Positions 1 through 64,000 of a stretch of DNA of 64,000 bases are shown in pieces. Every line of letters starts with the position of its first letter. Position 1 is the first letter of the stretch. The translations under genes were made by a program, and so were the position numbers. Location of the stretch: NCBI GenBank assembly GCA_039801085.1, contig JBDRTY010000001.1:124001-188000 (forward strand), written 5' to 3'. A model generated the notes under the pieces. It had not been told where the DNA came from. It made no database searches and saw nothing but the letters and a program-made list of their open reading frames with translations. This stretch comes from a candidate division WOR-3 bacterium (GTDB lineage: Bacteria > Hydrothermota > Tepidihabitantia > Tepidihabitantales > Tepidihabitantaceae).

Positions 1-2201
1 TAGATTGAGAGATAAACCGGCAGGTTTGACGGTCGGTTGCCAAAGTTCCTGACCTGAATCTGGGGAACAATTTCCCGCCGGCTGTTTATTGATTCAGGTT
101 TCGGTATCGCCACCACTCCGGCATCAAGCACCTGCACGAACAGACTGGTGCTCATCGTGTCATTGGTGGGGTTCCGGTCACCAGGGCATGATAATGAACA
201 GAATACCGTCTGATGGTTTCGTGCCCTTGCCTGCCAGATGTTAAACCGGGTTATTACCGAATCTCCTGATGCAATGGCAATAAAAACGCTGTCCTGATAG
301 GTGTTACCAATAATAATCTTGGCTTTGACCGTTGCGGTATCATCGCCGTAATTTTTAATCAGTATCTGCGGCGGTCCGGCGGTTCCTGAGTCAACTATAC
401 CGGTGGGCCAGATGATTGCACTGACCCCGGCATCCTGGTTAACGACACGGAAACAGCGGCTGGCGGTGTCGTTTTCCGGATGCAGATCACCGTTCAGATT
501 TAACCGGAAGCGGGCATAGTAATTACCAGTATCAGTTTCCCAGACCGGGAAAGCGGTGTCGCGCCTAACCCCTCGTCCCAGTCTTAAATTTATCATGCTG
601 GTGTAAACCGGCTGTTGACGGGCAAGGGAAATGATCGAACAGCAGGCGGTGAAACTGGCGTCGACATTTCCGGCATTCCAAATCCGGATCCGAGGCTGGA
701 CCGTGAGTTCGTAAATCCGGTTCCGGGGTGCGATGATACTTTCCAGGACAATGTCCTGCACCCGGACAAAGATGTTTTTCCGGACGGAATTGTTGTTACG
801 AATGGCATCATTCCGGAAAAGGGTTGAGCAGACCGCGGTTGCATTTCCCCGGGTGTGCACCGGCAGGCTGGCAAATACAACAACAGTTGACTCATTGACA
901 CCCAGTTGGTCAATGAACGAGCTCCGGCTGGAATCGGCAAGATGGAAAAATACGAGGATTGATTCTGCAGCCAGATCACCGGTGTTTTTGATTACCGCCA
1001 TCGGCGTGACCACTGCCGCCGAATCGATCGTATCACCAGGGTGAGTAATCCTTAAAATCGCAACATCACTCAGTTGTTCGTAACGGAGGAGCCGGACTTG
1101 GGATACGGATGCTCCCAAAATGTCGGTCCAGGCGATCTGAACCGTGCCCTGCCGGGCAGAGATGGAGAGGCGCTCCCGGTCGATACTTGCATTAGCCGGC
1201 TTTAAAACCTGAACCGTATCCCAGTCACCGGCAGCGGTGCGCTTGCGGTAACAGATCTGCTTTGTTCCATTGACCGGTTCCCCGTCAATCCAGGCGCAGT
1301 GCAGATTGCCAGAATCGTCGCAGATTATTGATGGTTCTGATTTGCCCCTGCTCCACTGGTTCAACCGGCAGGTGTCACCCCAGCCACCTTCGCCCCGGGC
1401 ACGATAGAGAACTGACTGGGCGCTCTGAGAACCGCTTACCCAGATAACATGGAATGAGTCGGCATCCGCACAGACGGCAGGCTGGGAACTGGTCCGGTAA
1501 CTGTAAACAGTTTCAATTTCTGCCCAGCCAGTGGCAAGCCGGAGCCGGGCGGCGACGATGTAGGGATTTGGAGGCTGCTTCCAAGTAACCATGACCGTTC
1601 CTGACGGCGAGCAGGCGACTGCCGGTCTAACTGGTTCGTAGTTTGTTATAAAGGCTACGGTTTCACCATGGCTCCAGCCGGTATCGGAACGGTAGGTGTA
1701 CAGAAGCAGAGCGTTGCCTGTCGGGGTTTTGCGATTCCAACAGCAGTGATGGTGCTGAAATTGATCGATGGTAAGTGCGACAGCTATGTCACTCAGATCA
1801 CCACTTAAACTGTCAATGAGTTCCCATTCTCTGGTAATAAAACTACGCCGTTTCAGCCAGAGTAACCCGTTGGCAGGCCAGACGACATAGATGTTGCCAC
1901 CAGAGTCGCAGGCAATTGCAGGCTCACCCGCACTGCGAGTGCCGTGGTAGATGATGGTGTCGCTGTTCCATTGCCGGCGTGCGTGATCCCAGCTGGAGTA
2001 CCAGATAGCGAATGTATCGGGTGCTCGACCCCGCCAGACAATGTGAATATTGCCAGCCGGATCGGCGACCACCGCCCGGGCATTGTTATGGCAGGTCTGG
2101 TCAACGCTGTTCCGGGTGGTAACTGAGTCCAGAAGCCAGACGGCTGAAGTGGAGCTGGTGGTCATCAGGACAAAGATCAGCAGGGATAGCCGTTTACTCA
2201 C
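1..2201 (-). CDS. Exported repeat protein, N-terminal part (propeller-like plus CARDB-like domains)
   Basis: The reading frame is open from the GTG at 2201 to the left edge, so about 733 residues are visible and the C-terminus is missing. The first 20 residues form a signal peptide (SKR, then a hydrophobic LLIFVLM core, then TSA). Residues about 25-370 contain six or more repeats ending in strands such as GNIHIVWRG, GNIYVVWPA and GNLHCAWIDG, spaced about 50 residues apart. This looks like a BNR/sialidase-type beta-propeller without obvious catalytic residues. From about residue 390, Ig-like domains of the CARDB type follow (VxNxGxxxA pattern, PxNDT turns). The start is set by a promoter whose -10 box lies 6 nt upstream; the ATG just before it runs straight into TAA. 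It is probably cell-surface or secreted. No enzymatic role can be assigned. Confidence 0.8.
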   Translation of the reverse strand, partial: MSKRLSLLIFVLMTTSSTSAVWLLDSVTTRNSVDQTCHNNARAVVADPAGNIHIVWRGRAPDTFAIWYSSWDHARRQWNSDTIIYHGTRSAGEPAIACDSGGNIYVVWPANGLLWLKRRSFITREWELIDSLSGDLSDIAVALTIDQFQHHHCCWNRKTPTGNALLLYTYRSDTGWSHGETVAFITNYEPVRPAVACSPSGTVMVTWKQPPNPYIVAARLRLATGWAEIETVYSYRTSSQPAVCADADSFHVIWVSGSQSAQSVLYRARGEGGWGDTCRLNQWSRGKSEPSIICDDSGNLHCAWIDGEPVNGTKQICYRKRTAAGDWDTVQVLKPANASIDRERLSISARQGTVQIAWTDILGASVSQVRLLRYEQLSDVAILRITHPGDTIDSAAVVTPMAVIKNTGDLAAESILVFFHLADSSRSSFIDQLGVNESTVVVFASLPVHTRGNATAVCSTLFRNDAIRNNNSVRKNIFVRVQDIVLESIIAPRNRIYELTVQPRIRIWNAGNVDASFTACCSIISLARQQPVYTSMINLRLGRGVRRDTAFPVWETDTGNYYARFRLNLNGDLHPENDTASRCFRVVNQDAGVSAIIWPTGIVDSGTAGPPQILIKNYGDDTATVKAKIIIGNTYQDSVFIAIASGDSVITRFNIWQARARNHQTVFCSLSCPGDRNPTNDTMSTSLFVQVLDAGVVAIPKPESINSRREIVPQIQVRNFGNRPSNLPVYLSI

Positions 2202-2207
2202 AGATTA

Positions 2208-2235
2208 CATATAGGGAACAGGGGTTGCCGGTCAA
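2208..2235 (-). promoter_or_regulatory. Sigma70-type promoter, leaderless type, for the gene starting at 2201
   Basis: Read on the minus strand, TTGACC (2230..2235) is followed after 16 bp by TATATG (2208..2213). Only 6 nt separate the -10 box from the GTG start, and there is no Shine-Dalgarno sequence, so the transcript would begin at or next to the start codon. Confidence 0.6.
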
Positions 2236-2267
2236 TATCTCCGGATGGTATTACCGCTGGTCATAAT

Positions 2268-2296
2268 TTGACAGTGCCGGTGTAAAATATTAAACT
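2268..2296 (+). promoter_or_regulatory. Sigma70-type promoter for the histidine kinase operon
   Basis: TTGACA (2268..2273), a 17-bp spacer, then TAAACT (2291..2296). The predicted start near 2303 leaves a leader of about 75 nt before the kinase ATG at 2379. Confidence 0.5.
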
Positions 2297-2378
2297 ATAT
2301 ATAAATTTATCGGAAGTTGAAGCGGGCTTGTGCCTTTGGTCTTTCAGTGAGGGCAGAGCCCTAACCAGAAAGCTGATA

Positions 2379-3833
2379 ATGGAAAGCAAATCCATCGAGC
2401 AACTGCTGGATGCCGGTTTTCTTGATGAATTACAGGAAGGCATCTGGATTGCCGACCAGGAACACCGGCTGGTCTTTGCCAACCGGGTGCTGGTCCGGCT
2501 GCTGGCATATGAAAGTGAACAGCAGCTGTTGGGGCGGAGCTGGCGGGAGCTGCTTCTGCCAGGTGATGTGGCGCAGGTGATGCGAACTCTGGAAACCGGC
2601 AGTGTCAGCTGCAGTCTGCCTTACACCCGTCTGCTGGGAAACAATGGCCGGACGGTCCCGGCGAAGATGGTCGTCAACCGGAGGTCAAAAGAAAAGGAAA
2701 GCTGGCTGGTGGGGATGGTGGTAGAATCGCCGCTGGCGGGAATTAACCGGGATATCGACATCTGGGTAAGTGGCCAGGTGATGGAGAATGCGCCTGATGG
2801 TATCTGTATCATTGAGAACGGGCAGATTATCTATGTGAATCATCGGTTTGAGGAATTGACCGGCTACAGTTCACTCCAGCTGGGCAGAATGACGCTGGAC
2901 CGGCTGCTGGCTCCGGCTTACCGGAAAAGCGTAAGCCAGTTCATTGAGGACCAGCACCGGCTGCTGACGCCCGCGCATCAGGAGGTAAAGATTCAGCACC
3001 GGACCGGCCGGGAGGTTGATTGTGAGTTGCGGGTAGTGCCGCTGGAGCACGCCAACCGGCATCTCCTGCTCTGCTATCTGCACGATATTTCAGAACTGCG
3101 GCAGGCAGAGCGGATGCGGACCGAGTTTGTGGCGATGGTTTCTCATGATCTGAGGGCACCACTGGCAGCGATCCGGGAGGCGATTGCGCTCCTCGCCGAT
3201 ACCGCGGCGCAGCGCCTGGAGGAAAAACAGCGCCGGTTTCTGATGATCGCCCAGGAGGAGGTGGACCGGCTCAACCGGATGATTGATAACCTGATTGAGG
3301 TTTCCCGGATGGAAGCTGGCAAGGTTGAGCTCAATTTGAGGGCGGTGGACCTGAATGATATCATTAATATTTCGCTGGAAAGTATGGCGCTGCTGATTAA
3401 CAAGAAGAATCTCAAGGTGGTGCGGCGGATACCGCCACGGCTGCCTCCGGTAGCCGGTGATCCGGACCGGCTGCTCCGGGTGTTCAACAACCTGCTGGAC
3501 AATGCGATTAAGTACTCCCCGGACTCCGGGACAATTCAGATTGAGATTGATTTCGTGGATCCGGAGGCACCGGTGCTTTCTGAGCCCGGAATTCTGGCAA
3601 ATACCCGTTACCTGAAAGTAACAATTACTGATGAAGGTCCGGGAATTCCGACTGAATTTCTTGACCGGATATTTGGCAAGTTTGAACGGGTGGAACCGCA
3701 TGGTTCCGGCAGCGGTCTGGGGCTGGCGATTGTCCATTCGATCGTGGAACTGCATCATGGCAAGGTGTGGGCGCGTTCTACTATTGGAGAAGGGGCAAGT
3801 TTCAGTTTTATCCTGCCGGTGAAGGAGATCTGA
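2379..3833 (+). CDS. PAS-domain sensor histidine kinase
   Basis: A 484-residue cytoplasmic kinase without membrane segments. Two PAS domains (about residues 10-105 and 120-235) lead into a HisKA dimerisation helix whose phosphoacceptor is His256 in the motif MVSHDLRAPL. An HATPase_c domain follows, with N-box NNLLDNAIKYS near 371, G1 DEGPGIP, and G2 GSGLGLAI near 445. The ATG at 2379 is preferred because the PAS domain begins right after it; an in-frame TTG at 2328 would only add unconserved residues. It is co-transcribed with the receiver protein, whose ATG overlaps this stop codon (TGATG). The signal is unknown; the PAS domains suggest a soluble ligand, redox state or light. Confidence 0.9.
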   Translation: MESKSIEQLLDAGFLDELQEGIWIADQEHRLVFANRVLVRLLAYESEQQLLGRSWRELLLPGDVAQVMRTLETGSVSCSLPYTRLLGNNGRTVPAKMVVNRRSKEKESWLVGMVVESPLAGINRDIDIWVSGQVMENAPDGICIIENGQIIYVNHRFEELTGYSSLQLGRMTLDRLLAPAYRKSVSQFIEDQHRLLTPAHQEVKIQHRTGREVDCELRVVPLEHANRHLLLCYLHDISELRQAERMRTEFVAMVSHDLRAPLAAIREAIALLADTAAQRLEEKQRRFLMIAQEEVDRLNRMIDNLIEVSRMEAGKVELNLRAVDLNDIINISLESMALLINKKNLKVVRRIPPRLPPVAGDPDRLLRVFNNLLDNAIKYSPDSGTIQIEIDFVDPEAPVLSEPGILANTRYLKVTITDEGPGIPTEFLDRIFGKFERVEPHGSGSGLGLAIVHSIVELHHGKVWARSTIGEGASFSFILPVKEI

Positions 3834-4336
3834 TGAGCGAAAAGAAGAAAATTCTGATAGTTGAGGACGAGGTCAATCTCCGGGAGCTGGTGAAGGCACG
3901 GCTCGAGGAGAACAATTATGAGGTTATAACCGTCGCCGACGGGTTCAATGCAATTATTCAGTCCCGGAAGGTCAAGCCGGATCTGATCATCCTTGATCTG
4001 ATGATTCCCCATATCGACGGGTATGCGGTCTGCCGGGTGCTGAAGTCCACTCCGGAGCTGAGCAGTATCCCGGTGATCATGTTCACCGCCCGCACTTCGA
4101 TGGATGACCTGCGCCGGGGGATGGAGATGGGTGCGGATGCCTATCTTATGAAGCCGTTCAAGCCGGAAGAGATGCTGGCGAAGATCCGGGAGCTGCTGGA
4201 ACGCAGGGAGTCACCGCCGGAAGCGGCGCCGGCAGTCACTCAGGGCGGGCCGGTGGGCGGAGTGGTTTCTGAGCAGGGTGGCCAGACATCGCCGGAGAAC
4301 ACCGCAGGGAGCGGTGCAGGTCCGAGTGCAAAATGA
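3833..4336 (+). CDS. Single-domain response regulator (CheY-like receiver)
   Basis: The 167-residue protein begins at the ATG that overlaps the kinase stop codon. The receiver domain (about residues 5-120) has the acidic pair in VEDE, phosphoacceptor Asp55 in ILDLMIP, the conserved Thr in FTART, and Lys in LMKPF. No DNA-binding or enzymatic output domain follows. The last 40 or so residues are a low-complexity Pro/Gly/Ala/Ser tail, likely disordered. It is most likely the cognate partner of the kinase immediately upstream and acts through protein contacts. Confidence 0.92.
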   Translation: MSEKKKILIVEDEVNLRELVKARLEENNYEVITVADGFNAIIQSRKVKPDLIILDLMIPHIDGYAVCRVLKSTPELSSIPVIMFTARTSMDDLRRGMEMGADAYLMKPFKPEEMLAKIRELLERRESPPEAAPAVTQGGPVGGVVSEQGGQTSPENTAGSGAGPSAK

Positions 4337-4423
4337 GGCTGACAGTTGACAGCCGGCAGAATTGTTCTGATTTCCCGGCAATAAAATTTTTGAGTGGTCG
4401 GTTTAATTAACAGGAGTGTGTAT

Positions 4424-5245
4424 ATGAACCTTGAACAGCTGATTAAAGCCGCACTGGCAGAGGATATCGGTTCAGGCGACATCACCAGTCGCCTGCTGAT
4501 TCCGGAAAATCAGAAGGGAGTTGCCCATATTATTGCCAATGGCACCGGCATTCTTGCCGGAATTAAAATCTGCGGGCAGGTTTTCAAGGCGGTGGACCGT
4601 CGGATCCAGTATGAACCCTTTTACCGGGACAGCAGCCGGTTCCGGCGCGGCGCGATTCTTGCCCGGGTTGCCGGTCCGGCACGTTCAATTCTGACTGCAG
4701 AGCGCACCGCGCTCAATTTCCTGTGCCGGCTTTCCGGAATTGCTACCCTGACCGCCAAGTTTGTCTCCCGGATCAAGGGTTCCCGGGCGATTATCCTTGA
4801 TACCCGGAAAACCACACCCGGCTGGCGGGAACTGGAGAAATATGCGGTCCGGTGTGGAGGTGGCAGAAACCACCGGATGGGGCTCTATGATATGGTGCTG
4901 ATCAAGGATAATCACCTGACGCTGGTCGGTTCAGTGACCGAGGCACTCAACCGGGCAAAGGGGGCAAAGGTGCCAGTGATGATTGAGGTCAAGACGATTG
5001 ACCAGCTGCGTGAGGCGCTGGCAGCCGGTGCCAAGCGGATCATGCTGGACAACATGACCGTCCCGCAGCTGCGCCGGGCGGTCCAGATCAATGCCGGACA
5101 GGCGAAACTTGAGGCATCGGGCGGTGTCAGTCTGAAGAATGTGCAGCAGATTGCCCGTTCGGGCGTTGACTTCATTTCGGTGGGCGAGCTGACCCATTCG
5201 GCACCCGCTGCCGATATCAGTCTGGAATTTTCAACCGAAATGTAG
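4424..5245 (+). CDS. nadC: Nicotinate-nucleotide pyrophosphorylase (carboxylating), quinolinate phosphoribosyltransferase
   Basis: Converts quinolinate and PRPP to nicotinate mononucleotide in de novo NAD synthesis. The 273 residues cover the full family length. Family signatures visible are AEDIGSGDIT at the N-terminus, AERTALNFLCRLSGIAT, DTRKTTPGWR, the RNHRMGLYDMVLIKDNH active-site stretch, and the C-terminal barrel with EVKT, LDNM and ASGG. The ATG at 4424 has a good ribosome site (AGGAG, 8 nt upstream). An in-frame upstream start at 4394 is rejected because it lacks both conservation and the ribosome site. Convergent with dprA. Confidence 0.96.
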   Translation: MNLEQLIKAALAEDIGSGDITSRLLIPENQKGVAHIIANGTGILAGIKICGQVFKAVDRRIQYEPFYRDSSRFRRGAILARVAGPARSILTAERTALNFLCRLSGIATLTAKFVSRIKGSRAIILDTRKTTPGWRELEKYAVRCGGGRNHRMGLYDMVLIKDNHLTLVGSVTEALNRAKGAKVPVMIEVKTIDQLREALAAGAKRIMLDNMTVPQLRRAVQINAGQAKLEASGGVSLKNVQQIARSGVDFISVGELTHSAPAADISLEFSTEM

Positions 5246-5248
5246 GGT

Positions 5249-6322
5249 TCAGGTCCGGACAAAGAACTTGCCGGGCAGCTGCCGGACCAGCCCTTTTACT
5301 TCCAGCTGGAAAAGCAGGGTCATAAGTTCCGGTATCGGCATACCGGTGGCGGCGCAAATTTCATCAATATGGACCGGCTCCGCACCGACTGCCTCCAGGA
5401 CCGGTTTCTCATCGGGCAGTGGTTCAACTGGCTGTGGAGTTTCAGCCGGTGTGTTCATGCCGAGTGATTCGAGAACCTCACCGATGCCGGTAATGAGCCG
5501 GGCTCCCTGCTGAATCAGCCGGTTGGTGCCCGTGCTCCGTTCATCATCAATTCTCCCCGGAACTGCGAATACCGGCCGTTCCTGCTCCCGAGCCCAGCTG
5601 CAGGTGCTGAGCACACCGGATTTCTCGCCGGCTTCAACCGCAATTACCGCCCGGGACAGGGCGGAGATGAGCCGGTTGCGCTTGGGAAAGTTCATTGCCA
5701 GCGGTCCGGTACCCGGAGGGAATTCAGATACAAGCGCGCCGGAACCGGCAATTTTCTCCGCAAGCTGGCGGTTTTCCGGCGGATAGAGGACATCAATTCC
5801 GGAACCGAGCACCGCAATTGTTCTGCCGCCGGCAGTCAGTGCTGCCCGATGGGCGCAGGTGTCAATTCCCCTTGCCAGACCGCTGACTACGGTCAGCCCG
5901 GCACGGACAAGTTCGGCTGCCAGCCGTTCCGCAACCCGCTGTCCGTAATGGGAAGGTCTTCTCGTGCCGATGACCGCCACCGCCTGCCGGTCACCAGATT
6001 TGATTTCTCCCCGGATAAAAAGGACTGGCGGCATATGGGGTAAATTCCTGAGATTTTCCGGGAATTCCGGGTCAAGAAAGTCGATGATTTTGACACCCAG
6101 TGTGCGCAGGGTTTTCAGTCGGGCAGTAGTTTCGGCACTGCGCTGATAGCTGATGATCGCCTGCGCCAGTTCCGGAACGATACCGGGGACCGCGGTCAGT
6201 TTTTCCTTCTCGGCTTGGAAAATTGCCTCAGGATTCTGGAAAGTTGCCAGCAGTCCCTTAAGCCGGTACTCAGTCATGCCGGGAATGGAATAGAGGTCGA
6301 CGAGGAGTTCCTTATTCTGCAC
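5249..6322 (-). CDS. dprA: DNA-processing protein A (DprA/Smf)
   Basis: A 357-residue protein that loads RecA on incoming single-stranded DNA during natural transformation. An N-terminal helix-hairpin-helix-like region (PGMTEYRLKGLL and PGIVPELAQAI) is followed by the Rossmann-like DprA core with GTRRPSHYGQR, VSGLARGIDTCAH, LGSGIDVLYPPEN, SEFPPGT, RNRLISALS and VFAVPGRIDD. A C-terminal winged-helix-like segment ends the protein. It starts at a GTG overlapping the end of obg by 11 nt, so it is the last gene of the rsmD-coaD-obg-dprA operon. It suggests competence-type DNA uptake, although no other com genes are in view. Confidence 0.95.
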   Translation of the reverse strand: MQNKELLVDLYSIPGMTEYRLKGLLATFQNPEAIFQAEKEKLTAVPGIVPELAQAIISYQRSAETTARLKTLRTLGVKIIDFLDPEFPENLRNLPHMPPVLFIRGEIKSGDRQAVAVIGTRRPSHYGQRVAERLAAELVRAGLTVVSGLARGIDTCAHRAALTAGGRTIAVLGSGIDVLYPPENRQLAEKIAGSGALVSEFPPGTGPLAMNFPKRNRLISALSRAVIAVEAGEKSGVLSTCSWAREQERPVFAVPGRIDDERSTGTNRLIQQGARLITGIGEVLESLGMNTPAETPQPVEPLPDEKPVLEAVGAEPVHIDEICAATGMPIPELMTLLFQLEVKGLVRQLPGKFFVRT

Positions 6323-7286
6323 TTTCCCCGGGAAAATGGTCCTGAATCAGCTGCTGGAGCCGTTCCAGCCCGGTGCCGAGGAGTGCAGAAACCCAGATTA
6401 CCGGCATCGGGGCAGAAACTGACGGTTTCTTCCCCTTTATCAGATCGGCTTTGTTCAGCACCAGCACCGCGGGCCGGCTCAGCAGTTTCTGATCATAAAG
6501 CCGGAGCTCCTCCTGCAGAATTTTTAAATCCTCTGCCGGTGTCCCGGCACCATCAACCACATAGAGCAGCATCCGCGTGCGCTCAATATGACGCAGGAAC
6601 CTGAGCCCCAGTCCTTTTCCCTCATGAGCACCGGCGATGATGCCCGGCATGTCGGCAACGGTGAAACGGAAATTCCTGCCGGTAATCACCCCCAGATTCG
6701 GAGTAAGCGTGGTAAATGGATAATCAGCAACCCTGGGCCGGGCTGAGGTCAGGGCACGCAGCAGGGTGGACTTGCCGGCATTGGGCAGACCGACAATGCC
6801 GATATCGGCCAACAGGCGCAGAACCAGCCGCAGGGTCCGTTCCTCGCCCTTTGCACCCGGTTCAGCTTTACGGGGCGCCTGCTCCACCGGAGTGGCAAAC
6901 CGGGCATTGCCCCTGCCTCCTTTTCCTCCCCGTGCCACCACCAGCTCCTGACCTTCGTGCAGGATTTCGCCCAGTTTCTCACCGGTCAGGGCATCAAACA
7001 CATCGGTGCCCAGCGGCACCGGCAGGACCACATCCTCACCATTCCTGCCGTGCCGGTTCTTACCCATGCCGTGCTGACCTCTGCCTGCCTGATAACGGCG
7101 CCGGTAGAGATAGTCCGCCAGAGTCTGCAGATGCTCACTCCCCCGCAGGATTACCGAACCGCCGTCACCGCCATCACCGCCGTCCGGACCACCGCGGGGC
7201 ACATACTTCTCCCGCCGGAAGGAAATGCAGCCGTCACCGCCGTCGCCCGCCCGGACCGAGATTATCGCTTCGTCAACAAACCGCAT
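6312..7286 (-). CDS. obg: Obg-family GTPase (ribosome assembly)
   Basis: A 324-residue GTPase acting in late 50S ribosome assembly and stress control. The N-terminal Obg fold (residues 1-155) has the typical glycine-rich loops (GGDGGDGGSV, MGKNRHGRNGED). The G domain follows, with G1 GLPNAGKSTLL, switch I YPFTTLTPN, G3 DMPG, G4 NKAD and G5 SAL. The protein ends about 50 residues after G4 and lacks the C-terminal OCT domain found in many longer homologues. Its ATG follows the coaD stop codon with no gap. Confidence 0.96.
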   Translation of the reverse strand: MRFVDEAIISVRAGDGGDGCISFRREKYVPRGGPDGGDGGDGGSVILRGSEHLQTLADYLYRRRYQAGRGQHGMGKNRHGRNGEDVVLPVPLGTDVFDALTGEKLGEILHEGQELVVARGGKGGRGNARFATPVEQAPRKAEPGAKGEERTLRLVLRLLADIGIVGLPNAGKSTLLRALTSARPRVADYPFTTLTPNLGVITGRNFRFTVADMPGIIAGAHEGKGLGLRFLRHIERTRMLLYVVDGAGTPAEDLKILQEELRLYDQKLLSRPAVLVLNKADLIKGKKPSVSAPMPVIWVSALLGTGLERLQQLIQDHFPGESAE

Positions 7287-7766
7287 CTAACGGGAAAATT
7301 TTCTTTTCAGCGCCGCTACCACCACCGGTGGAGCGAAACAGGACAGTTCCCCGCCGGCGCGCGCCAGCTCGCGCACGAGTGAGGAGCTGAGATAGAAATA
7401 CTTTTCTGAGGGCAGAAAGAAGACCGTCTCCAGTTCACCGGCAAGCTTGCGGTTGGTCAGCGCCATCTGGAACTCATAGTCAAAGTCCATCACCGCACGC
7501 AGACCCCGGATGATGGCGCAGGCGTTCTGGCTGCGGACAAAATCCACCAGCAGTCCGTCAAAACCTTCAACTTTGACCCGCTCCAGTCCGGCGGTTGCCT
7601 GTCTTGCCAGTTCAATCCGTTCCTCCCAGGAGAAAAGCGGATTTTTCTCCTCCCGCCTTGCCACCGCGACAATCACCTCATCAAACAGCCTTGATGCCCG
7701 CTCAACGATATCCAGATGACCCAGCGTAATCGGGTCAAAACTGCCTGGATAGACCGCTCTTTTCAT
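7287..7766 (-). CDS. coaD: Phosphopantetheine adenylyltransferase
   Basis: Transfers AMP from ATP to 4'-phosphopantetheine, the penultimate step of coenzyme A synthesis. The 159 residues match the family length. Seen motifs are YPGSFDPITLGHLDIVERA with the nucleotidyltransferase HxGH-like GHLD, RGLRAVMDFDYEFQMALTNR, and the C-terminal SSSLVREL. The start overlaps the end of rsmD by 4 nt. panB and panC, earlier in the same pathway, lie elsewhere in this window (54378..56073). Confidence 0.97.
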   Translation of the reverse strand: MKRAVYPGSFDPITLGHLDIVERASRLFDEVIVAVARREEKNPLFSWEERIELARQATAGLERVKVEGFDGLLVDFVRSQNACAIIRGLRAVMDFDYEFQMALTNRKLAGELETVFFLPSEKYFYLSSSLVRELARAGGELSCFAPPVVVAALKRKFSR

Positions 7767-8296
7767 TCCTGCCTCCTGAAAAAGGTTACTGCTGTCTCAC
7801 CATAAGTCCGCTGTTTGAGGACAATCCAGCCGTTCGGGACCCGGACCGTCTCCTGCCGGCTGTGTTCAATGACCAGCCAGCCGTTTATTTTAACCAGCCG
7901 GTTCCGGGCAACAAGTTCGGCGGTGCGGTCTGCCAGCTCCTGATGATAGGGCGGGTCCGCGAGGACAATGTCAAAGCCGGCATCCTGCAGTTTCGGCACC
8001 ACCCGGAGTACATCACCGCGGATGATCTGCACATTTTCCAGCCCGGCAAGGTTCGCTTTCAGACAGCCGATGATCTTCAGGCTTTTTTCCACGAACACCA
8101 CCAGAGCTGCACCCCGGGAAAGCGCCTCAATACCCAGCGCACCACCACCGGCAAAGAGATCGCACACCCGGGCATTTCGGACCGCGGTGCCCAGGAGATT
8201 GAAGATTCCCTGCCGGGTGATGTCCTTGGTCGGGCGCAGGCCCGAGCGGGGATAAACCAGCCTTCTGCCTTTCAGTTCGCCGGCACTGATGCGCAC
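7763..8296 (-). CDS. rsmD: 16S rRNA (guanine(966)-N(2))-methyltransferase RsmD
   Basis: A 177-residue SAM-dependent methyltransferase that modifies G966 of 16S rRNA. Visible are the N-terminal MRISAGELKGRRL, the RPTKD-type segment that opens the fold, SAM-binding DLFAGGGALGIEALSRGA, and the catalytic DPPY motif (VLADPPYHQEL). The start is a GTG at 8296, only 5 nt after a -10 box. It is the first gene of the rsmD-coaD-obg-dprA operon. Confidence 0.95.
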   Translation of the reverse strand: MRISAGELKGRRLVYPRSGLRPTKDITRQGIFNLLGTAVRNARVCDLFAGGGALGIEALSRGAALVVFVEKSLKIIGCLKANLAGLENVQIIRGDVLRVVPKLQDAGFDIVLADPPYHQELADRTAELVARNRLVKINGWLVIEHSRQETVRVPNGWIVLKQRTYGETAVTFFRRQE

Positions 8297-8301
8297 AGAG
8301 C

Positions 8302-8330
8302 AATATAAAACGAAACGGGCAGAAAATCAA
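8302..8330 (-). promoter_or_regulatory. Leaderless-type promoter of the rsmD-coaD-obg-dprA operon
   Basis: On the minus strand TTGATT (8325..8330), 17 bp, TATATT (8302..8307), then 5 nt to the GTG of rsmD. No ribosome-binding sequence fits between. Confidence 0.6.
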
Positions 8331-8381
8331 TCGGCGCCGGACTTTTTACCAGACGGTCCGGGGCTGGTTATTCGCAGAACA

Positions 8382-8551
8382 GGGATTTTCTCCACTGCGG
8401 TCGAAATGACCTTTACCTTTTTTTGTCATTCCGAGTGAAGCGGAACCGGGGAATATTTCCTTCTCAGACGGAGAGGGATTTCTCGACTGCGCTCGAAATG
8501 ACCATACCCTCAGATGTCATTCCGAGCGGAGCGTAGCGGAGTCGAGGAATC
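8382..8551. repeat. Four alternating inverted-repeat units
   Basis: Two units read GTCATTCCGAG(C/T)G...GGAAT (8425..8454 and 8516..8551), and two read as approximate reverse complements, GATTT(C/T)TC...TCGAAATGAC (8382..8410 and 8475..8502). They alternate in orientation, so neighbouring units can pair in single strands. Units of this look occur as dispersed intergenic repeats in several bacterial genomes. Their role here is unknown. Confidence 0.7.
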
Positions 8552-8560
8552 GGTAAATCA

Positions 8561-8592
8561 GTGCAAAATGCAAAGTGCAAAATGAAAAATGA
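8561..8592. repeat. Short imperfect tandem repeat, period about 7
   Basis: The motif GCAAAATG and variants (CAAAGTG, AAAAATG) recur about four times in a row directly after the inverted-repeat block. Confidence 0.5.
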
Positions 8593-8769
8593 GGTTGCCG
8601 GTTTTTCTCTATTCATTTAGAGTCATAAAGAAAGCAAAATTTCACATTTGCAAGCCGGTTTCCTAGAGGGCATTCGAGTAAGTTACGGTTCTGCAGAGTG
8701 TTGGCGGGCTGATTCCGTTTCCGGAGTAAACAGGGGGCAGTTCCCCCTACCGTGCCAGTTTTGGTTCGG

Positions 8770-8811
8770 AATAAAATAAAAAGGCTGGGACACGCCCTGA
8801 TGTCCCAGCCT
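8770..8811 (-). terminator. Rho-independent terminator of the subtilase gene
   Basis: On the minus strand an 11-bp perfect stem (arms 8801..8811 and 8782..8792, AGGCTGGGACA) with an 8-nt loop is followed by a T-rich run (TTTTTATTTTAT). It lies 20 nt after the subtilase stop codon. Confidence 0.9.
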
Positions 8812-8830
8812 CTGCTGAATAAGGCTCGGT

Positions 8831-11806
8831 CTAACGGACGAGTATTGCCCGTTCGGTTGTGTTCATTCCCGGTGTCTGGAGCCGGATGAAGTAGACACCA
8901 GGGGTAAGTCCTTTTGCGGACCAGCGGAATTCATTTGTGCCCGGTTGCGCGGTGCCTTCGTAGATTGAGCCTACCGTTCTGCCGGAGATGTCGTGGACCG
9001 TCAGCCGGACCGGTCCGGCAGCAGGCAGGTTGAGCCGGATCGTCAGGTTGCGGGTGAAGGGGTTGGGGATGATGGAGAGGGGGGAGTTGAGCGGTGCCGG
9101 TGCAGATGCCAGTTCGGAAATTGCCACATTCCGGTCAAACCAGGACTGGGCGCTGTCCGCATTTGCCCGCGCCGAGGTCTCGTCCGCACCACCGACAAAG
9201 GCAACCGCAAACCGGTAGGTCTGACCGACCGGCAGATCAAACGGACCGCTGGAGACCAGCACTGACCAGTCATAAGCCCGGTTGGAGTTGCGCTGGACAA
9301 TCGTGCCGTTGAGGAAGCGGAATTTCATATTGTCGGTCATTGCCGAGTCCGGATAGACATAGATCGCATGGTCAACTCCAGAGAGGTTGGCAAAGGACTG
9401 GGGCGCGAGAATCTTGACACCGACGGTCGGGTTGGCGGTGGTGGACTGGCGCATGTAGGTGAAGCGGCGGACCGTGTCGGAGAACAGGGTGTTGGTGGTG
9501 GAGGAGGAGCCGATGTCAAAGTCGGCGAAGATGCCGGCATAAAGACCGTTGACCGGGTTTGAGCCCTGGTTCTGGATGTCAAAGACCATGACCACAAAGT
9601 CGTCGTAGCCGGGCTGGGCGCTCATATAGGTGTTCTGGGTGATCTTCAAGCCTTTGGGTGTCGGATGTCCCGCATCGGAATAGGAGCCGCGGAAATGTTC
9701 ATCACCATAGACCGGCGGTGTGACCGGACGCAGACTGTCAACCGGCCGGAGGTCGGTGTTGGGGGTTCCGGATGCAGGATTGCCGTAGTGGTGATCTGCT
9801 ACATAGGAGGGCGAGTTGCCAACTGCAAAGCTGCCGTAATAAAGGGCGGTCGCTGAGGTTTTGGGATAACAGAAGCCGGAGCCGGAGCCGTCCGGGATGT
9901 CATAACCGATTGAGCCCTGACAGGAGACGGTCAGTTTGCAGTAGCCGGTGTCATGGGTCATGAGCAGCTGACCCGGAATCGGCGGTTCACCAATGATGAG
10001 GCTGATTCTGAACTTCGTTGCATAGTCGGCGCTGTCGCCGGAGACAAACAGGGTGCAGGGGATGGTGGTGCCGGGCGGAATGGTGCTCAGGGCTGAGACT
10101 GCCAGCGGGTCGGTGGTGTTGGTCCGCTCCTCGCCCGACGGGATGTTGCCCCAGGTGGCAAGCGAGTCGGTGACCGTCAGCCGGCTGTCATAGGCACGCA
10201 GAATGCCGCTGGTGTTGTTGCAGGCAGCACCACCGGAGTTGCGCAGGGTGATGCGCAGCCGCGCCTGTTCACCCGGGTCAACCCGGCCGTTGTTGTTGCC
10301 ACCAGGCGGCGAGTCGTGAATCGCAATCGTGCGCAGGACCAGCATCGGACCGCCCGAGCCGGTGATGTAGTTGACCGCTGCCAGCGCATCAATTCTGCCC
10401 GCACCGAAGTCATTGTCCTTGCCGCCAGGTCCCAAGTCCACCGCGGTCACCTCAAGGATTGAGTCCACCACCGCCGGGGTCAGGTTGGGGTTCTTGGAGA
10501 GCATCAGGCAGACCGTGCCCGCAGTGTGCGGGGTCGCCATTGAGGTGCCGTCCATGCTGGTGTAACCGCCGCCAACCCGGCAGGAGATGACCGCCACCCC
10601 GGGCGCACTCACATCCGGCTTGGTCAGTCCGGGCGGATAGACATAGTCGTTATAGGGCGCAACCGTGCCCCAAGTGACCGGACCCCGGCTGGAGAAGGAG
10701 GCGATCGCATCGGTTGAGTCGGTCGCACCGATCGAGATGATCCCGGAGAGGGTGCCGGTGCCGGTGTTCTGCGGGTTCCACCAGGGCGGCGGCACATTAC
10801 CCGGACAGCGGCAGGAGTTGGGCGGAGTGAGACTGCGCTCGTTGCCCGCCGCCACAATCTGGATCACACCCGCCGCATTGACATTGTCCGCCACCTGCCG
10901 CCAGGTCGCCTGGTGCGGGTTCCAGGAAAGCATCCAGCCCAAGGACATCGTGTAGAGGTCCGCACCGTTGGCCGGTGAGAGCGGGGGCGAGACCACAAAC
11001 TGCATCGCCTGCCAGCACTGGCTCTCCGCCACCGAGTCCGCTACCGTCCGCACCCGGCAGACCATGATCCGGGCATCCGGCGCCACCCCGCACTGGGTGC
11101 CCGAGGTGCCATCACTGGCAACCGTGCCTGCCGTATGGGTGCCATGCCCGTTCTGATCCATCGGGTTGTTGTTGTTGCTCTCGAAGTTCCAGCCGTGATA
11201 GGGGTAGTTGGGGTCCTCCCACATGTGGTCTGCCAGGTCGGGATGGGTGTAGTCACAGCCGGTATCAATGTGCCCGCAGACCACACCCTGCCCGGTGTAG
11301 CCCTGTGCCCAGACCTCAGGCGCCCTTATCTTGCGCACACCCCAGGTCGCATCATACTGCGGCTCTGCGGGCGCACCCGGCTTCTCGAGCAGGTCCGGAC
11401 ACCAGGCAAGATCATAGTTGACATAGTGGACATCTGCCCGCTGCGAAAGCTCCCGGATCACCGCCGGCGTCGCCTCGCAGGCAACCGCATTGACAATCCA
11501 GATCGAGCGGATGTCCCGGACCAGGCCCTGTTGCTCCTTCTCCTCGAGATAGCTCAGGATGGAGGACTGCTCCCTTCGGGCAAACTCGCCGAGAATCTCT
11601 GCCACCCGCACCCGGCGCTCCCGCCGGCTCAGACCGTCAACCTGCGAGAAAAGCAGCCGGGTGTCATACTGGTTTTTCAGAACGATGTGAACCGGCAGCT
11701 TCTGGTCAGCCGCCGCGGTGCTCAGATGCCGCTCCAGCTCCGGACTGATCATCCCGAAGCCGAAGGCAAGGAGCAGAAGTAGAGTTGTCATGATGGTTTT
11801 TATCAT
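8831..11806 (-). CDS. Secreted subtilisin-like serine protease (S8) with C-terminal sorting-like domain
   Basis: 991 residues. A signal peptide (about residues 1-22) and a propeptide-like region (about 25-135) precede the peptidase S8 domain. The catalytic residues are in place: Asp181 (HIDTG), His221 (HGTHTAG), oxyanion Asn322 (AAGNE) and Ser422 (GTSMATPH). CARDB/Ig-like domains and a long beta-rich region fill residues about 490-900. The last 80 residues (PNPFTRNLTIRL, DISGRTVGSI, GVYFIRLQ, ending AILVR) are a FlgD-like/type IX sorting-type domain. The gene has its own promoter, a ribosome site (GAGGAG) and a strong terminator, so it is a monocistron. It is likely an extracellular or surface protease for protein degradation. 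Confidence 0.95.
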   Translation of the reverse strand: MIKTIMTTLLLLLAFGFGMISPELERHLSTAAADQKLPVHIVLKNQYDTRLLFSQVDGLSRRERRVRVAEILGEFARREQSSILSYLEEKEQQGLVRDIRSIWIVNAVACEATPAVIRELSQRADVHYVNYDLAWCPDLLEKPGAPAEPQYDATWGVRKIRAPEVWAQGYTGQGVVCGHIDTGCDYTHPDLADHMWEDPNYPYHGWNFESNNNNPMDQNGHGTHTAGTVASDGTSGTQCGVAPDARIMVCRVRTVADSVAESQCWQAMQFVVSPPLSPANGADLYTMSLGWMLSWNPHQATWRQVADNVNAAGVIQIVAAGNERSLTPPNSCRCPGNVPPPWWNPQNTGTGTLSGIISIGATDSTDAIASFSSRGPVTWGTVAPYNDYVYPPGLTKPDVSAPGVAVISCRVGGGYTSMDGTSMATPHTAGTVCLMLSKNPNLTPAVVDSILEVTAVDLGPGGKDNDFGAGRIDALAAVNYITGSGGPMLVLRTIAIHDSPPGGNNNGRVDPGEQARLRITLRNSGGAACNNTSGILRAYDSRLTVTDSLATWGNIPSGEERTNTTDPLAVSALSTIPPGTTIPCTLFVSGDSADYATKFRISLIIGEPPIPGQLLMTHDTGYCKLTVSCQGSIGYDIPDGSGSGFCYPKTSATALYYGSFAVGNSPSYVADHHYGNPASGTPNTDLRPVDSLRPVTPPVYGDEHFRGSYSDAGHPTPKGLKITQNTYMSAQPGYDDFVVMVFDIQNQGSNPVNGLYAGIFADFDIGSSSTTNTLFSDTVRRFTYMRQSTTANPTVGVKILAPQSFANLSGVDHAIYVYPDSAMTDNMKFRFLNGTIVQRNSNRAYDWSVLVSSGPFDLPVGQTYRFAVAFVGGADETSARANADSAQSWFDRNVAISELASAPAPLNSPLSIIPNPFTRNLTIRLNLPAAGPVRLTVHDISGRTVGSIYEGTAQPGTNEFRWSAKGLTPGVYFIRLQTPGMNTTERAILVR

Positions 11807-11865
11807 TTGCGCTCCTCTGGTTTGTTTGATCGGTTTTCCATTTTATCGAGCCTGACTTTAATTAG

Positions 11866-11893
11866 ATTATATCCGGAAGATTTGTCGGGTCAA
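11866..11893 (-). promoter_or_regulatory. Sigma70-type promoter of the subtilase gene
   Basis: On the minus strand TTGACC (11888..11893), 16 bp, TATAAT (11866..11871). The leader is about 50 nt and ends in a GAGGAG ribosome site. Confidence 0.7.
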
Positions 11894-11898
11894 TTTTC

Positions 11899-11927
11899 TT
11901 GACTGAGGTCAGGCGCAAGGGCAAACT
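11899..11927 (+). promoter_or_regulatory. Leaderless-type promoter of cutA
   Basis: TTGACT (11899..11904), 17 bp, CAAACT (11922..11927), then 6 nt to the GTG at 11934. It is divergent from the subtilase promoter, with only 5 bp between the -35 boxes. Confidence 0.45.
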
Positions 11928-11933
11928 TTTAAG

Positions 11934-12281
11934 GTGAGGTATCTGCAGGTCTTTGTCTCGGTACCGGACCGAAGAACCGCCAGCCGGATCAGCCGGATGC
12001 TGCTGGCGGAACGGCTGGCAGCCTGTGTACAGATTTTAGGTCCGATTGTCAGCAGTTACTGGTGGCAGGGGAAGATCGAGCAGAGCCGGGAGTGGCTTTT
12101 GGTGATTAAAACGGACCGGGCGCATTACCCCCTTCTTGAGAGGCGGGTCCGGGAGATGCATCCGTATCAGGTCCCCGAGATCATTGCAATGGTCATCAGT
12201 GCCGGGTATCAGCCATATCTGAAGTGGCTGAGTGCGGAATTAATCCCGGACAAAAGTAAATTTCCGGGCAGGAGGATTTGA
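11934..12281 (+). CDS. cutA: CutA-family divalent cation tolerance protein
   Basis: A 115-residue trimeric PII-like fold protein. Family features seen are the N-terminal VFVSVPDRRTASRISRMLL strand-helix, AACVQILGPIVSSYWWQGKIE, EWLLVIKT, and HPYQVPEIIAM. CutA proteins are linked to metal tolerance, but the molecular role is still unclear in most species. The start is a GTG 6 nt after a -10 box. The stop codon overlaps the ATG of the HEAT-repeat gene (TGATG). Confidence 0.92.
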   Translation: MRYLQVFVSVPDRRTASRISRMLLAERLAACVQILGPIVSSYWWQGKIEQSREWLLVIKTDRAHYPLLERRVREMHPYQVPEIIAMVISAGYQPYLKWLSAELIPDKSKFPGRRI

Positions 12282-13912
12282 TGCCGGTCAGCCGGCTGAT
12301 TCTGGAGCTGAGCCATCCAGAACCGGCGGTTCGGCGTGCTGCCGCCCGTGAGCTCGCCCGGCTTGATCCGGAGACAGCCGCAGGTGCGATCGTCTTTCTG
12401 CTGAAGGACCCGGAGCCGGAGATCCGCCGGGAGGTGGCGGGAATTTTAAGCCGGCTCGGCAGGACAGCCGAGGAACCGGTGGCACGGTATCTTTCAACCT
12501 GGGAGGGACCGCTTGAGTTGTGGGTAATAGAGCTTGTCGGGGAGCTGAAGCTGGCTGATGGGGTGGATTATCTCCTCAAGCATCTGAACGAACCGGAGCC
12601 GATGACAAGACGGGCGATCGCAGTGGCACTGGGCAGGATTGGTGCTGCTTATGCAGATGCGCCGGGGATCACCAGTACCCGGGCACTTGAAGGACTGCTG
12701 GAACTGCTGCGGGATTTGAATCCCGAGGTGCAGGTCGCAGCCGCCGAGGCGCTTGCCGGACTGAGCAGGCAGGAGGCGGTTAATCCGCTCCTTGATGAGT
12801 TGCAGGATGAAAATCCGCAGGTGCGCCGGGCAGCAGCAGTCGCACTGGGAAGAATCGGGGTGCCGGTTGCTGCTGCTGAACTGGTTCGACTGGCAAACAA
12901 TGATCCGTTTGCTGAGGTGCGCCAGGCAGCACGGGAGGCGCTGGAGCGGATTTCGGACCGTTCGGTGCGTTCACTTTTGGAGGCGTTGACTGCTGAGAAT
13001 TTGGATGAGCGGGAAGCGGCGCTGCGTCAGCTTCTGGATGCTGGTCCAGCGGCGTTGCCGCCGTTAATCCGGCTGGCAGGGAGTGATGATTCCGGCATCC
13101 GCCGGCTGGTTGCCTGGGTTCTGGGCATGCTCGGGGAAGAGGCGGGACTGGCCACTCTGTTTCTGCTGACTGAAGATTCAGAAGGTGGCGTCCGGCTGGC
13201 GGCGATTCAGGCGCTAAGCAGAATCCGGCATCTGCGGGCAGCGGAGCGGCTGAGCCGGTTGCTGGAGGATGCGGATCCGAAAATCGCCGGTATGGCAGCC
13301 AACGCCCTGGAAAGGCTGGGAGAGCTGGCAGTAGAGCCGGTTTTCGGAATACTGACTCATCAATCACCCGATGTCCGGGTGCGGGCAATTGATGTGCTGG
13401 GCCGGCTCAGACATGAGGGGGCGGTGGAACGGCTCATCAGCGGTCTTGATGATTCTTCATACTGGGTCAGACTGGTTTCGGCGCAGGCGCTGGGTGAAAT
13501 TGGCGATGTGCGGGCGGTGCCGGCGCTGATTGAGCGTCTTGATGACCCGGACCGGCTGGTAAGGGCGATGTCCGCCGAGGCACTGGGCAAGTTGAGAGAT
13601 TACCGGGCGAGCATGAAGCTGCTGGAGCGGGTGGAAGATGAAAGTGATCTGGTGCGGGCGAATGTTTTTCTGGCACTGGGAAGGATCGGCAATCCGATTG
13701 CGGTTCCTTTTCTGATGAAGGCGCTGGACGATCCCGAAGTCCGGGTCCGGCTGGCGGCAATTGAGGCGCTGGGATTGTTACGGGCAAAGGCGGCAAGAGA
13801 GAAACTCAGGGCGATTGCCCGCCCCTGGCCCTGGAGCCGGGAGCCGGGAAGAGTCAAGGACGCAGCACGCTGGGCACTGAGTATGATTGATTCCTCCGGG
13901 ACAGTTATTTGA
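12281..13912 (+). CDS. HEAT-repeat protein
   Basis: 543 residues made almost entirely of about 31-residue HEAT/PBS-lyase-like repeats, with the recurrent pattern DPxxxVRxxAxxALGxIG (for example NPQVRRAAAVALGRIG and DPEVRVRLAAIEALG). Such alpha-solenoids act as binding scaffolds. No signal peptide and no catalytic motif are visible. A GGAGG site 5 nt upstream supports the ATG at 12281. It is translationally coupled to cutA and overlaps the end of convergent ftsY by 8 nt. No specific function can be assigned. Confidence 0.88.
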   Translation: MPVSRLILELSHPEPAVRRAAARELARLDPETAAGAIVFLLKDPEPEIRREVAGILSRLGRTAEEPVARYLSTWEGPLELWVIELVGELKLADGVDYLLKHLNEPEPMTRRAIAVALGRIGAAYADAPGITSTRALEGLLELLRDLNPEVQVAAAEALAGLSRQEAVNPLLDELQDENPQVRRAAAVALGRIGVPVAAAELVRLANNDPFAEVRQAAREALERISDRSVRSLLEALTAENLDEREAALRQLLDAGPAALPPLIRLAGSDDSGIRRLVAWVLGMLGEEAGLATLFLLTEDSEGGVRLAAIQALSRIRHLRAAERLSRLLEDADPKIAGMAANALERLGELAVEPVFGILTHQSPDVRVRAIDVLGRLRHEGAVERLISGLDDSSYWVRLVSAQALGEIGDVRAVPALIERLDDPDRLVRAMSAEALGKLRDYRASMKLLERVEDESDLVRANVFLALGRIGNPIAVPFLMKALDDPEVRVRLAAIEALGLLRAKAAREKLRAIARPWPWSREPGRVKDAARWALSMIDSSGTVI

Positions 13913-14756
13913 TGAGCGCCCGGGCGTATTCCTGCGGGTTGAACTGCTCGAGGTCATTAAGCCCCTCACCGGTGCCGACAAAGAGGACCGGAAGTTTGAG
14001 CTCGATGACCACCGGGATGATGATTCCGCCGCGGGCAGTTCCATCCAGTTTGGTGATGATAATGCCGGTGAGGCCGAGACGCTGATGAAAGATTTCTGCC
14101 TGGCGGAGTCCGTTCTGGCCCACGGTCGCATCGAGTACAAGCCAGATTTCCTCCGGTGCACCCGGTTTGACCTTGCTGCAGACCCGTTTGATCTTTTCCA
14201 GTTCTGCCATCAGGTCCTGGCGGGTATGGAGCCGGCCGGCGGTGTCGACCAGCACCGTGTCAAACTGCTGCTGGCGTGCCCGGGTTATGGTATCAAACAC
14301 AACCGCTCCCGGGTCCTGGCCTTTCTGCGAGTGGACGATTGCGACCCCCGCCCGCTCCGCCCAGATGCGCACCTGTTCCGAAGCGGCGTCGCGATAGGTG
14401 TCAGCGGCAGCGATGATGACCCGTCTGCCCCGGGCGGCATAGTAATGGGCCAATTTCCCCACGGTGGTTGTTTTGCCCGAGCCGTTGACCCCGACGATCA
14501 TGATCACTACGGGAGTTTCCGGTGACGGGCGGTTACCGCGATCGGTTCCGCTCAAGAGCCGGATAATTTCCTGTTCCAGCGCCGCCTGCGGGTTTTCCTC
14601 CGCCCGGTTGAGACGGTCCAGCAGCTGAGCGGTGGCGCGGGCGCCGACATCCGCGCTGATCAGGGCGGCTTCCAGTTCCTCCAGGTTGAGCGTTTTGGCG
14701 GTGATCAGCCGGGAGAGGAGTTGGCGAGTCCGGGCAAGTGTTTCCCGCAGTCCCAT
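13905..14756 (-). CDS. ftsY: Signal recognition particle receptor FtsY
   Basis: The SRP receptor GTPase that docks ribosome-nascent chain-SRP complexes at the membrane. It is 283 residues: a short N domain, then the G domain with GVNGSGKTTTVGKLA, DTYRDAASEQ, VDTAGRLHTRQDLMAEL, TKLDGTARGG and GTGEGLNDL. There is no acidic A domain, so this is the short form. The gene lies 3 nt after smc in the same transcript. Its partner RNA is also in this window (41335..41609). Confidence 0.96.
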   Translation of the reverse strand: MGLRETLARTRQLLSRLITAKTLNLEELEAALISADVGARATAQLLDRLNRAEENPQAALEQEIIRLLSGTDRGNRPSPETPVVIMIVGVNGSGKTTTVGKLAHYYAARGRRVIIAAADTYRDAASEQVRIWAERAGVAIVHSQKGQDPGAVVFDTITRARQQQFDTVLVDTAGRLHTRQDLMAELEKIKRVCSKVKPGAPEEIWLVLDATVGQNGLRQAEIFHQRLGLTGIIITKLDGTARGGIIIPVVIELKLPVLFVGTGEGLNDLEQFNPQEYARALIK

Positions 14757-14759
14757 GGG

Positions 14760-17700
14760 TTAATTTTCGGGCAGGGGCGATGCCGGGTTGTTCCGGCGGT
14801 AGTCTGCAAGGCTCACGGAAATGAGTTTTGAGACCCCGGGCTGTTCGGCAGTTACACCGAAGATGACATCAGCCCGTTCCACCGTTGCGCGGTTATGGGT
14901 AATGATTATCACTTGGGTCTTTTCGGTCATCCGTTTGAGGTAGTCGGCAAAACGGCTGACATTGGCGTCGTCCAGGGGGGCATCGATTTCGTCCAGAAAA
15001 CAGAAGGGAGCGGGTTTCACCCGGTAGAAGGCGAAGAGGAGTGAGATCGCCAGCAGTGCCTTTTCGCCGTCCGAAAGCTGCTCCAGCCGTTTCGGATTTT
15101 TCCCCCGGGGGCGGGCAATGATGGCGATTTCAGACTGGAGCGGGTCCGCATCATTAACCAGAACCAGATCGGCATCCCCTTCCAGAAACAGTTCCCGGAA
15201 GACCTGCTGAAAATGAAGCCGGACTTCCCGGTAGGTATTGAGAAACTGTTCCCGGGCGTGCCGGTCAATTTCCTTTAATGACTCTTCCAGATTCTGTTTT
15301 GCCTGCAGGACATCGTCCCGCTGGAAGAGCAGGCGTTCAAGGTCCTTTTTTTCCTGTTCATACTCTTCTGCTGCCAGTGGATTTACCGGACCCAGGGCGG
15401 CAAGCCGGCGACGAATTTCCTCCAGCCGGTTCAGTTCATCGGCTGATTCTGCCGGTGCCGGACTGAACTGGCTGAGATCGGCACCCAGGGATTTGGCCTC
15501 ATCAAGCAGGGCACGGACTCGGGTTTCCAGTTCGGCGCGCTGGAGCCGGTATTCCAGAAGCCGGTTCTGGTTATTCTGTTGCTGGTTCCGTAACTCGGCA
15601 ATGTTTTTTTCCAGTTCGGCGGTGGCTGCGGAAACATCGTCAAGGTTGAAGCGGGCATAACTCTGCTCGGCTTCGGCAAGCTGCGCCTGGAGCTGATTGA
15701 TGGCAGTGTTTAACTGCTCGCGGCGGTCCTTCAGCTGCTGCTGGCGTTCGTGATGGCGGGTCATGGTGGCGGTAATTTCCCTGATCCGCCGGGATTTGTC
15801 CTCAATGGACTGTTTGATATGGCTCATTTCGGTTTCCAGATGCCGGACCCGGGCCCGTTGTTCTGCCAGCTGAGCCAGCAGTTCGGATGCGGCCTTCAGT
15901 TCGTTTTTAACCTGCTGTTCGGCGGTGTTTGACCGCTGTTCCAGCCCGGCGAGTTTCTGTTCGGACTGCTCAATCGCGGTGCGGAGTGCGGTCAGCTCCT
16001 GCTGATGTTCTGCCAACGCAGTGGTTATGGAGCCGGTTAATCCGTTCAGCCGGCGGATTTCCGCATTCAGGCGTTCGTATTCCCGCTGCAGTTCCGCGGC
16101 AACACCGGCAGTGGTGCTCAGCCGGGATTCCAGAGCATAAAATTCTCTTTCTGTCAAGCGAAGTTCACTTTCTGCCTGGTCCAGCTGAGCCTGCAACTGG
16201 AGGCGCTGTTCGTTGAGGTGGGCAGCGGTCTTTTCAATCGCTGCAAGCCGTTCATTGAGTGCGGCAGTGCTGTGCTCGAGTTCCCGGATTCTGCTCAGGA
16301 TGACCATACTGCCTGCCTGTTCACCGGCAAGCACGAGCCGGCCGTTACCGAGATAGGCATAGCCGTCAGCGGTGACGAAACGGGACGCCGGATACTTTTC
16401 AATCATTGACCCGAGAGATTCACTGTTGCGGAGGGCAGCAAAAGATTCCAGCAGTGACCGCAGCAGGGCAGGGGCACCGGTACGGAGTCGGACAAACTGG
16501 TGGAGCGTGCCGATGATCGCCGGATCCGCGGGGGGCGGGCTTTCGGGTACAGGTGCGGTCGCCAGTGAGTTTATGAGCAGGCCGAAACGCTCAGTCGGGA
16601 AGCGGTCAAGAAGCCGCTTCAGTTCCGCCGGTTGAATTGTCTCGGTGTTCAGGAAGTCGAGCAAAAAGTTGAATGCTGCCTCGCAGGCACGTTCCCAGCC
16701 CGGGTCCGGTTCGAGCCAGTCGCTCACCGGAGTAACATCGCCCAGTATTTCCCTTGCGCCCGCCAGCACCGAGCGGGCAACCCGGGTTTCGAGCCGGGCA
16801 ATCTGGGCAGCGTTACCGGTCCTCTGCTCCTCGAGGTGGCGTTGTTCCCGCCCGAGCTCTGCCAGTTGCCGTTCAATGGCAGCGAGTTCCTGCTGCCGGA
16901 GTGTTGACTGCTGTCGCTGGTAGTCGAGCTGATTTTTTAAGTGCTCGAATTCACTCTGCAGTGTGTTGCGGTCCGTTTCTGCCTGATTCAGTTGCTGGCG
17001 GAGGCGGCGGGCTTCTTCAGTCAGGCGCTCAGTTGTTGTTTTATTATTTGCCAGTTCTGCTTCGAGGCGGATGATTTTTCCCCGGAGTTGCTGTTCATTT
17101 TCCCAGAGCTGACGCAGCCGGTCGCGCTCCTGTTCTTCCTCCTGGCGGGAAGTAATAACTGTGGTTTCCTGCTGCCGGCTCTCAGTCTGCAGGTGCTGCA
17201 GTTCAGCCTCCTGTTTCCGCAGGGTGGAATTGGCGTTTTCCAGCTGGTTAAGTGCGGTGTTAAATATCTGTTGCAGTTCGTTGATTTCCTGTTCCAGCCG
17301 GGTCTTCTCCTTTTGCAGTTCCTCTGAGGTACGGTCAAGAAATTCAGATTCCTGCTGTTCCATCAGCAGTCTTGCCTGCAGTTCCGCCAGTGTCTGGCGG
17401 CGCTGATTTAATTCATTGAGTGCCTGCTCCCGTTCACTCTGGATGCCGACCAGCCGGGAATGAAGCTGACGGAGTTCTTCCTCCTGATGCCGGATCTGGA
17501 GGGTAAGTTCGGCAGCGGCGTCCTCAAGTTTCCGGATTTCCTGTTCGTTTGCGGCAAGCTGTTCGTTTAATTCCCGGTATGCCTGCTGGAGTTCCCGGAG
17601 TCGGAGCTGGCTTTCTTCCTGTTTGAGTCGCTGGTAGACCCGGAGCCGGGCGCTCTGGCGCTGGAGGCTGCGCACAATTCTTTCCCGTTCGGCAATGATA

Positions 17701-18263
17701 TCCTCCAGCCGGGTTAAATCGGTCTGGGTAAGAGTTAATTTGCGCTGGCACTCTTCTTTGGAGTCGCGGAATTTGGCTAAAGTCGCCGCCTCTTCAAACA
17801 TCTGACGGATGTTGCCGGCGATTATTTCGCGCATCTGGCGGAGATCAAAAATCGAGTAGGCTTTCGTGCCGATGCCGGTGGAGAGAAACAGGTCCTGAAT
17901 GTCACGAAGCCGGCAGGGCTGGCGGTTCAGATAGTATTCACTCTCACCGGAGCGGAAATAACGGCGCCGGATTTCCACTTCCGAACCGAGTGCGGGCTGA
18001 TCTTCGGTGGAGAGGATGAGGCGGACCTCGGCAAAGTTTACCGGCGGCAGCTGCGCGGTGCCGGCAAAAATCAGGTCTTCATTTTTTGCACAGCGGAGCA
18101 CTGCGAACGACTGTTCGCCCAGCACCCAGCGCAGTGCATCGAGAACATTGGATTTGCCGCAACCATTCGGTCCGATGATACAGTTCATTCCTGGTGCAAA
18201 GCGGAGGGTTGTTTTTTCCTGGAAGGATTTGAATCCTAAGAGCTGAAGTTCCTTGATATACAC
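14760..18263 (-). CDS. smc: Chromosome segregation protein SMC
   Basis: A 1167-residue condensin ATPase. The N-terminal head has Walker A GPNGCGKSN near residue 35. Two very long coiled coils rich in Gln/Glu/Arg/Leu flank a hinge at about residues 500-650. The C-terminal head carries the signature LSDGEKALLAISLLF (Asp in place of the common Gly) and Walker B FCFLDEIDAPLDDAN. The start is a GTG 9 nt after a -10-like box. It heads the smc-ftsY operon. ParA and ParB, which load SMC at origins in other bacteria, are encoded about 2.5 kb away. Confidence 0.97.
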   Translation of the reverse strand: MYIKELQLLGFKSFQEKTTLRFAPGMNCIIGPNGCGKSNVLDALRWVLGEQSFAVLRCAKNEDLIFAGTAQLPPVNFAEVRLILSTEDQPALGSEVEIRRRYFRSGESEYYLNRQPCRLRDIQDLFLSTGIGTKAYSIFDLRQMREIIAGNIRQMFEEAATLAKFRDSKEECQRKLTLTQTDLTRLEDIIAERERIVRSLQRQSARLRVYQRLKQEESQLRLRELQQAYRELNEQLAANEQEIRKLEDAAAELTLQIRHQEEELRQLHSRLVGIQSEREQALNELNQRRQTLAELQARLLMEQQESEFLDRTSEELQKEKTRLEQEINELQQIFNTALNQLENANSTLRKQEAELQHLQTESRQQETTVITSRQEEEQERDRLRQLWENEQQLRGKIIRLEAELANNKTTTERLTEEARRLRQQLNQAETDRNTLQSEFEHLKNQLDYQRQQSTLRQQELAAIERQLAELGREQRHLEEQRTGNAAQIARLETRVARSVLAGAREILGDVTPVSDWLEPDPGWERACEAAFNFLLDFLNTETIQPAELKRLLDRFPTERFGLLINSLATAPVPESPPPADPAIIGTLHQFVRLRTGAPALLRSLLESFAALRNSESLGSMIEKYPASRFVTADGYAYLGNGRLVLAGEQAGSMVILSRIRELEHSTAALNERLAAIEKTAAHLNEQRLQLQAQLDQAESELRLTEREFYALESRLSTTAGVAAELQREYERLNAEIRRLNGLTGSITTALAEHQQELTALRTAIEQSEQKLAGLEQRSNTAEQQVKNELKAASELLAQLAEQRARVRHLETEMSHIKQSIEDKSRRIREITATMTRHHERQQQLKDRREQLNTAINQLQAQLAEAEQSYARFNLDDVSAATAELEKNIAELRNQQQNNQNRLLEYRLQRAELETRVRALLDEAKSLGADLSQFSPAPAESADELNRLEEIRRRLAALGPVNPLAAEEYEQEKKDLERLLFQRDDVLQAKQNLEESLKEIDRHAREQFLNTYREVRLHFQQVFRELFLEGDADLVLVNDADPLQSEIAIIARPRGKNPKRLEQLSDGEKALLAISLLFAFYRVKPAPFCFLDEIDAPLDDANVSRFADYLKRMTEKTQVIIITHNRATVERADVIFGVTAEQPGVSKLISVSLADYRRNNPASPLPEN

Positions 18264-18272
18264 TTAGCTTTA

Positions 18273-18301
18273 ATGATATACCGCAGTTTACCTCGAGTCA
18301 A
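18273..18301 (-). promoter_or_regulatory. Promoter of smc-ftsY, leaderless type
   Basis: On the minus strand TTGACT (18296..18301), 17 bp, TATCAT (18273..18278), then 9 nt to the GTG of smc. There is no Shine-Dalgarno sequence. Confidence 0.5.
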
Positions 18302-18302
18302 C

Positions 18303-18334
18303 TATAAAAAACCGGGCTCAGTTTGAGCCCGGTT
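18303..18334 (-). terminator. Rho-independent terminator of the selenoprotein gene
   Basis: An 11-bp perfect stem (arms 18324..18334 and 18310..18320, AACCGGGCTCA) with a 3-nt loop, followed on the minus strand by a run of T. It lies about 20 nt after the stop codon at 18355 and just upstream of the smc promoter. Confidence 0.9.
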
Positions 18335-18354
18335 AGAATCAGGAGGTAGTTTTA

Positions 18355-19137
18355 TCAGCGCAGAACCGCCGTCTTGTACCGGATGATATACCGACCGTCG
18401 TTCAGTTCGTAGAAGTAAAGACCATTTGGTACCAAGTGGTGGTGTTCGTCAGTGGTGTGCCAGACAGCGGAATGAACTCCAGCAGGCAGGTTGCCTTCAA
18501 CCAGTGTGCCGACAAGTTTCCCGGAAGCTGAGAAGACTTTCAGAGTAATAGTGCGTGTTTCCGGCAGCGAAAAACGGATGGTCTGGTTCCGGTTTGCCGG
18601 ATTGGGGGCTACCTGATTGAATTCCGGTCGCATTGTCGGCTTTTCCTCAGAGACAGCAGTGAGGTATGGTTCGATCCAGCTACGAATCACCGCCTCATTA
18701 AACCCTTCCATTGAGCCAACGACCACCCCGGCCGTGTCAATGACATAATTCAGCGGGATGTAGCCATTCATCCGGTATGCGGTCCAGCCGGCTCCGGCAT
18801 CGCGGAAGAAGGGGTAGCTGTATGCGCGGGCATACACCTTTACCACATTTTCCATATCCTGCCAGAGATTGATTGCCAAAGGCAGATACCCCTGACTGCC
18901 GTATTCATCAAACATTGCTTGTATTCGCGGCAACTCCGCGAGACAGGATGGTCAGGTGGACTGCCAGAAGAAGAGTTGAATTACATGTCCACGGTATTCC
19001 GCCGGGATGGTGTGAGTCTGCCACGCGGTATCCGGGACGGAGATGTTGGGTGCCGGATCACCGGGCTGAGGCCATGCCCAGAGCAAAACCGGTGCTGTCA
19101 GCACCAATAACAGTATGAGTACCTTAAGCTTCACCAA
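18355..19137 (-). CDS. Exported TlpA/thioredoxin-like selenoprotein (in-frame UGA) with C-terminal sorting-like domain
   Basis: The frame runs 260 residues from a TTG at 19137 (or GTG at 19134, after AAGGAGG) to 18355 if the single internal TGA (18952..18954) is read as selenocysteine. A signal peptide (about residues 1-21) is followed by a TlpA/redoxin domain: DPAPNISVPD, HVIQLFFWQST, then Sec62-Pro-Ser-Cys65, LAELPRIQ, and the cis-Pro segment GYIPLNYVIDTAG. The TGA stands exactly at the first Cys of the usual WxxWCxxC site. The reading frame and conservation continue unbroken after it, and a SECIS-like hairpin follows. The last 80 residues (VAPNPANRNQTIRFSL, ASGKLVGTL, NGLYFYEL) are a FlgD/type IX-like domain. 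It probably acts as an extracytoplasmic thiol oxidoreductase or peroxidase. The alternative is a nonsense-mutated gene, which is less likely. Confidence 0.85.
18920..18945 (-). promoter_or_regulatory. Predicted bacterial SECIS element
   Basis: After the UGA and a 10-nt spacer, UCGCGG (18936..18941) pairs perfectly with CCGCGA (18925..18930) around the 5-nt loop AGUUG. UGU (18943..18945) and ACA (18920..18922) can extend the stem below a small internal loop. The apical loop starts 16 nt after the UGA and contains G and U, in line with known bacterial SECIS geometry (fdhF has a similar distance). Confidence 0.75.
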
Positions 19138-19157
19138 TATGACCTCCTTTTATAGTT

Positions 19158-19185
19158 ATGATAACAAATCGTGGTATTGTGTCAA
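19158..19185 (-). promoter_or_regulatory. Promoter of the selenoprotein gene
   Basis: On the minus strand TTGACA (19180..19185), 16 bp, TATCAT (19158..19163), then a short leader with AAGGAGG. It shows the gene is transcribed separately from parA-parB-M23 upstream. Confidence 0.65.
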
Positions 19186-19194
19186 TAAATGAGA

Positions 19195-19947
19195 TTAGAT
19201 TTTGAGTATTTCAGTGGGATCAACCGGCTTGCCAAATTTGCGGATTTCAAAGTGCAGGTGGGGTGCAGTTGCCTGTCCGGTCATACCGACCCGGCCGATT
19301 ATTTGCCCGACCTTCACCGAATCGCCACGGTTCACCAGCCACTGGGCAAGGTGTCCATAGTAAGTTTCGTAGCCTTCGGCGTGCGCAAGCCCGATGAACC
19401 GCCCCAAGACACGGTCGGTTCCCCGGCTGATGACAATACCGTCAGCCGCAGCCCGGACCGGACTTTCCCGGGGGACTGCCAGGTCAACCGCAATGTGTTC
19501 GGGACTGGCACGTCTGGAGACAACATATCCGGAAACTGGTACAAGTATCGGAACCGGATATTTTCCCCAGGGTTGGTCAGAAATCCATTCCGGGAGAATA
19601 AATGAGTCGGGAGTCATGCCCTGCCAGTCTACGGGCGGCGGTGATAGTTCAACACCAAGCATCCGCGCAAGTTTTTCCCGCTCAATTTCCAGGTTTTCCA
19701 GTTTTTCCCGGAGCTGGGTTATTTTCTTGAATTCTGTTTCCAGTTTCCGGTTACGCTGGGTGAGATAGATCAGCTGATGGAACCGGTAGGCACCGGAGGC
19801 GACAATTCCAACTGCTGCCAGCACGAGCAAAACGGACAGACATAACAGGGCGAAAAGCAGCCGGGCGAGACCGAGCGAGATGCTGAAACGAAGTGAATTT
19901 GGTGTATAGTTGCCAAAAATGAATACGGTGATTTCTTTTTTAGCCAC
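19195..19947 (-). CDS. M23-family (LytM-like) metallopeptidase
   Basis: 250 residues: a single N-terminal membrane segment (about 21-50, LLFALLCLSVLLVLAAVGIVA), a coiled coil (about 60-98), then a peptidase M23 domain. Zinc-ligand motifs are HIAVDLA (HxxxD) and HLHFE, with the flanking GHLAQW strand. Such enzymes cut cell-wall peptide cross-links or regulate those that do. It starts at a GTG overlapping the parB stop by 8 nt, so it is the third gene of a parA-parB-M23 operon, which ties envelope remodelling to chromosome segregation by transcription only. Confidence 0.9.
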   Translation of the reverse strand: MAKKEITVFIFGNYTPNSLRFSISLGLARLLFALLCLSVLLVLAAVGIVASGAYRFHQLIYLTQRNRKLETEFKKITQLREKLENLEIEREKLARMLGVELSPPPVDWQGMTPDSFILPEWISDQPWGKYPVPILVPVSGYVVSRRASPEHIAVDLAVPRESPVRAAADGIVISRGTDRVLGRFIGLAHAEGYETYYGHLAQWLVNRGDSVKVGQIIGRVGMTGQATAPHLHFEIRKFGKPVDPTEILKI

Positions 19948-20809
19948 CGGATTCTTTCCGGATCAGTTGGCAGATACGAGTAAGGTCTTCGGAAGAGTGG
20001 AACATGATCGTGATTTTTCCCGCGGATTTGCCCGGCGGTGTAATCACGACCCGGGTGCCGAGGGTTTCCTGGAGACGCTGCTCAATTTCCGTCAGATGAA
20101 TGTCCTTTTCCGTTTTTCTGGTTTCCCCCTTCGTTGTCGGAATTTTACCTTCACTGCAGAGTCGTTCCAGAGTTCGGACAGAAATGCCCTCAGCAATTAC
20201 CTTTTCACACAGGTCCACCTGTTCACGCCGGCTGGTGAGCGTCAGGAGCGCGCGCGCATGACCCGGGGTAATCTGTCCCAAGCTTAGTGCTTCACGGACG
20301 CGGTAGGGGAGAGTGAGCAGCCGCAGGGCGTTGGTGATCGTCGAGCGGTCTTTGCCCACCCGGCGGGCGATTTCTTCGTGGGTGAGATTAAACTGTTCAT
20401 GCAATGCCTTATAGGCAAGGGCTTCATCAATTGGATTCAGATCAGAGCGCTGTATGTTTTCGATCAGCGCCATTTCGAGCATCTCACGGTCGTCAACCGG
20501 GCGGATGATCGCCGGAATTGCAGTTAATCCGGCAATGCGGGCAGCACGCCAGCGCCGTTCCCCCATTACCAGCTCATACCCGTCGTGACGGCGACGGACA
20601 ACAACGGGCTGAAGTACTCCCTTTTCCCGAATTGATGCTACCAGTTCCTGAAAATGCGGGTCATTTTCTGCTTCCTTGGTAATGCGGGGCTGATAGGGGT
20701 TGGGTCGGATTTCATCAATGGGGATCGGGCGGGATTCTGTAGCCAGAGCCTCCTGAGTTTTTTCCGGGATGATAGCGCGCAGCCCTTTGCCTAATGCCTT
20801 ACGGTTCAT
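19940..20809 (-). CDS. parB: ParB/Spo0J chromosome partitioning protein
   Basis: A 289-residue CTP-dependent DNA clamp that binds parS. The N-terminal ParB/Srx domain (IRPNPYQPR, GVLQPVVVRR, GERRWRAARIAG) is followed by a helix-turn-helix (LTHEEIARRVGKDRSTITN) and a C-terminal dimerisation region. It overlaps the parA stop by 11 nt. No clear parS consensus was noticed nearby by eye. Confidence 0.96.
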   Translation of the reverse strand: MNRKALGKGLRAIIPEKTQEALATESRPIPIDEIRPNPYQPRITKEAENDPHFQELVASIREKGVLQPVVVRRRHDGYELVMGERRWRAARIAGLTAIPAIIRPVDDREMLEMALIENIQRSDLNPIDEALAYKALHEQFNLTHEEIARRVGKDRSTITNALRLLTLPYRVREALSLGQITPGHARALLTLTSRREQVDLCEKVIAEGISVRTLERLCSEGKIPTTKGETRKTEKDIHLTEIEQRLQETLGTRVVITPPGKSAGKITIMFHSSEDLTRICQLIRKESGG

Positions 20810-21587
20810 CGGTTTTTACTCCTGATGGATGTCGGGACAATATTTCATTTACGAGTGCCAGATATGCCTGAGCGCCGGCCGACTGTCCGTCGTAGGCAAA
20901 GATCGGCTTGCCGAAACTGGGGGCTTCGGCAAGCCGGATACTGCGGGGGATGACGGTTGAAAACACCTGTTCTCTGAAGAATTCGCGCACCTCATTTTCC
21001 ACCTGCTGGCAGAGGTTGAGCCGGCTGGAGAACATCGTAAGCAGTACACCTTCGATTTCCAGCGTCGGGTTAAGTGTTGAACGGATGAGGTTGACTGTTT
21101 CCAGAAGTCGGGACATTCCCTCCAAGGCGTAATATTCTGCTTGTACGGGAATAAGCACGCTGTTGGCGGCGGTGAGACTGTTGATTGTCAGCAGAAGCAA
21201 TGATGGCGGACAGTCAATGATGATGAATGAATATTTCGGTTCAATCAGGTTGAGCGCACGGCTGAGCCGGAATTCCCGCTGAGGGGCTTCTACCAGTTCC
21301 ACTTCGGCTCCGGCGAGGTTGAGCGTGGCGGGCAGCAGGTCCATTTTATTAAAGCAGTTTCTGATGATTGCGTCATCAACACGCTGAGTTTCGAGCAGAA
21401 CTTCGTATACAGAGACAGCGAGATTGCTGCGGTCAATTCCGAGTCCGACGGTGGCATGTGCCTGTGGGTCCATATCCACCAGGAGCACATTATAGTCCCG
21501 GAGTGCCAACCCGGCAGCGAGGTTGATTGCGGTTGTCGTTTTTCCCACTCCGCCTTTCTGATTACAGACGGCGATTCTGCGTGCCAT
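20799..21587 (-). CDS. parA: ParA/Soj chromosome partitioning ATPase
   Basis: A 262-residue Walker-type ATPase with the deviant Walker A motif KGGVGKTTTAINLA, followed by LLVDMDPQAHAT, the switch region IDCPPSL, and a conserved VLIPVQAEYYALEG. This is the chromosomal type without an N-terminal DNA-binding extension. The ATG lies 56 nt downstream of the C25-like gene's stop. It is the first gene of the parA-parB-M23 group. Confidence 0.97.
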   Translation of the reverse strand: MARRIAVCNQKGGVGKTTTAINLAAGLALRDYNVLLVDMDPQAHATVGLGIDRSNLAVSVYEVLLETQRVDDAIIRNCFNKMDLLPATLNLAGAEVELVEAPQREFRLSRALNLIEPKYSFIIIDCPPSLLLLTINSLTAANSVLIPVQAEYYALEGMSRLLETVNLIRSTLNPTLEIEGVLLTMFSSRLNLCQQVENEVREFFREQVFSTVIPRSIRLAEAPSFGKPIFAYDGQSAGAQAYLALVNEILSRHPSGVKTDEP

Positions 21588-21642
21588 TATTCACTAATTT
21601 AATCCCTTAAATTTCAGTGTCAAACAGGGCTGAAAATATGTT

Positions 21643-24600
21643 TCACCTTCTCACGATGACAAGCTTCCGAGTTGTAGTTGTAGATGATGTTCTGTCAATG
21701 TGCAAGATGTAAATTCCGGGATTTAAAGTGAAAGCCGGAAAGGGGATCGTGCCACTGCTGGTGATTGCCGAGTGAGTAGTCATAACTTTTCTTCCCGCCG
21801 GATCATAAATTTCAATACATGCATTTTTCAACAATTGGGAGCCGAGGAGATTGGACAATTCAGGTGAACTGAGGCAGGATGGTAAGATGACTTCAACATG
21901 CAATCGTTGAGGACGGGGAAGACTGTCCGGTTTGTCCTGTGCTATGATGGCAGGATATTGAACCTGCTGGTTTGCTACATAGCGCCATAATTCCAGAGTT
22001 TTATTTCCTTTCAGCGCAAAGAATGTACCGCCTCCGAAGTGAGTGATATCACCACCGCGGTTGACGCGCTTTTTTTTGCCCGTGGAGCCGAACTGCGGTA
22101 GCGTATCAAGTTCAGACCAGCTGCGGGTAAGAGGATCGAATTTCCAGAATTCGCAGGTGTTTCCACCTTTCAGAGCATAGATGTTGCCGTCATAAAAAAC
22201 GGCACTGCCGCCATCTCGTGATTTTTTATTTTTTCCAGTTTGTCCGCTGGAAACCGGAATTCCGGGGAGTGGAGTGGAGCTCCATTGGTGGGTTGAGAGA
22301 TCAAATGTCCATAATTCGTGATACTTTGCCTTATGGGCATAAATCGTGGTTCTTTGATCATATACGAGCCAAGATCCTTGTCCCCATCTCGGTTTGACCC
22401 CGGCAGGAGCATCGGGCATGCGCTGCCAATCTGGAGCAGTAATATTAAAGCGGTAGAATTCCTGGCTCCCGCCTTTCAGGAGGTAAACATATCCGGTATC
22501 GTTTTCGGTCACATACACCAGATCAGTACCCCCCTTTACCTTTTTACCATCCGGTCCTTGAGGGATATCCGGCAGCTGGCGCCAGCTGTTAGCGGGAATT
22601 TCGTAACACCAGAATTCAAATGTGCCGTTGCCTTTTGCCATAAAAATTACTTGGTTACTGCCGACCGCTGAAGTCCCCTTTTTAGGAAACCGGCGTGCGG
22701 GTCCTTCTGGAATGGGCATCAGCATTGTCCATGAATCACGAATCGGATCGTAGGCATAAAAATCACCGGTTTTGTTTCCTTTGGCAGCATATATCATTCC
22801 GTATTCGCCAGCACTGGCAAGCCAGCCTCCATCGCTGACCGGACTGCCGGAGGGCGCGGCAGGCATTGATAGCACTTCCTGCCATCCATTATTCCAGAGC
22901 GGAGTAACGATAAAATTGGCGGACCGGCAGTTGTTTGCGGATACTTGATCATACGGGTAATAAGTACTGCAGCGAACAACATATGTGCCGCTGGAGCTCA
23001 AAGTGCAGGGTCTAAAAATTACTGATGGTTCTGAATCTCCAGGAGCCATGGTGATATCCTGCCGGTCAATGTAAATACGCGTGCCGGCAGAGGATTCGAT
23101 TATCAGCCATGCTTGGAAAGTTGCATTCACATTGCCGTAATTTTGCCAGCATGCAGCTGGGGTAATAACAGTGCCTGGCGTATAGCTTCCGCTCGGGACA
23201 AGGATTTTTGCCACCCCGACATCCCGGACACGGATAAAAAAGTTTACTGAGCATCGATCGTTTTCTGGATGCTGGTCCTGTGCCAGCCCGGTAGAGCAGG
23301 TCACTTGCCAGCTTCCCCGTTGCTGAGCGGTAAAACGAGGAAAGACAATTTCGTAATCAGTGTTGGGCTGATGGAACTGCACAGTTTCGCTGCGGGCGTA
23401 TTCTGAGCCGATGCGCATAAAAACCGGGTAAGTTTCAATTCGGCTGCCATGATTAAACAGTTTTACCACCGGATAGACTGCCGTACCCGAATCAACCGTT
23501 CCTGCCGGGACCAGAATCGAGATACAACTTACATCTCTTGAGACTACTTCACAGGAGCCAATATAAGGAAGGATGTTTTTCCCACTAACCACGATCTGCA
23601 GTCTGCCCGGGGATTGCGGGTGGATTGGGAATGTTACCTGTCCCATGCCATCTGTTTGTCCATATGCATAGATTAATGTGTCCATTGATATGCATACCTG
23701 GGCGCCGGGGAAAGGAGTCCCGTCCACTTTGACCGTAATGGTAAAATTCTGTTGTGTCATCGGTACAACTGTATCATGGATGACATCAGGTTTCAGCGGT
23801 GCATCGATCCAGACATTGAGCTCCGGGTCACCCAAGAGATTCCACTCAAGGTAGCGAATGCTGTCGCCGTAGATTGAATCGACCCAATGGCGGCCTCTCA
23901 GAGCAGCGGAGCCGAGACGGTATTCTCCTTCTTCATAAAGGGCGTGGAAGAATCCCCGGTAACAGGCGCTGCGATAACGCGAAAGATGGGTGCCACTCCG
24001 GGTAGTGCCGAAGAAGGCAATTGCTCCTCCCAGCGCTGAGGGTGAGCCGGCGCGAACAAACTGATCCCCGTACATGGTTTCCCCGGGAGAAAGGGTAATA
24101 GTGGCGCAGGTGGCGCTGACGACGACCGGCATTTTGATGCCATTCTGCCAGCTTGCCGGTGTGACGGCATTGAAAGGTGAGTACCAACTGCCAACACCAT
24201 TGCCGCGATAGGTAATGAAAATTCTGCCATCACTGCCTGCATAATTAACCTGCCGGCTGGAATCTCCGTACAGGTTACAGAGACTTTCAGCCAGCAGAAA
24301 ATTTCGTTCCTGCCAGTATGCCCGCAGGATCTGAGCATCTTTTTGATAGTAGGAATCGGGCGGAACGTCTTCGCGGACGACGGTCGTCCCTTTACGGAAC
24401 CACAGTGTATCAATGCCGGCAGGGGGATTTTCATACGCCAGAACCTTGGCGACGAAAGTGCTGCATTCTCTCGGATTGTGAGCGGGAAATCTGCCTACCG
24501 GGATTTCAATTCTGAAGTCACCGGTCATATTACCGTAATAGTTGTCATTGTTGTTAGTGAAACTGGGAATGTATTCAGGAGAACCCAGCAGGAGAATATA

Positions 24601-24849
24601 CTCGGGAGGAATGTCCCAGTAATTCCAGGCATAACGGATATAGGAATGAATCTGACTGGTATCTGTTCCGGTTTCTGAGGTAGTAACTATTTTTGCCAGC
24701 ATACCTTTGGCAGTTTTCCAACGGGCAAGCGGTTCGGCAAAGGAAGCAAATGCATCGGGAGTGATGATGAGATACCTTGCACCGGTTGCAGCAGTACTTG
24801 CCGAGTACAGGATTAAGATAATAAAGAATATGCATTTTTTAGTTCTCAC
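21643..24849 (-). CDS. Secreted C25 (gingipain)-like protein with Ig, Kelch-like and sorting-like domains
   Basis: 1068 residues. Domain order: signal peptide (1-22); C25-type caspase-like domain (about 24-355: EYILLLGSPEYIP, GRFPAHNPRE, VVSATCAT); a short Ig-like domain; two CARDB-like domains (about 440-640); about six Kelch-type blades (660-965), each ending in a form of LKGNxTxEFWxY; and a FlgD/type IX-like C-terminal domain. The nucleophile position is occupied by Cys248, but the place of the family's catalytic His (GHG) reads GNG (Asn217). Activity is therefore doubtful and it may be a binding or structural protein. The start is a GTG with AGGAGG upstream. Confidence 0.85.
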   Translation of the reverse strand: MRTKKCIFFIILILYSASTAATGARYLIITPDAFASFAEPLARWKTAKGMLAKIVTTSETGTDTSQIHSYIRYAWNYWDIPPEYILLLGSPEYIPSFTNNNDNYYGNMTGDFRIEIPVGRFPAHNPRECSTFVAKVLAYENPPAGIDTLWFRKGTTVVREDVPPDSYYQKDAQILRAYWQERNFLLAESLCNLYGDSSRQVNYAGSDGRIFITYRGNGVGSWYSPFNAVTPASWQNGIKMPVVVSATCATITLSPGETMYGDQFVRAGSPSALGGAIAFFGTTRSGTHLSRYRSACYRGFFHALYEEGEYRLGSAALRGRHWVDSIYGDSIRYLEWNLLGDPELNVWIDAPLKPDVIHDTVVPMTQQNFTITVKVDGTPFPGAQVCISMDTLIYAYGQTDGMGQVTFPIHPQSPGRLQIVVSGKNILPYIGSCEVVSRDVSCISILVPAGTVDSGTAVYPVVKLFNHGSRIETYPVFMRIGSEYARSETVQFHQPNTDYEIVFPRFTAQQRGSWQVTCSTGLAQDQHPENDRCSVNFFIRVRDVGVAKILVPSGSYTPGTVITPAACWQNYGNVNATFQAWLIIESSAGTRIYIDRQDITMAPGDSEPSVIFRPCTLSSSGTYVVRCSTYYPYDQVSANNCRSANFIVTPLWNNGWQEVLSMPAAPSGSPVSDGGWLASAGEYGMIYAAKGNKTGDFYAYDPIRDSWTMLMPIPEGPARRFPKKGTSAVGSNQVIFMAKGNGTFEFWCYEIPANSWRQLPDIPQGPDGKKVKGGTDLVYVTENDTGYVYLLKGGSQEFYRFNITAPDWQRMPDAPAGVKPRWGQGSWLVYDQRTTIYAHKAKYHELWTFDLSTHQWSSTPLPGIPVSSGQTGKNKKSRDGGSAVFYDGNIYALKGGNTCEFWKFDPLTRSWSELDTLPQFGSTGKKKRVNRGGDITHFGGGTFFALKGNKTLELWRYVANQQVQYPAIIAQDKPDSLPRPQRLHVEVILPSCLSSPELSNLLGSQLLKNACIEIYDPAGRKVMTTHSAITSSGTIPFPAFTLNPGIYILHIDRTSSTTTTRKLVIVRR

Positions 24850-24889
24850 AGCGCCTCCTAAAATTTATTTTAGACGATGTAACACAGAT

Positions 24890-24917
24890 AGAATACATCA
24901 AGAACCCGAGTTGTCAA
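24890..24917 (-). promoter_or_regulatory. Promoter of the C25-like gene
   Basis: On the minus strand TTGACA (24912..24917), 16 bp, TATTCT (24890..24895). The leader of about 35 nt ends in TAGGAGG. Confidence 0.65.
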
Positions 24918-24954
24918 ACCGCTGGCAAGAAACTGGGTACTGGGTAAATCAGTT

Positions 24955-26181
24955 TTACCAGCAGTATTTCAGTTCAATCGAGGATGACAGGGCAGCGAGG
25001 TTGTCAATTGCTTCTTGGTGCCACTCCGGGGTAATGTTGAGCATTGTTTCTAGAGTGAGTTCCTGCTGATGAATGCTCAGAATTTTCCAGCTGCCGGTGA
25101 GGGTAAATTCGTTGAACCGGTAACCAGACTGAAAAGCCGAGTCCGCTAGCAGATAACGGCGGGTTCCGAAACGGTCATCCAGCGACAACCAGATACGGGT
25201 TGAGCGGGGGAGTTCAACTCCGAGTGACAGAGAGATTTCTTGGTAATCCTGACTGCTTATTTGGTTCAATGAACGAAGATTTTCCATCTGGGGCGTTATC
25301 CGAAAAGCAAAGGCACTCCCGGGCTGAATTTCAAGTTCCAGTTCCAGCCGGTTGGTAAGCTGGTTCTGATAAACGGCGGTTGTCTCATCAAACCAGAGGA
25401 ACCGGATGTTTTCCCGCAGGCTTATTCCCAGCAAAGAGCCGAAATTCCGATTGATGAAGAGAGAGGGGTTCAAGTCGGCATAGCTGCGGTTTTTTGCCGG
25501 GTAGATGCGCCGACTGAAGGTGTTGTCAAGTTGCAGGGTCCAGTTGTGAAGAAAGTAACTGTTTCCATTTAAATACAGAATATACTCAGTATAGTTATGC
25601 CGGGGTTGAGTTTGAGCCCAGAGCCGGTGGAGCTTTGATTCCCAGGTGAGTGTCAGGTAATCGCCGAATTGAATATCAAGGTTAAGCTTTGTCCGGTTAA
25701 GATAGTAATTATAAAAGGCACTGTCGGGAGAAAAGTAGCGTTGATGTTCAATTTCATTTCCGCCCGTGAGGGTAAAATCTTTATTAAGTTCGTAGTCAAG
25801 ATCAAGCTTGAGCAGGGTATTAACATAGGATTTATTCCAGACGGAATCCTGAAACAGGGGTAGATAATTATGATAGTAGGAGAGCTCATTTTCCATCGCA
25901 CCATTGAAGGTCAGAGAGGAATTCAACGGGATTGAGAAACGAAAATTTAACCAGTCAGTCAAGTCTGTGTTGGAAAACTGCAGAGTATTTTTACTCTGGA
26001 TTGTGTAATCAATACGTTCGTGATTCAGATATACGGTCCAGAAGGAACGAAGTTCGGTGCTGGGCACAATAGTATCACGGGTGATCGTATCGGCAACAGA
26101 GTAGCGCAGATTGGAGTAATACCCGCCCACACCAGCATCACTGCGGATGGTAACCCCCCAAATTAGAAAAATCAGGTTCAT
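24955..26181 (-). CDS. Putative outer-membrane beta-barrel protein
   Basis: 408 residues with no recognised family name. The sequence alternates polar and hydrophobic/aromatic residues in many 10-12-residue strands joined by Asn/Asp turns (for example LTLTWESKLHRLW, TLQLDNTFSRR). A short hydrophobic N-terminus (MNLIFLIWGV) can act as a signal peptide, and the protein ends in an aromatic residue (KYCW). All of these fit an outer-membrane barrel. It follows the helical-repeat gene by 38 nt without its own visible promoter, so the two are probably one transcript starting at the -24/-12 element near 27270. No clear ribosome site precedes the ATG. Confidence 0.65.
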   Translation of the reverse strand: MNLIFLIWGVTIRSDAGVGGYYSNLRYSVADTITRDTIVPSTELRSFWTVYLNHERIDYTIQSKNTLQFSNTDLTDWLNFRFSIPLNSSLTFNGAMENELSYYHNYLPLFQDSVWNKSYVNTLLKLDLDYELNKDFTLTGGNEIEHQRYFSPDSAFYNYYLNRTKLNLDIQFGDYLTLTWESKLHRLWAQTQPRHNYTEYILYLNGNSYFLHNWTLQLDNTFSRRIYPAKNRSYADLNPSLFINRNFGSLLGISLRENIRFLWFDETTAVYQNQLTNRLELELEIQPGSAFAFRITPQMENLRSLNQISSQDYQEISLSLGVELPRSTRIWLSLDDRFGTRRYLLADSAFQSGYRFNEFTLTGSWKILSIHQQELTLETMLNITPEWHQEAIDNLAALSSSIELKYCW

Positions 26182-26219
26182 CCGGTATCAGGAGGAAATT
26201 TCCGGTATCAGGCAGAACA

Positions 26220-27251
26220 TCAGTTTTTACCGGCAGGCGGTTCAGCGAGATTGAGAAGCTCAACGATCCGGTAGAGCATCTGGCGCGCCTGATTGGTCTG
26301 CTCGAGGGCAGCATTGAGGTCTCTCTGGCGGTACAACTCCCGGGCGGCATTTTGTTGTTTTATTGCCAAGTTCAACATTTCTTTTATTCTGGCATCCTGC
26401 TGCTGGTTAACTCTTTCCTCCCATTGAACAATCAGATGTTCAGTTTCTTCCAGGGCCGAACTGACAAGCGTGCTGTCGGGCGTTTGAGTTACCAGTTGCC
26501 AGGCACGCATCGCCAGTTCCCGGGCGGCAAAGGTTAATTTTACGGTCACAAGATACATCCGCGAACGGAAGCGGTTTTTCGCCTGCACCTGCCATTCTCC
26601 AGCGCGGGAGAACATTTCCTGTGCCCGGAAATTATGACTGGCAGCAACTGGTCCGCTGATGCGCTGAAGAATTAAATCAGTGCGGTTCAATTCACTCTGA
26701 ATTTTTTCCCAGGATTGAAACCGCCCCAATTTTCCCATTATTTCATAGATATGGTTCCGGGCTGCCATGGTGAAACGGAGTGCCCAGCGCCAGCGTCGCG
26801 TGTGGAGGTAGTTCAGGGCGGCGTTCTGTTCGGTCTGGACTGTTTTCCACAGATCCGCGATTTGCGGGTCGTCAATTCGTGTAATCTGGGGTCGGAGCTG
26901 ACTCATCAGTTCGTTTGTGCGTTCAATTTCGGCTGCTATCCGTTGAGGATCAACGGTAATCAGTTCCATTGCCTCGCGGGCGCGCTGGCGGGCAGCGAGT
27001 GTCCGGCTGTAGGACCACCGGTAGCGTCTCCGGCGATAGCCGTCCCAGGCGGTTTGCTGGATCACAATTGCCTGATTGAGGAGTAACTGAGCTTCAGAAT
27101 TGTTTGATGGTTCAACTATAGTTCCTGCCTGTCGGATGATGTCGTCAGTGCGCTCCAGTTCCTGCCGAACTTTGTCCGGATGCTGGGCGTAAACGATACC
27201 GGCGATTCCCAGCATCAGGATTGGTATAAGCAATGAATAATTTTTCCGCAT
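26220..27251 (-). CDS. Exported alpha-helical repeat protein
   Basis: 343 residues with a signal peptide (about 1-22, LLIPILMLGIAGIVYA). The mature part consists of four divergent repeats of about 80 residues. Each repeat begins with a helix of the type ELxRTDxLI and ends with a basic helix of the type AxxxYxxRRxxxALxxTxAAR. It is rich in Arg/Gln/Ala, so probably a periplasmic all-helical solenoid. No family was recognised. The ATG lies 14 nt after the end of a sigma54-like promoter element and has no Shine-Dalgarno sequence. It is the first gene of a pair with the barrel protein. Confidence 0.7.
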   Translation of the reverse strand: MRKNYSLLIPILMLGIAGIVYAQHPDKVRQELERTDDIIRQAGTIVEPSNNSEAQLLLNQAIVIQQTAWDGYRRRRYRWSYSRTLAARQRAREAMELITVDPQRIAAEIERTNELMSQLRPQITRIDDPQIADLWKTVQTEQNAALNYLHTRRWRWALRFTMAARNHIYEIMGKLGRFQSWEKIQSELNRTDLILQRISGPVAASHNFRAQEMFSRAGEWQVQAKNRFRSRMYLVTVKLTFAARELAMRAWQLVTQTPDSTLVSSALEETEHLIVQWEERVNQQQDARIKEMLNLAIKQQNAARELYRQRDLNAALEQTNQARQMLYRIVELLNLAEPPAGKN

Positions 27252-27265
27252 ACGCTTTTAGTATA

Positions 27266-27281
27266 AGCAATTTTTATGCCA
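27266..27281 (-). promoter_or_regulatory. Sigma54-like (-24/-12) promoter upstream of the helical-repeat gene
   Basis: On the minus strand the 16-mer TGGCATAAAAATTGCT has the -24 GG and -12 GC exactly 12 nt apart, against a consensus TGGCAC-N5-TTGCA. The predicted start at about 27255 leaves a 4-nt leader. TATACT at 27260..27265 could instead be a sigma70 -10 box, but no -35 box fits. Confidence 0.6.
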
Positions 27282-27345
27282 GTCCTGGTTGTTTCATTAT
27301 AGAGAAGCATGTTCCTCAGCGGTAAGGTGTGTACCGGACGGAATT

Positions 27346-27359
27346 GAACATATCTGTTC
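27346..27359. promoter_or_regulatory. Inverted repeat, candidate enhancer site for the NtrC-like regulator
   Basis: GAACA-N4-TGTTC is a perfect inverted repeat centred about 97 bp upstream of the predicted sigma54 start. A second, weaker copy (GAGAA-GCA-TGTTC, 27303..27315) lies about 54 bp upstream. Position and symmetry fit upstream activator sites; the binding factor is inferred. Confidence 0.4.
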
Positions 27360-27367
27360 CATACCGG

Positions 27368-28702
27368 TCACCCCGGGAAATTCTCGTCTATATTATACTT
27401 CGCAATTTTCGTATACAGCATCCTGCGTGTTATGCCAAGGATTTTGGCGGCTTTGGATTTATTTCCTCCCGCCTGCCTTAATGCCTCTTCTACGAGTCTT
27501 TTTTCCAGTTCCGGAAGGGAACGGGGTCTGTCAGTTTCTGGGTTTTCAGCGGTGATTCTTTCCGGAAACTGGATGTGTTGAGGTTTTATTTCGCCTCCGG
27601 CAGCAAGGATTAGCGCCCGTTCCAGAACATTTTCCAGTTCGCGAACATTACCGGGCCAGTCCCATTTGGAAAGCAAATCGATGACATCTTTGCTTAATTC
27701 GCGGTGGTAGCCGAGACGATTGAGAATATGATTGCAGAGCAGAGGTATATCCTCCTTGTGGTCACGGAGGGGAGGGATGTGGATTGGGAAGACCGCCAGC
27801 CGGTAATAGAGGTCCTCACGGAACTTACCCTGACTGACCAGCTGACTCAGATTGCGGTTGGTGGCGGCGATAATTCGAGCATTCACAGTGACAAGTTGAT
27901 TACTCCCCAGGGGGATGAAACTCCGATCCTGGAGAAAACGCAGTAATTTTACCTGCATGGAGGATGTCAGTTCTCCAATTTCGTCAAGAAAAAGAGTGCC
28001 GCCATCGGCCTGTTCCAAGCGCCCCCGTTTTTTACCCGAGGCTCCGGTAAATGCACCTTTTTCATATCCGAAAAGCTCGGATTCCAGCAGCGTTTCCGGT
28101 AATGCGGCAGCGTGAACTGTAATGAATGGATTCTGTGCCCGCAGGCTAGCATTATGGATCAGGCGGGCTACCAGTTCCTTTCCAGTGCCACTTTCGCCGG
28201 TGATCAGGACCGTAGTATCGCTGGCAGCGACTTTCTGGATCATAGTGAGCAGTTTCTTTATTGCGGGACTGGAACCGACCAGGTCTGAATACCGGTTAGT
28301 GCTTTTAAGTTCCTGTTTTAAGATTCTGTTTTCCAGCCGCGTCCGGTGGGCTTGTTTGATTTTCTCCAGCAGCACGAGGAGATGGTCCACAGATACCGGT
28401 TTGGTAACGAAGTCGAAAGCCCCCTGACGCATGGCTTCAACTGCGGTGGCGATGGTGCCGAAGCCGGTAACGATTATGACTTCGGTATCAGGATTGATTT
28501 TTTTAGCAGTGCTCATAACCGCCAGTCCATCAACTGGCGTCATTTTCAAGTCGGTAATAACAACTTCATAGGTGTTTTTATTCAGAAGTTCCAGAGCAGT
28601 AGCCCCGCTGGTCACTGTATCCACCGCATATCCGGCACTGCGGAGATTGCTTGCGGTTAATTCACAATAAGCAGCTTCGTCATCAACGAGCAGAATTCTC
28701 AT
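27368..28702 (-). CDS. Sigma54-dependent response regulator (NtrC family)
   Basis: 444 residues. The receiver domain has Asp51 (ITDLKM) and Lys101 (VTKP). The AAA+ domain has Walker A GESGTGKE (169-176), the sigma54-contacting loop GAFTGA (216-221), Walker B FLDEIGEL, and an R-finger region. The C-terminal Fis-type helix-turn-helix is NKSKAAKILGITRRMLYTKI. It activates transcription from -24/-12 promoters when phosphorylated. The start overlaps the kinase gene by 20 nt. Likely targets are the two sigma54-like promoters that flank the operon. Confidence 0.95.
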   Translation of the reverse strand: MRILLVDDEAAYCELTASNLRSAGYAVDTVTSGATALELLNKNTYEVVITDLKMTPVDGLAVMSTAKKINPDTEVIIVTGFGTIATAVEAMRQGAFDFVTKPVSVDHLLVLLEKIKQAHRTRLENRILKQELKSTNRYSDLVGSSPAIKKLLTMIQKVAASDTTVLITGESGTGKELVARLIHNASLRAQNPFITVHAAALPETLLESELFGYEKGAFTGASGKKRGRLEQADGGTLFLDEIGELTSSMQVKLLRFLQDRSFIPLGSNQLVTVNARIIAATNRNLSQLVSQGKFREDLYYRLAVFPIHIPPLRDHKEDIPLLCNHILNRLGYHRELSKDVIDLLSKWDWPGNVRELENVLERALILAAGGEIKPQHIQFPERITAENPETDRPRSLPELEKRLVEEALRQAGGNKSKAAKILGITRRMLYTKIAKYNIDENFPG

Positions 28703-29969
28703 ATACAGGTAATTTTACTTCAACGGTGGTTCCTGTGCCAGTTTTGCCGAAAATCGAGATTTGACCATTATGGAGCTCAACGATTTTCTTGGCGATAAAG
28801 AGGCCGAGTCCACTACCTTTCTCTTTAGTAGTGAAGAATGGCTCAAATACCTTTCGGCGGTATTTTGCCGGGACCCCCGGTCCCTGATCAACAATTTTTA
28901 TCACAATCCATTTATGCCTGCCGGTCTGTTTCGCTTCCCCGGAAATCCGGATCGTGCCTCCCTGGGGCTGGGCTTGAATTGCATTAAGCAGGAGGTTAAT
29001 AAACACCCGGCGCAATTGTTGGGGTACGCCTTCTATCGGTGGCAGTTCGCTCAGGATGATTTCTGTACTGATTTTGCATTTGTGAATTTCAGGGCTCAGC
29101 ATACTCACGGTTTCCTGAATTAGTTCTCTGATATTTACCGGTTCAGTTGGTCCCGGTTGGCTGATACCCATGCTTAAATAATTGTTGATAATTTCGTTCA
29201 GGCGTACAATCTGTTCCTGGATATATCCGAATGTTTTGTCGTCAGCGAGATTGTAGCGAATTCGGAGATTGTCTGTAGCAGCTAAGATTGTGGCAAGGGG
29301 ATTCCGGAGGTCGTGGGCAAGCGAGGCGGACATTTCGCCCAGCAGAGCAAAGGTTGCGGTCCGGGCGACATTCTCCTGAAGTTTTAAGGCGTAACGGTTG
29401 AGGGTAATGCCAGTGATGACAATGGCAAGCATGGCGAGCAAACTCAGGGCGTTGATAAATAAAAGTGTTCGTTGATAAGTAAAAATTGTGCGGAAGAAAC
29501 GGGCGTCAGCCTCCACTCCCAGTACTGCCCGCGGTATACCGTTACGATCGTAGACCGGCGCATAGGCGGATTTAAGATAGACAGAGCCGGCGGTATAGAG
29601 CCGGGTACTGGCAGGCATGCCGGCAAAGGCTGACTGGATTTCCGGTGCGTCGAGTTCAATCAGGGGAGAATGCTGACCGACAACTTGCGGGTCACGGAGG
29701 TTGATAAAGAAGCGCAGGCTTTCATCAATCATGGAGATATTCAGCAGATTACTGGAATTCATTGTTTCAGTTAAAACCGGAATGATTTCACGGCTGTTTT
29801 CCCAGCCTTTTAATCTGAGGGCAAGAATTGAGGCGATATTTTCCAGCCGGGTTTCCAGTTCTTCTTCCAGTGCCTTCCGGGTCTGAGTCAATATCAGCCA
29901 GCTCTGAACATTGAATACAATCAGTACCAAAACAGCAAAGGTAATTGAGTAAATTGTGAATCGGCGCAT
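28683..29969 (-). CDS. Membrane sensor histidine kinase, partner of the NtrC-like regulator
   Basis: 428 residues from the ATG at 29969. A TM helix near the N-terminus (about 5-22), an extracytoplasmic sensor of about 140 residues, a second TM helix (about 168-190), then HisKA with SLAHDLRNPLATI and HATPase_c with LLLNAIQAQPQGG, DQGPGVP and GSGLGLFIAKKI. An in-frame TTG 24 nt upstream is rejected because the promoter -10 box lies inside that stretch. There is no Shine-Dalgarno sequence, so the start fits the leaderless pattern of this window. The sensed signal is unknown. Confidence 0.93.
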   Translation of the reverse strand: MRRFTIYSITFAVLVLIVFNVQSWLILTQTRKALEEELETRLENIASILALRLKGWENSREIIPVLTETMNSSNLLNISMIDESLRFFINLRDPQVVGQHSPLIELDAPEIQSAFAGMPASTRLYTAGSVYLKSAYAPVYDRNGIPRAVLGVEADARFFRTIFTYQRTLLFINALSLLAMLAIVITGITLNRYALKLQENVARTATFALLGEMSASLAHDLRNPLATILAATDNLRIRYNLADDKTFGYIQEQIVRLNEIINNYLSMGISQPGPTEPVNIRELIQETVSMLSPEIHKCKISTEIILSELPPIEGVPQQLRRVFINLLLNAIQAQPQGGTIRISGEAKQTGRHKWIVIKIVDQGPGVPAKYRRKVFEPFFTTKEKGSGLGLFIAKKIVELHNGQISIFGKTGTGTTVEVKLPVYENSAR

Positions 29970-29979
29970 ATCATCAGAG

Positions 29980-30008
29980 AGTATAATTCGCAATCAATGC
30001 GAATGCAA
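29980..30008 (-). promoter_or_regulatory. Promoter of the two-component operon
   Basis: On the minus strand TTGCAT (30003..30008), 17 bp, TATACT (29980..29985), then 10 nt to the ATG at 29969. Confidence 0.5.
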
Positions 30009-30031
30009 GGTACATGCCGTGAGAAATTATT

Positions 30032-30065
30032 CCCCACGCCCCCAGGCCGGACTGGGGGCGTGGGG
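30032..30065 (-). terminator. Perfect 14-bp hairpin, probable terminator
   Basis: CCCCACGCCCCCAG (30032..30045) pairs perfectly with 30052..30065 around a 6-nt loop. It lies 12 nt after the stop of the gene at 30078 and before the two-component promoter. The tail after it is only AATAATTTC on the minus strand, so termination strength is uncertain; it could also insulate or bind protein. Confidence 0.55.
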
Positions 30066-30077
30066 ATGGCTAATTTT

Positions 30078-30956
30078 TCAATCCTTCTGTCGGTTCAACG
30101 GGTGAAGCCGGAAATCAATACTGCGCGTAATTTCGTTGGGTGCAACAGAGACCGGTTCAGGATAGGTTTCGGGTTGATAGTTTGGTTTGAATGCGGACAC
30201 TTCATAGTTACCAGGGTCCAGCCCCAGGATTCGATAAAAGCCGTGACCATCGGTTCTTGCTGTTTGCTGCCTGTTTTCGCCCCGAGCGATGACGAGAACA
30301 CCAGCAATCGGATAACCGGTTTCACTGTTAACTACCTGTCCCGCAATTCCGCCTCTCCGAGGTTTGGGGGGCAAAGCAAAGTTGATATTTTCCGTCACTT
30401 GATGCTCTTGAACCTCCACGGGCTCATTGTAATTCTCCGGCAGATAATAAGGTGCCGTGGCTGTGACTTGATAGATTCCGGGTCTCAAACCACGGCAGAT
30501 GTAATATCCGTTTCGGTCGGTTCTTGTGCGTTTTCTGAAACCCTGATTGCTGATTATCACCACCGCGTTGGGAATTGGTTTTCGGGTAATTTCATCAATC
30601 ACCCGTCCGGAAACAGCTCCGGTGTGGGGTTCGATCGGACGCAGTGCGATGTTGATATCCGAAGTTATCCTTTCCGGCTGAACGACGACCGGACGGGGGT
30701 AGTGGCCGGTCACATAGTTGCGGGCGTGGGCAATAACCCGGTATCTCCCGGGTTCCAAGCCGGTTATCTGATAATTGCCCTGCTCATTGGTCTGAGCTCT
30801 GCCCGCCGGTGTGCTGTCGGAACAGGCGATCACGACCGCATTGACTACCGGATTGCCGGTAATGAGGTCAGTAACCCGTCCCGAGATTCCGCCTGTCCCG
30901 GCAATCAGCAGCCCGGCGCAGCTGATGCTAATCAGCAGTCCAAGTACTTTCTTCAT
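30078..30956 (-). CDS. Exported protein with three carboxypeptidase regulatory-like domains
   Basis: 292 residues. A signal peptide (about 1-19, LGLLISISCAGLLIAG) is followed by three tandem beta-sandwich repeats of about 90 residues. Each has the form GxISGRVxDxxTGxPIxNAVVxI, then TDxxGxYxIxGLxPGxYxVxAxxxxYxPExYxxPVxV. This CarboxypepD_reg-like fold is common in surface proteins of related bacteria. No enzymatic domain is present, so a structural or binding role is likely. AAAGGAGG precedes the ATG, and a sigma54-like element lies 37 nt upstream, next to the NtrC-type system. Confidence 0.85.
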   Translation of the reverse strand: MKKVLGLLISISCAGLLIAGTGGISGRVTDLITGNPVVNAVVIACSDSTPAGRAQTNEQGNYQITGLEPGRYRVIAHARNYVTGHYPRPVVVQPERITSDINIALRPIEPHTGAVSGRVIDEITRKPIPNAVVIISNQGFRKRTRTDRNGYYICRGLRPGIYQVTATAPYYLPENYNEPVEVQEHQVTENINFALPPKPRRGGIAGQVVNSETGYPIAGVLVIARGENRQQTARTDGHGFYRILGLDPGNYEVSAFKPNYQPETYPEPVSVAPNEITRSIDFRLHPLNRQKD

Positions 30957-30992
30957 TTTGCTCCTCCTTTTTTCATTTTCACAATCAGAACT

Positions 30993-31008
30993 TGCAACTT
31001 CTGTTCCA
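30993..31008 (-). promoter_or_regulatory. Sigma54-like (-24/-12) promoter of the regulatory-like repeat gene
   Basis: On the minus strand TGGAACAGAAGTTGCA matches TGGCAC-N5-TTGCA except for one base, with GG and GC 12 nt apart. The predicted start near 30982 gives a 26-nt leader with a good ribosome site. A 9-bp inverted repeat (31015..31023 with 31031..31039) and an overlapping ACTTA-N4-TAAGT (31035..31048) lie just upstream as possible activator sites. Confidence 0.6.
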
Positions 31009-31014
31009 TTGTTT

Positions 31015-31048
31015 TAAGTAATTTTGTTTTAATTACTTATCAGTAAGT
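31015..31048. repeat. Overlapping inverted repeats upstream of a sigma54-like promoter
   Basis: TAAGTAATT (31015..31023) is repeated in reverse complement at 31031..31039 after a 7-nt loop. ACTTA-N4-TAAGT (31035..31048) shares its right arm. The region is otherwise without a gene. Confidence 0.5.
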
Positions 31049-31100
31049 CTAAATATTGACAGTGAGCATCACCGGACAGTTTTGGATTAAATCGAGCAGT

Positions 31101-31652
31101 TTAGCTCAGCAGGCGATCGTAAAAATCGACCCTGCCGATGCCGAAGGGAAACCGGGCAAGCCGCTGCCAAGAACCGTCCGGAAATGTCCGGATTAGTGTC
31201 AGAGAGTCAATGACACCCAAGGTTTTGCCGATCCGGTTGGCTTCGGTGACTGCAAGGGTGCGCTTATGGTCGTCGGGCACCCGCAAAAGTATTAAAGAGA
31301 GTGCCGGTTCAGGTGTGGTTTTTAAAAGCGGCACGGGTTCACTTCCCAGTAGTGTTTGGTGAATCAGGAGCAGCTCGGAAGCACCATTGACAATCGGAGC
31401 AATGATAAACTCTCCCGCTTCCTGCCAGTTCTCGGCAGTGATTGCCAGCGGGTGTAATTTTTTCCGCGTCTGACTGATAAACTCGATTACCGTCATTACT
31501 TCACCGAGATCGGCAGGAATCCAAGGGTTGGTGAGTCTAATGTGCGGGTCAGGCTGGAGAATAGCGGAGGCGTAGCGTTCGCGCAATTGCAGAAAATCGG
31601 ATTCCCTTTCCAGTTTCGGAGTTGCAATCACGATAAAATTACCTGAATTCAC
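31101..31652 (-). CDS. Hypothetical protein, possibly a degenerate 2H phosphoesterase-like fold
   Basis: 183 residues, no signal peptide. The N-terminal strand FIVIATPK, a His-containing segment PHIRLTNPW (first HxT/S-like motif) and the strand LLLIHQTLLG resemble the 2'-5' RNA ligase/2H layout. The second HxT motif is not found at the expected place (LSLILLRVP), so an active enzyme is doubtful. It starts at a GTG 6 nt after a -10 box without a ribosome site. Function unknown. Confidence 0.6.
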   Translation of the reverse strand: MNSGNFIVIATPKLERESDFLQLRERYASAILQPDPHIRLTNPWIPADLGEVMTVIEFISQTRKKLHPLAITAENWQEAGEFIIAPIVNGASELLLIHQTLLGSEPVPLLKTTPEPALSLILLRVPDDHKRTLAVTEANRIGKTLGVIDSLTLIRTFPDGSWQRLARFPFGIGRVDFYDRLLS

Positions 31653-31658
31653 ATTTTA

Positions 31659-31687
31659 ATTATATCTGAATTTCTAACTCTATGCAA
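31659..31687 (-). promoter_or_regulatory. Leaderless-type promoter
   Basis: On the minus strand TTGCAT (31682..31687), 17 bp, TATAAT (31659..31664), 6 nt, GTG of the gene starting at 31652. Confidence 0.65.
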
Positions 31688-31705
31688 TACCGGGGGATAG
31701 ATTCG

Positions 31706-32686
31706 TCAGTCGATTCGGAGGTTCTTGAGCATATCTTCCTCTATTGATGTAACGAAGAAAATTTTGTCCCGAACCCCGACTTTAACCTCGGACATTGGTT
31801 TACAATCTGAGTAGCGGGCGCAGATACGGGCAGCGGTGAGCATGTCTTCTTCGGAGGTGGAATTCAGCAGCAGAACGGTCGGTCCGGGTATATCTACCGG
31901 TTCCAGAATTGTATCACCCGGCCGCGACAGGTTATTAATAATGCGGTTTTCCCGTTCATTTCTTCCAACGATGACTTTCCTGCCGGAATCCAGACGGAAA
32001 TGTCTGCCGATCCGAAGAAGTTTGACTTCTCTTATGGTTTCCTCGCCATGAGCGAGAGCTTCGCGCAGGCGCCGGGCAAAAATTTTGTCGGTGAGCAGAC
32101 AGCCACCAGCGGGATTGGGATACTCGCGGATACCGAAATTTGCTGCCAGTTCCATTTGTGGTTTACGGGATCGTCCCTGAATTGCCAGCAGTCTTTCCCG
32201 GTTGATCAAACCCTGAATTTCCGGCCAGGTCGGTTCCAGCAGCTTGGCAGAAAGGGGACGTAGCAACCTTCCGGTAAGCCCGGATTTTCTTTCGATTAAT
32301 TCCATTGCCTGCCGGTGCTGAGACATCGGGCGTTCACCAAGTACCTCCCCGGTTACCACAAAATCGGCGCCGATCTGTTCCATGAAGATGCGGGCGAGAG
32401 TAAAGGTATAAATCCGGCAGTCAATACAGGGGTTCATTCCCCCACCATATCCGTAGCGCGCATTTTTAATCAATGAGATGTAGTCCTGGCGTAAAGGGAT
32501 GATTTTCAGCGGGATGCCGAGCTGATGCGCCATTTTCCGCGGGAGAAAACGTTCATCTTTCTTAGGCAGCGGATGAAACGGGGGGAGAAAATGGAGGGCG
32601 ATTAAGGAGACATTCTGTTCCTGCATTAAGGCGCAGGCGAGGATGGAGTCAAGCCCACCTGAGAACAGCGCGATCGCCTTCGGCAT
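31706..32686 (-). CDS. PP-loop ATPase, ThiI/MnmA-like tRNA sulfurtransferase family
   Basis: 326 residues. The N-terminal PP-loop is FSGGLDSILA (about residues 8-17). An MNPCIDCR CxxC segment and a YPNPAGGCLLT segment provide three cysteines typical of this thiouridylase-like family, often annotated as a tRNA 2-thiouridylase relative. The C-terminal part (about 200-326) is a separate alpha/beta region. It probably adenylates a tRNA uridine for thiolation; the exact position is not known. Its ATG is 6 nt from a -10 box, divergent from tspO. Confidence 0.75.
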   Translation of the reverse strand: MPKAIALFSGGLDSILACALMQEQNVSLIALHFLPPFHPLPKKDERFLPRKMAHQLGIPLKIIPLRQDYISLIKNARYGYGGGMNPCIDCRIYTFTLARIFMEQIGADFVVTGEVLGERPMSQHRQAMELIERKSGLTGRLLRPLSAKLLEPTWPEIQGLINRERLLAIQGRSRKPQMELAANFGIREYPNPAGGCLLTDKIFARRLREALAHGEETIREVKLLRIGRHFRLDSGRKVIVGRNERENRIINNLSRPGDTILEPVDIPGPTVLLLNSTSEEDMLTAARICARYSDCKPMSEVKVGVRDKIFFVTSIEEDMLKNLRID

Positions 32687-32692
32687 AATCCA

Positions 32693-32721
32693 ACTTTATC
32701 CTTAAAACAGCAAAAAGTCAA
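32693..32721 (-). promoter_or_regulatory. Leaderless-type promoter of the PP-loop gene
   Basis: On the minus strand TTGACT (32716..32721), 17 bp, TAAAGT (32693..32698), 6 nt, ATG at 32686. Confidence 0.65.
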
Positions 32722-32734
32722 CAGACCTTCTGAC

Positions 32735-32762
32735 TTGACTTTGAAGGCTGGTCGGCTAATTT
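32735..32762 (+). promoter_or_regulatory. Leaderless-type promoter of tspO
   Basis: TTGACT (32735..32740), 16 bp, TAATTT (32757..32762), 6 nt, ATG at 32769. It faces away from the PP-loop gene promoter 13 bp to the left. Confidence 0.65.
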
Positions 32763-32768
32763 TAATCA

Positions 32769-33239
32769 ATGAGGAGGAATTTACCGAAACTCGCGGGATC
32801 AATCGCTCTCCCTCTGATAATTGGATTTGCCGGTTCGATGTTTACACGTCCATCAGTTGATAGCTGGTTTGCAACCCTGAGAAAGCCGGTTTTCGCTCCG
32901 CCGAACTGGCTGTTTGCCCCGGCATGGACATTGCTGTATATTATAATGGGAATCGCTTTTTATCTAATCTGGCAGCAGGGATATTCAGCGAAGCTGCGTT
33001 TGGCATTCACAGTTTATGCCCTGCAACTGATTCTGAATCTGCTCTGGTCGCTTTTCTTTTTCGGGTTACGCAGTCCGTTGCTGGGGTTCGCAGATATTAT
33101 TATTCTCTGGATAGTAGTGCTAATTAATATTATTCTGTTTTACCGCCTAAGGCACGCAGCAGGTCTGCTGCTGATTCCTTATATCTTGTGGTTAAGCTTT
33201 GCTTTGGTTCTGAATCTGAGTATCGTGCTATTAAATTAA
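32769..33239 (+). CDS. tspO: TspO/MBR family membrane protein
   Basis: 156 residues with five membrane helices, the usual TspO architecture. The conserved loop KPVFAPPNWLFAPAWTLLYIIMGIA and the central WSLFFFG are visible. TspO proteins bind porphyrins and other hydrophobic ligands and are tied to oxidative or light stress. The peroxiredoxin and ferritin-like genes directly downstream on the same strand support a stress role. Confidence 0.93.
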   Translation: MRRNLPKLAGSIALPLIIGFAGSMFTRPSVDSWFATLRKPVFAPPNWLFAPAWTLLYIIMGIAFYLIWQQGYSAKLRLAFTVYALQLILNLLWSLFFFGLRSPLLGFADIIILWIVVLINIILFYRLRHAAGLLLIPYILWLSFALVLNLSIVLLN

Positions 33240-33260
33240 AATGAAAAGGAGGTAATAGCA

Positions 33261-33938
33261 ATGGAAGACCGACAAACCGAAGGAAAAGGGATACCTTTGT
33301 TGGGCGATGAGTTTCCGGAACTGAAGGTCCAGACCACCCATGGTGTGATCGAACTGCCCAAGGCGTATGCCGGTAAGTGGTTTGTGCTTTTCAGCCACCC
33401 GGCGGATTTTACCCCGGTATGCACAACGGAATTTGTGGCATTCCAGAAGCGGTATGAAAAATTCCGGGCGCTGAACTGTGAATTGATCGGTCTGAGCGTT
33501 GATCAGGTGTTTTCTCATATCAAATGGGAAGAGTGGATTAAGGAGAAACTGGGTATTGAAATTGAGTTTCCGATAATAGCGGACACAGGCAAGGTAGCCA
33601 GTCGCCTCGGTCTGATTCATCCCGGTAAGGGAACAAATACGGTGCGGGCAGTTTTTATTGTCGACGACCGGGCAAAGATCCGTATCATTCTTTATTATCC
33701 CCAGGAACTGGGGCGAAATATCGACGAAATCCTGCGGGCGGTGGAGGCAATGCAGATTTCGGATCGCTACCGGGTGGCGATGCCGGCAAACTGGCCCAAC
33801 AACGAACTGATCAGGGATCATGTGATTGTGCCTCCGGCAACGGATGTCAAAACCGCCCGGGAGCGTCTGGTGAAGGCAAAAGCAGGCGAGTTTGAATGTT
33901 TCGACTGGTGGCTCTGTCATAAGAAACTCGCACAGTGA
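33261..33938 (+). CDS. Peroxiredoxin (Prx6/AhpC-TSA type)
   Basis: 225 residues reducing hydrogen peroxide and organic peroxides. The peroxidatic Cys54 lies in [14 protein letters not shown] long C-terminal arm contains Cys213 and Cys219 ([11 protein letters not shown]), as in the Prx6-like enzymes of thermophiles that use a C-terminal pair for disulfide exchange. A GGAGG ribosome site precedes the ATG, which follows tspO by 21 nt. Confidence 0.94.
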
Positions 33939-33971
33939 AAGCGGGGTTAGTTTGGCGCTAAAGGAGGCGGT

Positions 33972-34256
33972 ATGCTTTCGGATATTCCGAAGAAATTGAA
34001 GGAGCTGGATCAAAAAACGCTGGAGCTTGAGATACTGCGGGCAGGAATCATTGCGGAACTGGATGCGATTAATCTTTATGAGCAGATGGCAGCGATGACC
34101 GAGAATGCACATATCCGGAAGGTGCTCCTTGATATTGCGCGGGAGGAAAAAACACATTTTGGCGAGTTTGAAGCGCTGCTGATGAAACTTGATCCAGAAC
34201 AAGTTAAGGAATCGGCTGAAGGTAGAAGGGAGATCGAGGAGCTTGACAGTGATTGA
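33972..34256 (+). CDS. Ferritin-like (rubrerythrin/encapsulated-ferritin type) di-iron protein
   Basis: 94 residues, half the length of a full four-helix ferritin. Helix one carries the Glu of IIAELDAINLYEQMA and helix two the EEKTHFGEF (ExxH) pair, so a dimer could complete a di-iron site, as in encapsulated ferritins. The C-terminal tail is acidic and charged. No encapsulin shell gene is in view. AAAGGAGG precedes the ATG. It follows the peroxiredoxin and probably shares its transcript, suggesting iron or peroxide handling. Confidence 0.75.
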   Translation: MLSDIPKKLKELDQKTLELEILRAGIIAELDAINLYEQMAAMTENAHIRKVLLDIAREEKTHFGEFEALLMKLDPEQVKESAEGRREIEELDSD

Positions 34257-34308
34257 GTTCTGATCAGCGGCATGCCGGGCAGAAAATTCTAAAACCGCTC
34301 AGGGAAAA

Positions 34309-34337
34309 CTGGCATTCCTTGCAATAACTGCTATAAT
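34309..34337 (+). promoter_or_regulatory. Promoter upstream of the membrane protein/purL pair
   Basis: CTGGCA (34309..34314), 17 bp, TATAAT (34332..34337), then 8 nt to the GTG at 34346. No Shine-Dalgarno sequence. The -10 box is perfect and the -35 box is weak. Confidence 0.55.
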
Positions 34338-34345
34338 AGACAGCT

Positions 34346-34867
34346 GTGATTGAACCGGAAGAAAAATCGGATTATCAGCAATTGCTTTCGAGGCCGGCGG
34401 TACTGATTCCGCTGGTTATTACTCTGCTGCTGGTATTAGCAGGAGCGATTTTCGTTGTCGTGAAAAATGTCGGCAGGGTGCAGGTTGGCCCGGCACCGGT
34501 GAGTCTGGCACCAATTCCTTCAGACACAACCATGGCAAGACCCCGGCGTCAGCTCCAGAGAGGAATTGAGCGCCTGGAACGGCGGCTGGCTCAGTATCGT
34601 CAGAAGCTTGATTCGCTGACCCCGGCGCAGGATTCGCTTTACCGGCTCTGTGCAGAAGGCCTTGCCCGTCTCTGGAATGAATTCAGCACAGTCGAGGCGG
34701 CGGCCGGTTATGAAGAAAGGAAGGAGCGGTTTTCCCGGACTCGGAAACATTATGTCGAATTGCGGGAGCTGGTAACTGATTTTGTCCGGGCGGTTGATTC
34801 CACTGTTTCCCGGACTTCACTGGATTCGCTTGACCGGGAGTTTCAACGGCTGATTGAGGAGAAATAA
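34346..34867 (+). CDS. Single-pass membrane protein with coiled-coil-like tail
   Basis: 173 residues. A short cytoplasmic N-terminus (about 1-17), one TM helix (about 18-39, VLIPLVITLLLVLAGAIFVVV), a Pro-rich linker, then an Arg/Glu/Leu-rich helical region (about 65-173). No family was recognised. The GTG start lies 8 nt after a TATAAT box. It precedes purL by 3 nt, but a functional link to purine synthesis is not evident. Confidence 0.7.
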   Translation: MIEPEEKSDYQQLLSRPAVLIPLVITLLLVLAGAIFVVVKNVGRVQVGPAPVSLAPIPSDTTMARPRRQLQRGIERLERRLAQYRQKLDSLTPAQDSLYRLCAEGLARLWNEFSTVEAAAGYEERKERFSRTRKHYVELRELVTDFVRAVDSTVSRTSLDSLDREFQRLIEEK

Positions 34868-34870
34868 GCT

Positions 34871-37756
34871 GTGAGGGGCAGCAGGGCGAGGCGTGATGTT
34901 GTGTGGGAAGTGGAAGTTACGAAAAACTCCCCGGATCCCGAAGCTCAGGCACTGATCGCCGATGTCAGGGACCTGGGTTTTAAAAAAGTATTCCGTTTAA
35001 AAATTACGCGGCTGTGGTTTCTATCCGGAGCACTCAATGAGGATGACATTGGACAGATAACCACGAAACTGCTGTGCGATCCGGTGAACGAGCAGGCGAA
35101 AATTACTCTGTTGGCTGATGGCAGACTGAAGACGGTTACCGGTTTTGAGGTGCTGTTCAATCCCGGAGTGATGGACCCGAGCGTCGCAAGTGTGCTGCGC
35201 GCCCTGGCAGATATGGGTTATTCCGGTTGCTCTGTCCGCAGCGGTCGGCGGTATGAATTCAATCGGGAGTTCAGTCCGGAAGAACAGGACCGGCTGGTTA
35301 AAGGGTTGTTGCTCAATCCGCTGATTCAGCACCTTGCCCAGCCCGGGGAAATCGTGTTTGCCCGCGCCCGCCCCTACCGTTTTCGCCCGTCAGTGATCCG
35401 GATTACCGGGCTTGATGATGTTCAGCTTGCGGCAATTTCTCGAGAGCGACTGCTGGCACTGTCGCTTGAGGAAATGCAGATTCTCCAGCGGTTCTACGAG
35501 GAACTGGGACGGGAGCCGACTGATGTCGAACTGGAAACCTTCGCTCAGACCTGGTCGGAGCATTGTCAGCACAAAACTTTCCGGGGGGAGATTACCTTTG
35601 GTGCGCGCCGGATTAATAATTTACTCAAGTCAACGATTATGCGGGTTACTGAGGAGCTAAATCTGCCCTGGGTGCTTTCGGCATTTCATGATAATTCCGG
35701 TGTAATTGAATTTGACGAACAATACGGAATTAGCTTCAAGGTAGAGACCCATAATCACCCTTCGGCGCTTGAGCCCTACGGCGGTGCTGCTACCGGCATT
35801 GGTGGGGTAATCCGGGACTGTCTGGGGACCGGGCTGGGTGCCAAGCCGATAATGAATACCGATGTATTCTGTTTTGGTTATCCCGGCACACCGCATGAGG
35901 AGTTGCCCCCCGGGGTTCTGCATCCCCGAAGGGTGCTGAAAGGGGTCGTCACCGGTGTGCGTGATTATGGTAACCGGATGGGAATTCCTACTGCCAATGG
36001 TGCGGTTTATTTTGATGAAGGTTTTCTGACCAATCCGCTGGTATTCTGCGGTACCGTGGGGTTGATTCCCCGGGACTGCCTGAGAAAAGAGGTTCGAGCC
36101 GGACAGGCGATTGTCCTGTTAGGCGGCAGAACGGGGAGGGACGGAATTCATGGAGTAACTTTTGCCTCACTGGAACTGGATCAGGAGTCGGCAGCGTTTT
36201 CCTCCGGAGCGGTTCAGATCGGTAATCCGATTGAGGAGAAGAAACTGCGTGATCTTGTGCTCTGTGCCCGGGATCGGAGGCTGTTCAGTGCCATTACTGA
36301 TTGTGGTGGGGGTGGGCTTTCCAGTGCCGTGGGCGAGCTGGCTCAGGAACATGGATGTGAGGTCTGGCTGGAACGAGTACCGCTGAAGTATTCCGGTTTG
36401 ACGCCGGCGGAAATCTGGGTATCTGAGGCTCAGGAGCGGATGGTGGTGTTCGTGGAACCCGGGCAGGTTGATGAACTGCTGAAGCTGGCAAAAGAGCATG
36501 ATGTTGAGGCGACGGTGATCGGCAGAGTGACAGATTCCGGGCAGTTGCGGGTAAAATACAGAGGGTCGCTGGTCGCTGATTTGCCGATGGATTTTCTCCA
36601 TCATGGGTGGCGCAGCGTTAAACGGACCGCGGTCTGGAATCGCCCTGATGTTTCCGAGCCGTATGTTCCGGAGTATCAGAATTTGAACGAAATAACCCTG
36701 AAGCTGTTAGCCAGCCCCAATATTGCGAGCAAGGAATGGATTACGCGTCAGTATGATCATGAGGTGCAGGCGGGGACGGTTGTTAAACCATTCTGTGGGA
36801 GATACGGTACCGGACCGAGCGATGCAGCGGTCATCATGCCCGTCCGGAATTCCGCTCGCGCCTGTGTAATTGCCTGCGGTATCTGTCCCCGCTACGGGAT
36901 GATCGATCCTTACTGGATGGCGGCATCGGCAATTGACGAGGCATTGCGGAACTGCATTGCTACCGGTGGTGATATTGAGCGGACCGCAATTCTGGATAAC
37001 TTCTGCTGGGGAAGTCCGGAGCGCCCGGAACAGCTCGGAGCGCTGGTGCGGGCAGCAGAAGCCTGTTACGATATTGCCCGCGGTTTCCGGGTGCCGTTTA
37101 TTTCCGGCAAGGATTCGCTTTATAACGAATTCCGCACCGCTGCCGGCGAGACGGTGCCGATTCCGGGGACACTGCTGATATCAGCGGTGAGTGTGATTCC
37201 CGACGGGACGCAGACGGTGACCGCTGATTTCAAGCGTGCCGGTTCCCTGATTTATCTTCTGGGCGATACACTGCCGGAGCTCGGGGGCAGTGAGTATTTG
37301 CGTCTGCATGGCGGATTAGGTCGTGATGTTCCCAAGGTTGAACCGCGAAAGGCACGCCGGCTGATGAAACAGCTCGGGCGGGCGATCAGAGCCGGACTGG
37401 TGCTTGCCTGTCATGACCTTTCTGAGGGAGGGCTGGGAGTGGCGGTGCTGGAAATGGCATTTGCCGGCGGACTGGGGGCAAGACTGGATCTGCGCCGGGT
37501 TCCGGGTGCTCAACAGTTTGAGCGTGATGACTTCCTGCTGTTCAGCGAGTCCAACAGCCGGTTTCTTTGTGAGGTGCCGCTCGAAGCCCGTCACCATTTT
37601 GAACGGCTGATGCAGGGGTTGCCGGTGAGAGCGATCGGGCAGACCACGAGCGAGTTGCAGGTAGTGATCCGGGGGTTGCAGGCAACGGAAGTTCTCCGTC
37701 TGGCAGTTGCCGATGCCGAAAGGGTCTGGCGTCAGGCGCTGACCGCCCGGCTGTGA
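34871..37756 (+). CDS. purL: Phosphoribosylformylglycinamidine synthase, PurS-PurL fusion type
   Basis: 961 residues, converting FGAR to FGAM in purine synthesis with ammonia from a separate PurQ. The N-terminus has two tandem PurS-like domains (about 13-90 and 95-165) not present in the short PurL. The synthetase core follows: SEHCQHKTF, HNHPSALEPYGGAATGIGG, GRTGRDGIHG, DCGGGGLSSAVGE, then the second half with SGKDSLYNEF and CHDLSEGGLGVA. No glutaminase domain is present. It starts at a GTG 3 nt after the preceding stop. Confidence 0.93.
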   Translation: MRGSRARRDVVWEVEVTKNSPDPEAQALIADVRDLGFKKVFRLKITRLWFLSGALNEDDIGQITTKLLCDPVNEQAKITLLADGRLKTVTGFEVLFNPGVMDPSVASVLRALADMGYSGCSVRSGRRYEFNREFSPEEQDRLVKGLLLNPLIQHLAQPGEIVFARARPYRFRPSVIRITGLDDVQLAAISRERLLALSLEEMQILQRFYEELGREPTDVELETFAQTWSEHCQHKTFRGEITFGARRINNLLKSTIMRVTEELNLPWVLSAFHDNSGVIEFDEQYGISFKVETHNHPSALEPYGGAATGIGGVIRDCLGTGLGAKPIMNTDVFCFGYPGTPHEELPPGVLHPRRVLKGVVTGVRDYGNRMGIPTANGAVYFDEGFLTNPLVFCGTVGLIPRDCLRKEVRAGQAIVLLGGRTGRDGIHGVTFASLELDQESAAFSSGAVQIGNPIEEKKLRDLVLCARDRRLFSAITDCGGGGLSSAVGELAQEHGCEVWLERVPLKYSGLTPAEIWVSEAQERMVVFVEPGQVDELLKLAKEHDVEATVIGRVTDSGQLRVKYRGSLVADLPMDFLHHGWRSVKRTAVWNRPDVSEPYVPEYQNLNEITLKLLASPNIASKEWITRQYDHEVQAGTVVKPFCGRYGTGPSDAAVIMPVRNSARACVIACGICPRYGMIDPYWMAASAIDEALRNCIATGGDIERTAILDNFCWGSPERPEQLGALVRAAEACYDIARGFRVPFISGKDSLYNEFRTAAGETVPIPGTLLISAVSVIPDGTQTVTADFKRAGSLIYLLGDTLPELGGSEYLRLHGGLGRDVPKVEPRKARRLMKQLGRAIRAGLVLACHDLSEGGLGVAVLEMAFAGGLGARLDLRRVPGAQQFERDDFLLFSESNSRFLCEVPLEARHHFERLMQGLPVRAIGQTTSELQVVIRGLQATEVLRLAVADAERVWRQALTARL

Positions 37757-37758
37757 GT

Positions 37759-38778
37759 TTATTCCTGGTCTTCGGTAATATAAGGGTCGATAGGTGACTT
37801 GGTCATCAGTCGCATCAATTCATCATTAAAGCGCTGGGCGGGATAATATCCGAATACCTTCAGGATGTGGTTTTTGGCAATCACTTCGTGCACCAGTGCA
37901 AGGTTCTTGCCCGGAACTACGGGAATGGTGACCAGGGGAATTTTTACGCCGAGAATTTCGGAAAACTGCTCCTCAATTCCCGCCCGTTCACATTCAACAC
38001 CGGTCTTCCAGTGTACAAGCCGGACTTCAACCTCAATCCTTTTCTGGACCCGGATGGCGCGGACACCATAGAGACTGTAGACATCAACGATGCCGACCCC
38101 CCGGACTTCAATATGATGAGCCAGCGCCGGTGATTTGGCAGCGGAGTAGCCCATCAGGATGCCGTTCCCGCGTCGGAGGACGCGCACCAGGTCATCGGCA
38201 ATCAGCCGGTGTCCCCGGTCCACCAGGTCAAGGGCACATTCACTCTTGCCGATTCCTGATTCACCGGTGATCAACAGCCCGACACCAAAGACATCCACCA
38301 GATCGCCGTGGATATAGGTCTCGGGAGCAAGCCGGTAGTCGAGAAATGAGGTCAGGAGGTGAATAAATGGTGTTGTGTCCAGTGGGGTGCGCAGGACCGG
38401 AACCGCCAGCCGGTCGGCTTCGCTGAGCCAGATCGGATTTAAATCCAGCCCCTTGGTAACAATTACTGCGGCAGGATTAAGCTCCAGCAGGGTCCGGACC
38501 GACTTCGTGTATTCAGCCGGGGTCAGGGTATTAAGAAATGACAGTTCGGTACTGCCGACGATCTGAATCCGTTCCGAGAGGAATACACCGGTGAAACGGG
38601 CAAGTGCCAGCCCCGGACGGTTGATGTCCGAGGTTACAATATAATGACTTTCCAGTCCACTGGCGCCGCCGAGCAGTTCCAGGCGCCATTCTTCCTTTTT
38701 TTCCCGGAACAGTGTCCCGACGGTTATCGTTTTCGGGGGAGGAAGGCCGGATTCTTCAGCGTTCATATCTGCTGCCAT
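37759..38778 (-). CDS. hprK: HPr kinase/phosphorylase-like protein
   Basis: 339 residues. An N-terminal sensor-like domain (about 10-145) precedes the kinase domain with Walker A GESGIGKSECALDL, the following RGHRLIADD, the HprK signature EVRGVGIVDV, and LVTIPVVPGKNLA. It phosphorylates HPr-type proteins on Ser in other bacteria. No HPr or PTS gene is in this window. Its ATG overlaps the hpf stop (TAATG). Confidence 0.92.
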   Translation of the reverse strand: MAADMNAEESGLPPPKTITVGTLFREKKEEWRLELLGGASGLESHYIVTSDINRPGLALARFTGVFLSERIQIVGSTELSFLNTLTPAEYTKSVRTLLELNPAAVIVTKGLDLNPIWLSEADRLAVPVLRTPLDTTPFIHLLTSFLDYRLAPETYIHGDLVDVFGVGLLITGESGIGKSECALDLVDRGHRLIADDLVRVLRRGNGILMGYSAAKSPALAHHIEVRGVGIVDVYSLYGVRAIRVQKRIEVEVRLVHWKTGVECERAGIEEQFSEILGVKIPLVTIPVVPGKNLALVHEVIAKNHILKVFGYYPAQRFNDELMRLMTKSPIDPYITEDQE

Positions 38779-39098
38779 TATCCGCCTGTTTTTTCCCGGC
38801 CGGCACGACGGCGCCGGGTGCGGATTTTTTCCAGATGCCGCTCCAGCTGCACTGTGAGCTTGTCGGTCAGATCGTTGACTGCCTCATAGAGGTCCTTGCC
38901 TTGGCCCCTGGCGGTCACGATAAAATGACCGGAATGAAATTTTCCCTCGGCAATTTCAAATGCCCGGTCCCGGAAGAGGATAATTTCCCCTTCCAGTACC
39001 TGATGGTCATAGCGGGCAATTTTACTCATTTTTTTCTCAATATAATTCCGGAGATAGGGGGTGACTTCCAGATGACGGGCGGTAATGGTGATCTGCAT
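38778..39098 (-). CDS. hpf: Ribosome hibernation promoting factor (short form)
   Basis: 106 residues, the short HPF/YfiA domain only: N-terminal MQITITARHLEVTPYLRNYIEKK, HVDxxL-like core, FHSGHFIVTARGQGKDLYEAVNDLTDKLTVQLERH, and a basic tail. It binds the 30S decoding region in stationary phase. AAAGGAGG precedes the ATG. It forms a two-gene operon with hprK, an arrangement seen in several phyla. Confidence 0.93.
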   Translation of the reverse strand: MQITITARHLEVTPYLRNYIEKKMSKIARYDHQVLEGEIILFRDRAFEIAEGKFHSGHFIVTARGQGKDLYEAVNDLTDKLTVQLERHLEKIRTRRRRAGREKTGG

Positions 39099-39121
39099 TT
39101 AACCTCCTTTTCACCACAAAA

Positions 39122-39149
39122 ATCTTACCGGAATAATGTCTTAAGTCAA
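39122..39149 (-). promoter_or_regulatory. Promoter of hpf-hprK
   Basis: On the minus strand TTGACT (39144..39149), 16 bp, TAAGAT (39122..39127); the leader carries AAGGAGG. Confidence 0.6.
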
Positions 39150-39174
39150 GCAGTCACTTGCGGTAAGATTTGAA

Positions 39175-39762
39175 TTATAACTCTTTTCTTCCTTCCAGAG
39201 CCCGGCCGAGTGTTTCCCGGTCTGCCAGTTCCAGTTCACTGCCCACCGGCAGACCCCGGGCGATTCTGGTTACCCGGATGCCAAACGGTTTGAGCTGCCG
39301 GGCAAGGTAGATTGCCGACGCTTCACCTTCGACGGTCGGGTTGGTGGCGAGGATTACCTCGCTAATCTTCCCGTTTTCAATCCGGGCAAGCAGTTCCCGG
39401 ATGTGGAGATTTTCCGGTCCGATCCGGTCCAGTGGTGCCAGTGCACCACCGAGGACATGGTAGATGCCGTGAAACTGCCCGGTCTGTTCCAGTGCCAGCA
39501 CATCTGCCGGTTCCTCAACTACGCAGACCAGGGAGTGGTCCCGTTTCGGATCAGAGCAGATGGTGCAGATTTCCTTTTCCGTCAGATTGAAGCACACCGG
39601 GCAGAGGTGAATTTTCTCCAGTGCCTGGTTCAGTGCGGTGGAGAGTTGCCGGGCAAGTTCCGGGTTTTTCAGCAGGTGGAAGGCAAGCCGCTGAGCCGAC
39701 TTTTTTCCGATGCCCGGCAGACTGCTCAAGGCGGCAAGCAGTGATTCAAACACGCTGTTCAT
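39175..39762 (-). CDS. recR: Recombination protein RecR
   Basis: 195 residues. A helix-hairpin-helix start (LSSLPGIGKKSAQRLAFHLL), a four-Cys zinc finger (CPVCxxxxxxxICTIC), and a Toprim domain (VVEEPADVLALEQTG, ATNPTVEGEASAIYLA). It loads RecA at gaps together with RecF/RecO. Overlaps the dnaX stop by 4 nt. Confidence 0.96.
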   Translation of the reverse strand: MNSVFESLLAALSSLPGIGKKSAQRLAFHLLKNPELARQLSTALNQALEKIHLCPVCFNLTEKEICTICSDPKRDHSLVCVVEEPADVLALEQTGQFHGIYHVLGGALAPLDRIGPENLHIRELLARIENGKISEVILATNPTVEGEASAIYLARQLKPFGIRVTRIARGLPVGSELELADRETLGRALEGRKEL

Positions 39763-41321
39763 GGTTCCTCTTCCGCATCACCGAACAGCTCCCGGACCTT
39801 GCGGTTAACCCAGTCCGGCGGTAACTGTTCGTGGATCAGAGTGGTCTCGATAACTGCCGGGCTGCCGGTCAGGGTGCTCAGAGTGGTTTCAATCAGTGCC
39901 CGGCTGCTCTTCAGCAGATGAATATTACCGCGATGTTCAAGATACAGTCCGATGGTCAGTTTTCTGCCATCCCAGTTCAGCGGTTTGGCAAACTGAAGAA
40001 TCGGAAACAGTCCCGGGCGTTGCTGGGCGATACTTTCGAGCATGGCGGTCCAGAGCTGATCCAGTGGTTTGTTCCCCACCGGCGGAGCTGAGGGCGGAGG
40101 GTCTCCGGCTGATTCGGGTTGAGGTGGGGGTTTTTCTACCGGCGGCGCCAGGTCAGCAGAGCGGTTTGACTTTACTTTTTTTCCCGCGGGCGGGTCAGAG
40201 GTTGATGAGGTAGGTGCCGGGTTGCCGGCAGAACCGAGCTCCAGCAGCTTCAACGAAACGATCTCCAAAAGGATTTTCGGGAGGAGCGATTCCCGAGCCT
40301 GTTTTTCGGACATGCTCAGGGTATTGATGATGTTGACAATGCGGGCGAGGTCAAATTTTTCTGCCTGCTGCTGGAGCCGGTTGATCTCCTCGGGCAGAAA
40401 CCCTTCAGCGAGGGTTCCCCCCAATTTCAGCAGGAGCAGGTTGCGGAAATGATTTACCGTTCCGGTGAAAAATTCCACCAGGTCATAGCCGGCGGTGAAC
40501 AGCTGTTCGGTGAAGTCAAGCATCGCCTTGGGGTCGCGGGTGCTGAGCAGGTCAGCGTACTGATAGAACAGATCTGCAGGCACAAGCCCCAGCAGTTCTT
40601 CGACATGAACGAGTTCGATCCCTTCCGGACTATAAGTGGCAAGCATGTCCAGAAGCCCTTCAGCATCACGGATCGCACCATCTGCCCTTCGGGCGACTGC
40701 TGCCAGCGCCGGTTCGCTGATTTTAATCTGCTCCTGCTCTGCCAGCCATTTCAACCGGTCGATGATTTCGTTGACGGTCGCCTTGCGGAAGTCAAAGCGC
40801 TGGCACCGGGAAAGGATGGTGGTCGGTACTTCATGCGGGGCGGTGGTGGCGAAGATGAATTTCGCATGGGCGGGTGGTTCCTCAAGTGTCTTGAGCAGGG
40901 CATTGAACGCCTCCTTGGTCAGCATGTGAACTTCGTCAATGATATACACTTTATAACGAAAGCTGGCCGGGGCATATTTTATATTCTCGCGCAACTCACG
41001 GACCTGGTCGATTCCCCGATTGGAAGCACCGTCAATTTCCAGGACATCCATACTCCGCGATTCCGCTATTTCCACGCAGGCGGAGCACTGATTGCAGGGG
41101 GTCACAGTCGGTTGACGGTAGGAAAGGCAGTTCAGGCTCTTGGCGAGGATGCGGGCGGTTGTGGTCTTGCCGACACCGCGCGGACCGGCAAACAGATAGG
41201 CGTTGGCGAGCCGGTTATTTTCGATTGCCCGGATCAGGGTATTTTTAACATGGTCCTGAATCAGTAATTCGGCAAAGGTCCTGGGCCGGTATTTGAGAGT
41301 CAGAACCTGCCGGCTGGACAT
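39759..41321 (-). CDS. dnaX: DNA polymerase III subunit gamma/tau
   Basis: The 520-residue clamp-loader ATPase. AAA+ domain: Walker A GPRGVGKTTTA, a zinc-binding set (CLSY..CNQCSAC), Walker B IIDEVHML, sensor 1 ATTAPHEVPTTILSRCQRFDF. Domain III follows, then a Pro/Ser-rich linker (about 380-425) and a C-terminal polymerase-binding-like region. No obvious slippery A run for a gamma frameshift was noticed. It lies directly after the SRP RNA gene and before recR. Confidence 0.96.
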   Translation of the reverse strand: MSSRQVLTLKYRPRTFAELLIQDHVKNTLIRAIENNRLANAYLFAGPRGVGKTTTARILAKSLNCLSYRQPTVTPCNQCSACVEIAESRSMDVLEIDGASNRGIDQVRELRENIKYAPASFRYKVYIIDEVHMLTKEAFNALLKTLEEPPAHAKFIFATTAPHEVPTTILSRCQRFDFRKATVNEIIDRLKWLAEQEQIKISEPALAAVARRADGAIRDAEGLLDMLATYSPEGIELVHVEELLGLVPADLFYQYADLLSTRDPKAMLDFTEQLFTAGYDLVEFFTGTVNHFRNLLLLKLGGTLAEGFLPEEINRLQQQAEKFDLARIVNIINTLSMSEKQARESLLPKILLEIVSLKLLELGSAGNPAPTSSTSDPPAGKKVKSNRSADLAPPVEKPPPQPESAGDPPPSAPPVGNKPLDQLWTAMLESIAQQRPGLFPILQFAKPLNWDGRKLTIGLYLEHRGNIHLLKSSRALIETTLSTLTGSPAVIETTLIHEQLPPDWVNRKVRELFGDAEEEP

Positions 41322-41334
41322 GATTTATCAGAAT

Positions 41335-41609
<275 letters not shown>

Positions 41610-41644
41610 AAATAACCCTTTGTCCCCAAACCCGGCAATGGGCA

Positions 41645-42610
41645 TCAGCGCATCATCTGTGCAGGTTCAACGAAGAGTCTCTTGGTGTCAATCGTATCGC
41701 TGACAATCCCCAGCCGGAGCAGACGGGCAGCCAGTGTCTGAACCGCTGGCCGGTTGATCTCGACCAGCCGCTGATACTGAGGCAGACGGCAGAAACCGCA
41801 GACATTCTGGCAGTAAGGGAAGTAGCGTCCCAGAGTCTGCTTGCCTTCTTCAGGCCGGGCATCGATCCGGTCAACCGCCATATCCAGTGCAATCTTCAGC
41901 CGGGTGCGCTGTGCCCGGGTGGTCTTTTTCAGAAATTCCGGACTGAAGCCAATCGCAAATGCCGGGAACGGGTTGTTGAGATAGCGGGTGGCAATTGCGC
42001 TCAGTGTGTCGACCGTATTCAGATTGAGCGGACAGACCGCAGGCTCCACGAGCCAGGCGGCATCCAGCTGTCCGGCGGTGAGCATCGCCGAAAGTGCGGT
42101 CAGGGATGCTTCAGTGAGTTTCACATCCGCCGGCTTGAGTCCAATTTCTCCGAGAAGGGCGGCGACATAGTCTCGCAGGATCGGCGGGTAACCGAGCCGT
42201 TTGCCCTTGAGATCGGTGAGCTTGTTGATTTTGCTCTTTTTTACTTTGGCAAGCGCATCCACCGGCAGAGCGGGCCGGAATTCCACCGCCATGAACACCA
42301 GCAGGGTTTCGCCCTTGGTGCTCATATGCCTCAGAATTGTACTCCAAGGGAACACCCCGACATCGGTTTTGCCGGCAAAGAGCTCGGTCAGTGCCTGCTC
42401 GGGGTCAGAGTAGAATACCAGCTCAGGCAGAATCCGGTTTTTGACAAACAGGGTGTCGTCGCTTGCGACGAGAAATGGTAGTGCTGCTACCGAGCTGTCG
42501 CAGGCAAACCGCAGGGGCATCGGCCGGTTTTCCTGAATCTGCGGATAGAGGATGATGCCGACCAGTACTGCTGCCAGGATGATGATAATGACGGTCAGAA
42601 TTCGGGTCAT
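41645..42610 (-). CDS. NMT1/THI5-like (SsuA-type) substrate-binding protein
   Basis: 321 residues. An N-terminal hydrophobic segment (about 4-23) anchors or exports it. A periplasmic-binding fold of the NMT1/SsuA class follows: PLRFACDSSVAALPFLVA, GKTDVGVFPW, DLKGKRLGYPP, and LDAAWLVEP. The ligand could be a sulfonate, pyrimidine precursor or similar. No permease or ATPase gene is adjacent, so its transporter, if any, is elsewhere. It lies 14 nt after the TPR gene and likely shares its promoter. Confidence 0.82.
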   Translation of the reverse strand: MTRILTVIIIILAAVLVGIILYPQIQENRPMPLRFACDSSVAALPFLVASDDTLFVKNRILPELVFYSDPEQALTELFAGKTDVGVFPWSTILRHMSTKGETLLVFMAVEFRPALPVDALAKVKKSKINKLTDLKGKRLGYPPILRDYVAALLGEIGLKPADVKLTEASLTALSAMLTAGQLDAAWLVEPAVCPLNLNTVDTLSAIATRYLNNPFPAFAIGFSPEFLKKTTRAQRTRLKIALDMAVDRIDARPEEGKQTLGRYFPYCQNVCGFCRLPQYQRLVEINRPAVQTLAARLLRLGIVSDTIDTKRLFVEPAQMMR

Positions 42611-42624
42611 TGTTCCTCCCCTTC

Positions 42625-44232
42625 TTATTGTTTTAATTTCTTATACCGCTCATAGGCGGCGGCTGCCTTGTCCTTCTCGCCCGTCTCGCGGTAACAGTGC
42701 ACAAGGTTGAGCCAGGCTTCGGCGTTGTCCGGATTGATTTTCGTGGTCATCATCAGGTCCTCGATTGCCTGTTTCAGAAACTCCCGTCCCGCATCCTTCT
42801 TCCCGGATTCAATCAGCGACAGCCCGATGCCGGTCCGGCTCACCCCGAGCAGCAGATAGATGTTTTCCAGCTGAACCGGATTCTCGTTGCTCAGGAATAC
42901 CCCTTCCGGAGTGACGGCGGAGAGGTCCTGCTGTCCTTTGAGGTGCGGGAAGTAGAGATAAACAAAGCCACCCCCATAGTAACCGAGAGTGGCAAGTGCG
43001 CTGTCAATCTGACGGGCAAGCGGTCCGGTGATTTCGAGATAGCCCCTGGGGACGACATCAGTGGTGACAAGAGACACAAGCTGCTGCTGCAGCGTGCCTG
43101 GTAATTTTGCTACCGGCACGACGGTGTTTTCGATCACCCGGGCGAAAGAAATCATCGCCAGGCTGTCTTTCTTCGCCTGGTACTGGGCGATCCCGAGATT
43201 AAAAAGGGCGGAATAGTCATAAGGGTCATTGGCAAGTGCCTGCTGGAATAACTGTTCCGCCTGGGTGCGGTATTTGTTGGAGGTGTCGCCCCGGGTTTCG
43301 GCTGAAGCACGCAGCAGGGCAGAGCCGAGCCGGGTGGAGGTGACATTCAGATTGTTGGCGGCGTAGAAAAGGCGCGAGGTTACCTGGGCAATCTGCTGGA
43401 GCTGTTTTTCCTGATTCAGCTCCTTCTCAATATAGCGCCGGAGCTCCTCCGGTCCGGCATAGCGCTGTTTGTCAACCAGATTCCGGGCGATTTTCCGGAC
43501 CTGGGCGGTGTCGCTCAATTTCAGGAGATTCACCAGCTCCGCATAGGCGCTGTCATAACGCGCCTGATAAATCCGCAGTGCCTGATGATAATAATAACTG
43601 GTGGAGTCCCAGCGGCTGCGTCTTGTCTCCCTGGGCAGCAGGCTGTCCGGAACCTGCAGGTAATACAGCCCGATCAGCGAATAGGCTTCGGCACTGCCGG
43701 TGTTCAGAGACAGCATCTCGCGGGCGGTCTTCAGCATCTCGTCGAATTTACCGAGTGCGCTGTAGGCATTGGCAATCAGCGCATAGGTCTGGGACTTTGC
43801 CGGTTCAATCAGCAGGGCGGCACGGGCAAAGCTGATCGCCTTTTCGTATTCCCCGGCGTTCAGATTGTCCCGGCTGGCAGCAATGAGTGCGGTCCAGCTC
43901 CAGTGGGTCTGCTGTTCATCCTTGCGAATGTCCTCGACAATCGAGCTGTCGTTACTGATTGCGGCGAGAAAATGTCCGGCAGCCGGAATCAGCTGATTCA
44001 GCTGAGCATCGCAGAGTCCGAGCCAGAGGTGAATCTGAGCGAGGGTCTTGCTGTCTGCAGTACTGCCATACTGATCCAGTGCCTTCTGAAACTGCTCCCG
44101 TGCCCGTTCATATCTGCCGCCCTGATAGTGGATCCTGCCGCCGCGCAGCAGCGCATCCAGGGGCACATTCTGGGCGCCGGCGATGACAAACAGGGCGCAG
44201 ACAGTTAGAACCATCCGCCGAAGATTAAGCAT
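42625..44232 (-). CDS. Exported TPR-repeat protein
   Basis: 535 residues. A signal peptide (about 1-20, MVLTVCALFVIAGAQ) is followed by at least seven TPR-like motifs spread over residues 25-260 and 310-530 (for example GRYERAREQFQKALDQYG, DPYDYSALFNLGIAQYQAKK, NAEAWLNLVHCYRETGEKDKA). Probably a periplasmic assembly scaffold. It is the first gene of the pair with the solute-binding protein and has a promoter and an AGGAGG site. Confidence 0.85.
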   Translation of the reverse strand: MLNLRRMVLTVCALFVIAGAQNVPLDALLRGGRIHYQGGRYERAREQFQKALDQYGSTADSKTLAQIHLWLGLCDAQLNQLIPAAGHFLAAISNDSSIVEDIRKDEQQTHWSWTALIAASRDNLNAGEYEKAISFARAALLIEPAKSQTYALIANAYSALGKFDEMLKTAREMLSLNTGSAEAYSLIGLYYLQVPDSLLPRETRRSRWDSTSYYYHQALRIYQARYDSAYAELVNLLKLSDTAQVRKIARNLVDKQRYAGPEELRRYIEKELNQEKQLQQIAQVTSRLFYAANNLNVTSTRLGSALLRASAETRGDTSNKYRTQAEQLFQQALANDPYDYSALFNLGIAQYQAKKDSLAMISFARVIENTVVPVAKLPGTLQQQLVSLVTTDVVPRGYLEITGPLARQIDSALATLGYYGGGFVYLYFPHLKGQQDLSAVTPEGVFLSNENPVQLENIYLLLGVSRTGIGLSLIESGKKDAGREFLKQAIEDLMMTTKINPDNAEAWLNLVHCYRETGEKDKAAAAYERYKKLKQ

Positions 44233-44267
44233 TTTTTATCCTCCTGAGATTGTTAATCAAACAAACT

Positions 44268-44295
44268 ATAATAGCGATTTTCTTTCCGGTGTCAA
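44268..44295 (-). promoter_or_regulatory. Promoter of the TPR gene
   Basis: On the minus strand TTGACA (44290..44295), 16 bp, TATTAT (44268..44273). The leader ends in AGGAGG 7 nt before the ATG. Confidence 0.7.
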
Positions 44296-44463
44296 TCAGG
44301 ATAAGGCCGGGTTTAGTCTTCTGGAGCGAATGAGAATTGAAGGTTGAGATTTAATAAATTGAGATGGCATGCAGTCTCAAATTTCTTCTTTCGTAGAACG
44401 ATCACCGGAGTATAGCAATATACCAGTGTTTTTAATTTTAGAGAATAGAGAATTCGTCAACGG

Positions 44464-45879
44464 TTATTTTTTTATGGCAACAGGCGGAAGCATGGGAAAT
44501 TCTCTGTTTGCAGGTAGTCCTTTCGGGATTGTACCATGAAGTAATACGTAGCGGACAATATCTCTAATAGCACCAGTATTTTGGAAAATAGTCTCATAAA
44601 TTTTAAACCTTTTTTTCCAAGTGTTTACATGAGTTTTAACTTCCTTTTGTAAAATTTCATAAGCATTTCTGCTCATCTCAATTGAATCTTGGATTCGGCT
44701 TCTAAAATCATCCGATTGCATGAACTCAAGTAAGGACTTGCCTTTGGTTTCTAATTCCGATTTTGATAATTTCAGTGAATACATCTGTATAAGTATTTCT
44801 CGAAGAAATGTTGCCACATCAAGCACTCCAAAAGGATGTACAATGATTATATCACCTTCCAGCCAGAATCCTTGTCGATTTTCTTTGAAGGCCCAAGTGA
44901 CAATTACACCATAGTCAGCTGTGGCTCTAATTTTATCACGCCTGATTTGCTCAACAAATTTATTATGGAATTTATGAGTTTTCTTGCATTCATAGATAAT
45001 TTTACCTATTGGTTTGCCTTCTGATTTAATGGTCTGTATTATGTCTCCCTTTTTGCCTGTAGTTTTTATTTCATCTTTCGGGAATGCATGTTTGAGTTGA
45101 TGGGCAAGTTCCTTTTCAAAGTCAAATCCTTCGACTTGAGGGGTTGTCCCTTTCTTTAGCATTTCTTCATATTGCCTTGCGCGTTCGATTGCTTCATCTC
45201 GTGCTTTACGATATTTCTCGAGCAATTTCTCCATTCGTTGGGTTTGAGCTTTCTGTTTCTCAATACCAGCCTTTAGAGCTTCCCGTCGAACTCTTTTTAA
45301 TTCCATCTGTTTTTCTCGCTCTAATTTTTCCAGTGCAACTTGTTTTTCCCTTTCAAGCTTTTCTTTTAATTTAAGTTTTGATAGTTCGTAAGTCTGTTTA
45401 ATTTTATCAAGCTGATTTCGAAGTTTTTCAGCTTTAGCTTTTTCTTTCTGGGCTCCTATTTTTATTCCTTCTTTTCTGACTTGGTCGACCGCTTTTTCAT
45501 ATTTCGCTTTTAGTTTTTCCTGCTGTAACCTGAATTTCTTTTCAAATTCCGCCTTAAGATTTTTTTCTTTTGCTTTTAAATTCGAGTATATTTTTCTTAT
45601 TTTCTTTCGCTCTGCTTGCAACTTCTGCGCAGTCTGAAGTTTCAGTTCTTTCTCTTTTTGTCGAATTTTTCTGTATTCAATGATCAACTTGTTCTTTTGT
45701 TCTTTTGCTTGTTTTAATTTTTCTTCTAATTCCTTTTTATAACGTTGCTGCGCTTCATAGACACCAACCACTTTTAACCATTTTTTGTATGGAAGCATAG
45801 TACCGCACAGCGGGCATGGTTCGGTTTTTTCTGCCAGCGTGTTATTTCCGCGTATTTTGATTTCTTTTAAGTTTTCCAT
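44464..45879 (-). CDS. DUF2130-type coiled-coil protein with PD-(D/E)XK nuclease-like domain
   Basis: 471 residues. A short N-terminal CPLCG element, then a Lys/Glu-rich coiled coil (about 40-255), then a restriction-endonuclease-like domain: FDFEKELAHQL, GKKGDIIQ, IIYECKKT. The Asp of KGD and the Glu-x-Lys of YECK are the catalytic pattern of PD-(D/E)XK enzymes. The ATG at 45879 is preferred over an in-frame TTG at 45900, though neither has a clear ribosome site. Base composition is clearly more AT-rich than the flanks, which suggests recent acquisition. A role in DNA or phage defence is possible but unproven. Confidence 0.8.
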   Translation of the reverse strand: MENLKEIKIRGNNTLAEKTEPCPLCGTMLPYKKWLKVVGVYEAQQRYKKELEEKLKQAKEQKNKLIIEYRKIRQKEKELKLQTAQKLQAERKKIRKIYSNLKAKEKNLKAEFEKKFRLQQEKLKAKYEKAVDQVRKEGIKIGAQKEKAKAEKLRNQLDKIKQTYELSKLKLKEKLEREKQVALEKLEREKQMELKRVRREALKAGIEKQKAQTQRMEKLLEKYRKARDEAIERARQYEEMLKKGTTPQVEGFDFEKELAHQLKHAFPKDEIKTTGKKGDIIQTIKSEGKPIGKIIYECKKTHKFHNKFVEQIRRDKIRATADYGVIVTWAFKENRQGFWLEGDIIIVHPFGVLDVATFLREILIQMYSLKLSKSELETKGKSLLEFMQSDDFRSRIQDSIEMSRNAYEILQKEVKTHVNTWKKRFKIYETIFQNTGAIRDIVRYVLLHGTIPKGLPANREFPMLPPVAIKK

Positions 45880-45946
45880 ATGGGGAAGCGCCAAATTCAA
45901 ATAGTAGGATCACTGATACGCTACAATAAACATAATCAATAATGTT

Positions 45947-46138
45947 TCATAAAAGAGAAGTTAGCAAGTTACCGGTACCGACAAGCCGACCAGAACTATC
46001 CCGTGTTTGGTTCGTTTTAGGGTCATAAGTACCTCTGAGTCTTCCACCAGCATCCCTTAATTCCAATTTTCCATTTGGTAAAGTTTTTATTTTACCGAGG
46101 AGTCGACCAGAACGATCTCTTAATTCTTGGTCTTTCAT
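45947..46138 (-). CDS. Small three-repeat protein (RDxxGRLxG type)
   Basis: 63 residues composed of three turns of a beta-hairpin-like repeat: LRDRSGRLLGKIKTLPNGK, LRDAGGRLRGTYDPKTNQ, TRDSSGRLVGTGNLLTSLL. Small proteins with this repeat and the GNLLTSLL ending occur in many bacteria and phages without known function. AAGGAGG precedes the ATG. It is in the same AT-rich patch as the DUF2130 gene. Confidence 0.75.
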   Translation of the reverse strand: MKDQELRDRSGRLLGKIKTLPNGKLELRDAGGRLRGTYDPKTNQTRDSSGRLVGTGNLLTSLL

Positions 46139-46200
46139 GAGTGTACCTCCTTTTGTATTATAGACTGTAAAAATGCCTTTTCATTGAAAAGCCTTGAGAA

Positions 46201-46229
46201 ATTATGTATTAGTTTTCCCCGCCTGTCAA
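46201..46229 (-). promoter_or_regulatory. Promoter upstream of the small repeat protein gene
   Basis: On the minus strand TTGACA (46224..46229), 17 bp, CATAAT (46201..46206). A second TATAAT lies closer to the gene, just before its AAGGAGG. Confidence 0.5.
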
Positions 46230-46692
46230 GTTATTTTCGTTTGTTCTTGGTCGTAGTCAATGGGGAGAAAATTTTAAAGTACGCAACCTTGACATAGAGC
46301 TCTGCAATTTTCTTATCCTTGTTCTTTCTGCATCGTTTTTAATGATTCTGCTGTTATAAATTGCCAGTGGTCGTAAAATTTCTACTCGTTCTGAAACGGG
46401 TTCGAGCGTCGGTTTCTATAAGTACAATTTTTTCAATATCTTCCATCTTTGTACCCCTGTTCGGTCTGTAGAGGAGGCAGTTCCCCCTACCGTCTGGAGC
46501 CGGGGATGGGTGATGATCATTGCGGTTCGGGTCGGGCGGGTTTGAGCTATCCTGTTGATGGTGGCGGATTTATCGCGGGTGGACTGTTGCTGCTGGTATG
46601 TCCTTTGATTGCTGATACCGGATGCCGGTACGGTTCCGGATGCGGCGGCAGGAGTGGCGGATTGGGCAGTTTTTGTAACTGTGCTTTCAGGT
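46230..46692. other. Gene-free stretch between the AT-rich patch and gyrA
   Basis: No conserved reading frame. The left half is AT-rich; the right half is G-rich and includes the 18-nt sequence 46476..46493 that is identical to 8736..8753. The gyrA frame happens to be open back to 46449, but the extra residues look non-coding (Gly/Cys-rich, unlike any GyrA). Confidence 0.55.
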
Positions 46693-46720
46693 TTGACTTG
46701 TGTTTTTATGTTAATATATT
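46693..46720 (+). promoter_or_regulatory. Leaderless-type promoter of gyrA
   Basis: TTGACT (46693..46698), 16 bp, TATATT (46715..46720), 7 nt, GTG at 46728. No Shine-Dalgarno sequence. Confidence 0.65.
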
Positions 46721-46727
46721 TGAGTTC

Positions 46728-49154
46728 GTGCGTGAAGATTCAGTAGTTCCGGTCTATATTGAAGATGAGTTGCGCCGGTCGTTTCTTGACTATGCGATGT
46801 CGGTGATCGTCGCCCGGGCACTGCCTGATGTTCGGGACGGTCTGAAGCCGGTGCAGCGGCGAATCCTCTGGACAATGAATGAGATGGGGCTCTTGCCGAA
46901 CCGGCCGTTCCGGAAGTCGGCAGCGGTGGTGGGCGATGTGCTCGGTAAATACCATCCCCATGGTGATGCGGCGGTTTATGATGCGATGGTCCGGATGGCG
47001 CAGGATTTTTCCATGCGTTATCCGCTGGTGCAGGGGCAGGGGAATTTCGGTTCGATTGATGGTGATGCAGCAGCCGCCTACCGTTATACCGAAGCCCGGC
47101 TCGCACCGCTGGCGCTGGAGCTTTTGCGCGATATTGAGAAGGAGACGGTTGATTTCCAGCCCAATTTTGACGGCCGGCTCAAGGAGCCGGTGGTTCTGCC
47201 CGCCGCTTTTCCGAACCTGTTGGCAAACGGGGCAACCGGGATTGCGGTCGGAATGGCAACCAGTATTCCGCCCCACAATCTTGGCGAGCTGATTGACGGG
47301 CTGGTGGCGCTGATTGATGATCCCCAGATTACGGTTGCCGGGCTGATGAAGCATATCAAGGGCCCGGATTTTCCAACCGGCGGGACGATTGCGGGAACTG
47401 ATGGTGTCCGCCAGATGTATGAAACGGGCCGGGGCAGTTTTGTCGTCCGGGGGAAGGTGGTTTTTGAGGAGGTGAAGGCGGGCCGGGACCGGCTGGTAAT
47501 TACCGAGATTCCCTATCAGGTGAACAAGGCGAGTCTGGTGGAGCGGATCGCCGAGCTGGTCCGGGAGAAGAAGATCGCCGGGGTCGCGGATCTCCGGGAT
47601 GAGTCGGACCGGGAGGGGATGCGGATTGTGCTCGAGCTCAGGAAGGAGACGCCGAAGGAGGTGATCCTTAATCAGCTGTTCAAGTGGACACCGCTGGAGT
47701 CCTCATTCGGCGCCATCCTGCTCGTGCTGGTGAATAATGAGCCGAAGGTGCTGAATCTCAAGGGGCTGCTCGAGCAGTTTCTTGAGTTCCGGCTCGAGAC
47801 GGTCACGAGAAGGACGAAGTTTGAGCTCGCCCGGGCTGAGGAGCGGGCGCATATCCTGGAAGGGCTGAAGATTGCGCTCAAGAACATTGATGCGGTGATT
47901 GAGCTGATAAAAAAATCCAAGGATACCGAGACCGCGCGTCAGGGGCTGGTGCAGAAGTTCAAGCTTACGGAACGGCAGGCGGATGCGATTCTGGAGATGC
48001 GGCTGGCACGGCTGACCGGACTGGAGCGGGAGAAGATTGATGAGGAGTACAAGGGGCTGATCAAGGAGATTGCCCGGCTGAAGAGTCTGCTTTCGTCGCG
48101 CAAGCTGATGATGGGTGAAATCCGGCAGGAGCTCTTGGAGCTGAAGAAGCGGTTTGCCGATGAACGCCGGACTGAGATCCTTGCCGAAGCGCCGCGGGAT
48201 GTGTCGATTGAGGATCTGATCAAGGAAGAGGATATGGCAGTTACGATCACCCACCGGGGCTATATCAAGCGGATGCCGGTCAGTGTTTACCGGCGTCAGA
48301 ACCGCGGGGGCCAGGGCCGGACCGGGGTGCCGGTTGCGGAGGAGGATTTTGTTGAGGGGTTGTTCGTTGCTTCAACCCATGACTACATGATGTTTTTCAC
48401 CGACCGGGGCAGGTGCTACTGGCAGAAGGTTTATGAAATTCCCGAGGGGTCCTATGCCTCCAAGGGGCGTTCAATTGCCAATCTGGTGGAGATGGAGAAG
48501 GGGGAGTGTACCAGTTCCTATGTGGCGGTGCGGGAGTTTTCCCCGGACCGGTATGTGTTTTTTGTGACCCGCCAGGGGATGGTCAAGCGGACGAGTCTTG
48601 AGGCATTCTCCAACCCGCGGCGCAAGGGAATCATTGCGATGACCGTGGATGAGAAGGATGCCCTGATTGCAACCCTGCTGACTTCGGGAAGGGATGATAT
48701 TCTGCTTGTGACCAGAAATGGAATGGGAATCCGGTTCAAGGAGACCGATGTCCGGGAAATGGGCCGGACCGCTGCCGGTGTGCGCGGAATTAAACTGAGC
48801 AAGGGTGATGAGGTGATCGGCGCAGTGGTGTGTGCGCCGGGCAGTTCGCTGCTGACCATATTTGATAACGGTTTTGGCAAGCGGACCGATTTCGATCTGT
48901 TTCCGGTACAGCGGCGTGGCGGCAAGGGGGTGATCGCTGCCAAGCCGGTGGAGAAGTCAGGGAAGCTTGCCTGTGCCAAGGCGGTGACCGACTCCTCAGA
49001 GGTGATCATTACCTCGCGTCAGGGGGCGGTGATCCGGGTCAAGTGTTCTGATATCCGCAGGTGCGGCCGGGCGACTACTGGGGTCAAGGTGATGGCGGTG
49101 GAGAAGGGTGATGCGGTGGTCGATGTCGCCCTGATCGAAGAGGGTTCGGTTTAA
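46728..49154 (+). CDS. gyrA: DNA gyrase subunit A
   Basis: 808 residues from the GTG at 46728. The winged-helix domain begins with [25 protein letters not shown] near residue 8. The DNA-cleaving Tyr is in [12 protein letters not shown] coiled-coil tower follows, and the C-terminal beta-pinwheel carries the GyrA box QRRGGKG, which distinguishes gyrase from topoisomerase IV. The start is set by the promoter 7 nt upstream and by homology. The upstream in-frame extension is rejected. No gyrB is adjacent. Confidence 0.96.
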
Positions 49155-49861
49155 GCCCGGCAGTTTTCCAGAAGGATTTTCAGGTCGCCGACCGTCCGGA
49201 CATAGAGCCGGGCAGAGGGCATCATTCTGATAATGTGTTCCGGTCTTACTGCCTCAAGATGACGGGTTAAAAGCACCGGGGTCATGCCGGCACGCCGGGC
49301 ACCATTGAGTTCATCTGAGCCGCCGTTGCCAATGAACAGACAGTTCTCCGGTTTAACGCCAAGCTGTTTTGCAGTAAGATGGTAGATTTCCGGATCCGGT
49401 TTCTTGAGCCGGACCTGGCAGGAGAAGACCGCGGTATCAAAGAGCGGGGCAAGCGGAGACTCGTGCCAGTGGGCAACTTCATCAAAACCGCAATTTGAGA
49501 TCAGTCCCAGGCGGTAGCCCGCTTTGCGCAGGGCTTGGAGTCCAGTGAGTGTTTCCGGTTCGATGTTAGTAAGTGCATGGCGAAAGCGCTGGTGCCGGAC
49601 CTGCATTGCGGTTCTGAGCTGTTCCTCAGTTACCTGCGGATTGAGCTGACGCGCCAGCCGGGCGATCGGGATCTCCACGGGCACCAGGCCGAGGCAGTAG
49701 TCCGGCGGGTCCCTGAGCCAGTGTTCATTCCAGACCTCACGGTCAATCCCCAGCAGTTCGGCGGTGTGACTCCCCGGTGCACCGGCAACCTCAAGTGAGG
49801 TCAGGGTGTGAAACAGGTCAAAGAGCAGAGCGGTAATCTTTTGCGGGCAGGAGATGTTCAT
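49151..49861 (-). CDS. HAD-superfamily hydrolase
   Basis: 236 residues. HAD motif I is [12 protein letters not shown] (DxF, where the usual second Asp is replaced by Phe), motif II LISNCGF, motif III Lys in RLKKPDP, and motif [20 protein letters not shown]. The substitution at DxD (DLF) resembles haloacid dehalogenase-like rather than phosphatase members, so dehalogenase or phosphonatase-like activity is possible. The ATG at 49861 is 4 nt after the stop of the propeller gene. It is the last gene of the nnr operon. Confidence 0.85.
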
Positions 49862-49865
49862 CAGA

Positions 49866-51275
49866 TCAGCGGAGCTGGCGGCGGTATTCAAACCGGCTTA
49901 AAAAACGGGAGCCGGCAATCCAGAGGTAGCGCTCATCGGCAAACAGGGCGGTGATCTCTCCTTCCGGCAGCCCGGTGCTGCGGTCAATGACAATCCACGC
50001 ATCATTTTTCAGATTGAGCGTGTGAATTGTGCTGCCGTCGGCAATAAAGAGATAGTTTCCTCCTGCGGTCATTGTCCGGACCGGTCTTGACAGGTCAAAT
50101 CCCGGCGGGATGATCTGGGTCCAGGTATTGGTTGTATCAAGCCGCAGAATCCGGCCCAGGGTGCCGAAGAAGAAGGTCCTATCCGCCCGGACGATGGAGT
50201 AGACACCGAAATCAAATCGGGCAAACGGGTCGGTGACCGGGATCAGGCTGTCGTCAGTCACCAGGAGCAGGCCCTCGTCGGTTGCCACAAGCAGTGTATC
50301 CCGAACCAGGCTGAGGTCGTTCAGTCCGCGTTCAAGTTTCCAGAGCAGGTTGAGTTTACTGTCCGGACTTATGGTGTAGACGCCGTTGGCGGTGGCGATC
50401 AGAGTATTGCCGGCATAATTCAGCATGCCGAGGATTTTTTCGCGATGGTGAAGTTCCAGCACCCGGTCCAGAGCGGGCAGGAAATTGATGTGCAGTGAAC
50501 TTCCTGTCCTGGATGTGTAATACCAGTTTTTCATGGAGTCAATACCGGCGGCGCCGTCTTCGGTAAGAAACCACAGTTGCTGATCATACCGCAGGATGCG
50601 GGTAATCGGTCCTGCCGGTGGTCCGGGACGGAGCTCGCGTTCCTTTAAGCCGGAAAAGAGATTGTAGACAAGGATCCCATAGCCGGGGCTGGCAACATAA
50701 AGCCGGGCTAACCGTTCGTCGGGCCAGGCTTTGGTCAGTTGCCGGATGTTCAGGTCGGCGTCAAGGATGTGATAGGGTGTCAGGAAGGTCCAGCGCCGGA
50801 TTGGGGTGGTATCCTTCTCTCCAAACCAGCGGACCGGCGGTTGAAGCTCTCCAGGCGTCCGGAACTGGTCCAGGGATCTGATTTTCTGAAACATGCCCTT
50901 TTCGGTGTCAAAGAAGGCACCATTCTGAGCGATTCCGATTGAACGGAGCTCGCTAAAGGGCGGATTGAGCGGCTGAAGCTGTCCGGTGCCGGGGACGAAG
51001 CTGTAGAGGCGGTTTGTGCCGGCGATCAGGAGTTCACCGCCGAACGGGTTGTAGGCACAGAACCGGATCCGGTCAGTTATGCCGTCGGCAGAGGTCAGGG
51101 TGCGCAGGTGCTGGTAGCTGTAGCGGTCAAGGATGTAGATGCCCTCCGGGACCGCGATGTAAATCTGCCGGCTGCTGAAGCTGACCGAGCCGATCTCCTC
51201 CAGCGGAGGATAGTGCAGCCACAGTTCCGGCTGATAGAAAAGAGTGAAGAAAAGCGAAATGAGGAGACCGGACAT
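49866..51275 (-). CDS. Exported beta-propeller-like protein
   Basis: 469 residues. A signal sequence (about 1-14, MSGLLISLFFTLFY) is followed by repeated four-strand units of about 40-50 residues with patterns such as NTLIATANGVYTIS, DTLLVATDEGLLLV, NYLFIADGSTIHTL and RYLWIAGSRFLSRF. These resemble the two-component-regulator-type and WD-like propellers. There is no kinase or enzymatic domain. Its ATG overlaps the nnr stop (TGATG). Probably an extracytoplasmic binding protein; function unknown. Confidence 0.75.
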   Translation of the reverse strand: MSGLLISLFFTLFYQPELWLHYPPLEEIGSVSFSSRQIYIAVPEGIYILDRYSYQHLRTLTSADGITDRIRFCAYNPFGGELLIAGTNRLYSFVPGTGQLQPLNPPFSELRSIGIAQNGAFFDTEKGMFQKIRSLDQFRTPGELQPPVRWFGEKDTTPIRRWTFLTPYHILDADLNIRQLTKAWPDERLARLYVASPGYGILVYNLFSGLKERELRPGPPAGPITRILRYDQQLWFLTEDGAAGIDSMKNWYYTSRTGSSLHINFLPALDRVLELHHREKILGMLNYAGNTLIATANGVYTISPDSKLNLLWKLERGLNDLSLVRDTLLVATDEGLLLVTDDSLIPVTDPFARFDFGVYSIVRADRTFFFGTLGRILRLDTTNTWTQIIPPGFDLSRPVRTMTAGGNYLFIADGSTIHTLNLKNDAWIVIDRSTGLPEGEITALFADERYLWIAGSRFLSRFEYRRQLR

Positions 51276-52828
51276 CAGGCTCCGGTTGCGGTGAGCAGCT
51301 GGTGCATTGCCTGCGGGATCAGGCTGAGGAGATCGCCCGCTGCCAGCGAGTATTCGGTTAACCGGGAGGCACCGATGTCTGCTGCCAGCCCGTGGATAAA
51401 CACCGCACTGATGGCGGCGTTCAGGGGCGAAGCACCCTGAGCCAGCAGACCGGCGAGCAGTCCGGTCAGGACATCGCCCGTGCCTCCAGAGCCCAGACCC
51501 GAGTTGCCGGTGGGGTTGATAAATACCCTGCGGTCAGGAGCAGCGATGACGGTCGGGGCACCCTTGAGCACGAGAAAAAGGTTATGCAGCGAGCTGAACT
51601 CCCGGGCGATCTCAACCCGGCGCCGGTTGATCTCCTGGACCGGGATGCCGGTGAGCCGTGACAGTTCGCCCGGATGCGGAGTGAGGATCACCGGCGGTTT
51701 GAGCCGGCTGAGCGTTGTAACTTCACCGGCAAGATTGTTCAGACCATCGGCATCAATGACGAGCGGTTTTTCAATTCTGGGCAGCAGTTCCATAAGCAGC
51801 TGGCGCGTTTCAGGATGAGTTGAGATACCGGGACCGATGGCAACTGCATCCGCACCGGCAGTAAGCCGAGCGAGCGGTTCAAGTGCCTGCAGGCTCAGTG
51901 TTTTCTCTTTGGTTTCCGGCAGGGGATGCTTTACCGGCTCCAGCACAGCTGACTCAATAATCGGGCTCAGACTTTCCGGATAGGCGAGCCGGACCAGCCC
52001 GGCACCGGCGCGCACCGCCGCCATTGCAGTCAGACAGGCGGCACCGGTAAAGCCCCGGGAACCGCAGACAAGCAGGCAGGTGCCGAATGTGCCCTTGTGT
52101 CCATCCGGGGGACGGAAAGGCAGGAGTTTGCGGACCGAATCGGCGTCCACCAGAAATGTATCCCCAGCCTCCTGAAGCAGTTTCCGGGGTATTCCGATGT
52201 CGGCGATCAGCAGTTTTCCGGCACAGCTTTTTCCTGGATAGAGCAGCAGCCCCAGTTTGGGTAGCGCCATCGTGACCGTAATCCGGGCACGGGCCGCCGG
52301 TTCGAGGACCTCACCGGTATCGGCATTCACTCCGGACGGTATGTCGACACTGACAACCTGGGCACCACTCTGATTAATCAGTTCGATTGCCTGGGCATAA
52401 ATGCCAGTCGGCGGGCTGGCAAGCCCGGTGCCGAAGATGGCGTCGATTATGACCTTTTCTCCGGAAAGCAGACAGGAGAGCTGTTCCATGGCGGTAATTT
52501 CCACCAGCGGGAAGCCGGCGTTGAGCAGGATTTGGGCATTGGTCCGGGCATCGCCTTTGAGTTCTGTGATCTTGCCGAGGACCGCACATTCAACCGGCAG
52601 ATTGCGGTTCAGCAGATGCCGGGTTATCACCAGCCCGTCGCCGCCGTTATTGCCCTTACCGCAGATGACAAGAAACCGCTGATGGGGAAAATCGGAGAGT
52701 TCCGCAGTAAGATAGTCAACGACACTCCGGCCGGCGTTTTCCATCAGCACCAGCCCGGAAATACCCCAGTTTTCCATTGCCAGGCGGTCGATCTGCTGCA
52801 TCTGTCTGCCGGTAACGACCGGAAGCAT
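51275..52828 (-). CDS. nnr: Bifunctional NAD(P)H-hydrate epimerase/ADP-dependent dehydratase
   Basis: 517 residues repairing hydrated NAD(P)H. The N-terminal YjeF epimerase domain (about 1-215: GNNGGDGLVITRHL, DAIFGTGL, SVDIPSGVNADTG) is followed by the C-terminal ribokinase-like dehydratase domain (about 225-510: HKGTFGTCLLVCGS, AVAIGPGIS, LTPHPGELSRL, GSGGTGDVLTGLLAGLLAQG). The ATG is 6 nt from a TATAAT box. First gene of nnr-propeller-HAD. Confidence 0.95.
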   Translation of the reverse strand: MLPVVTGRQMQQIDRLAMENWGISGLVLMENAGRSVVDYLTAELSDFPHQRFLVICGKGNNGGDGLVITRHLLNRNLPVECAVLGKITELKGDARTNAQILLNAGFPLVEITAMEQLSCLLSGEKVIIDAIFGTGLASPPTGIYAQAIELINQSGAQVVSVDIPSGVNADTGEVLEPAARARITVTMALPKLGLLLYPGKSCAGKLLIADIGIPRKLLQEAGDTFLVDADSVRKLLPFRPPDGHKGTFGTCLLVCGSRGFTGAACLTAMAAVRAGAGLVRLAYPESLSPIIESAVLEPVKHPLPETKEKTLSLQALEPLARLTAGADAVAIGPGISTHPETRQLLMELLPRIEKPLVIDADGLNNLAGEVTTLSRLKPPVILTPHPGELSRLTGIPVQEINRRRVEIAREFSSLHNLFLVLKGAPTVIAAPDRRVFINPTGNSGLGSGGTGDVLTGLLAGLLAQGASPLNAAISAVFIHGLAADIGASRLTEYSLAAGDLLSLIPQAMHQLLTATGA

Positions 52829-52834
52829 CAGCTG

Positions 52835-52862
52835 ATTATAAGATACAGAATCTGCCAGTCAA
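52835..52862 (-). promoter_or_regulatory. Leaderless-type promoter of nnr
   Basis: On the minus strand TTGACT (52857..52862), 16 bp, TATAAT (52835..52840), 6 nt, ATG. This is the cleanest example of the pattern in the window. Confidence 0.75.
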
Positions 52863-52881
52863 TTGAGCGATACCGTCCTGA

Positions 52882-52909
52882 TTGACAATTCTGGCCGGGG
52901 TGGTAAATT
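52882..52909 (+). promoter_or_regulatory. Promoter of the cold-shock protein gene
   Basis: TTGACA (52882..52887), 16 bp, TAAATT (52904..52909); the leader of about 19 nt contains AAAGGAG. Confidence 0.65.
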
Positions 52910-52934
52910 AATCTGAAGCAGAAAAGGAGTGTGA

Positions 52935-53144
52935 ATGCAGCATGGTGCGGTAAAGTGGTATGATGCAGAGAAGGGGTATGGATTTATCAAGCCGGAGCTC
53001 GGTGACCGGGATGTCTTCGTCTACGCCTCGGACATCACCGGAACCGAGGAGCGGGCACTGAAGCCCGGAGAGCGGGTAAGTTTTGAAATTGCTGAGACCG
53101 TGCACGGACCGCGGGCGATCAATGTCCGCCGGGAGGCGGTCTGA
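52935..53144 (+). CDS. Cold-shock domain protein
   Basis: A 69-residue CspA-type single-stranded nucleic-acid binder. RNP1 is KGYGFIKPE and RNP2 VFVYASDI; the fold length is complete. AAAGGAG lies upstream of the ATG. Transcribed divergently from nnr. Confidence 0.95.
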   Translation: MQHGAVKWYDAEKGYGFIKPELGDRDVFVYASDITGTEERALKPGERVSFEIAETVHGPRAINVRREAV

Positions 53145-53166
53145 ATTCTGTTCCTGCCTCATTTAG

Positions 53167-53194
53167 TTGACAGTCAAAGATAATCAAATAGTCT
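53167..53194 (+). promoter_or_regulatory. Leaderless-type promoter of folK
   Basis: TTGACA (53167..53172), 16 bp, TAGTCT (53189..53194), 5 nt, ATG at 53200. There is no ribosome site. Confidence 0.55.
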
Positions 53195-53199
53195 TTTAA

Positions 53200-53721
53200 A
53201 TGGTGACAGAAGTGTATCTGGGCGTGGGCAGTAATTCAGGCGACCGGGAGGAAAATCTTTACCGGGCGCTTGCCGAACTGGTCAAGCTCGGTCCGCTCCA
53301 GCGGTCCGCATGGTATGAGACCGAACCCGCAGGTATGTCGGCAGGAACTCCGCATTTTCTCAACGGCGCAGTCCGGCTCTGGACCGGATTGAGTCTTGAG
53401 GCGCTTCATGTCCGGACAGGTGAGATTGAAACCAGGCTCGGCCGGGAACCGGCGCGGTCTCCAGACGGACCGAAACGGTCACGGGCCATCGATATTGATA
53501 TTTTATTTTTCAATCATCAGGTTATCGGCTGGCAGGCAGATAAACCTGACCTTGGGGCACAGCTCATTGTGCCCCACCCGCGCCTGCACGAGCGGGCGTT
53601 TGTGCTTGTGCCCCTTGCCGAGCTGGCGCCGGACTTCAGGCATCCGGTGCTGGGATTGACGGTGCGGGAGCTCTTGGCAAAGGTTGATACTTCGGGGGTG
53701 CGACCTTGGGAGCGCAGCTGA
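53200..53721 (+). CDS. folK: 2-amino-4-hydroxy-6-hydroxymethyldihydropteridine diphosphokinase
   Basis: 173 residues, transferring pyrophosphate from ATP in folate synthesis. Signatures: YLGVGSNSGDREENL, WYETEPAGM, FLNGAVRLWT, RSRAIDIDILFF, and LIVPHPRLHERAFVLVPLAELAP. No folP or folB is adjacent. The 3' end overlaps the deoxynucleoside kinase start by 16 nt. Confidence 0.95.
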   Translation: MVTEVYLGVGSNSGDREENLYRALAELVKLGPLQRSAWYETEPAGMSAGTPHFLNGAVRLWTGLSLEALHVRTGEIETRLGREPARSPDGPKRSRAIDIDILFFNHQVIGWQADKPDLGAQLIVPHPRLHERAFVLVPLAELAPDFRHPVLGLTVRELLAKVDTSGVRPWERS

Positions 53722-54374
53722 GTTATCTGGCGATTGAAGGGCCGATCGGCGTCGGGAAAACCGCACTGGCAGAACTGCTGGCAAGGCGCCTGCAGGCCCG
53801 GCTGGTGCGTGAGGTGGTGGAGGAGAATCCGTTTCTGGAAAAGTTTTACCGGGATATGCGCGGCTATGCGTTTCAGACGCAGCTGTTTTTTCTGCTTTCC
53901 CGGCACCGGCAGTTGCAGGAGGTATTCCAGTCCGGGATGGTGCTGATGGAAGGGGCGCTGGTGCCGGAACAGGCGGTGGTCAGTGACTATCTGTTTGAGA
54001 AGGACCGGATATTTGCCACGCTTAATCTGACCGAGCATGAGCTGGCGCTCTATTACCGGATTTATGAGCTGATCAGGCGGGATATTCCCAAGCCGGATCT
54101 GGTCGTATATCTGCAGGCACGGGTGGAGGTACTGCTGGCGCGGATCCGGCAGCGGGGCCGGCCGTTTGAGGTGGATATTGATCCGGAGTATCTGGGCACG
54201 CTGGCAAATCTCTACAATTCATTCTTTCTCCATTACGAAGAGGCGCCGGTGCTGATTGTCAATACCGACCGGCTGGACTTTGTCGCCAGTCAGGATGATT
54301 TTGAGGAGTTGCTGCGGGCGATCCTGGAACACCGTTCGGGCAGGAAATTCTATTCGCCCCGGAGCCGGAGGTAG
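53706..54374 (+). CDS. Deoxynucleoside kinase (dNK family)
   Basis: 222 residues phosphorylating deoxynucleosides (probably deoxyadenosine/deoxyguanosine) for salvage. P-loop IEGPIGVGKTALAELLA, the ENPFLEKFYRDM segment, QTQLFFLLSR, ERxxxxD-like VSDYLFEKDRIFA, and the lid region LLARIRQRGRPFE are visible. The start is a TTG inside folK, placed by the N-terminal strand YLAIEG; no ATG is available. Confidence 0.88.
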   Translation: MGAQLSYLAIEGPIGVGKTALAELLARRLQARLVREVVEENPFLEKFYRDMRGYAFQTQLFFLLSRHRQLQEVFQSGMVLMEGALVPEQAVVSDYLFEKDRIFATLNLTEHELALYYRIYELIRRDIPKPDLVVYLQARVEVLLARIRQRGRPFEVDIDPEYLGTLANLYNSFFLHYEEAPVLIVNTDRLDFVASQDDFEELLRAILEHRSGRKFYSPRSRR

Positions 54375-54377
54375 CAG

Positions 54378-55202
54378 ATGGCTGCCGATTCCGGGAAAAT
54401 TACCACCCGCCGGCTGCGGAAAATGAAGGCGCTCGGGGAAAAAATTGTCTGTCTGACTGCGTATGACTTCACCTTTGCCCGGATTATTGACCGCTCCGGG
54501 GTGGATGTCATTCTGGTCGGCGATTCGGCGGCAAATGTCGTCTACGGCATGCGCACAACCCTGACGATCGGGATGGAGGAGATGCTTCTGCACACGCGGG
54601 CGGTGGCAAGCGGGGTTGAGCGGGCGCTCGTGGTCAGTGATATGCCGTTTCTCTCCTTTCAGGTGTCGCCGGAAAGGGCGGTGGAGAATGCCGGCCGGCT
54701 GCTTCAGGCCGGGGCAGAGGCGGTCAAGGTCGAGGGTGCGGGTCCGGTGCTGGAGGTGGTCAGGCGGCTGGTGGCGTTCGGAATTCCGGTAATGGGACAT
54801 CTCGGACTGACACCCCAGGCGGTTCATCAGCTGGGCGGTTACCGCCTACAGGCAAGAAAGCCTGAGGAGCAGGAGAGGTTGCTGGCGGATGCGCTGGCGC
54901 TGGAAGCAGCGGGCTGTTTTGCGCTCGTCTTGGAAAAGGTGCCGGCGGAAGTGGCGGCGACTGTCACGCGCCGTCTCCAGATTCCGACTATCGGTATCGG
55001 TGCCGGACCGGAGTGCGACGGTCAGGTGCTCGTGCTTCAGGATCTGCTCGGGCTGAGCGATGAACCCCGGCTCAAGTTTGTCAAGCAATATGCTGAACTC
55101 AGCCGGATTGTCCAGACGGCGGTTGCGGAGTACTGTTCCGAGGTGCGCAGCGGCAGGTTCCCCGGAAAAGAGCACAGCTTCTATCTGGATGAAGGAAAAT
55201 AA
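54378..55202 (+). CDS. panB: 3-methyl-2-oxobutanoate hydroxymethyltransferase
   Basis: 274 residues making ketopantoate from ketoisovalerate and methylene-tetrahydrofolate. TIM-barrel signatures: VCLTAYDFTFARIID, VILVGDSAANVVYG, TLTIGMEEMLLHTRAV, MGHLGLTPQAVHQLGGYR, and GIGAGPECDGQVLVLQDLLGL. GGAGG precedes the ATG. First of the pantothenate pair panB-panC. Confidence 0.96.
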   Translation: MAADSGKITTRRLRKMKALGEKIVCLTAYDFTFARIIDRSGVDVILVGDSAANVVYGMRTTLTIGMEEMLLHTRAVASGVERALVVSDMPFLSFQVSPERAVENAGRLLQAGAEAVKVEGAGPVLEVVRRLVAFGIPVMGHLGLTPQAVHQLGGYRLQARKPEEQERLLADALALEAAGCFALVLEKVPAEVAATVTRRLQIPTIGIGAGPECDGQVLVLQDLLGLSDEPRLKFVKQYAELSRIVQTAVAEYCSEVRSGRFPGKEHSFYLDEGK

Positions 55203-55206
55203 CCGG

Positions 55207-56073
55207 GTGCGGGTAATCCGCAGTGTCCGGCAGATGCAGCTGCTTGCCGACCGGCTCCGGACACAGGGCCGGATTGGTTTTGTGCCGACGATGGGGGCAC
55301 TCCATGCGGGACATCTCGAACTGGTCCGGGTTGCCCGGGAAAATGCCGATTTCACCGTTGTTTCCATCTTTGTCAATCCAATTCAGTTCGGACCCAAAGA
55401 GGACTACCGGCAGTATCCGCGGGACTTCACCCGGGACCGGCGGCTGCTTGCCGGACTCGGGGTGGATGTGATTTTCTACCCGGATGCAAAGGCGATGTAT
55501 CCTGAAGGGTTTGCCACTTATGTTGAGGTTGATGGGCTCACCCGTTATCTCTGCGGCCGGTCCCGACCGGGACATTTCCGCGGGGTGACTACCGTGGTGG
55601 CAAAACTGTTTAACATTGTCAAACCCCATGTTGCGGTCTTCGGGCAGAAGGATGCTCAGCAGGCGCTGGTGATCAGACGGATGGTCCGGGACCTGAACTT
55701 TGATCTGAAGATTATCGTGGTGCCGACCGTGCGGGAGCCTGACGGTCTGGCACTCAGTTCGCGCAATGCCTATCTCACCCCAAAACAGCGCCGGCAGGCG
55801 ACCGTGCTCTATCAGGCATTGCAGCTGGCTCAACAGCTGATCAGAGCCGGGGAGACCGAACCGTCCCGGGTCAAGCGGGCGCTGCGCCGGCTGATCCGCA
55901 CTCAGCCTGAAGCCCGGATTGATTATGTGGAAATCGTTGATACCTCCCGGCTGGAGCCGGTTCCAAGGATTCAGGGCGAGGTGCTGGTTGCGCTCGCGGT
56001 CTATTTCGGCCGGGCACGGCTAATTGACAACCTCATTGTCCGTGCCCCGCAGTCCGGCGGTAAAAACTCCTGA
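55207..56073 (+). CDS. panC: Pantothenate synthetase
   Basis: About 288 residues joining pantoate and beta-alanine. Visible motifs: RIGFVPTMGALHAGHLELV with the HxGH nucleotide site, SIFVNPIQFGPKEDYRQYPR, RPGHFRGVTTVVAKLFNIV, FGQKDAQQALVIRRMV, and SSRNAYLTPKQR. The GTG at 55207 fits the family N-terminus (RVIRSVRQM) and has AAGGA upstream. An ATG at 55189 would add six residues and overlap panB. The 3' end overlaps the convergent MFS gene by 41 nt. Confidence 0.93.
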   Translation: MRVIRSVRQMQLLADRLRTQGRIGFVPTMGALHAGHLELVRVARENADFTVVSIFVNPIQFGPKEDYRQYPRDFTRDRRLLAGLGVDVIFYPDAKAMYPEGFATYVEVDGLTRYLCGRSRPGHFRGVTTVVAKLFNIVKPHVAVFGQKDAQQALVIRRMVRDLNFDLKIIVVPTVREPDGLALSSRNAYLTPKQRRQATVLYQALQLAQQLIRAGETEPSRVKRALRRLIRTQPEARIDYVEIVDTSRLEPVPRIQGEVLVALAVYFGRARLIDNLIVRAPQSGGKNS

Positions 56074-57319
56074 TACCCAGCAGCGCGGCCGTCCCCAGGA
56101 GCAGAAGCACAATTCCAATTACCACCAGTGCCAGCCGGTGAGAGGTGAGGTCACCGAGGGTGCCGATGAAGAGCGTGGTCAGAAGAAAGGTGGCGTTGGT
56201 GATGAACTCGCGGGTTGAGAATATCCTGCCCCGGATATTTTCCGCCACCTCCTCCTGCAGCATCGTATTCTGGACAACGCCGAGCCAGGAAAAGGCGATG
56301 CCGGCGATTACCGCAACCAGGATCATAAACCAGAGGGTAATGAGCCAGTTGCCGATGAAAAACAGCAGACCATAGATGAGAATGATGACGGCGACAATCA
56401 GCGGGCGGTTGATGTTTTTCGGCATCAGTCCGATGACCACTGCACCGGCAATCATCCCGATGGCGAGGATGCCGGCAAAGATGCCGACGCCAGCGGTGCC
56501 CATTCCCAGCACCTGCTGGACGAGGTAGATCAGAATCGTATAGGCGACGGCGGAGATGAAGGTGGAGACGACGATCGAGCCGAGCACAAAGGCAACCAGC
56601 CGATTGATGAAGACGAGCCGGATAACTTCTGCCAGTTCCCTGAAAAACTGAACAAAAGCGTTGACAATCTCCTGGACCAGGTTTTGCTCCGAGTGTAATC
56701 CGTGTGCCAGCGGGTTTGCTGAAAGCGGACGAGTGATACTGGTACCGATGTTGAGCACCAGGATACCGGCAACCAGATGACACGAGGCGTCAATCCAGAT
56801 TCCCCGCTGCCATCCGACCCATTTGATGAGAAACCCGCCGATCACCATGCCCAGCACAGTGGCGATCCGGGAAAAGAACAGACTGGCGGAGTTGGCGGCA
56901 AGAATTTCATCCCGTGCGACAAGGCTGGGCAGGAGTGCGGGGTTGGCGGTGTTGTTAAAGATATCCAGACCGAAGAACAGGGTCAGGGCGATCCAGAACG
57001 GCACAAAAGAGCGGGTGAGGGCAATGGCGAACGGGGTGAGGCCGAGAATGGCGGTCTGGATGAAATGGGTACGGGCGATCGTATTCCGCCGGTTCCAGCG
57101 GTCAACAAGCACGCCGGCAACCGGTGAGAGCACAAGTGTTGGAATAACAAAGGCAAGCGAACCGCCGGAATAGGCGAGCAGTTTTCCGGGAGCGGACATG
57201 CCGATGACGGTAATCAGCAGCATGTGAGACAGCCGGTCGCCGAGCTGGGACATGGCACCGGCGAGCGCCAGGTAAAGGAAGTTGCGGTTTTTCAGAACCG
57301 TAATCAGTCGGGATGGCAT
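56033..57319 (-). CDS. Major facilitator superfamily transporter
   Basis: 428 residues with about 12 membrane helices and the cytoplasmic loop signature GVLVDRWNRRNTIAR between helices 2 and 3. It resembles the MFS_3/enterobactin-exporter-like group (long central loop near residues 185-215). Substrate unknown. The ATG at 57319 is chosen over the in-frame TTG at 57355, because a promoter (TTGCAA/TAAACT) occupies the intervening bases and leaves 8 nt to the ATG. Confidence 0.9.
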   Translation of the reverse strand: MPSRLITVLKNRNFLYLALAGAMSQLGDRLSHMLLITVIGMSAPGKLLAYSGGSLAFVIPTLVLSPVAGVLVDRWNRRNTIARTHFIQTAILGLTPFAIALTRSFVPFWIALTLFFGLDIFNNTANPALLPSLVARDEILAANSASLFFSRIATVLGMVIGGFLIKWVGWQRGIWIDASCHLVAGILVLNIGTSITRPLSANPLAHGLHSEQNLVQEIVNAFVQFFRELAEVIRLVFINRLVAFVLGSIVVSTFISAVAYTILIYLVQQVLGMGTAGVGIFAGILAIGMIAGAVVIGLMPKNINRPLIVAVIILIYGLLFFIGNWLITLWFMILVAVIAGIAFSWLGVVQNTMLQEEVAENIRGRIFSTREFITNATFLLTTLFIGTLGDLTSHRLALVVIGIVLLLLGTAALLGIRSFYRRTAGHGQ

Positions 57320-57327
57320 TTTAAGCG

Positions 57328-57355
57328 AGTTTAGCAGAAATCGATGCAATTGCAA
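57328..57355 (-). promoter_or_regulatory. Leaderless-type promoter of the MFS gene
   Basis: On the minus strand TTGCAA (57350..57355), 16 bp, TAAACT (57328..57333), 8 nt, ATG. Confidence 0.55.
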
Positions 57356-57381
57356 TCCGGAAATAGCGGACAGGAAAATCC

Positions 57382-57409
57382 TTGACCCCGGAGCAATTAC
57401 TGGTATAAT
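57382..57409 (+). promoter_or_regulatory. Promoter of the FBP aldolase/phosphatase gene
   Basis: TTGACC (57382..57387), 16 bp, TATAAT (57404..57409). The leader of about 25 nt carries AAGGAGG before the ATG at 57440. Confidence 0.75.
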
Positions 57410-57439
57410 GACATTTTAACTAACCAAGGAGGAAATCCG

Positions 57440-58549
57440 ATGAAGGAAAATTCCCAGTCTCCGATTACGATTTCCGTGATCAAAGCCGATATCGGCGGCT
57501 ATGTCGGGCATTCTGCCAGTCATCCGGAAATTATTGATCTGGCTGAAGATAAGCTGAAGAAGGCAAAAAAGGAAGAGCTGCTTATTGACTTTTATGTCAC
57601 CAGCTGCGGTGATGACCTGGAACTGATCATGACCCACCGGCAGGGAAAAGACAGTGAAAAGATTCACAAACTTGCCTGGGACACCTTCATGGCCTGTACT
57701 GAACTTGCCCGGGAACTCAAACTCTACGGTGCCGGGCAGGACATGCTCGCCGATGCCTTCAGCGGTAATGTCAAGGGAATGGGACCGGGCGTGGCAGAGA
57801 TGAGCTTTGTTGAGCGCAAGTCCGAGCCGGTGATCGTCTTCTGCGGGGACAAGTGCGCACCCGGCGCCTGGAACCTGCCGCTTTTCCGCATCTTTGCCGA
57901 TCCGTTCAACACCATCGGTCTGGTGATTGATCCGACGATGCATGACGGCTTCCGGTTCGAGGTTCATGATGTATTTGAGGGCCGGGATATGGTCCTCTCC
58001 TGTCCGGAGGAGATGTATGACCTCCTGGTGCTCATCGGCTCACCGGAGAATTATGTCATCAAGAATGTCTACAAGAAGGACGGTGAAATCGCCGCCACCA
58101 GTTCCACCCAGAAACTGGCACTGATCGCCGGCCGGTATGTGGGCAAGGATGACCCGGTAATGATGGTGCGCTGTCAGTCCGGATTTCCGGCGGTGGGAGA
58201 GGTGCTGGAGGCGTTTGTCTTTCCCCATCTGGTTTCGGGCTGGATGCGCGGTTCCCACTACGGTCCGCTGATGCCGGTTGCCCAGCATCAGGCAACGCCG
58301 TCAAGGTTTGACGGTCCGCCCCGGGTTATCGCTCTCGGTTTCCAGCTGGCAGAGGGGAAGCTGATCGGACCGCGGGACATGTTTGATGATCCGGGGTTTG
58401 ACCTTGCCCGCAAGGAGGCGAACCGGCTGGCGGAGTTCATGCGCCGGCACGGACCGTTCGAGCCCCATCGTCTGGGCTTGAAGGAAATGGAATATACCAC
58501 CCTGCCCCAGGTGCTGAAGAAACTCCTGGAGCGGGAAAAGCAGGGTTAA
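57440..58549 (+). CDS. fbp: Fructose-1,6-bisphosphate aldolase/phosphatase (archaeal type, class V FBPase)
   Basis: 369 residues making fructose 6-phosphate from triose phosphates in one bifunctional enzyme, a one-way gluconeogenic step. Family signatures: ISVIKADIGGYVGHS at the start, FYVTSCGDDLELIMTH, FVERKSEPVIVFCGDKCAPGAWN, IDPTMHDGFRFEVHD, KNVYKKDGE and GSHYGPLMPV. Asp/His-rich clusters bind the Mg ions. The enzyme is typical of archaea and deep-branching thermophilic bacteria. Strong promoter and ribosome site; the moxR gene follows. Confidence 0.95.
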   Translation: MKENSQSPITISVIKADIGGYVGHSASHPEIIDLAEDKLKKAKKEELLIDFYVTSCGDDLELIMTHRQGKDSEKIHKLAWDTFMACTELARELKLYGAGQDMLADAFSGNVKGMGPGVAEMSFVERKSEPVIVFCGDKCAPGAWNLPLFRIFADPFNTIGLVIDPTMHDGFRFEVHDVFEGRDMVLSCPEEMYDLLVLIGSPENYVIKNVYKKDGEIAATSSTQKLALIAGRYVGKDDPVMMVRCQSGFPAVGEVLEAFVFPHLVSGWMRGSHYGPLMPVAQHQATPSRFDGPPRVIALGFQLAEGKLIGPRDMFDDPGFDLARKEANRLAEFMRRHGPFEPHRLGLKEMEYTTLPQVLKKLLEREKQG

Positions 58550-58582
58550 AGGCAGTTGGAAAAGGAAGGGATTCAAGATTTG

Positions 58583-59587
58583 ATGAATACCGGCACCGGC
58601 AGTGATGTGCAGGCGGTGGCGCGGCTGGCACAGGCGCGTCAGCAGCTGGAGAATGAGCTCGCCAAGGTGATCATCGGTCAGAAACCGGTGATCGAGCAGG
58701 TGCTCATCTGCCTTTTGGCGCACGGTCACGGGCTTTTAATCGGTGTTCCCGGGCTGGCAAAGACCCTGCTGGTCAATACCCTTGCCCGGGTTCTGGACCT
58801 GTCCTTCAACCGGATTCAGTTCACGCCCGACCTGATGCCCTCCGACATCACCGGCACCGAGATCATTGATGAGGACCCGCAGAGCGGACGGCGCTGTTTC
58901 CGGTTTGTGCCCGGACCGGTGTTTGCTAATGTTGTCCTGGCGGATGAGATCAACCGGACTCCGCCCAAGACCCAGGCGGCACTGCTGCAGGCGATGCAGG
59001 AATACCGGGTGACGGTCGGGGGCAGAACCTATGACCTGCCCGCACCGTTCTTTGTGCTCGCAACTCAGAATCCGATTGAGCTTGAGGGCACCTATCCACT
59101 GCCTGAAGCCCAGCTTGACCGGTTCATGTTCTCAATTGTGGTTGATTATCCCAGTCCGGAGGAGGAGAAGAAAATCGTCCAGAGCACCACCTCGGCATAC
59201 GAACCGGTCCTGGAACGGATTCTGGATGCGGACGAGGTGCTGGCGCTGCAGGCGCTGGTGCGCCGGGTGCCGGTGGCGGATGAGGTGCTGGACTTTGCGG
59301 TCCGGCTCACCGGCATGACCCGGCCCGGCAGTCCGGATGCACCGCAGTTTGTCAAGGACTATGTGAGCTGGGGTGCGGGACCGCGGGCGACCCAGTACCT
59401 GGTGCTCGGTGCCAAGACCCGGGCGATTCTTGAGGGCAGATACACGCCGGGAATTGATGATGTGATTGCGGTAGCCCTGCCGGTGCTCCGGCACCGGGTG
59501 ATTACCAATTTCACCGCTGAGGCGGAGAACATCCGGGTTGAGGAGCTGATCCGCCGGCTGATCGAGACCTGCAGTCAGCGCCGTTAA
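58583..59587 (+). CDS. MoxR-family AAA+ ATPase
   Basis: 334 residues. Walker A GVPGLAKTLLVN, Walker B VVLADEINRTPPKTQAALLQAMQE, sensor 1 FVLATQNPIELEGTYPLPEAQLDRFMF, then the C-terminal lid ending in AENIRVEELI. MoxR proteins act as chaperones, usually beside a DUF58 and a VWA-domain gene. None follows here, so partners are elsewhere. The ATG at 58583 is used; an in-frame TTG at 58556 is possible. Confidence 0.93.
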   Translation: MNTGTGSDVQAVARLAQARQQLENELAKVIIGQKPVIEQVLICLLAHGHGLLIGVPGLAKTLLVNTLARVLDLSFNRIQFTPDLMPSDITGTEIIDEDPQSGRRCFRFVPGPVFANVVLADEINRTPPKTQAALLQAMQEYRVTVGGRTYDLPAPFFVLATQNPIELEGTYPLPEAQLDRFMFSIVVDYPSPEEEKKIVQSTTSAYEPVLERILDADEVLALQALVRRVPVADEVLDFAVRLTGMTRPGSPDAPQFVKDYVSWGAGPRATQYLVLGAKTRAILEGRYTPGIDDVIAVALPVLRHRVITNFTAEAENIRVEELIRRLIETCSQRR

Positions 59588-59620
59588 GCCGGTCCGGTGC
59601 CGGAATTAAAAGGAGTGAAG

Positions 59621-60151
59621 ATGAGAAAGATCGGGCTGGTGCCGCTTGCCAGTCTCAAACCCGGGGACAACCGGTTTGAACTGGAGGGAGTGGCACGGGA
59701 TTACGGGCTGGAGATTCACGAGGTTCGGGAAAACCCCTCTTTTGAAGAACTGCTGGGCAGAATCCGGGTGGCGGTGGTGATCACCCGCAGTGGCAAGCGG
59801 TTTCTGGTTCGGGGCAGAGTTCACTTCCGGGCGCGGCTGCGCTGTGCGATCTGCAATGAGGAGTATGAGCAGGATTTTGATGAGGAGCTGGTTGCCGAAT
59901 TCACAATGCTGGAGCGGACCGGTGCCGCCTATGCCCGGGAGCTGGAACCGGAGGAGCTGGACCGGGTGAAGATTGATGCTGACTTCATTGACCTGAGTGC
60001 GGTGATTCATGATGCGATCCATCTGGCAATTCCGATCGCACCGCGCTGCCGTGAGGACTGTCAGGGTATCTGTCCGGTCTGCGGGGCAAACCGCAACCTG
60101 GTGCGGTGCGGATGTGAACTGCGGGAAAAAGGAACGGCTGCGGGCGGTTGA
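59621..60151 (+). CDS. DUF177 (YceD-like) protein
   Basis: 176 residues. The central DUF177 region (FRARLRCAICNEEYEQDFDEEL, FIDLSAVIHDAIHLAIPIAPRCREDCQGICPVCGANRN) has a Cys-rich metal-binding-like pattern CxxxCxxxCPVCG and a trailing CGC. In many bacteria this gene precedes rpmF (ribosomal L32) and affects 23S rRNA; rpmF is not here. AAAGGAG precedes the ATG at 59621; an in-frame GTG at 59597 is less likely. Confidence 0.88.
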   Translation: MRKIGLVPLASLKPGDNRFELEGVARDYGLEIHEVRENPSFEELLGRIRVAVVITRSGKRFLVRGRVHFRARLRCAICNEEYEQDFDEELVAEFTMLERTGAAYARELEPEELDRVKIDADFIDLSAVIHDAIHLAIPIAPRCREDCQGICPVCGANRNLVRCGCELREKGTAAGG

Positions 60152-60202
60152 CCCGCTAACCGGTCAGCTATAATATTTTAAAACAGCAAGCTGTGGAGGC
60201 GT

Positions 60203-61912
60203 ATGATGGCAGGATTCAGATATAAACCGGTGCACGCCCCGCGTGGCACCACCCTGACCTGCAAGGGCTGGCACCAGGAGGCGGCGCTCCGGATGCTTTT
60301 AAACAACCTTGACCCCGAGGTGGCGGAGAGGCCCGAGGAGCTGATTGTCTACGGCGGCACCGGCAGAGCCGCCCGCAACTGGGAATGCTTTCAGGCGATC
60401 GTCTCCTGTCTCAAGCAGCTGGAAAATGACGAGACCCTGCTTGTCCAGTCGGGCAAGCCGGTGGCGATCTTCCGGACCTTTGAGCATGCGCCCCGGGTGC
60501 TGATCGCCAACTCCAACCTCGTGCCCCGCTGGGCGACCAAGGAGTATTTTGATGAGCTCGAGGCGCAGGGGCTGATCATGTATGGCCAGATGACCGCCGG
60601 CTCCTGGATTTACATCGGCACGCAGGGCATCCTGCAGGGCACACACCAGACCTTTGTCAGTGCGGGTATCAGGCACTTCGGTTCCGGGGACCTGACCGGC
60701 AGGCTCGTGGTTTCGGGCGGGCTGGGTGGAATGAGCGGTGCCCAGCCGCTCGCTGCGACGATGGCGAATGCGGTCTATCTCGGAGCCGAGGTGGATCCGG
60801 CGCGGATTGAACGGCGCCGGGCATCGCGCAAACCCCGGTATCTGGATGAGCGGATTGATAATCTCGACCGGGCGATTGATGCGGCGCTCGAGGCAAAGGC
60901 GCACCGGCAGGCAAAGTCAATCGTCTGGTGTGGCAACATCGTTGACCTGCTCCAGCGGCTGCTCGAGCGCAATGTCACCCCCGACCTCCTGACCGACCAG
61001 ACCTCAGCCCATGACGAGCTCAACGGCTATGTGCCGGCAGGCATCAGTTTTGAGCAGGCGCTGGAACTGCGACGCCGGGATCCGCAGGAGTACAAGCGCC
61101 GTGCCTACGAGACGATGGCGCGCCATGTCCGGCTGATGCTCGCCCTGCAGGAGCGGGGTGCGGTCACCTTTGACTACGGCAACAACCTGCGCGGCAAGGC
61201 GCTCGAGGGCGGATATCTCCGCGAGGAGGAGATCCGGACTCCGGGCAGAACCGGCTCCTGGAAGTATCCGGGTTTTGTGCCCGCCTATATCCGGCCGCTC
61301 TTCTGTCAGGGGATGGGACCGTTCCGCTGGGTCGCCCTCTCCGGTGAGCCGGACGACATCTACGAGACCGACAAGATCGTGATGGAGCTTTTCCCGGACA
61401 AGCCCGAACTCCACAACTGGCTCAAAAAGGCGGAAAATGAGGTGCCGTTTCAGGGCCTGCCGGCAAGGATCTGCTGGCTCGGCTACGGGGAGCGGGACCG
61501 TGCCGGTCTGGCATTCAACCGGGCGGTCCGTGAGGGCAGACTCCGGGCGCCGATTGTCATCGGCCGAGACCATCTGGACACCGGCTCGGTCGCCTCACCC
61601 AACCGGGAGACCGAGGCGATGAAGGACGGCTCAGATGCGATCGCCGACTGGCCCCTGCTCAATGCGCTGCTCAATGTTGCCTCCGGCGCCTCCTGGGTTT
61701 CAATCCATTCCGGTGGCGGCGTCGGCATCGGCTATTCGGTCCATGCCGGCCAGGTGGTGGTCTGCGACGGCACACCCCAGATGGATGAGCGGCTCCGCCG
61801 CGTTTTGACCAATGACCCGGGTCTGGGCGTGTGCCGGCATGCGGATGCCGGCTATGAGGAGGCGATCAGCCTTGCCCGGAAAGCCGGAATTGTGATTCCG
61901 ATGCTGGATTAA
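60203..61912 (+). CDS. hutU: Urocanate hydratase
   Basis: 569 residues converting urocanate to imidazolonepropionate in histidine breakdown, with bound NAD as electrophile. Seen: [64 protein letters not shown], the active-site Cys in [36 protein letters not shown], and [17 protein letters not shown] precedes the start. No hutH, hutI or ftcD is adjacent. Confidence 0.96.
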
Positions 61913-63214
61913 GTGTCAAGACTGCTGCTTCTGCTTCTCCTGCCGGCTGCCTGCGGACAGCTCCGCCCACTTTCCCGGGCGGACCGGCTCGGTCCGGAGG
62001 AGAAACTGGAATACCTGATTTTACGCACCCTTGACCCGCAGGCAGGAGAGCAGTATCTCAGTCTCGGCTCGGCACAGGCACGTCAGGAGTATCTGGACTG
62101 GTTCTGGCAGGACCGGAATCCGGAGGAGCACCGGCGCTACCACGAGCGGGCAGAAAAGGCGGCAGCGCTCTTCGGCCGGCTCGACCTGCTCGGTGATGAG
62201 CGGATACCGGTCTACATCCGCTACGGACCGCCCCGGCGCGAGGAGTATGCACCCCTGCCGGTGGAAAACGAGACCCTGCGGCTTTTTGTCAACCCGGCGG
62301 AGATCTGGACCTATGACTCGCTCGGGCTCCAGTTTGACTTTGTCAAGACCGGGGTCGGGTTCCGGCAGGTCGGATTTACCCGGTTCGGCAATCGCTGGTT
62401 TCCGCCCGCATTTGAGCCGGTGGATTATGGCAGACCGGCACCGTCGCCCGGACCGGATGCCAGAAAACTGGACCTTCAGATTGCCCTTTACCGGTTAAGC
62501 CAGCACCAGGAGACGGTGCAGGTTGAGCTTCATTACGGCGTGAGACCGGCGGGTTTGAAGCCGGGCGATATCCTCCGGTTTGAATTCCGGTTTGACTCCC
62601 GGCGCTACGGCGGTTTCGTCCGCTCCGGCTGGTATGGTTTTTCCGCCGACACCGGGAACGTCCTGGTGGTCGGCAGGGAGCTTTTTTCCCTGCCTGCCGA
62701 CATCTATTCGGTCCGGGTCAGTGCGGTCAACCGCGACGGCTCGGCAGCGGGCGAGGTCCGGGCAGAGCTTAACCTCGTGGACTATGTCCGGCGCGCCCAG
62801 CCCGGCTCTGATATTGTACTATATGCACTGGTGGATGATATCTTCCAGAGCCCGCAGTTTGAGCATCCCCGCTACCGCCGGGTGGTGCCGCTTGTTCTCC
62901 CTGAGGTCCGCTCCGGTGGCACCTTCTACGCCCTGTTTGAAATCTACAACCTGAAGACCGACAGCCTCAACCGCCACCGGGCACAGGTCCGCTACGAGCT
63001 GATGGACCTGGACACGAGAAGAATGGCGGTTATCCCCGCACCCTCCCGCTTCATCACCGGTGCGGGCACAACCGGCACTGCGCTGGAGCGGGTGCACACC
63101 ATGGACTTGAATCCGGGCAATTACCTGCTGCTCGCCCGGGTTGAGGACCTGAACTCGGGAAGACAGCTCAGCCTGACCACCCGGTTCCGCATCCTACCGC
63201 CGGAGAAGAAATAG
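61913..63214 (+). CDS. GWxTD-domain protein
   Basis: 433 residues. A hydrophobic N-terminus ending LLPAAC (lipobox-like) suggests a lipoprotein or secreted protein. The GWxTD-type region covers about 40-150: EYLDWFWQDRNPEEHRRYHERA, RIPVYIRYGPP and EIWTYDSLG. Beta-rich C-terminal parts follow. The family is found mainly in FCB-type bacteria and has unknown function. It starts at a GTG immediately after the hutU stop, so it is co-transcribed. Confidence 0.85.
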   Translation: MSRLLLLLLLPAACGQLRPLSRADRLGPEEKLEYLILRTLDPQAGEQYLSLGSAQARQEYLDWFWQDRNPEEHRRYHERAEKAAALFGRLDLLGDERIPVYIRYGPPRREEYAPLPVENETLRLFVNPAEIWTYDSLGLQFDFVKTGVGFRQVGFTRFGNRWFPPAFEPVDYGRPAPSPGPDARKLDLQIALYRLSQHQETVQVELHYGVRPAGLKPGDILRFEFRFDSRRYGGFVRSGWYGFSADTGNVLVVGRELFSLPADIYSVRVSAVNRDGSAAGEVRAELNLVDYVRRAQPGSDIVLYALVDDIFQSPQFEHPRYRRVVPLVLPEVRSGGTFYALFEIYNLKTDSLNRHRAQVRYELMDLDTRRMAVIPAPSRFITGAGTTGTALERVHTMDLNPGNYLLLARVEDLNSGRQLSLTTRFRILPPEKK

Positions 63215-63730
63215 CCACTTCAGCCAGCCCAGCCCCCAGGCAATAAAGGTCACCAGCCAGGTCTGCCACTCCGCCAGCGCCTCCCGGATGCTGAACCCCG
63301 GACTCTCCGGCTGGGGACAGGCAAGGGCAATAATTTCCGCCTCTGCCCGGCTGATCAGCCCGTAAATCAGCAGATAGCCGAACAGCACCACCAGTGCGCT
63401 CCAGACCGGCGGATGGAAGCCGACCACCACTCCGGCAACCAGCGCAAAATTCCCCAGATAGAGCGGATGGCGGAAATAGCGGTAAGGACCGCTGACCACC
63501 AGCCGGCGGGCAGAAATCTCCGGCTTTCTGCTCTCCCTGCCAATATAGCCCGCGGTCCAGAACCGCAAAAGCAGACCGGGGAGGAGCAGCACCAGCCCGT
63601 TCAGCAGTGTTCCGGGTCCGGGTCTGCCGGTCAGGGCGACAAGGACAAAACCGAGCAGACCGGCAACCTGCCGGCAGCGGAAAAGAAACCGCCCGAGCCG
63701 GGCGGTAGGGGAAAGTTCGGAAGACGCCAA
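63194..63730 (-). CDS. Isoprenylcysteine carboxyl methyltransferase-like membrane protein
   Basis: 178 residues with four or five membrane helices and the ICMT/PEMT signature GPYRYFRHPLYLGNF near residue 82, which binds SAM in this family. The substrate is unknown (in bacteria often a lipid or an isoprenoid). Overlaps the end of the GWxTD gene by 21 nt on the opposite strand and follows the partial gene to the right. Confidence 0.85.
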   Translation of the reverse strand: MASSELSPTARLGRFLFRCRQVAGLLGFVLVALTGRPGPGTLLNGLVLLLPGLLLRFWTAGYIGRESRKPEISARRLVVSGPYRYFRHPLYLGNFALVAGVVVGFHPPVWSALVVLFGYLLIYGLISRAEAEIIALACPQPESPGFSIREALAEWQTWLVTFIAWGLGWLKWLFLLRR

Positions 63731-63743
63731 TACTGTTTGAAGG

Positions 63744-64000
63744 TTATCTTACCCGCTCAGCGACAAACTCTCCTTCGCCGTCAATCGGGTCAACCTCAAT
63801 ATTGAAGATCCCGGCGCCGATCAGCTTCACCTTCGGGTCGTCAGCCAGGTCCTGCTCCTCAGATCCGCGCGCACCGACCGCGCTCTGCCGGACGATAAAG
63901 GTGGCATCCTTCGGGCTGGTGAACTGCCACACCTCCAGCTCCTCCTCGGTCACGAGCTGAAACCGGAAGGTAAAGCCGGTGCTGGCATAACCCTGGACCC
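63744..64000 (-). CDS. Hypothetical protein, C-terminal part only
   Basis: The frame is open to the right edge, so the gene starts beyond it. The 85 visible residues (FRFQLVTEEELEVWQF near the start, ending EGEFVAERVR) are charged, without membrane segments, and contain no recognised motif. It is probably co-transcribed with the ICMT-like gene 13 nt downstream. Confidence 0.6.
   Translation of the reverse strand, partial: VQGYASTGFTFRFQLVTEEELEVWQFTSPKDATFIVRQSAVGARGSEEQDLADDPKVKLIGAGIFNIEVDPIDGEGEFVAERVR

What the first reader, a model, noticed from the sequence alone, without database searches (positions are those of the whole stretch)
18355..19137. Exported TlpA-like selenoprotein with UxxC site, SECIS hairpin and sorting-like domain
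A single in-frame TGA (18952..18954) occupies the first Cys of the thioredoxin CxxC motif (W-Q-S-T-U-P-S-C). Family features continue on both sides of it, and a 6-bp hairpin with a 5-nt loop begins 10 nt after the UGA. The gene has its own promoter, ribosome site and terminator, so it does not look decayed. TGA is a normal stop elsewhere in this window. An exported selenoenzyme carrying a C-terminal sorting-type domain would be unusual, because it places selenocysteine on the cell surface or outside. Standard gene calling splits it in two.
Basis: partly seen in the sequence, partly recalled or inferred. Interest (0 to 1): 0.88.

Follow-up and report, generated by a model that had tools for sequence, protein, structure and literature searches.

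The report
Surface-targeted thioredoxin-like selenoprotein family in WOR-3
An uncultured bacterium of candidate division WOR-3 encodes a thioredoxin-like enzyme with selenocysteine at its active site, an export signal and a C-terminal tag that normally sends proteins to the cell surface; the same design recurs across its phylum, and standard gene calling would cut the gene in two.

Summary
On the minus strand (19137..18355) a 260-codon gene has one in-frame UGA (18954..18952) at the first Cys of a ResA/TlpA-type CxxC site. The genome (candidate division WOR-3) has tRNA-Sec(UCA), SelA, SelB and two SelD, one apparently itself a selenoprotein. Three dozen homologues across the phylum have TGA at the same codon; a few have TGC, Asp or Ser. 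Downstream codons are under strong purifying selection. The hairpin after the UGA is maintained in 24 distinct homologues with 100% of pairs kept and compensatory changes in four of six pairs; the three most frozen synonymous codons in the domain lie in it; it is lost in two of three non-Sec close homologues. The C-terminus matches the type IX secretion sorting tail (TIGR04183), as do 18 of 19 family members; the genome has SprA, PorV and PorU-like genes and about 80 such tails. I conclude this is a real exported selenoprotein, very probably T9SS cargo (localisation inferred). The kind (pfam00578 UxxC selenoprotein) is known; the sorting tail, the WOR-3-wide family and its longer architectures were not found in the literature searched: a new variant of a known kind.

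The parts
19158..19185 (-). promoter-like site, TTGACA (19185..19180) - 16 nt - TATCAT (19163..19158)
   Evidence: consensus scan, 11 of 12 matches; not evidence of function alone
19143..19150 (-). ribosome binding site AAAGGAGG, 5 nt before the TTG start
   Evidence: sequence
18355..19137 (-). selenoprotein gene, 260 residues with UGA read as Sec, stop TGA followed by TAA
19075..19137 (-). signal peptide (residues 1-21, LVKLKVLILLLVLTAPVLLWA|W), cleavage site estimated by eye
   Evidence: sequence; same pattern in homologues; N-terminal helix 2-19 in model
18658..19065 (-). ResA/TlpA-type thioredoxin domain, residues 25-160
   Evidence: PF00578 47.7 bits; ResA in PDB by sequence and by fold, TM 0.82-0.89 to target
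18952..18954 (-). UGA codon for selenocysteine, residue 62, first position of UxxC
   Evidence: same codon TGA in homologues across the phylum
18925..18941 (-). bacterial SECIS hairpin, 6 bp (18941..18936 with 18930..18925), loop AGUUG 18935..18931; apical loop 16 nt after UGA
18358..18624 (-). T9SS type-A sorting tail / FlgD-like Ig domain, residues 172-260 (beta-sandwich)
   Evidence: TIGR04183 29.5 bits over cut-off 23, FlgD_ig 28.2 over 27; in 18 of 19 members; model strands 172-258
18310..18334 (-). intrinsic terminator, 11 bp, loop 3, followed by TTTT

Best explanation
The gene encodes a secreted selenoenzyme. SelB with Sec-tRNA(UCA) binds the hairpin just after the UGA and reads that UGA as selenocysteine (machinery and RNA element shown by sequence; insertion itself inferred). 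The protein is exported by an N-terminal signal peptide and folds into a ResA/TlpA-type thioredoxin domain whose Sec62-Pro-Ser-Cys65 site forms and breaks a selenenylsulfide, so it acts as a thiol-disulfide (selenol) oxidoreductase outside the cytoplasm. A flexible linker leads to a T9SS type-A tail, which most likely delivers it through the SprA/PorV translocon to the cell surface or outside (inferred). There it would reduce or reshuffle disulfides of the many other surface proteins, or deal with oxidants; the substrate and the electron donor are unknown.
For: Sec machinery: tRNA-Sec 74 bits with UCA anticodon, SelB 374 bits, SelA 570 bits, SelD twice, the copy next to selB holding an in-frame TGA in SCAGUASK followed by a hairpin with the same AGUUG loop. 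TGA at the same codon in three dozen homologues of independent assemblies, from families f1, f7, f16, f32 and f34 of the phylum. Downstream of the UGA dN/dS is 0.05-0.16 in the thioredoxin part. Hairpin: compensatory changes in 4 of 6 pairs, mostly an amino-acid change (Leu to Arg or Asn) matched by a synonymous Arg codon change, Ala to Glu matched by CCG to CCT; GCG, GAG and CCG in the hairpin are the three most frozen synonymous codons of about 60 tested; hairpin lost in the Asp homologue and in the Cys homologue of G008. G008, with CPYC, has no SelB over cut-off. Sec is the common state and is lost about four times inside the tree. T9SS: SprA 483 bits in a 1883-aa frame, PorV family ten matches, a PorU-like C25 protein of 404 bits right before a PorV gene, 93 tail matches, about 80 over cut-off, including this one.
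Against: No expression or mass-spectrometry data. PorU is just under its curated cut-off (404 vs 420) and GldM was not found, though that search rang nowhere, also not in controls. The tail scores low in Pfam Por_Secre_tail (22.2 vs 27) and could act as an ordinary Ig domain. The G012 homologue is Cys although that genome has SelB, so Sec is not strictly needed. Two genomes with the Sec form (G013, G015; fragmented or incomplete) show no SelB over cut-off. Single-sequence hairpin energy is unremarkable.
Confidence: 0.8

Rival explanations
1. A real selenoprotein, exported, but it stays in the periplasm or on the outer membrane's inner face; the tail is a structural Ig domain and not a secretion signal.
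For: ResA/TlpA relatives work in the periplasm; the tail also matches FlgD_ig over cut-off; one relative (L048) lacks a recognisable tail; GldM not found.
Against: TIGR04183 tail in 18 of 19 members, SprA, PorV and PorU-like genes present, same tail on about 80 proteins including window proteases of T9SS cargo type such as C25 and S8.
Confidence: 0.25
2. A decayed gene or base error: TGA is a nonsense mutation or sequencing mistake in a former CxxC protein.
For: The window alone could not exclude it; Cys homologues exist.
Against: Same TGA in independent assemblies and in distant genera, low dN/dS after it, covarying hairpin.
Confidence: 0.01
3. UGA is read as another residue (recoded stop, Trp or Gly) or two separate genes meet here.
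For: A TTG at 18933 would start a 192-aa frame.
Against: TGA is a normal stop in 14 of 35 long frames and ends this gene too; the split would fall in mid active site of one fold; TGC is a replacement in relatives; full Sec machinery present.
Confidence: 0.02

Closest known systems
Prx-like thiol:disulfide oxidoreductase selenoproteins (pfam00578, UxxC/UxxU; listed in PMC9312934)
   Same: AhpC-TSA/ResA-like domain, Sec in first position of UxxC, SECIS right after the UGA
   Different: no sorting tail described for it in the papers read; the WOR-3 family was not found named there
NCBIfam WAxxUGC_long (NF041054) and TUGYCR (NF053656) ResA-like selenoprotein families
   Same: ResA-like domain with Sec; weak matches of 11 and 6 of 19 members
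   Different: other Sec motif (UGC, TUGYCR), far below cut-off for the window protein
ResA of Bacillus (PDB 1st9, 2f9s)
   Same: fold and CxxC position, TM 0.86-0.88 to target
   Different: Cys, membrane-anchored, no tail
T9SS type-A cargo proteins of Bacteroidota (TIGR04183)
   Same: C-terminal tail over the curated cut-off; SprA, PorV, PorU-like in genome
   Different: cargo is a selenoprotein; host is WOR-3
Other extracytoplasmic bacterial selenoproteins (TonB receptor FCYXU, SaoB, MtrB/PioB-type GSU2204, ExtKL; PMC13188914)
   Same: Sec outside the cytoplasm or in the outer membrane
   Different: unrelated folds and export routes

Membership tests
Bacterial selenoprotein | in-frame UGA aligned with Cys or Sec in homologues | tested here: met
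Bacterial selenoprotein | SECIS hairpin right after the UGA, apical loop 16-37 nt away (PMC10778597), small loop with G (PMC1088965) | tested here: met
   loop AGUUG begins 16 nt after UGA; covariation
Bacterial selenoprotein | selA, selB, selC, selD in the genome | tested here: met
Bacterial selenoprotein | selenium in the protein | not testable with these tools
   needs mass spectrometry or 75Se labelling
ResA/TlpA-like thiol-disulfide oxidoreductase | AhpC-TSA/ResA fold with CxxC or UxxC and the conserved Pro opposite the site | tested here: met
   PF00578 over cut-off, fold, invariant P128
ResA (NF002854) proper | score over curated cut-off 170 bits | tested here: not met
   41.8 bits: relative, not ResA itself
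T9SS type-A cargo | TIGR04183 tail over cut-off at the C-terminus | tested here: met
   29.5 vs 23 bits, residues 176-254 of 260; 18 of 19 members
T9SS type-A cargo | N-terminal signal peptide | tested here: inconclusive
   typical n-, h- and c-regions by eye in full-length members; no predictor run
T9SS type-A cargo | T9SS machinery in the genome | tested here: inconclusive
   SprA and PorV over cut-off, PorU-like just under, GldM not found in a search without a positive control
T9SS type-A cargo | secretion with tail cleavage | not testable with these tools
   needs an experiment

The most novel reading that the evidence does not exclude
WOR-3 bacteria systematically place selenocysteine enzymes on their surface through type IX secretion: a phylum-wide, multi-architecture family (short form, forms with added repeat domains, tandem copies) that makes extracellular selenol chemistry a lineage trait.
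Probability: 0.6. Interest if true: 0.72.

Novelty: new variant of a known kind. Interest (0 to 1): 0.62.

Why it matters
It joins two systems not found together in the literature searched (selenocysteine and type IX secretion), shows that Sec is used beyond the cytoplasm as a stable trait of a whole uncultured phylum, and gives a textbook case of a SECIS constrained inside a coding frame. Such genes are cut at the UGA by standard annotation, so the link between the signal-bearing half and the tail-bearing half is lost from databases.

Tried and rejected
Plus-strand reading (no frame). Rfam gathering scan of the window found only the SRP RNA. Energy of the single hairpin is not significant, so the case rests on covariation. 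Gene neighbours differ between families (ParA/ParB/M23 in close relatives, others elsewhere), so no functional partner could be named. GldM search is uninformative. In the tree, one row (L061) was mislabelled 'other' by my script; it is Sec, and the count of changes (6) includes that mistake and the outgroup.

Full report
What is there. The gene lies on the minus strand, 19137..18355, in a genome of candidate division WOR-3 (closest named record: isolate SKW181, 96% identical over the domain). Read with TGA as Sec it gives 260 residues: a signal peptide, a thioredoxin domain with FFWQSTUPSC, a short low-confidence linker and a C-terminal beta-sandwich. It has a near-consensus promoter-like site, a ribosome site and a terminator.

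Is the UGA read as selenocysteine? The genome has tRNA-Sec with UCA anticodon, SelB, SelA and two SelD. The SelD next to selB carries its own in-frame TGA in SCAGUASK, followed by a hairpin with the same AGUUG loop as the window gene. In 60 relatives and then 147 genomes of the phylum, three dozen homologues carry TGA at exactly this codon; replacements are TGC (G008, G012), Asp (a tandem copy in G016) and Ser (a copy in G138). G008, which has Cys, lacks SelB over cut-off; G012 has Cys and SelB; G013 and G015, fragmented assemblies with the Sec form, show no SelB over cut-off, so co-occurrence is not perfect. A tree puts the non-Sec forms inside Sec groups, so Sec looks ancestral with about four losses; deep forks are not all well supported.

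Is the gene under selection past the UGA? Yes: against five orthologues the thioredoxin part after the UGA has dN/dS 0.05-0.16, the tail 0.14-0.33 where it can be estimated.

Is the hairpin real? In 24 distinct Sec homologues all 144 pair cells are standard pairs; four of six pairs show changes on both sides; sliding the partner by one to three columns destroys this. The changes cross codon types: Leu (U) pairs with CGA, Arg (G) with CGC, Asn (A) with CGU; where Ala became Glu, Pro changed CCG to CCU. GCG, GAG and CCG inside the hairpin are the three most frozen synonymous codons of the domain. The G008 Cys and G016 Asp homologues have lost it; the G012 Cys homologue still holds it with one wobble pair, as expected of a recent change. 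More distant families (f34, f16) have other hairpins after the UGA. The loop starts 16 nt after UGA, the lower limit of the published 16-37 nt (PMC10778597), and holds a G, as described for bacterial elements (PMC1088965).

Where does the protein go? The tail passes TIGR04183 and FlgD_ig, and 18 of 19 aligned members match TIGR04183. The genome has SprA, PorV family genes, a PorU-like C25 protein directly before a PorV gene, and 93 tail matches. GldM was not found, but that search had no positive control. Surface delivery is therefore probable, not shown.

Architectures. Besides the short form there are forms of about 475 residues with two extra repeat domains before the FlgD-like tail, tandem copies (G016, G137, G138) and more remote large proteins with UPLC sites (L149-L151, L053).

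How it works. By fold (ResA) and UxxC site it is a thiol-disulfide oxidoreductase with a selenol. Direction, substrate and electron source are not known; a role in disulfide handling of surface proteins is an inference.

Compared with the known. pfam00578 UxxC selenoproteins are a listed kind (PMC9312934), and extracytoplasmic bacterial selenoproteins exist (PMC13188914). A link to type IX secretion was not found in the papers searched. The scan of 84,980 species found close relatives only in WOR-3, but it used one peptide pattern. Hence: new variant of a known kind.

Noticed in passing
G000:C1:520859-521764 (L067, L153): SelD beside selB has an in-frame TGA (SCAGUASK) and a hairpin with loop AGUUG, the same loop as in the window gene; a second SelD elsewhere has Cys.
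   Followed up: partly
L045:2085-2858 (G016): Tandem copy in which the Sec position is Asp (DSTC) and the hairpin is lost: a possibly inactive paralogue beside the Sec form.
   Followed up: partly
L052 (G016:C84): Family member with U-S-G-S: Sec kept but the resolving Cys replaced by Ser.
   Followed up: no
L053, L149, L150, L151: Second group of larger proteins with a UPLC thioredoxin-like site before a tail or near the C-terminus, with its own hairpin: another likely exported selenoprotein family.
   Followed up: partly
L001 (G000:C2:365764-365854) and G000:C2:365910-366104: tRNA-Sec gene lies about 56 nt downstream of a gene with a T9SS tail on the same strand.
   Followed up: no
window 21643-24849: C25 (gingipain-type) peptidase with Kelch repeats and a Por_Secre_tail-like end.
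   Followed up: no
window 8831-11806: Subtilase (S8) with a Por_Secre_tail over the Pfam cut-off: another likely T9SS cargo.
   Followed up: no
window 41339-41605: Large bacterial SRP RNA, 130 bits.
   Followed up: no
L145 (G131:C43): Sec homologue whose frame breaks after the thioredoxin domain, with the tail in another frame: frameshift or assembly error.
   Followed up: no
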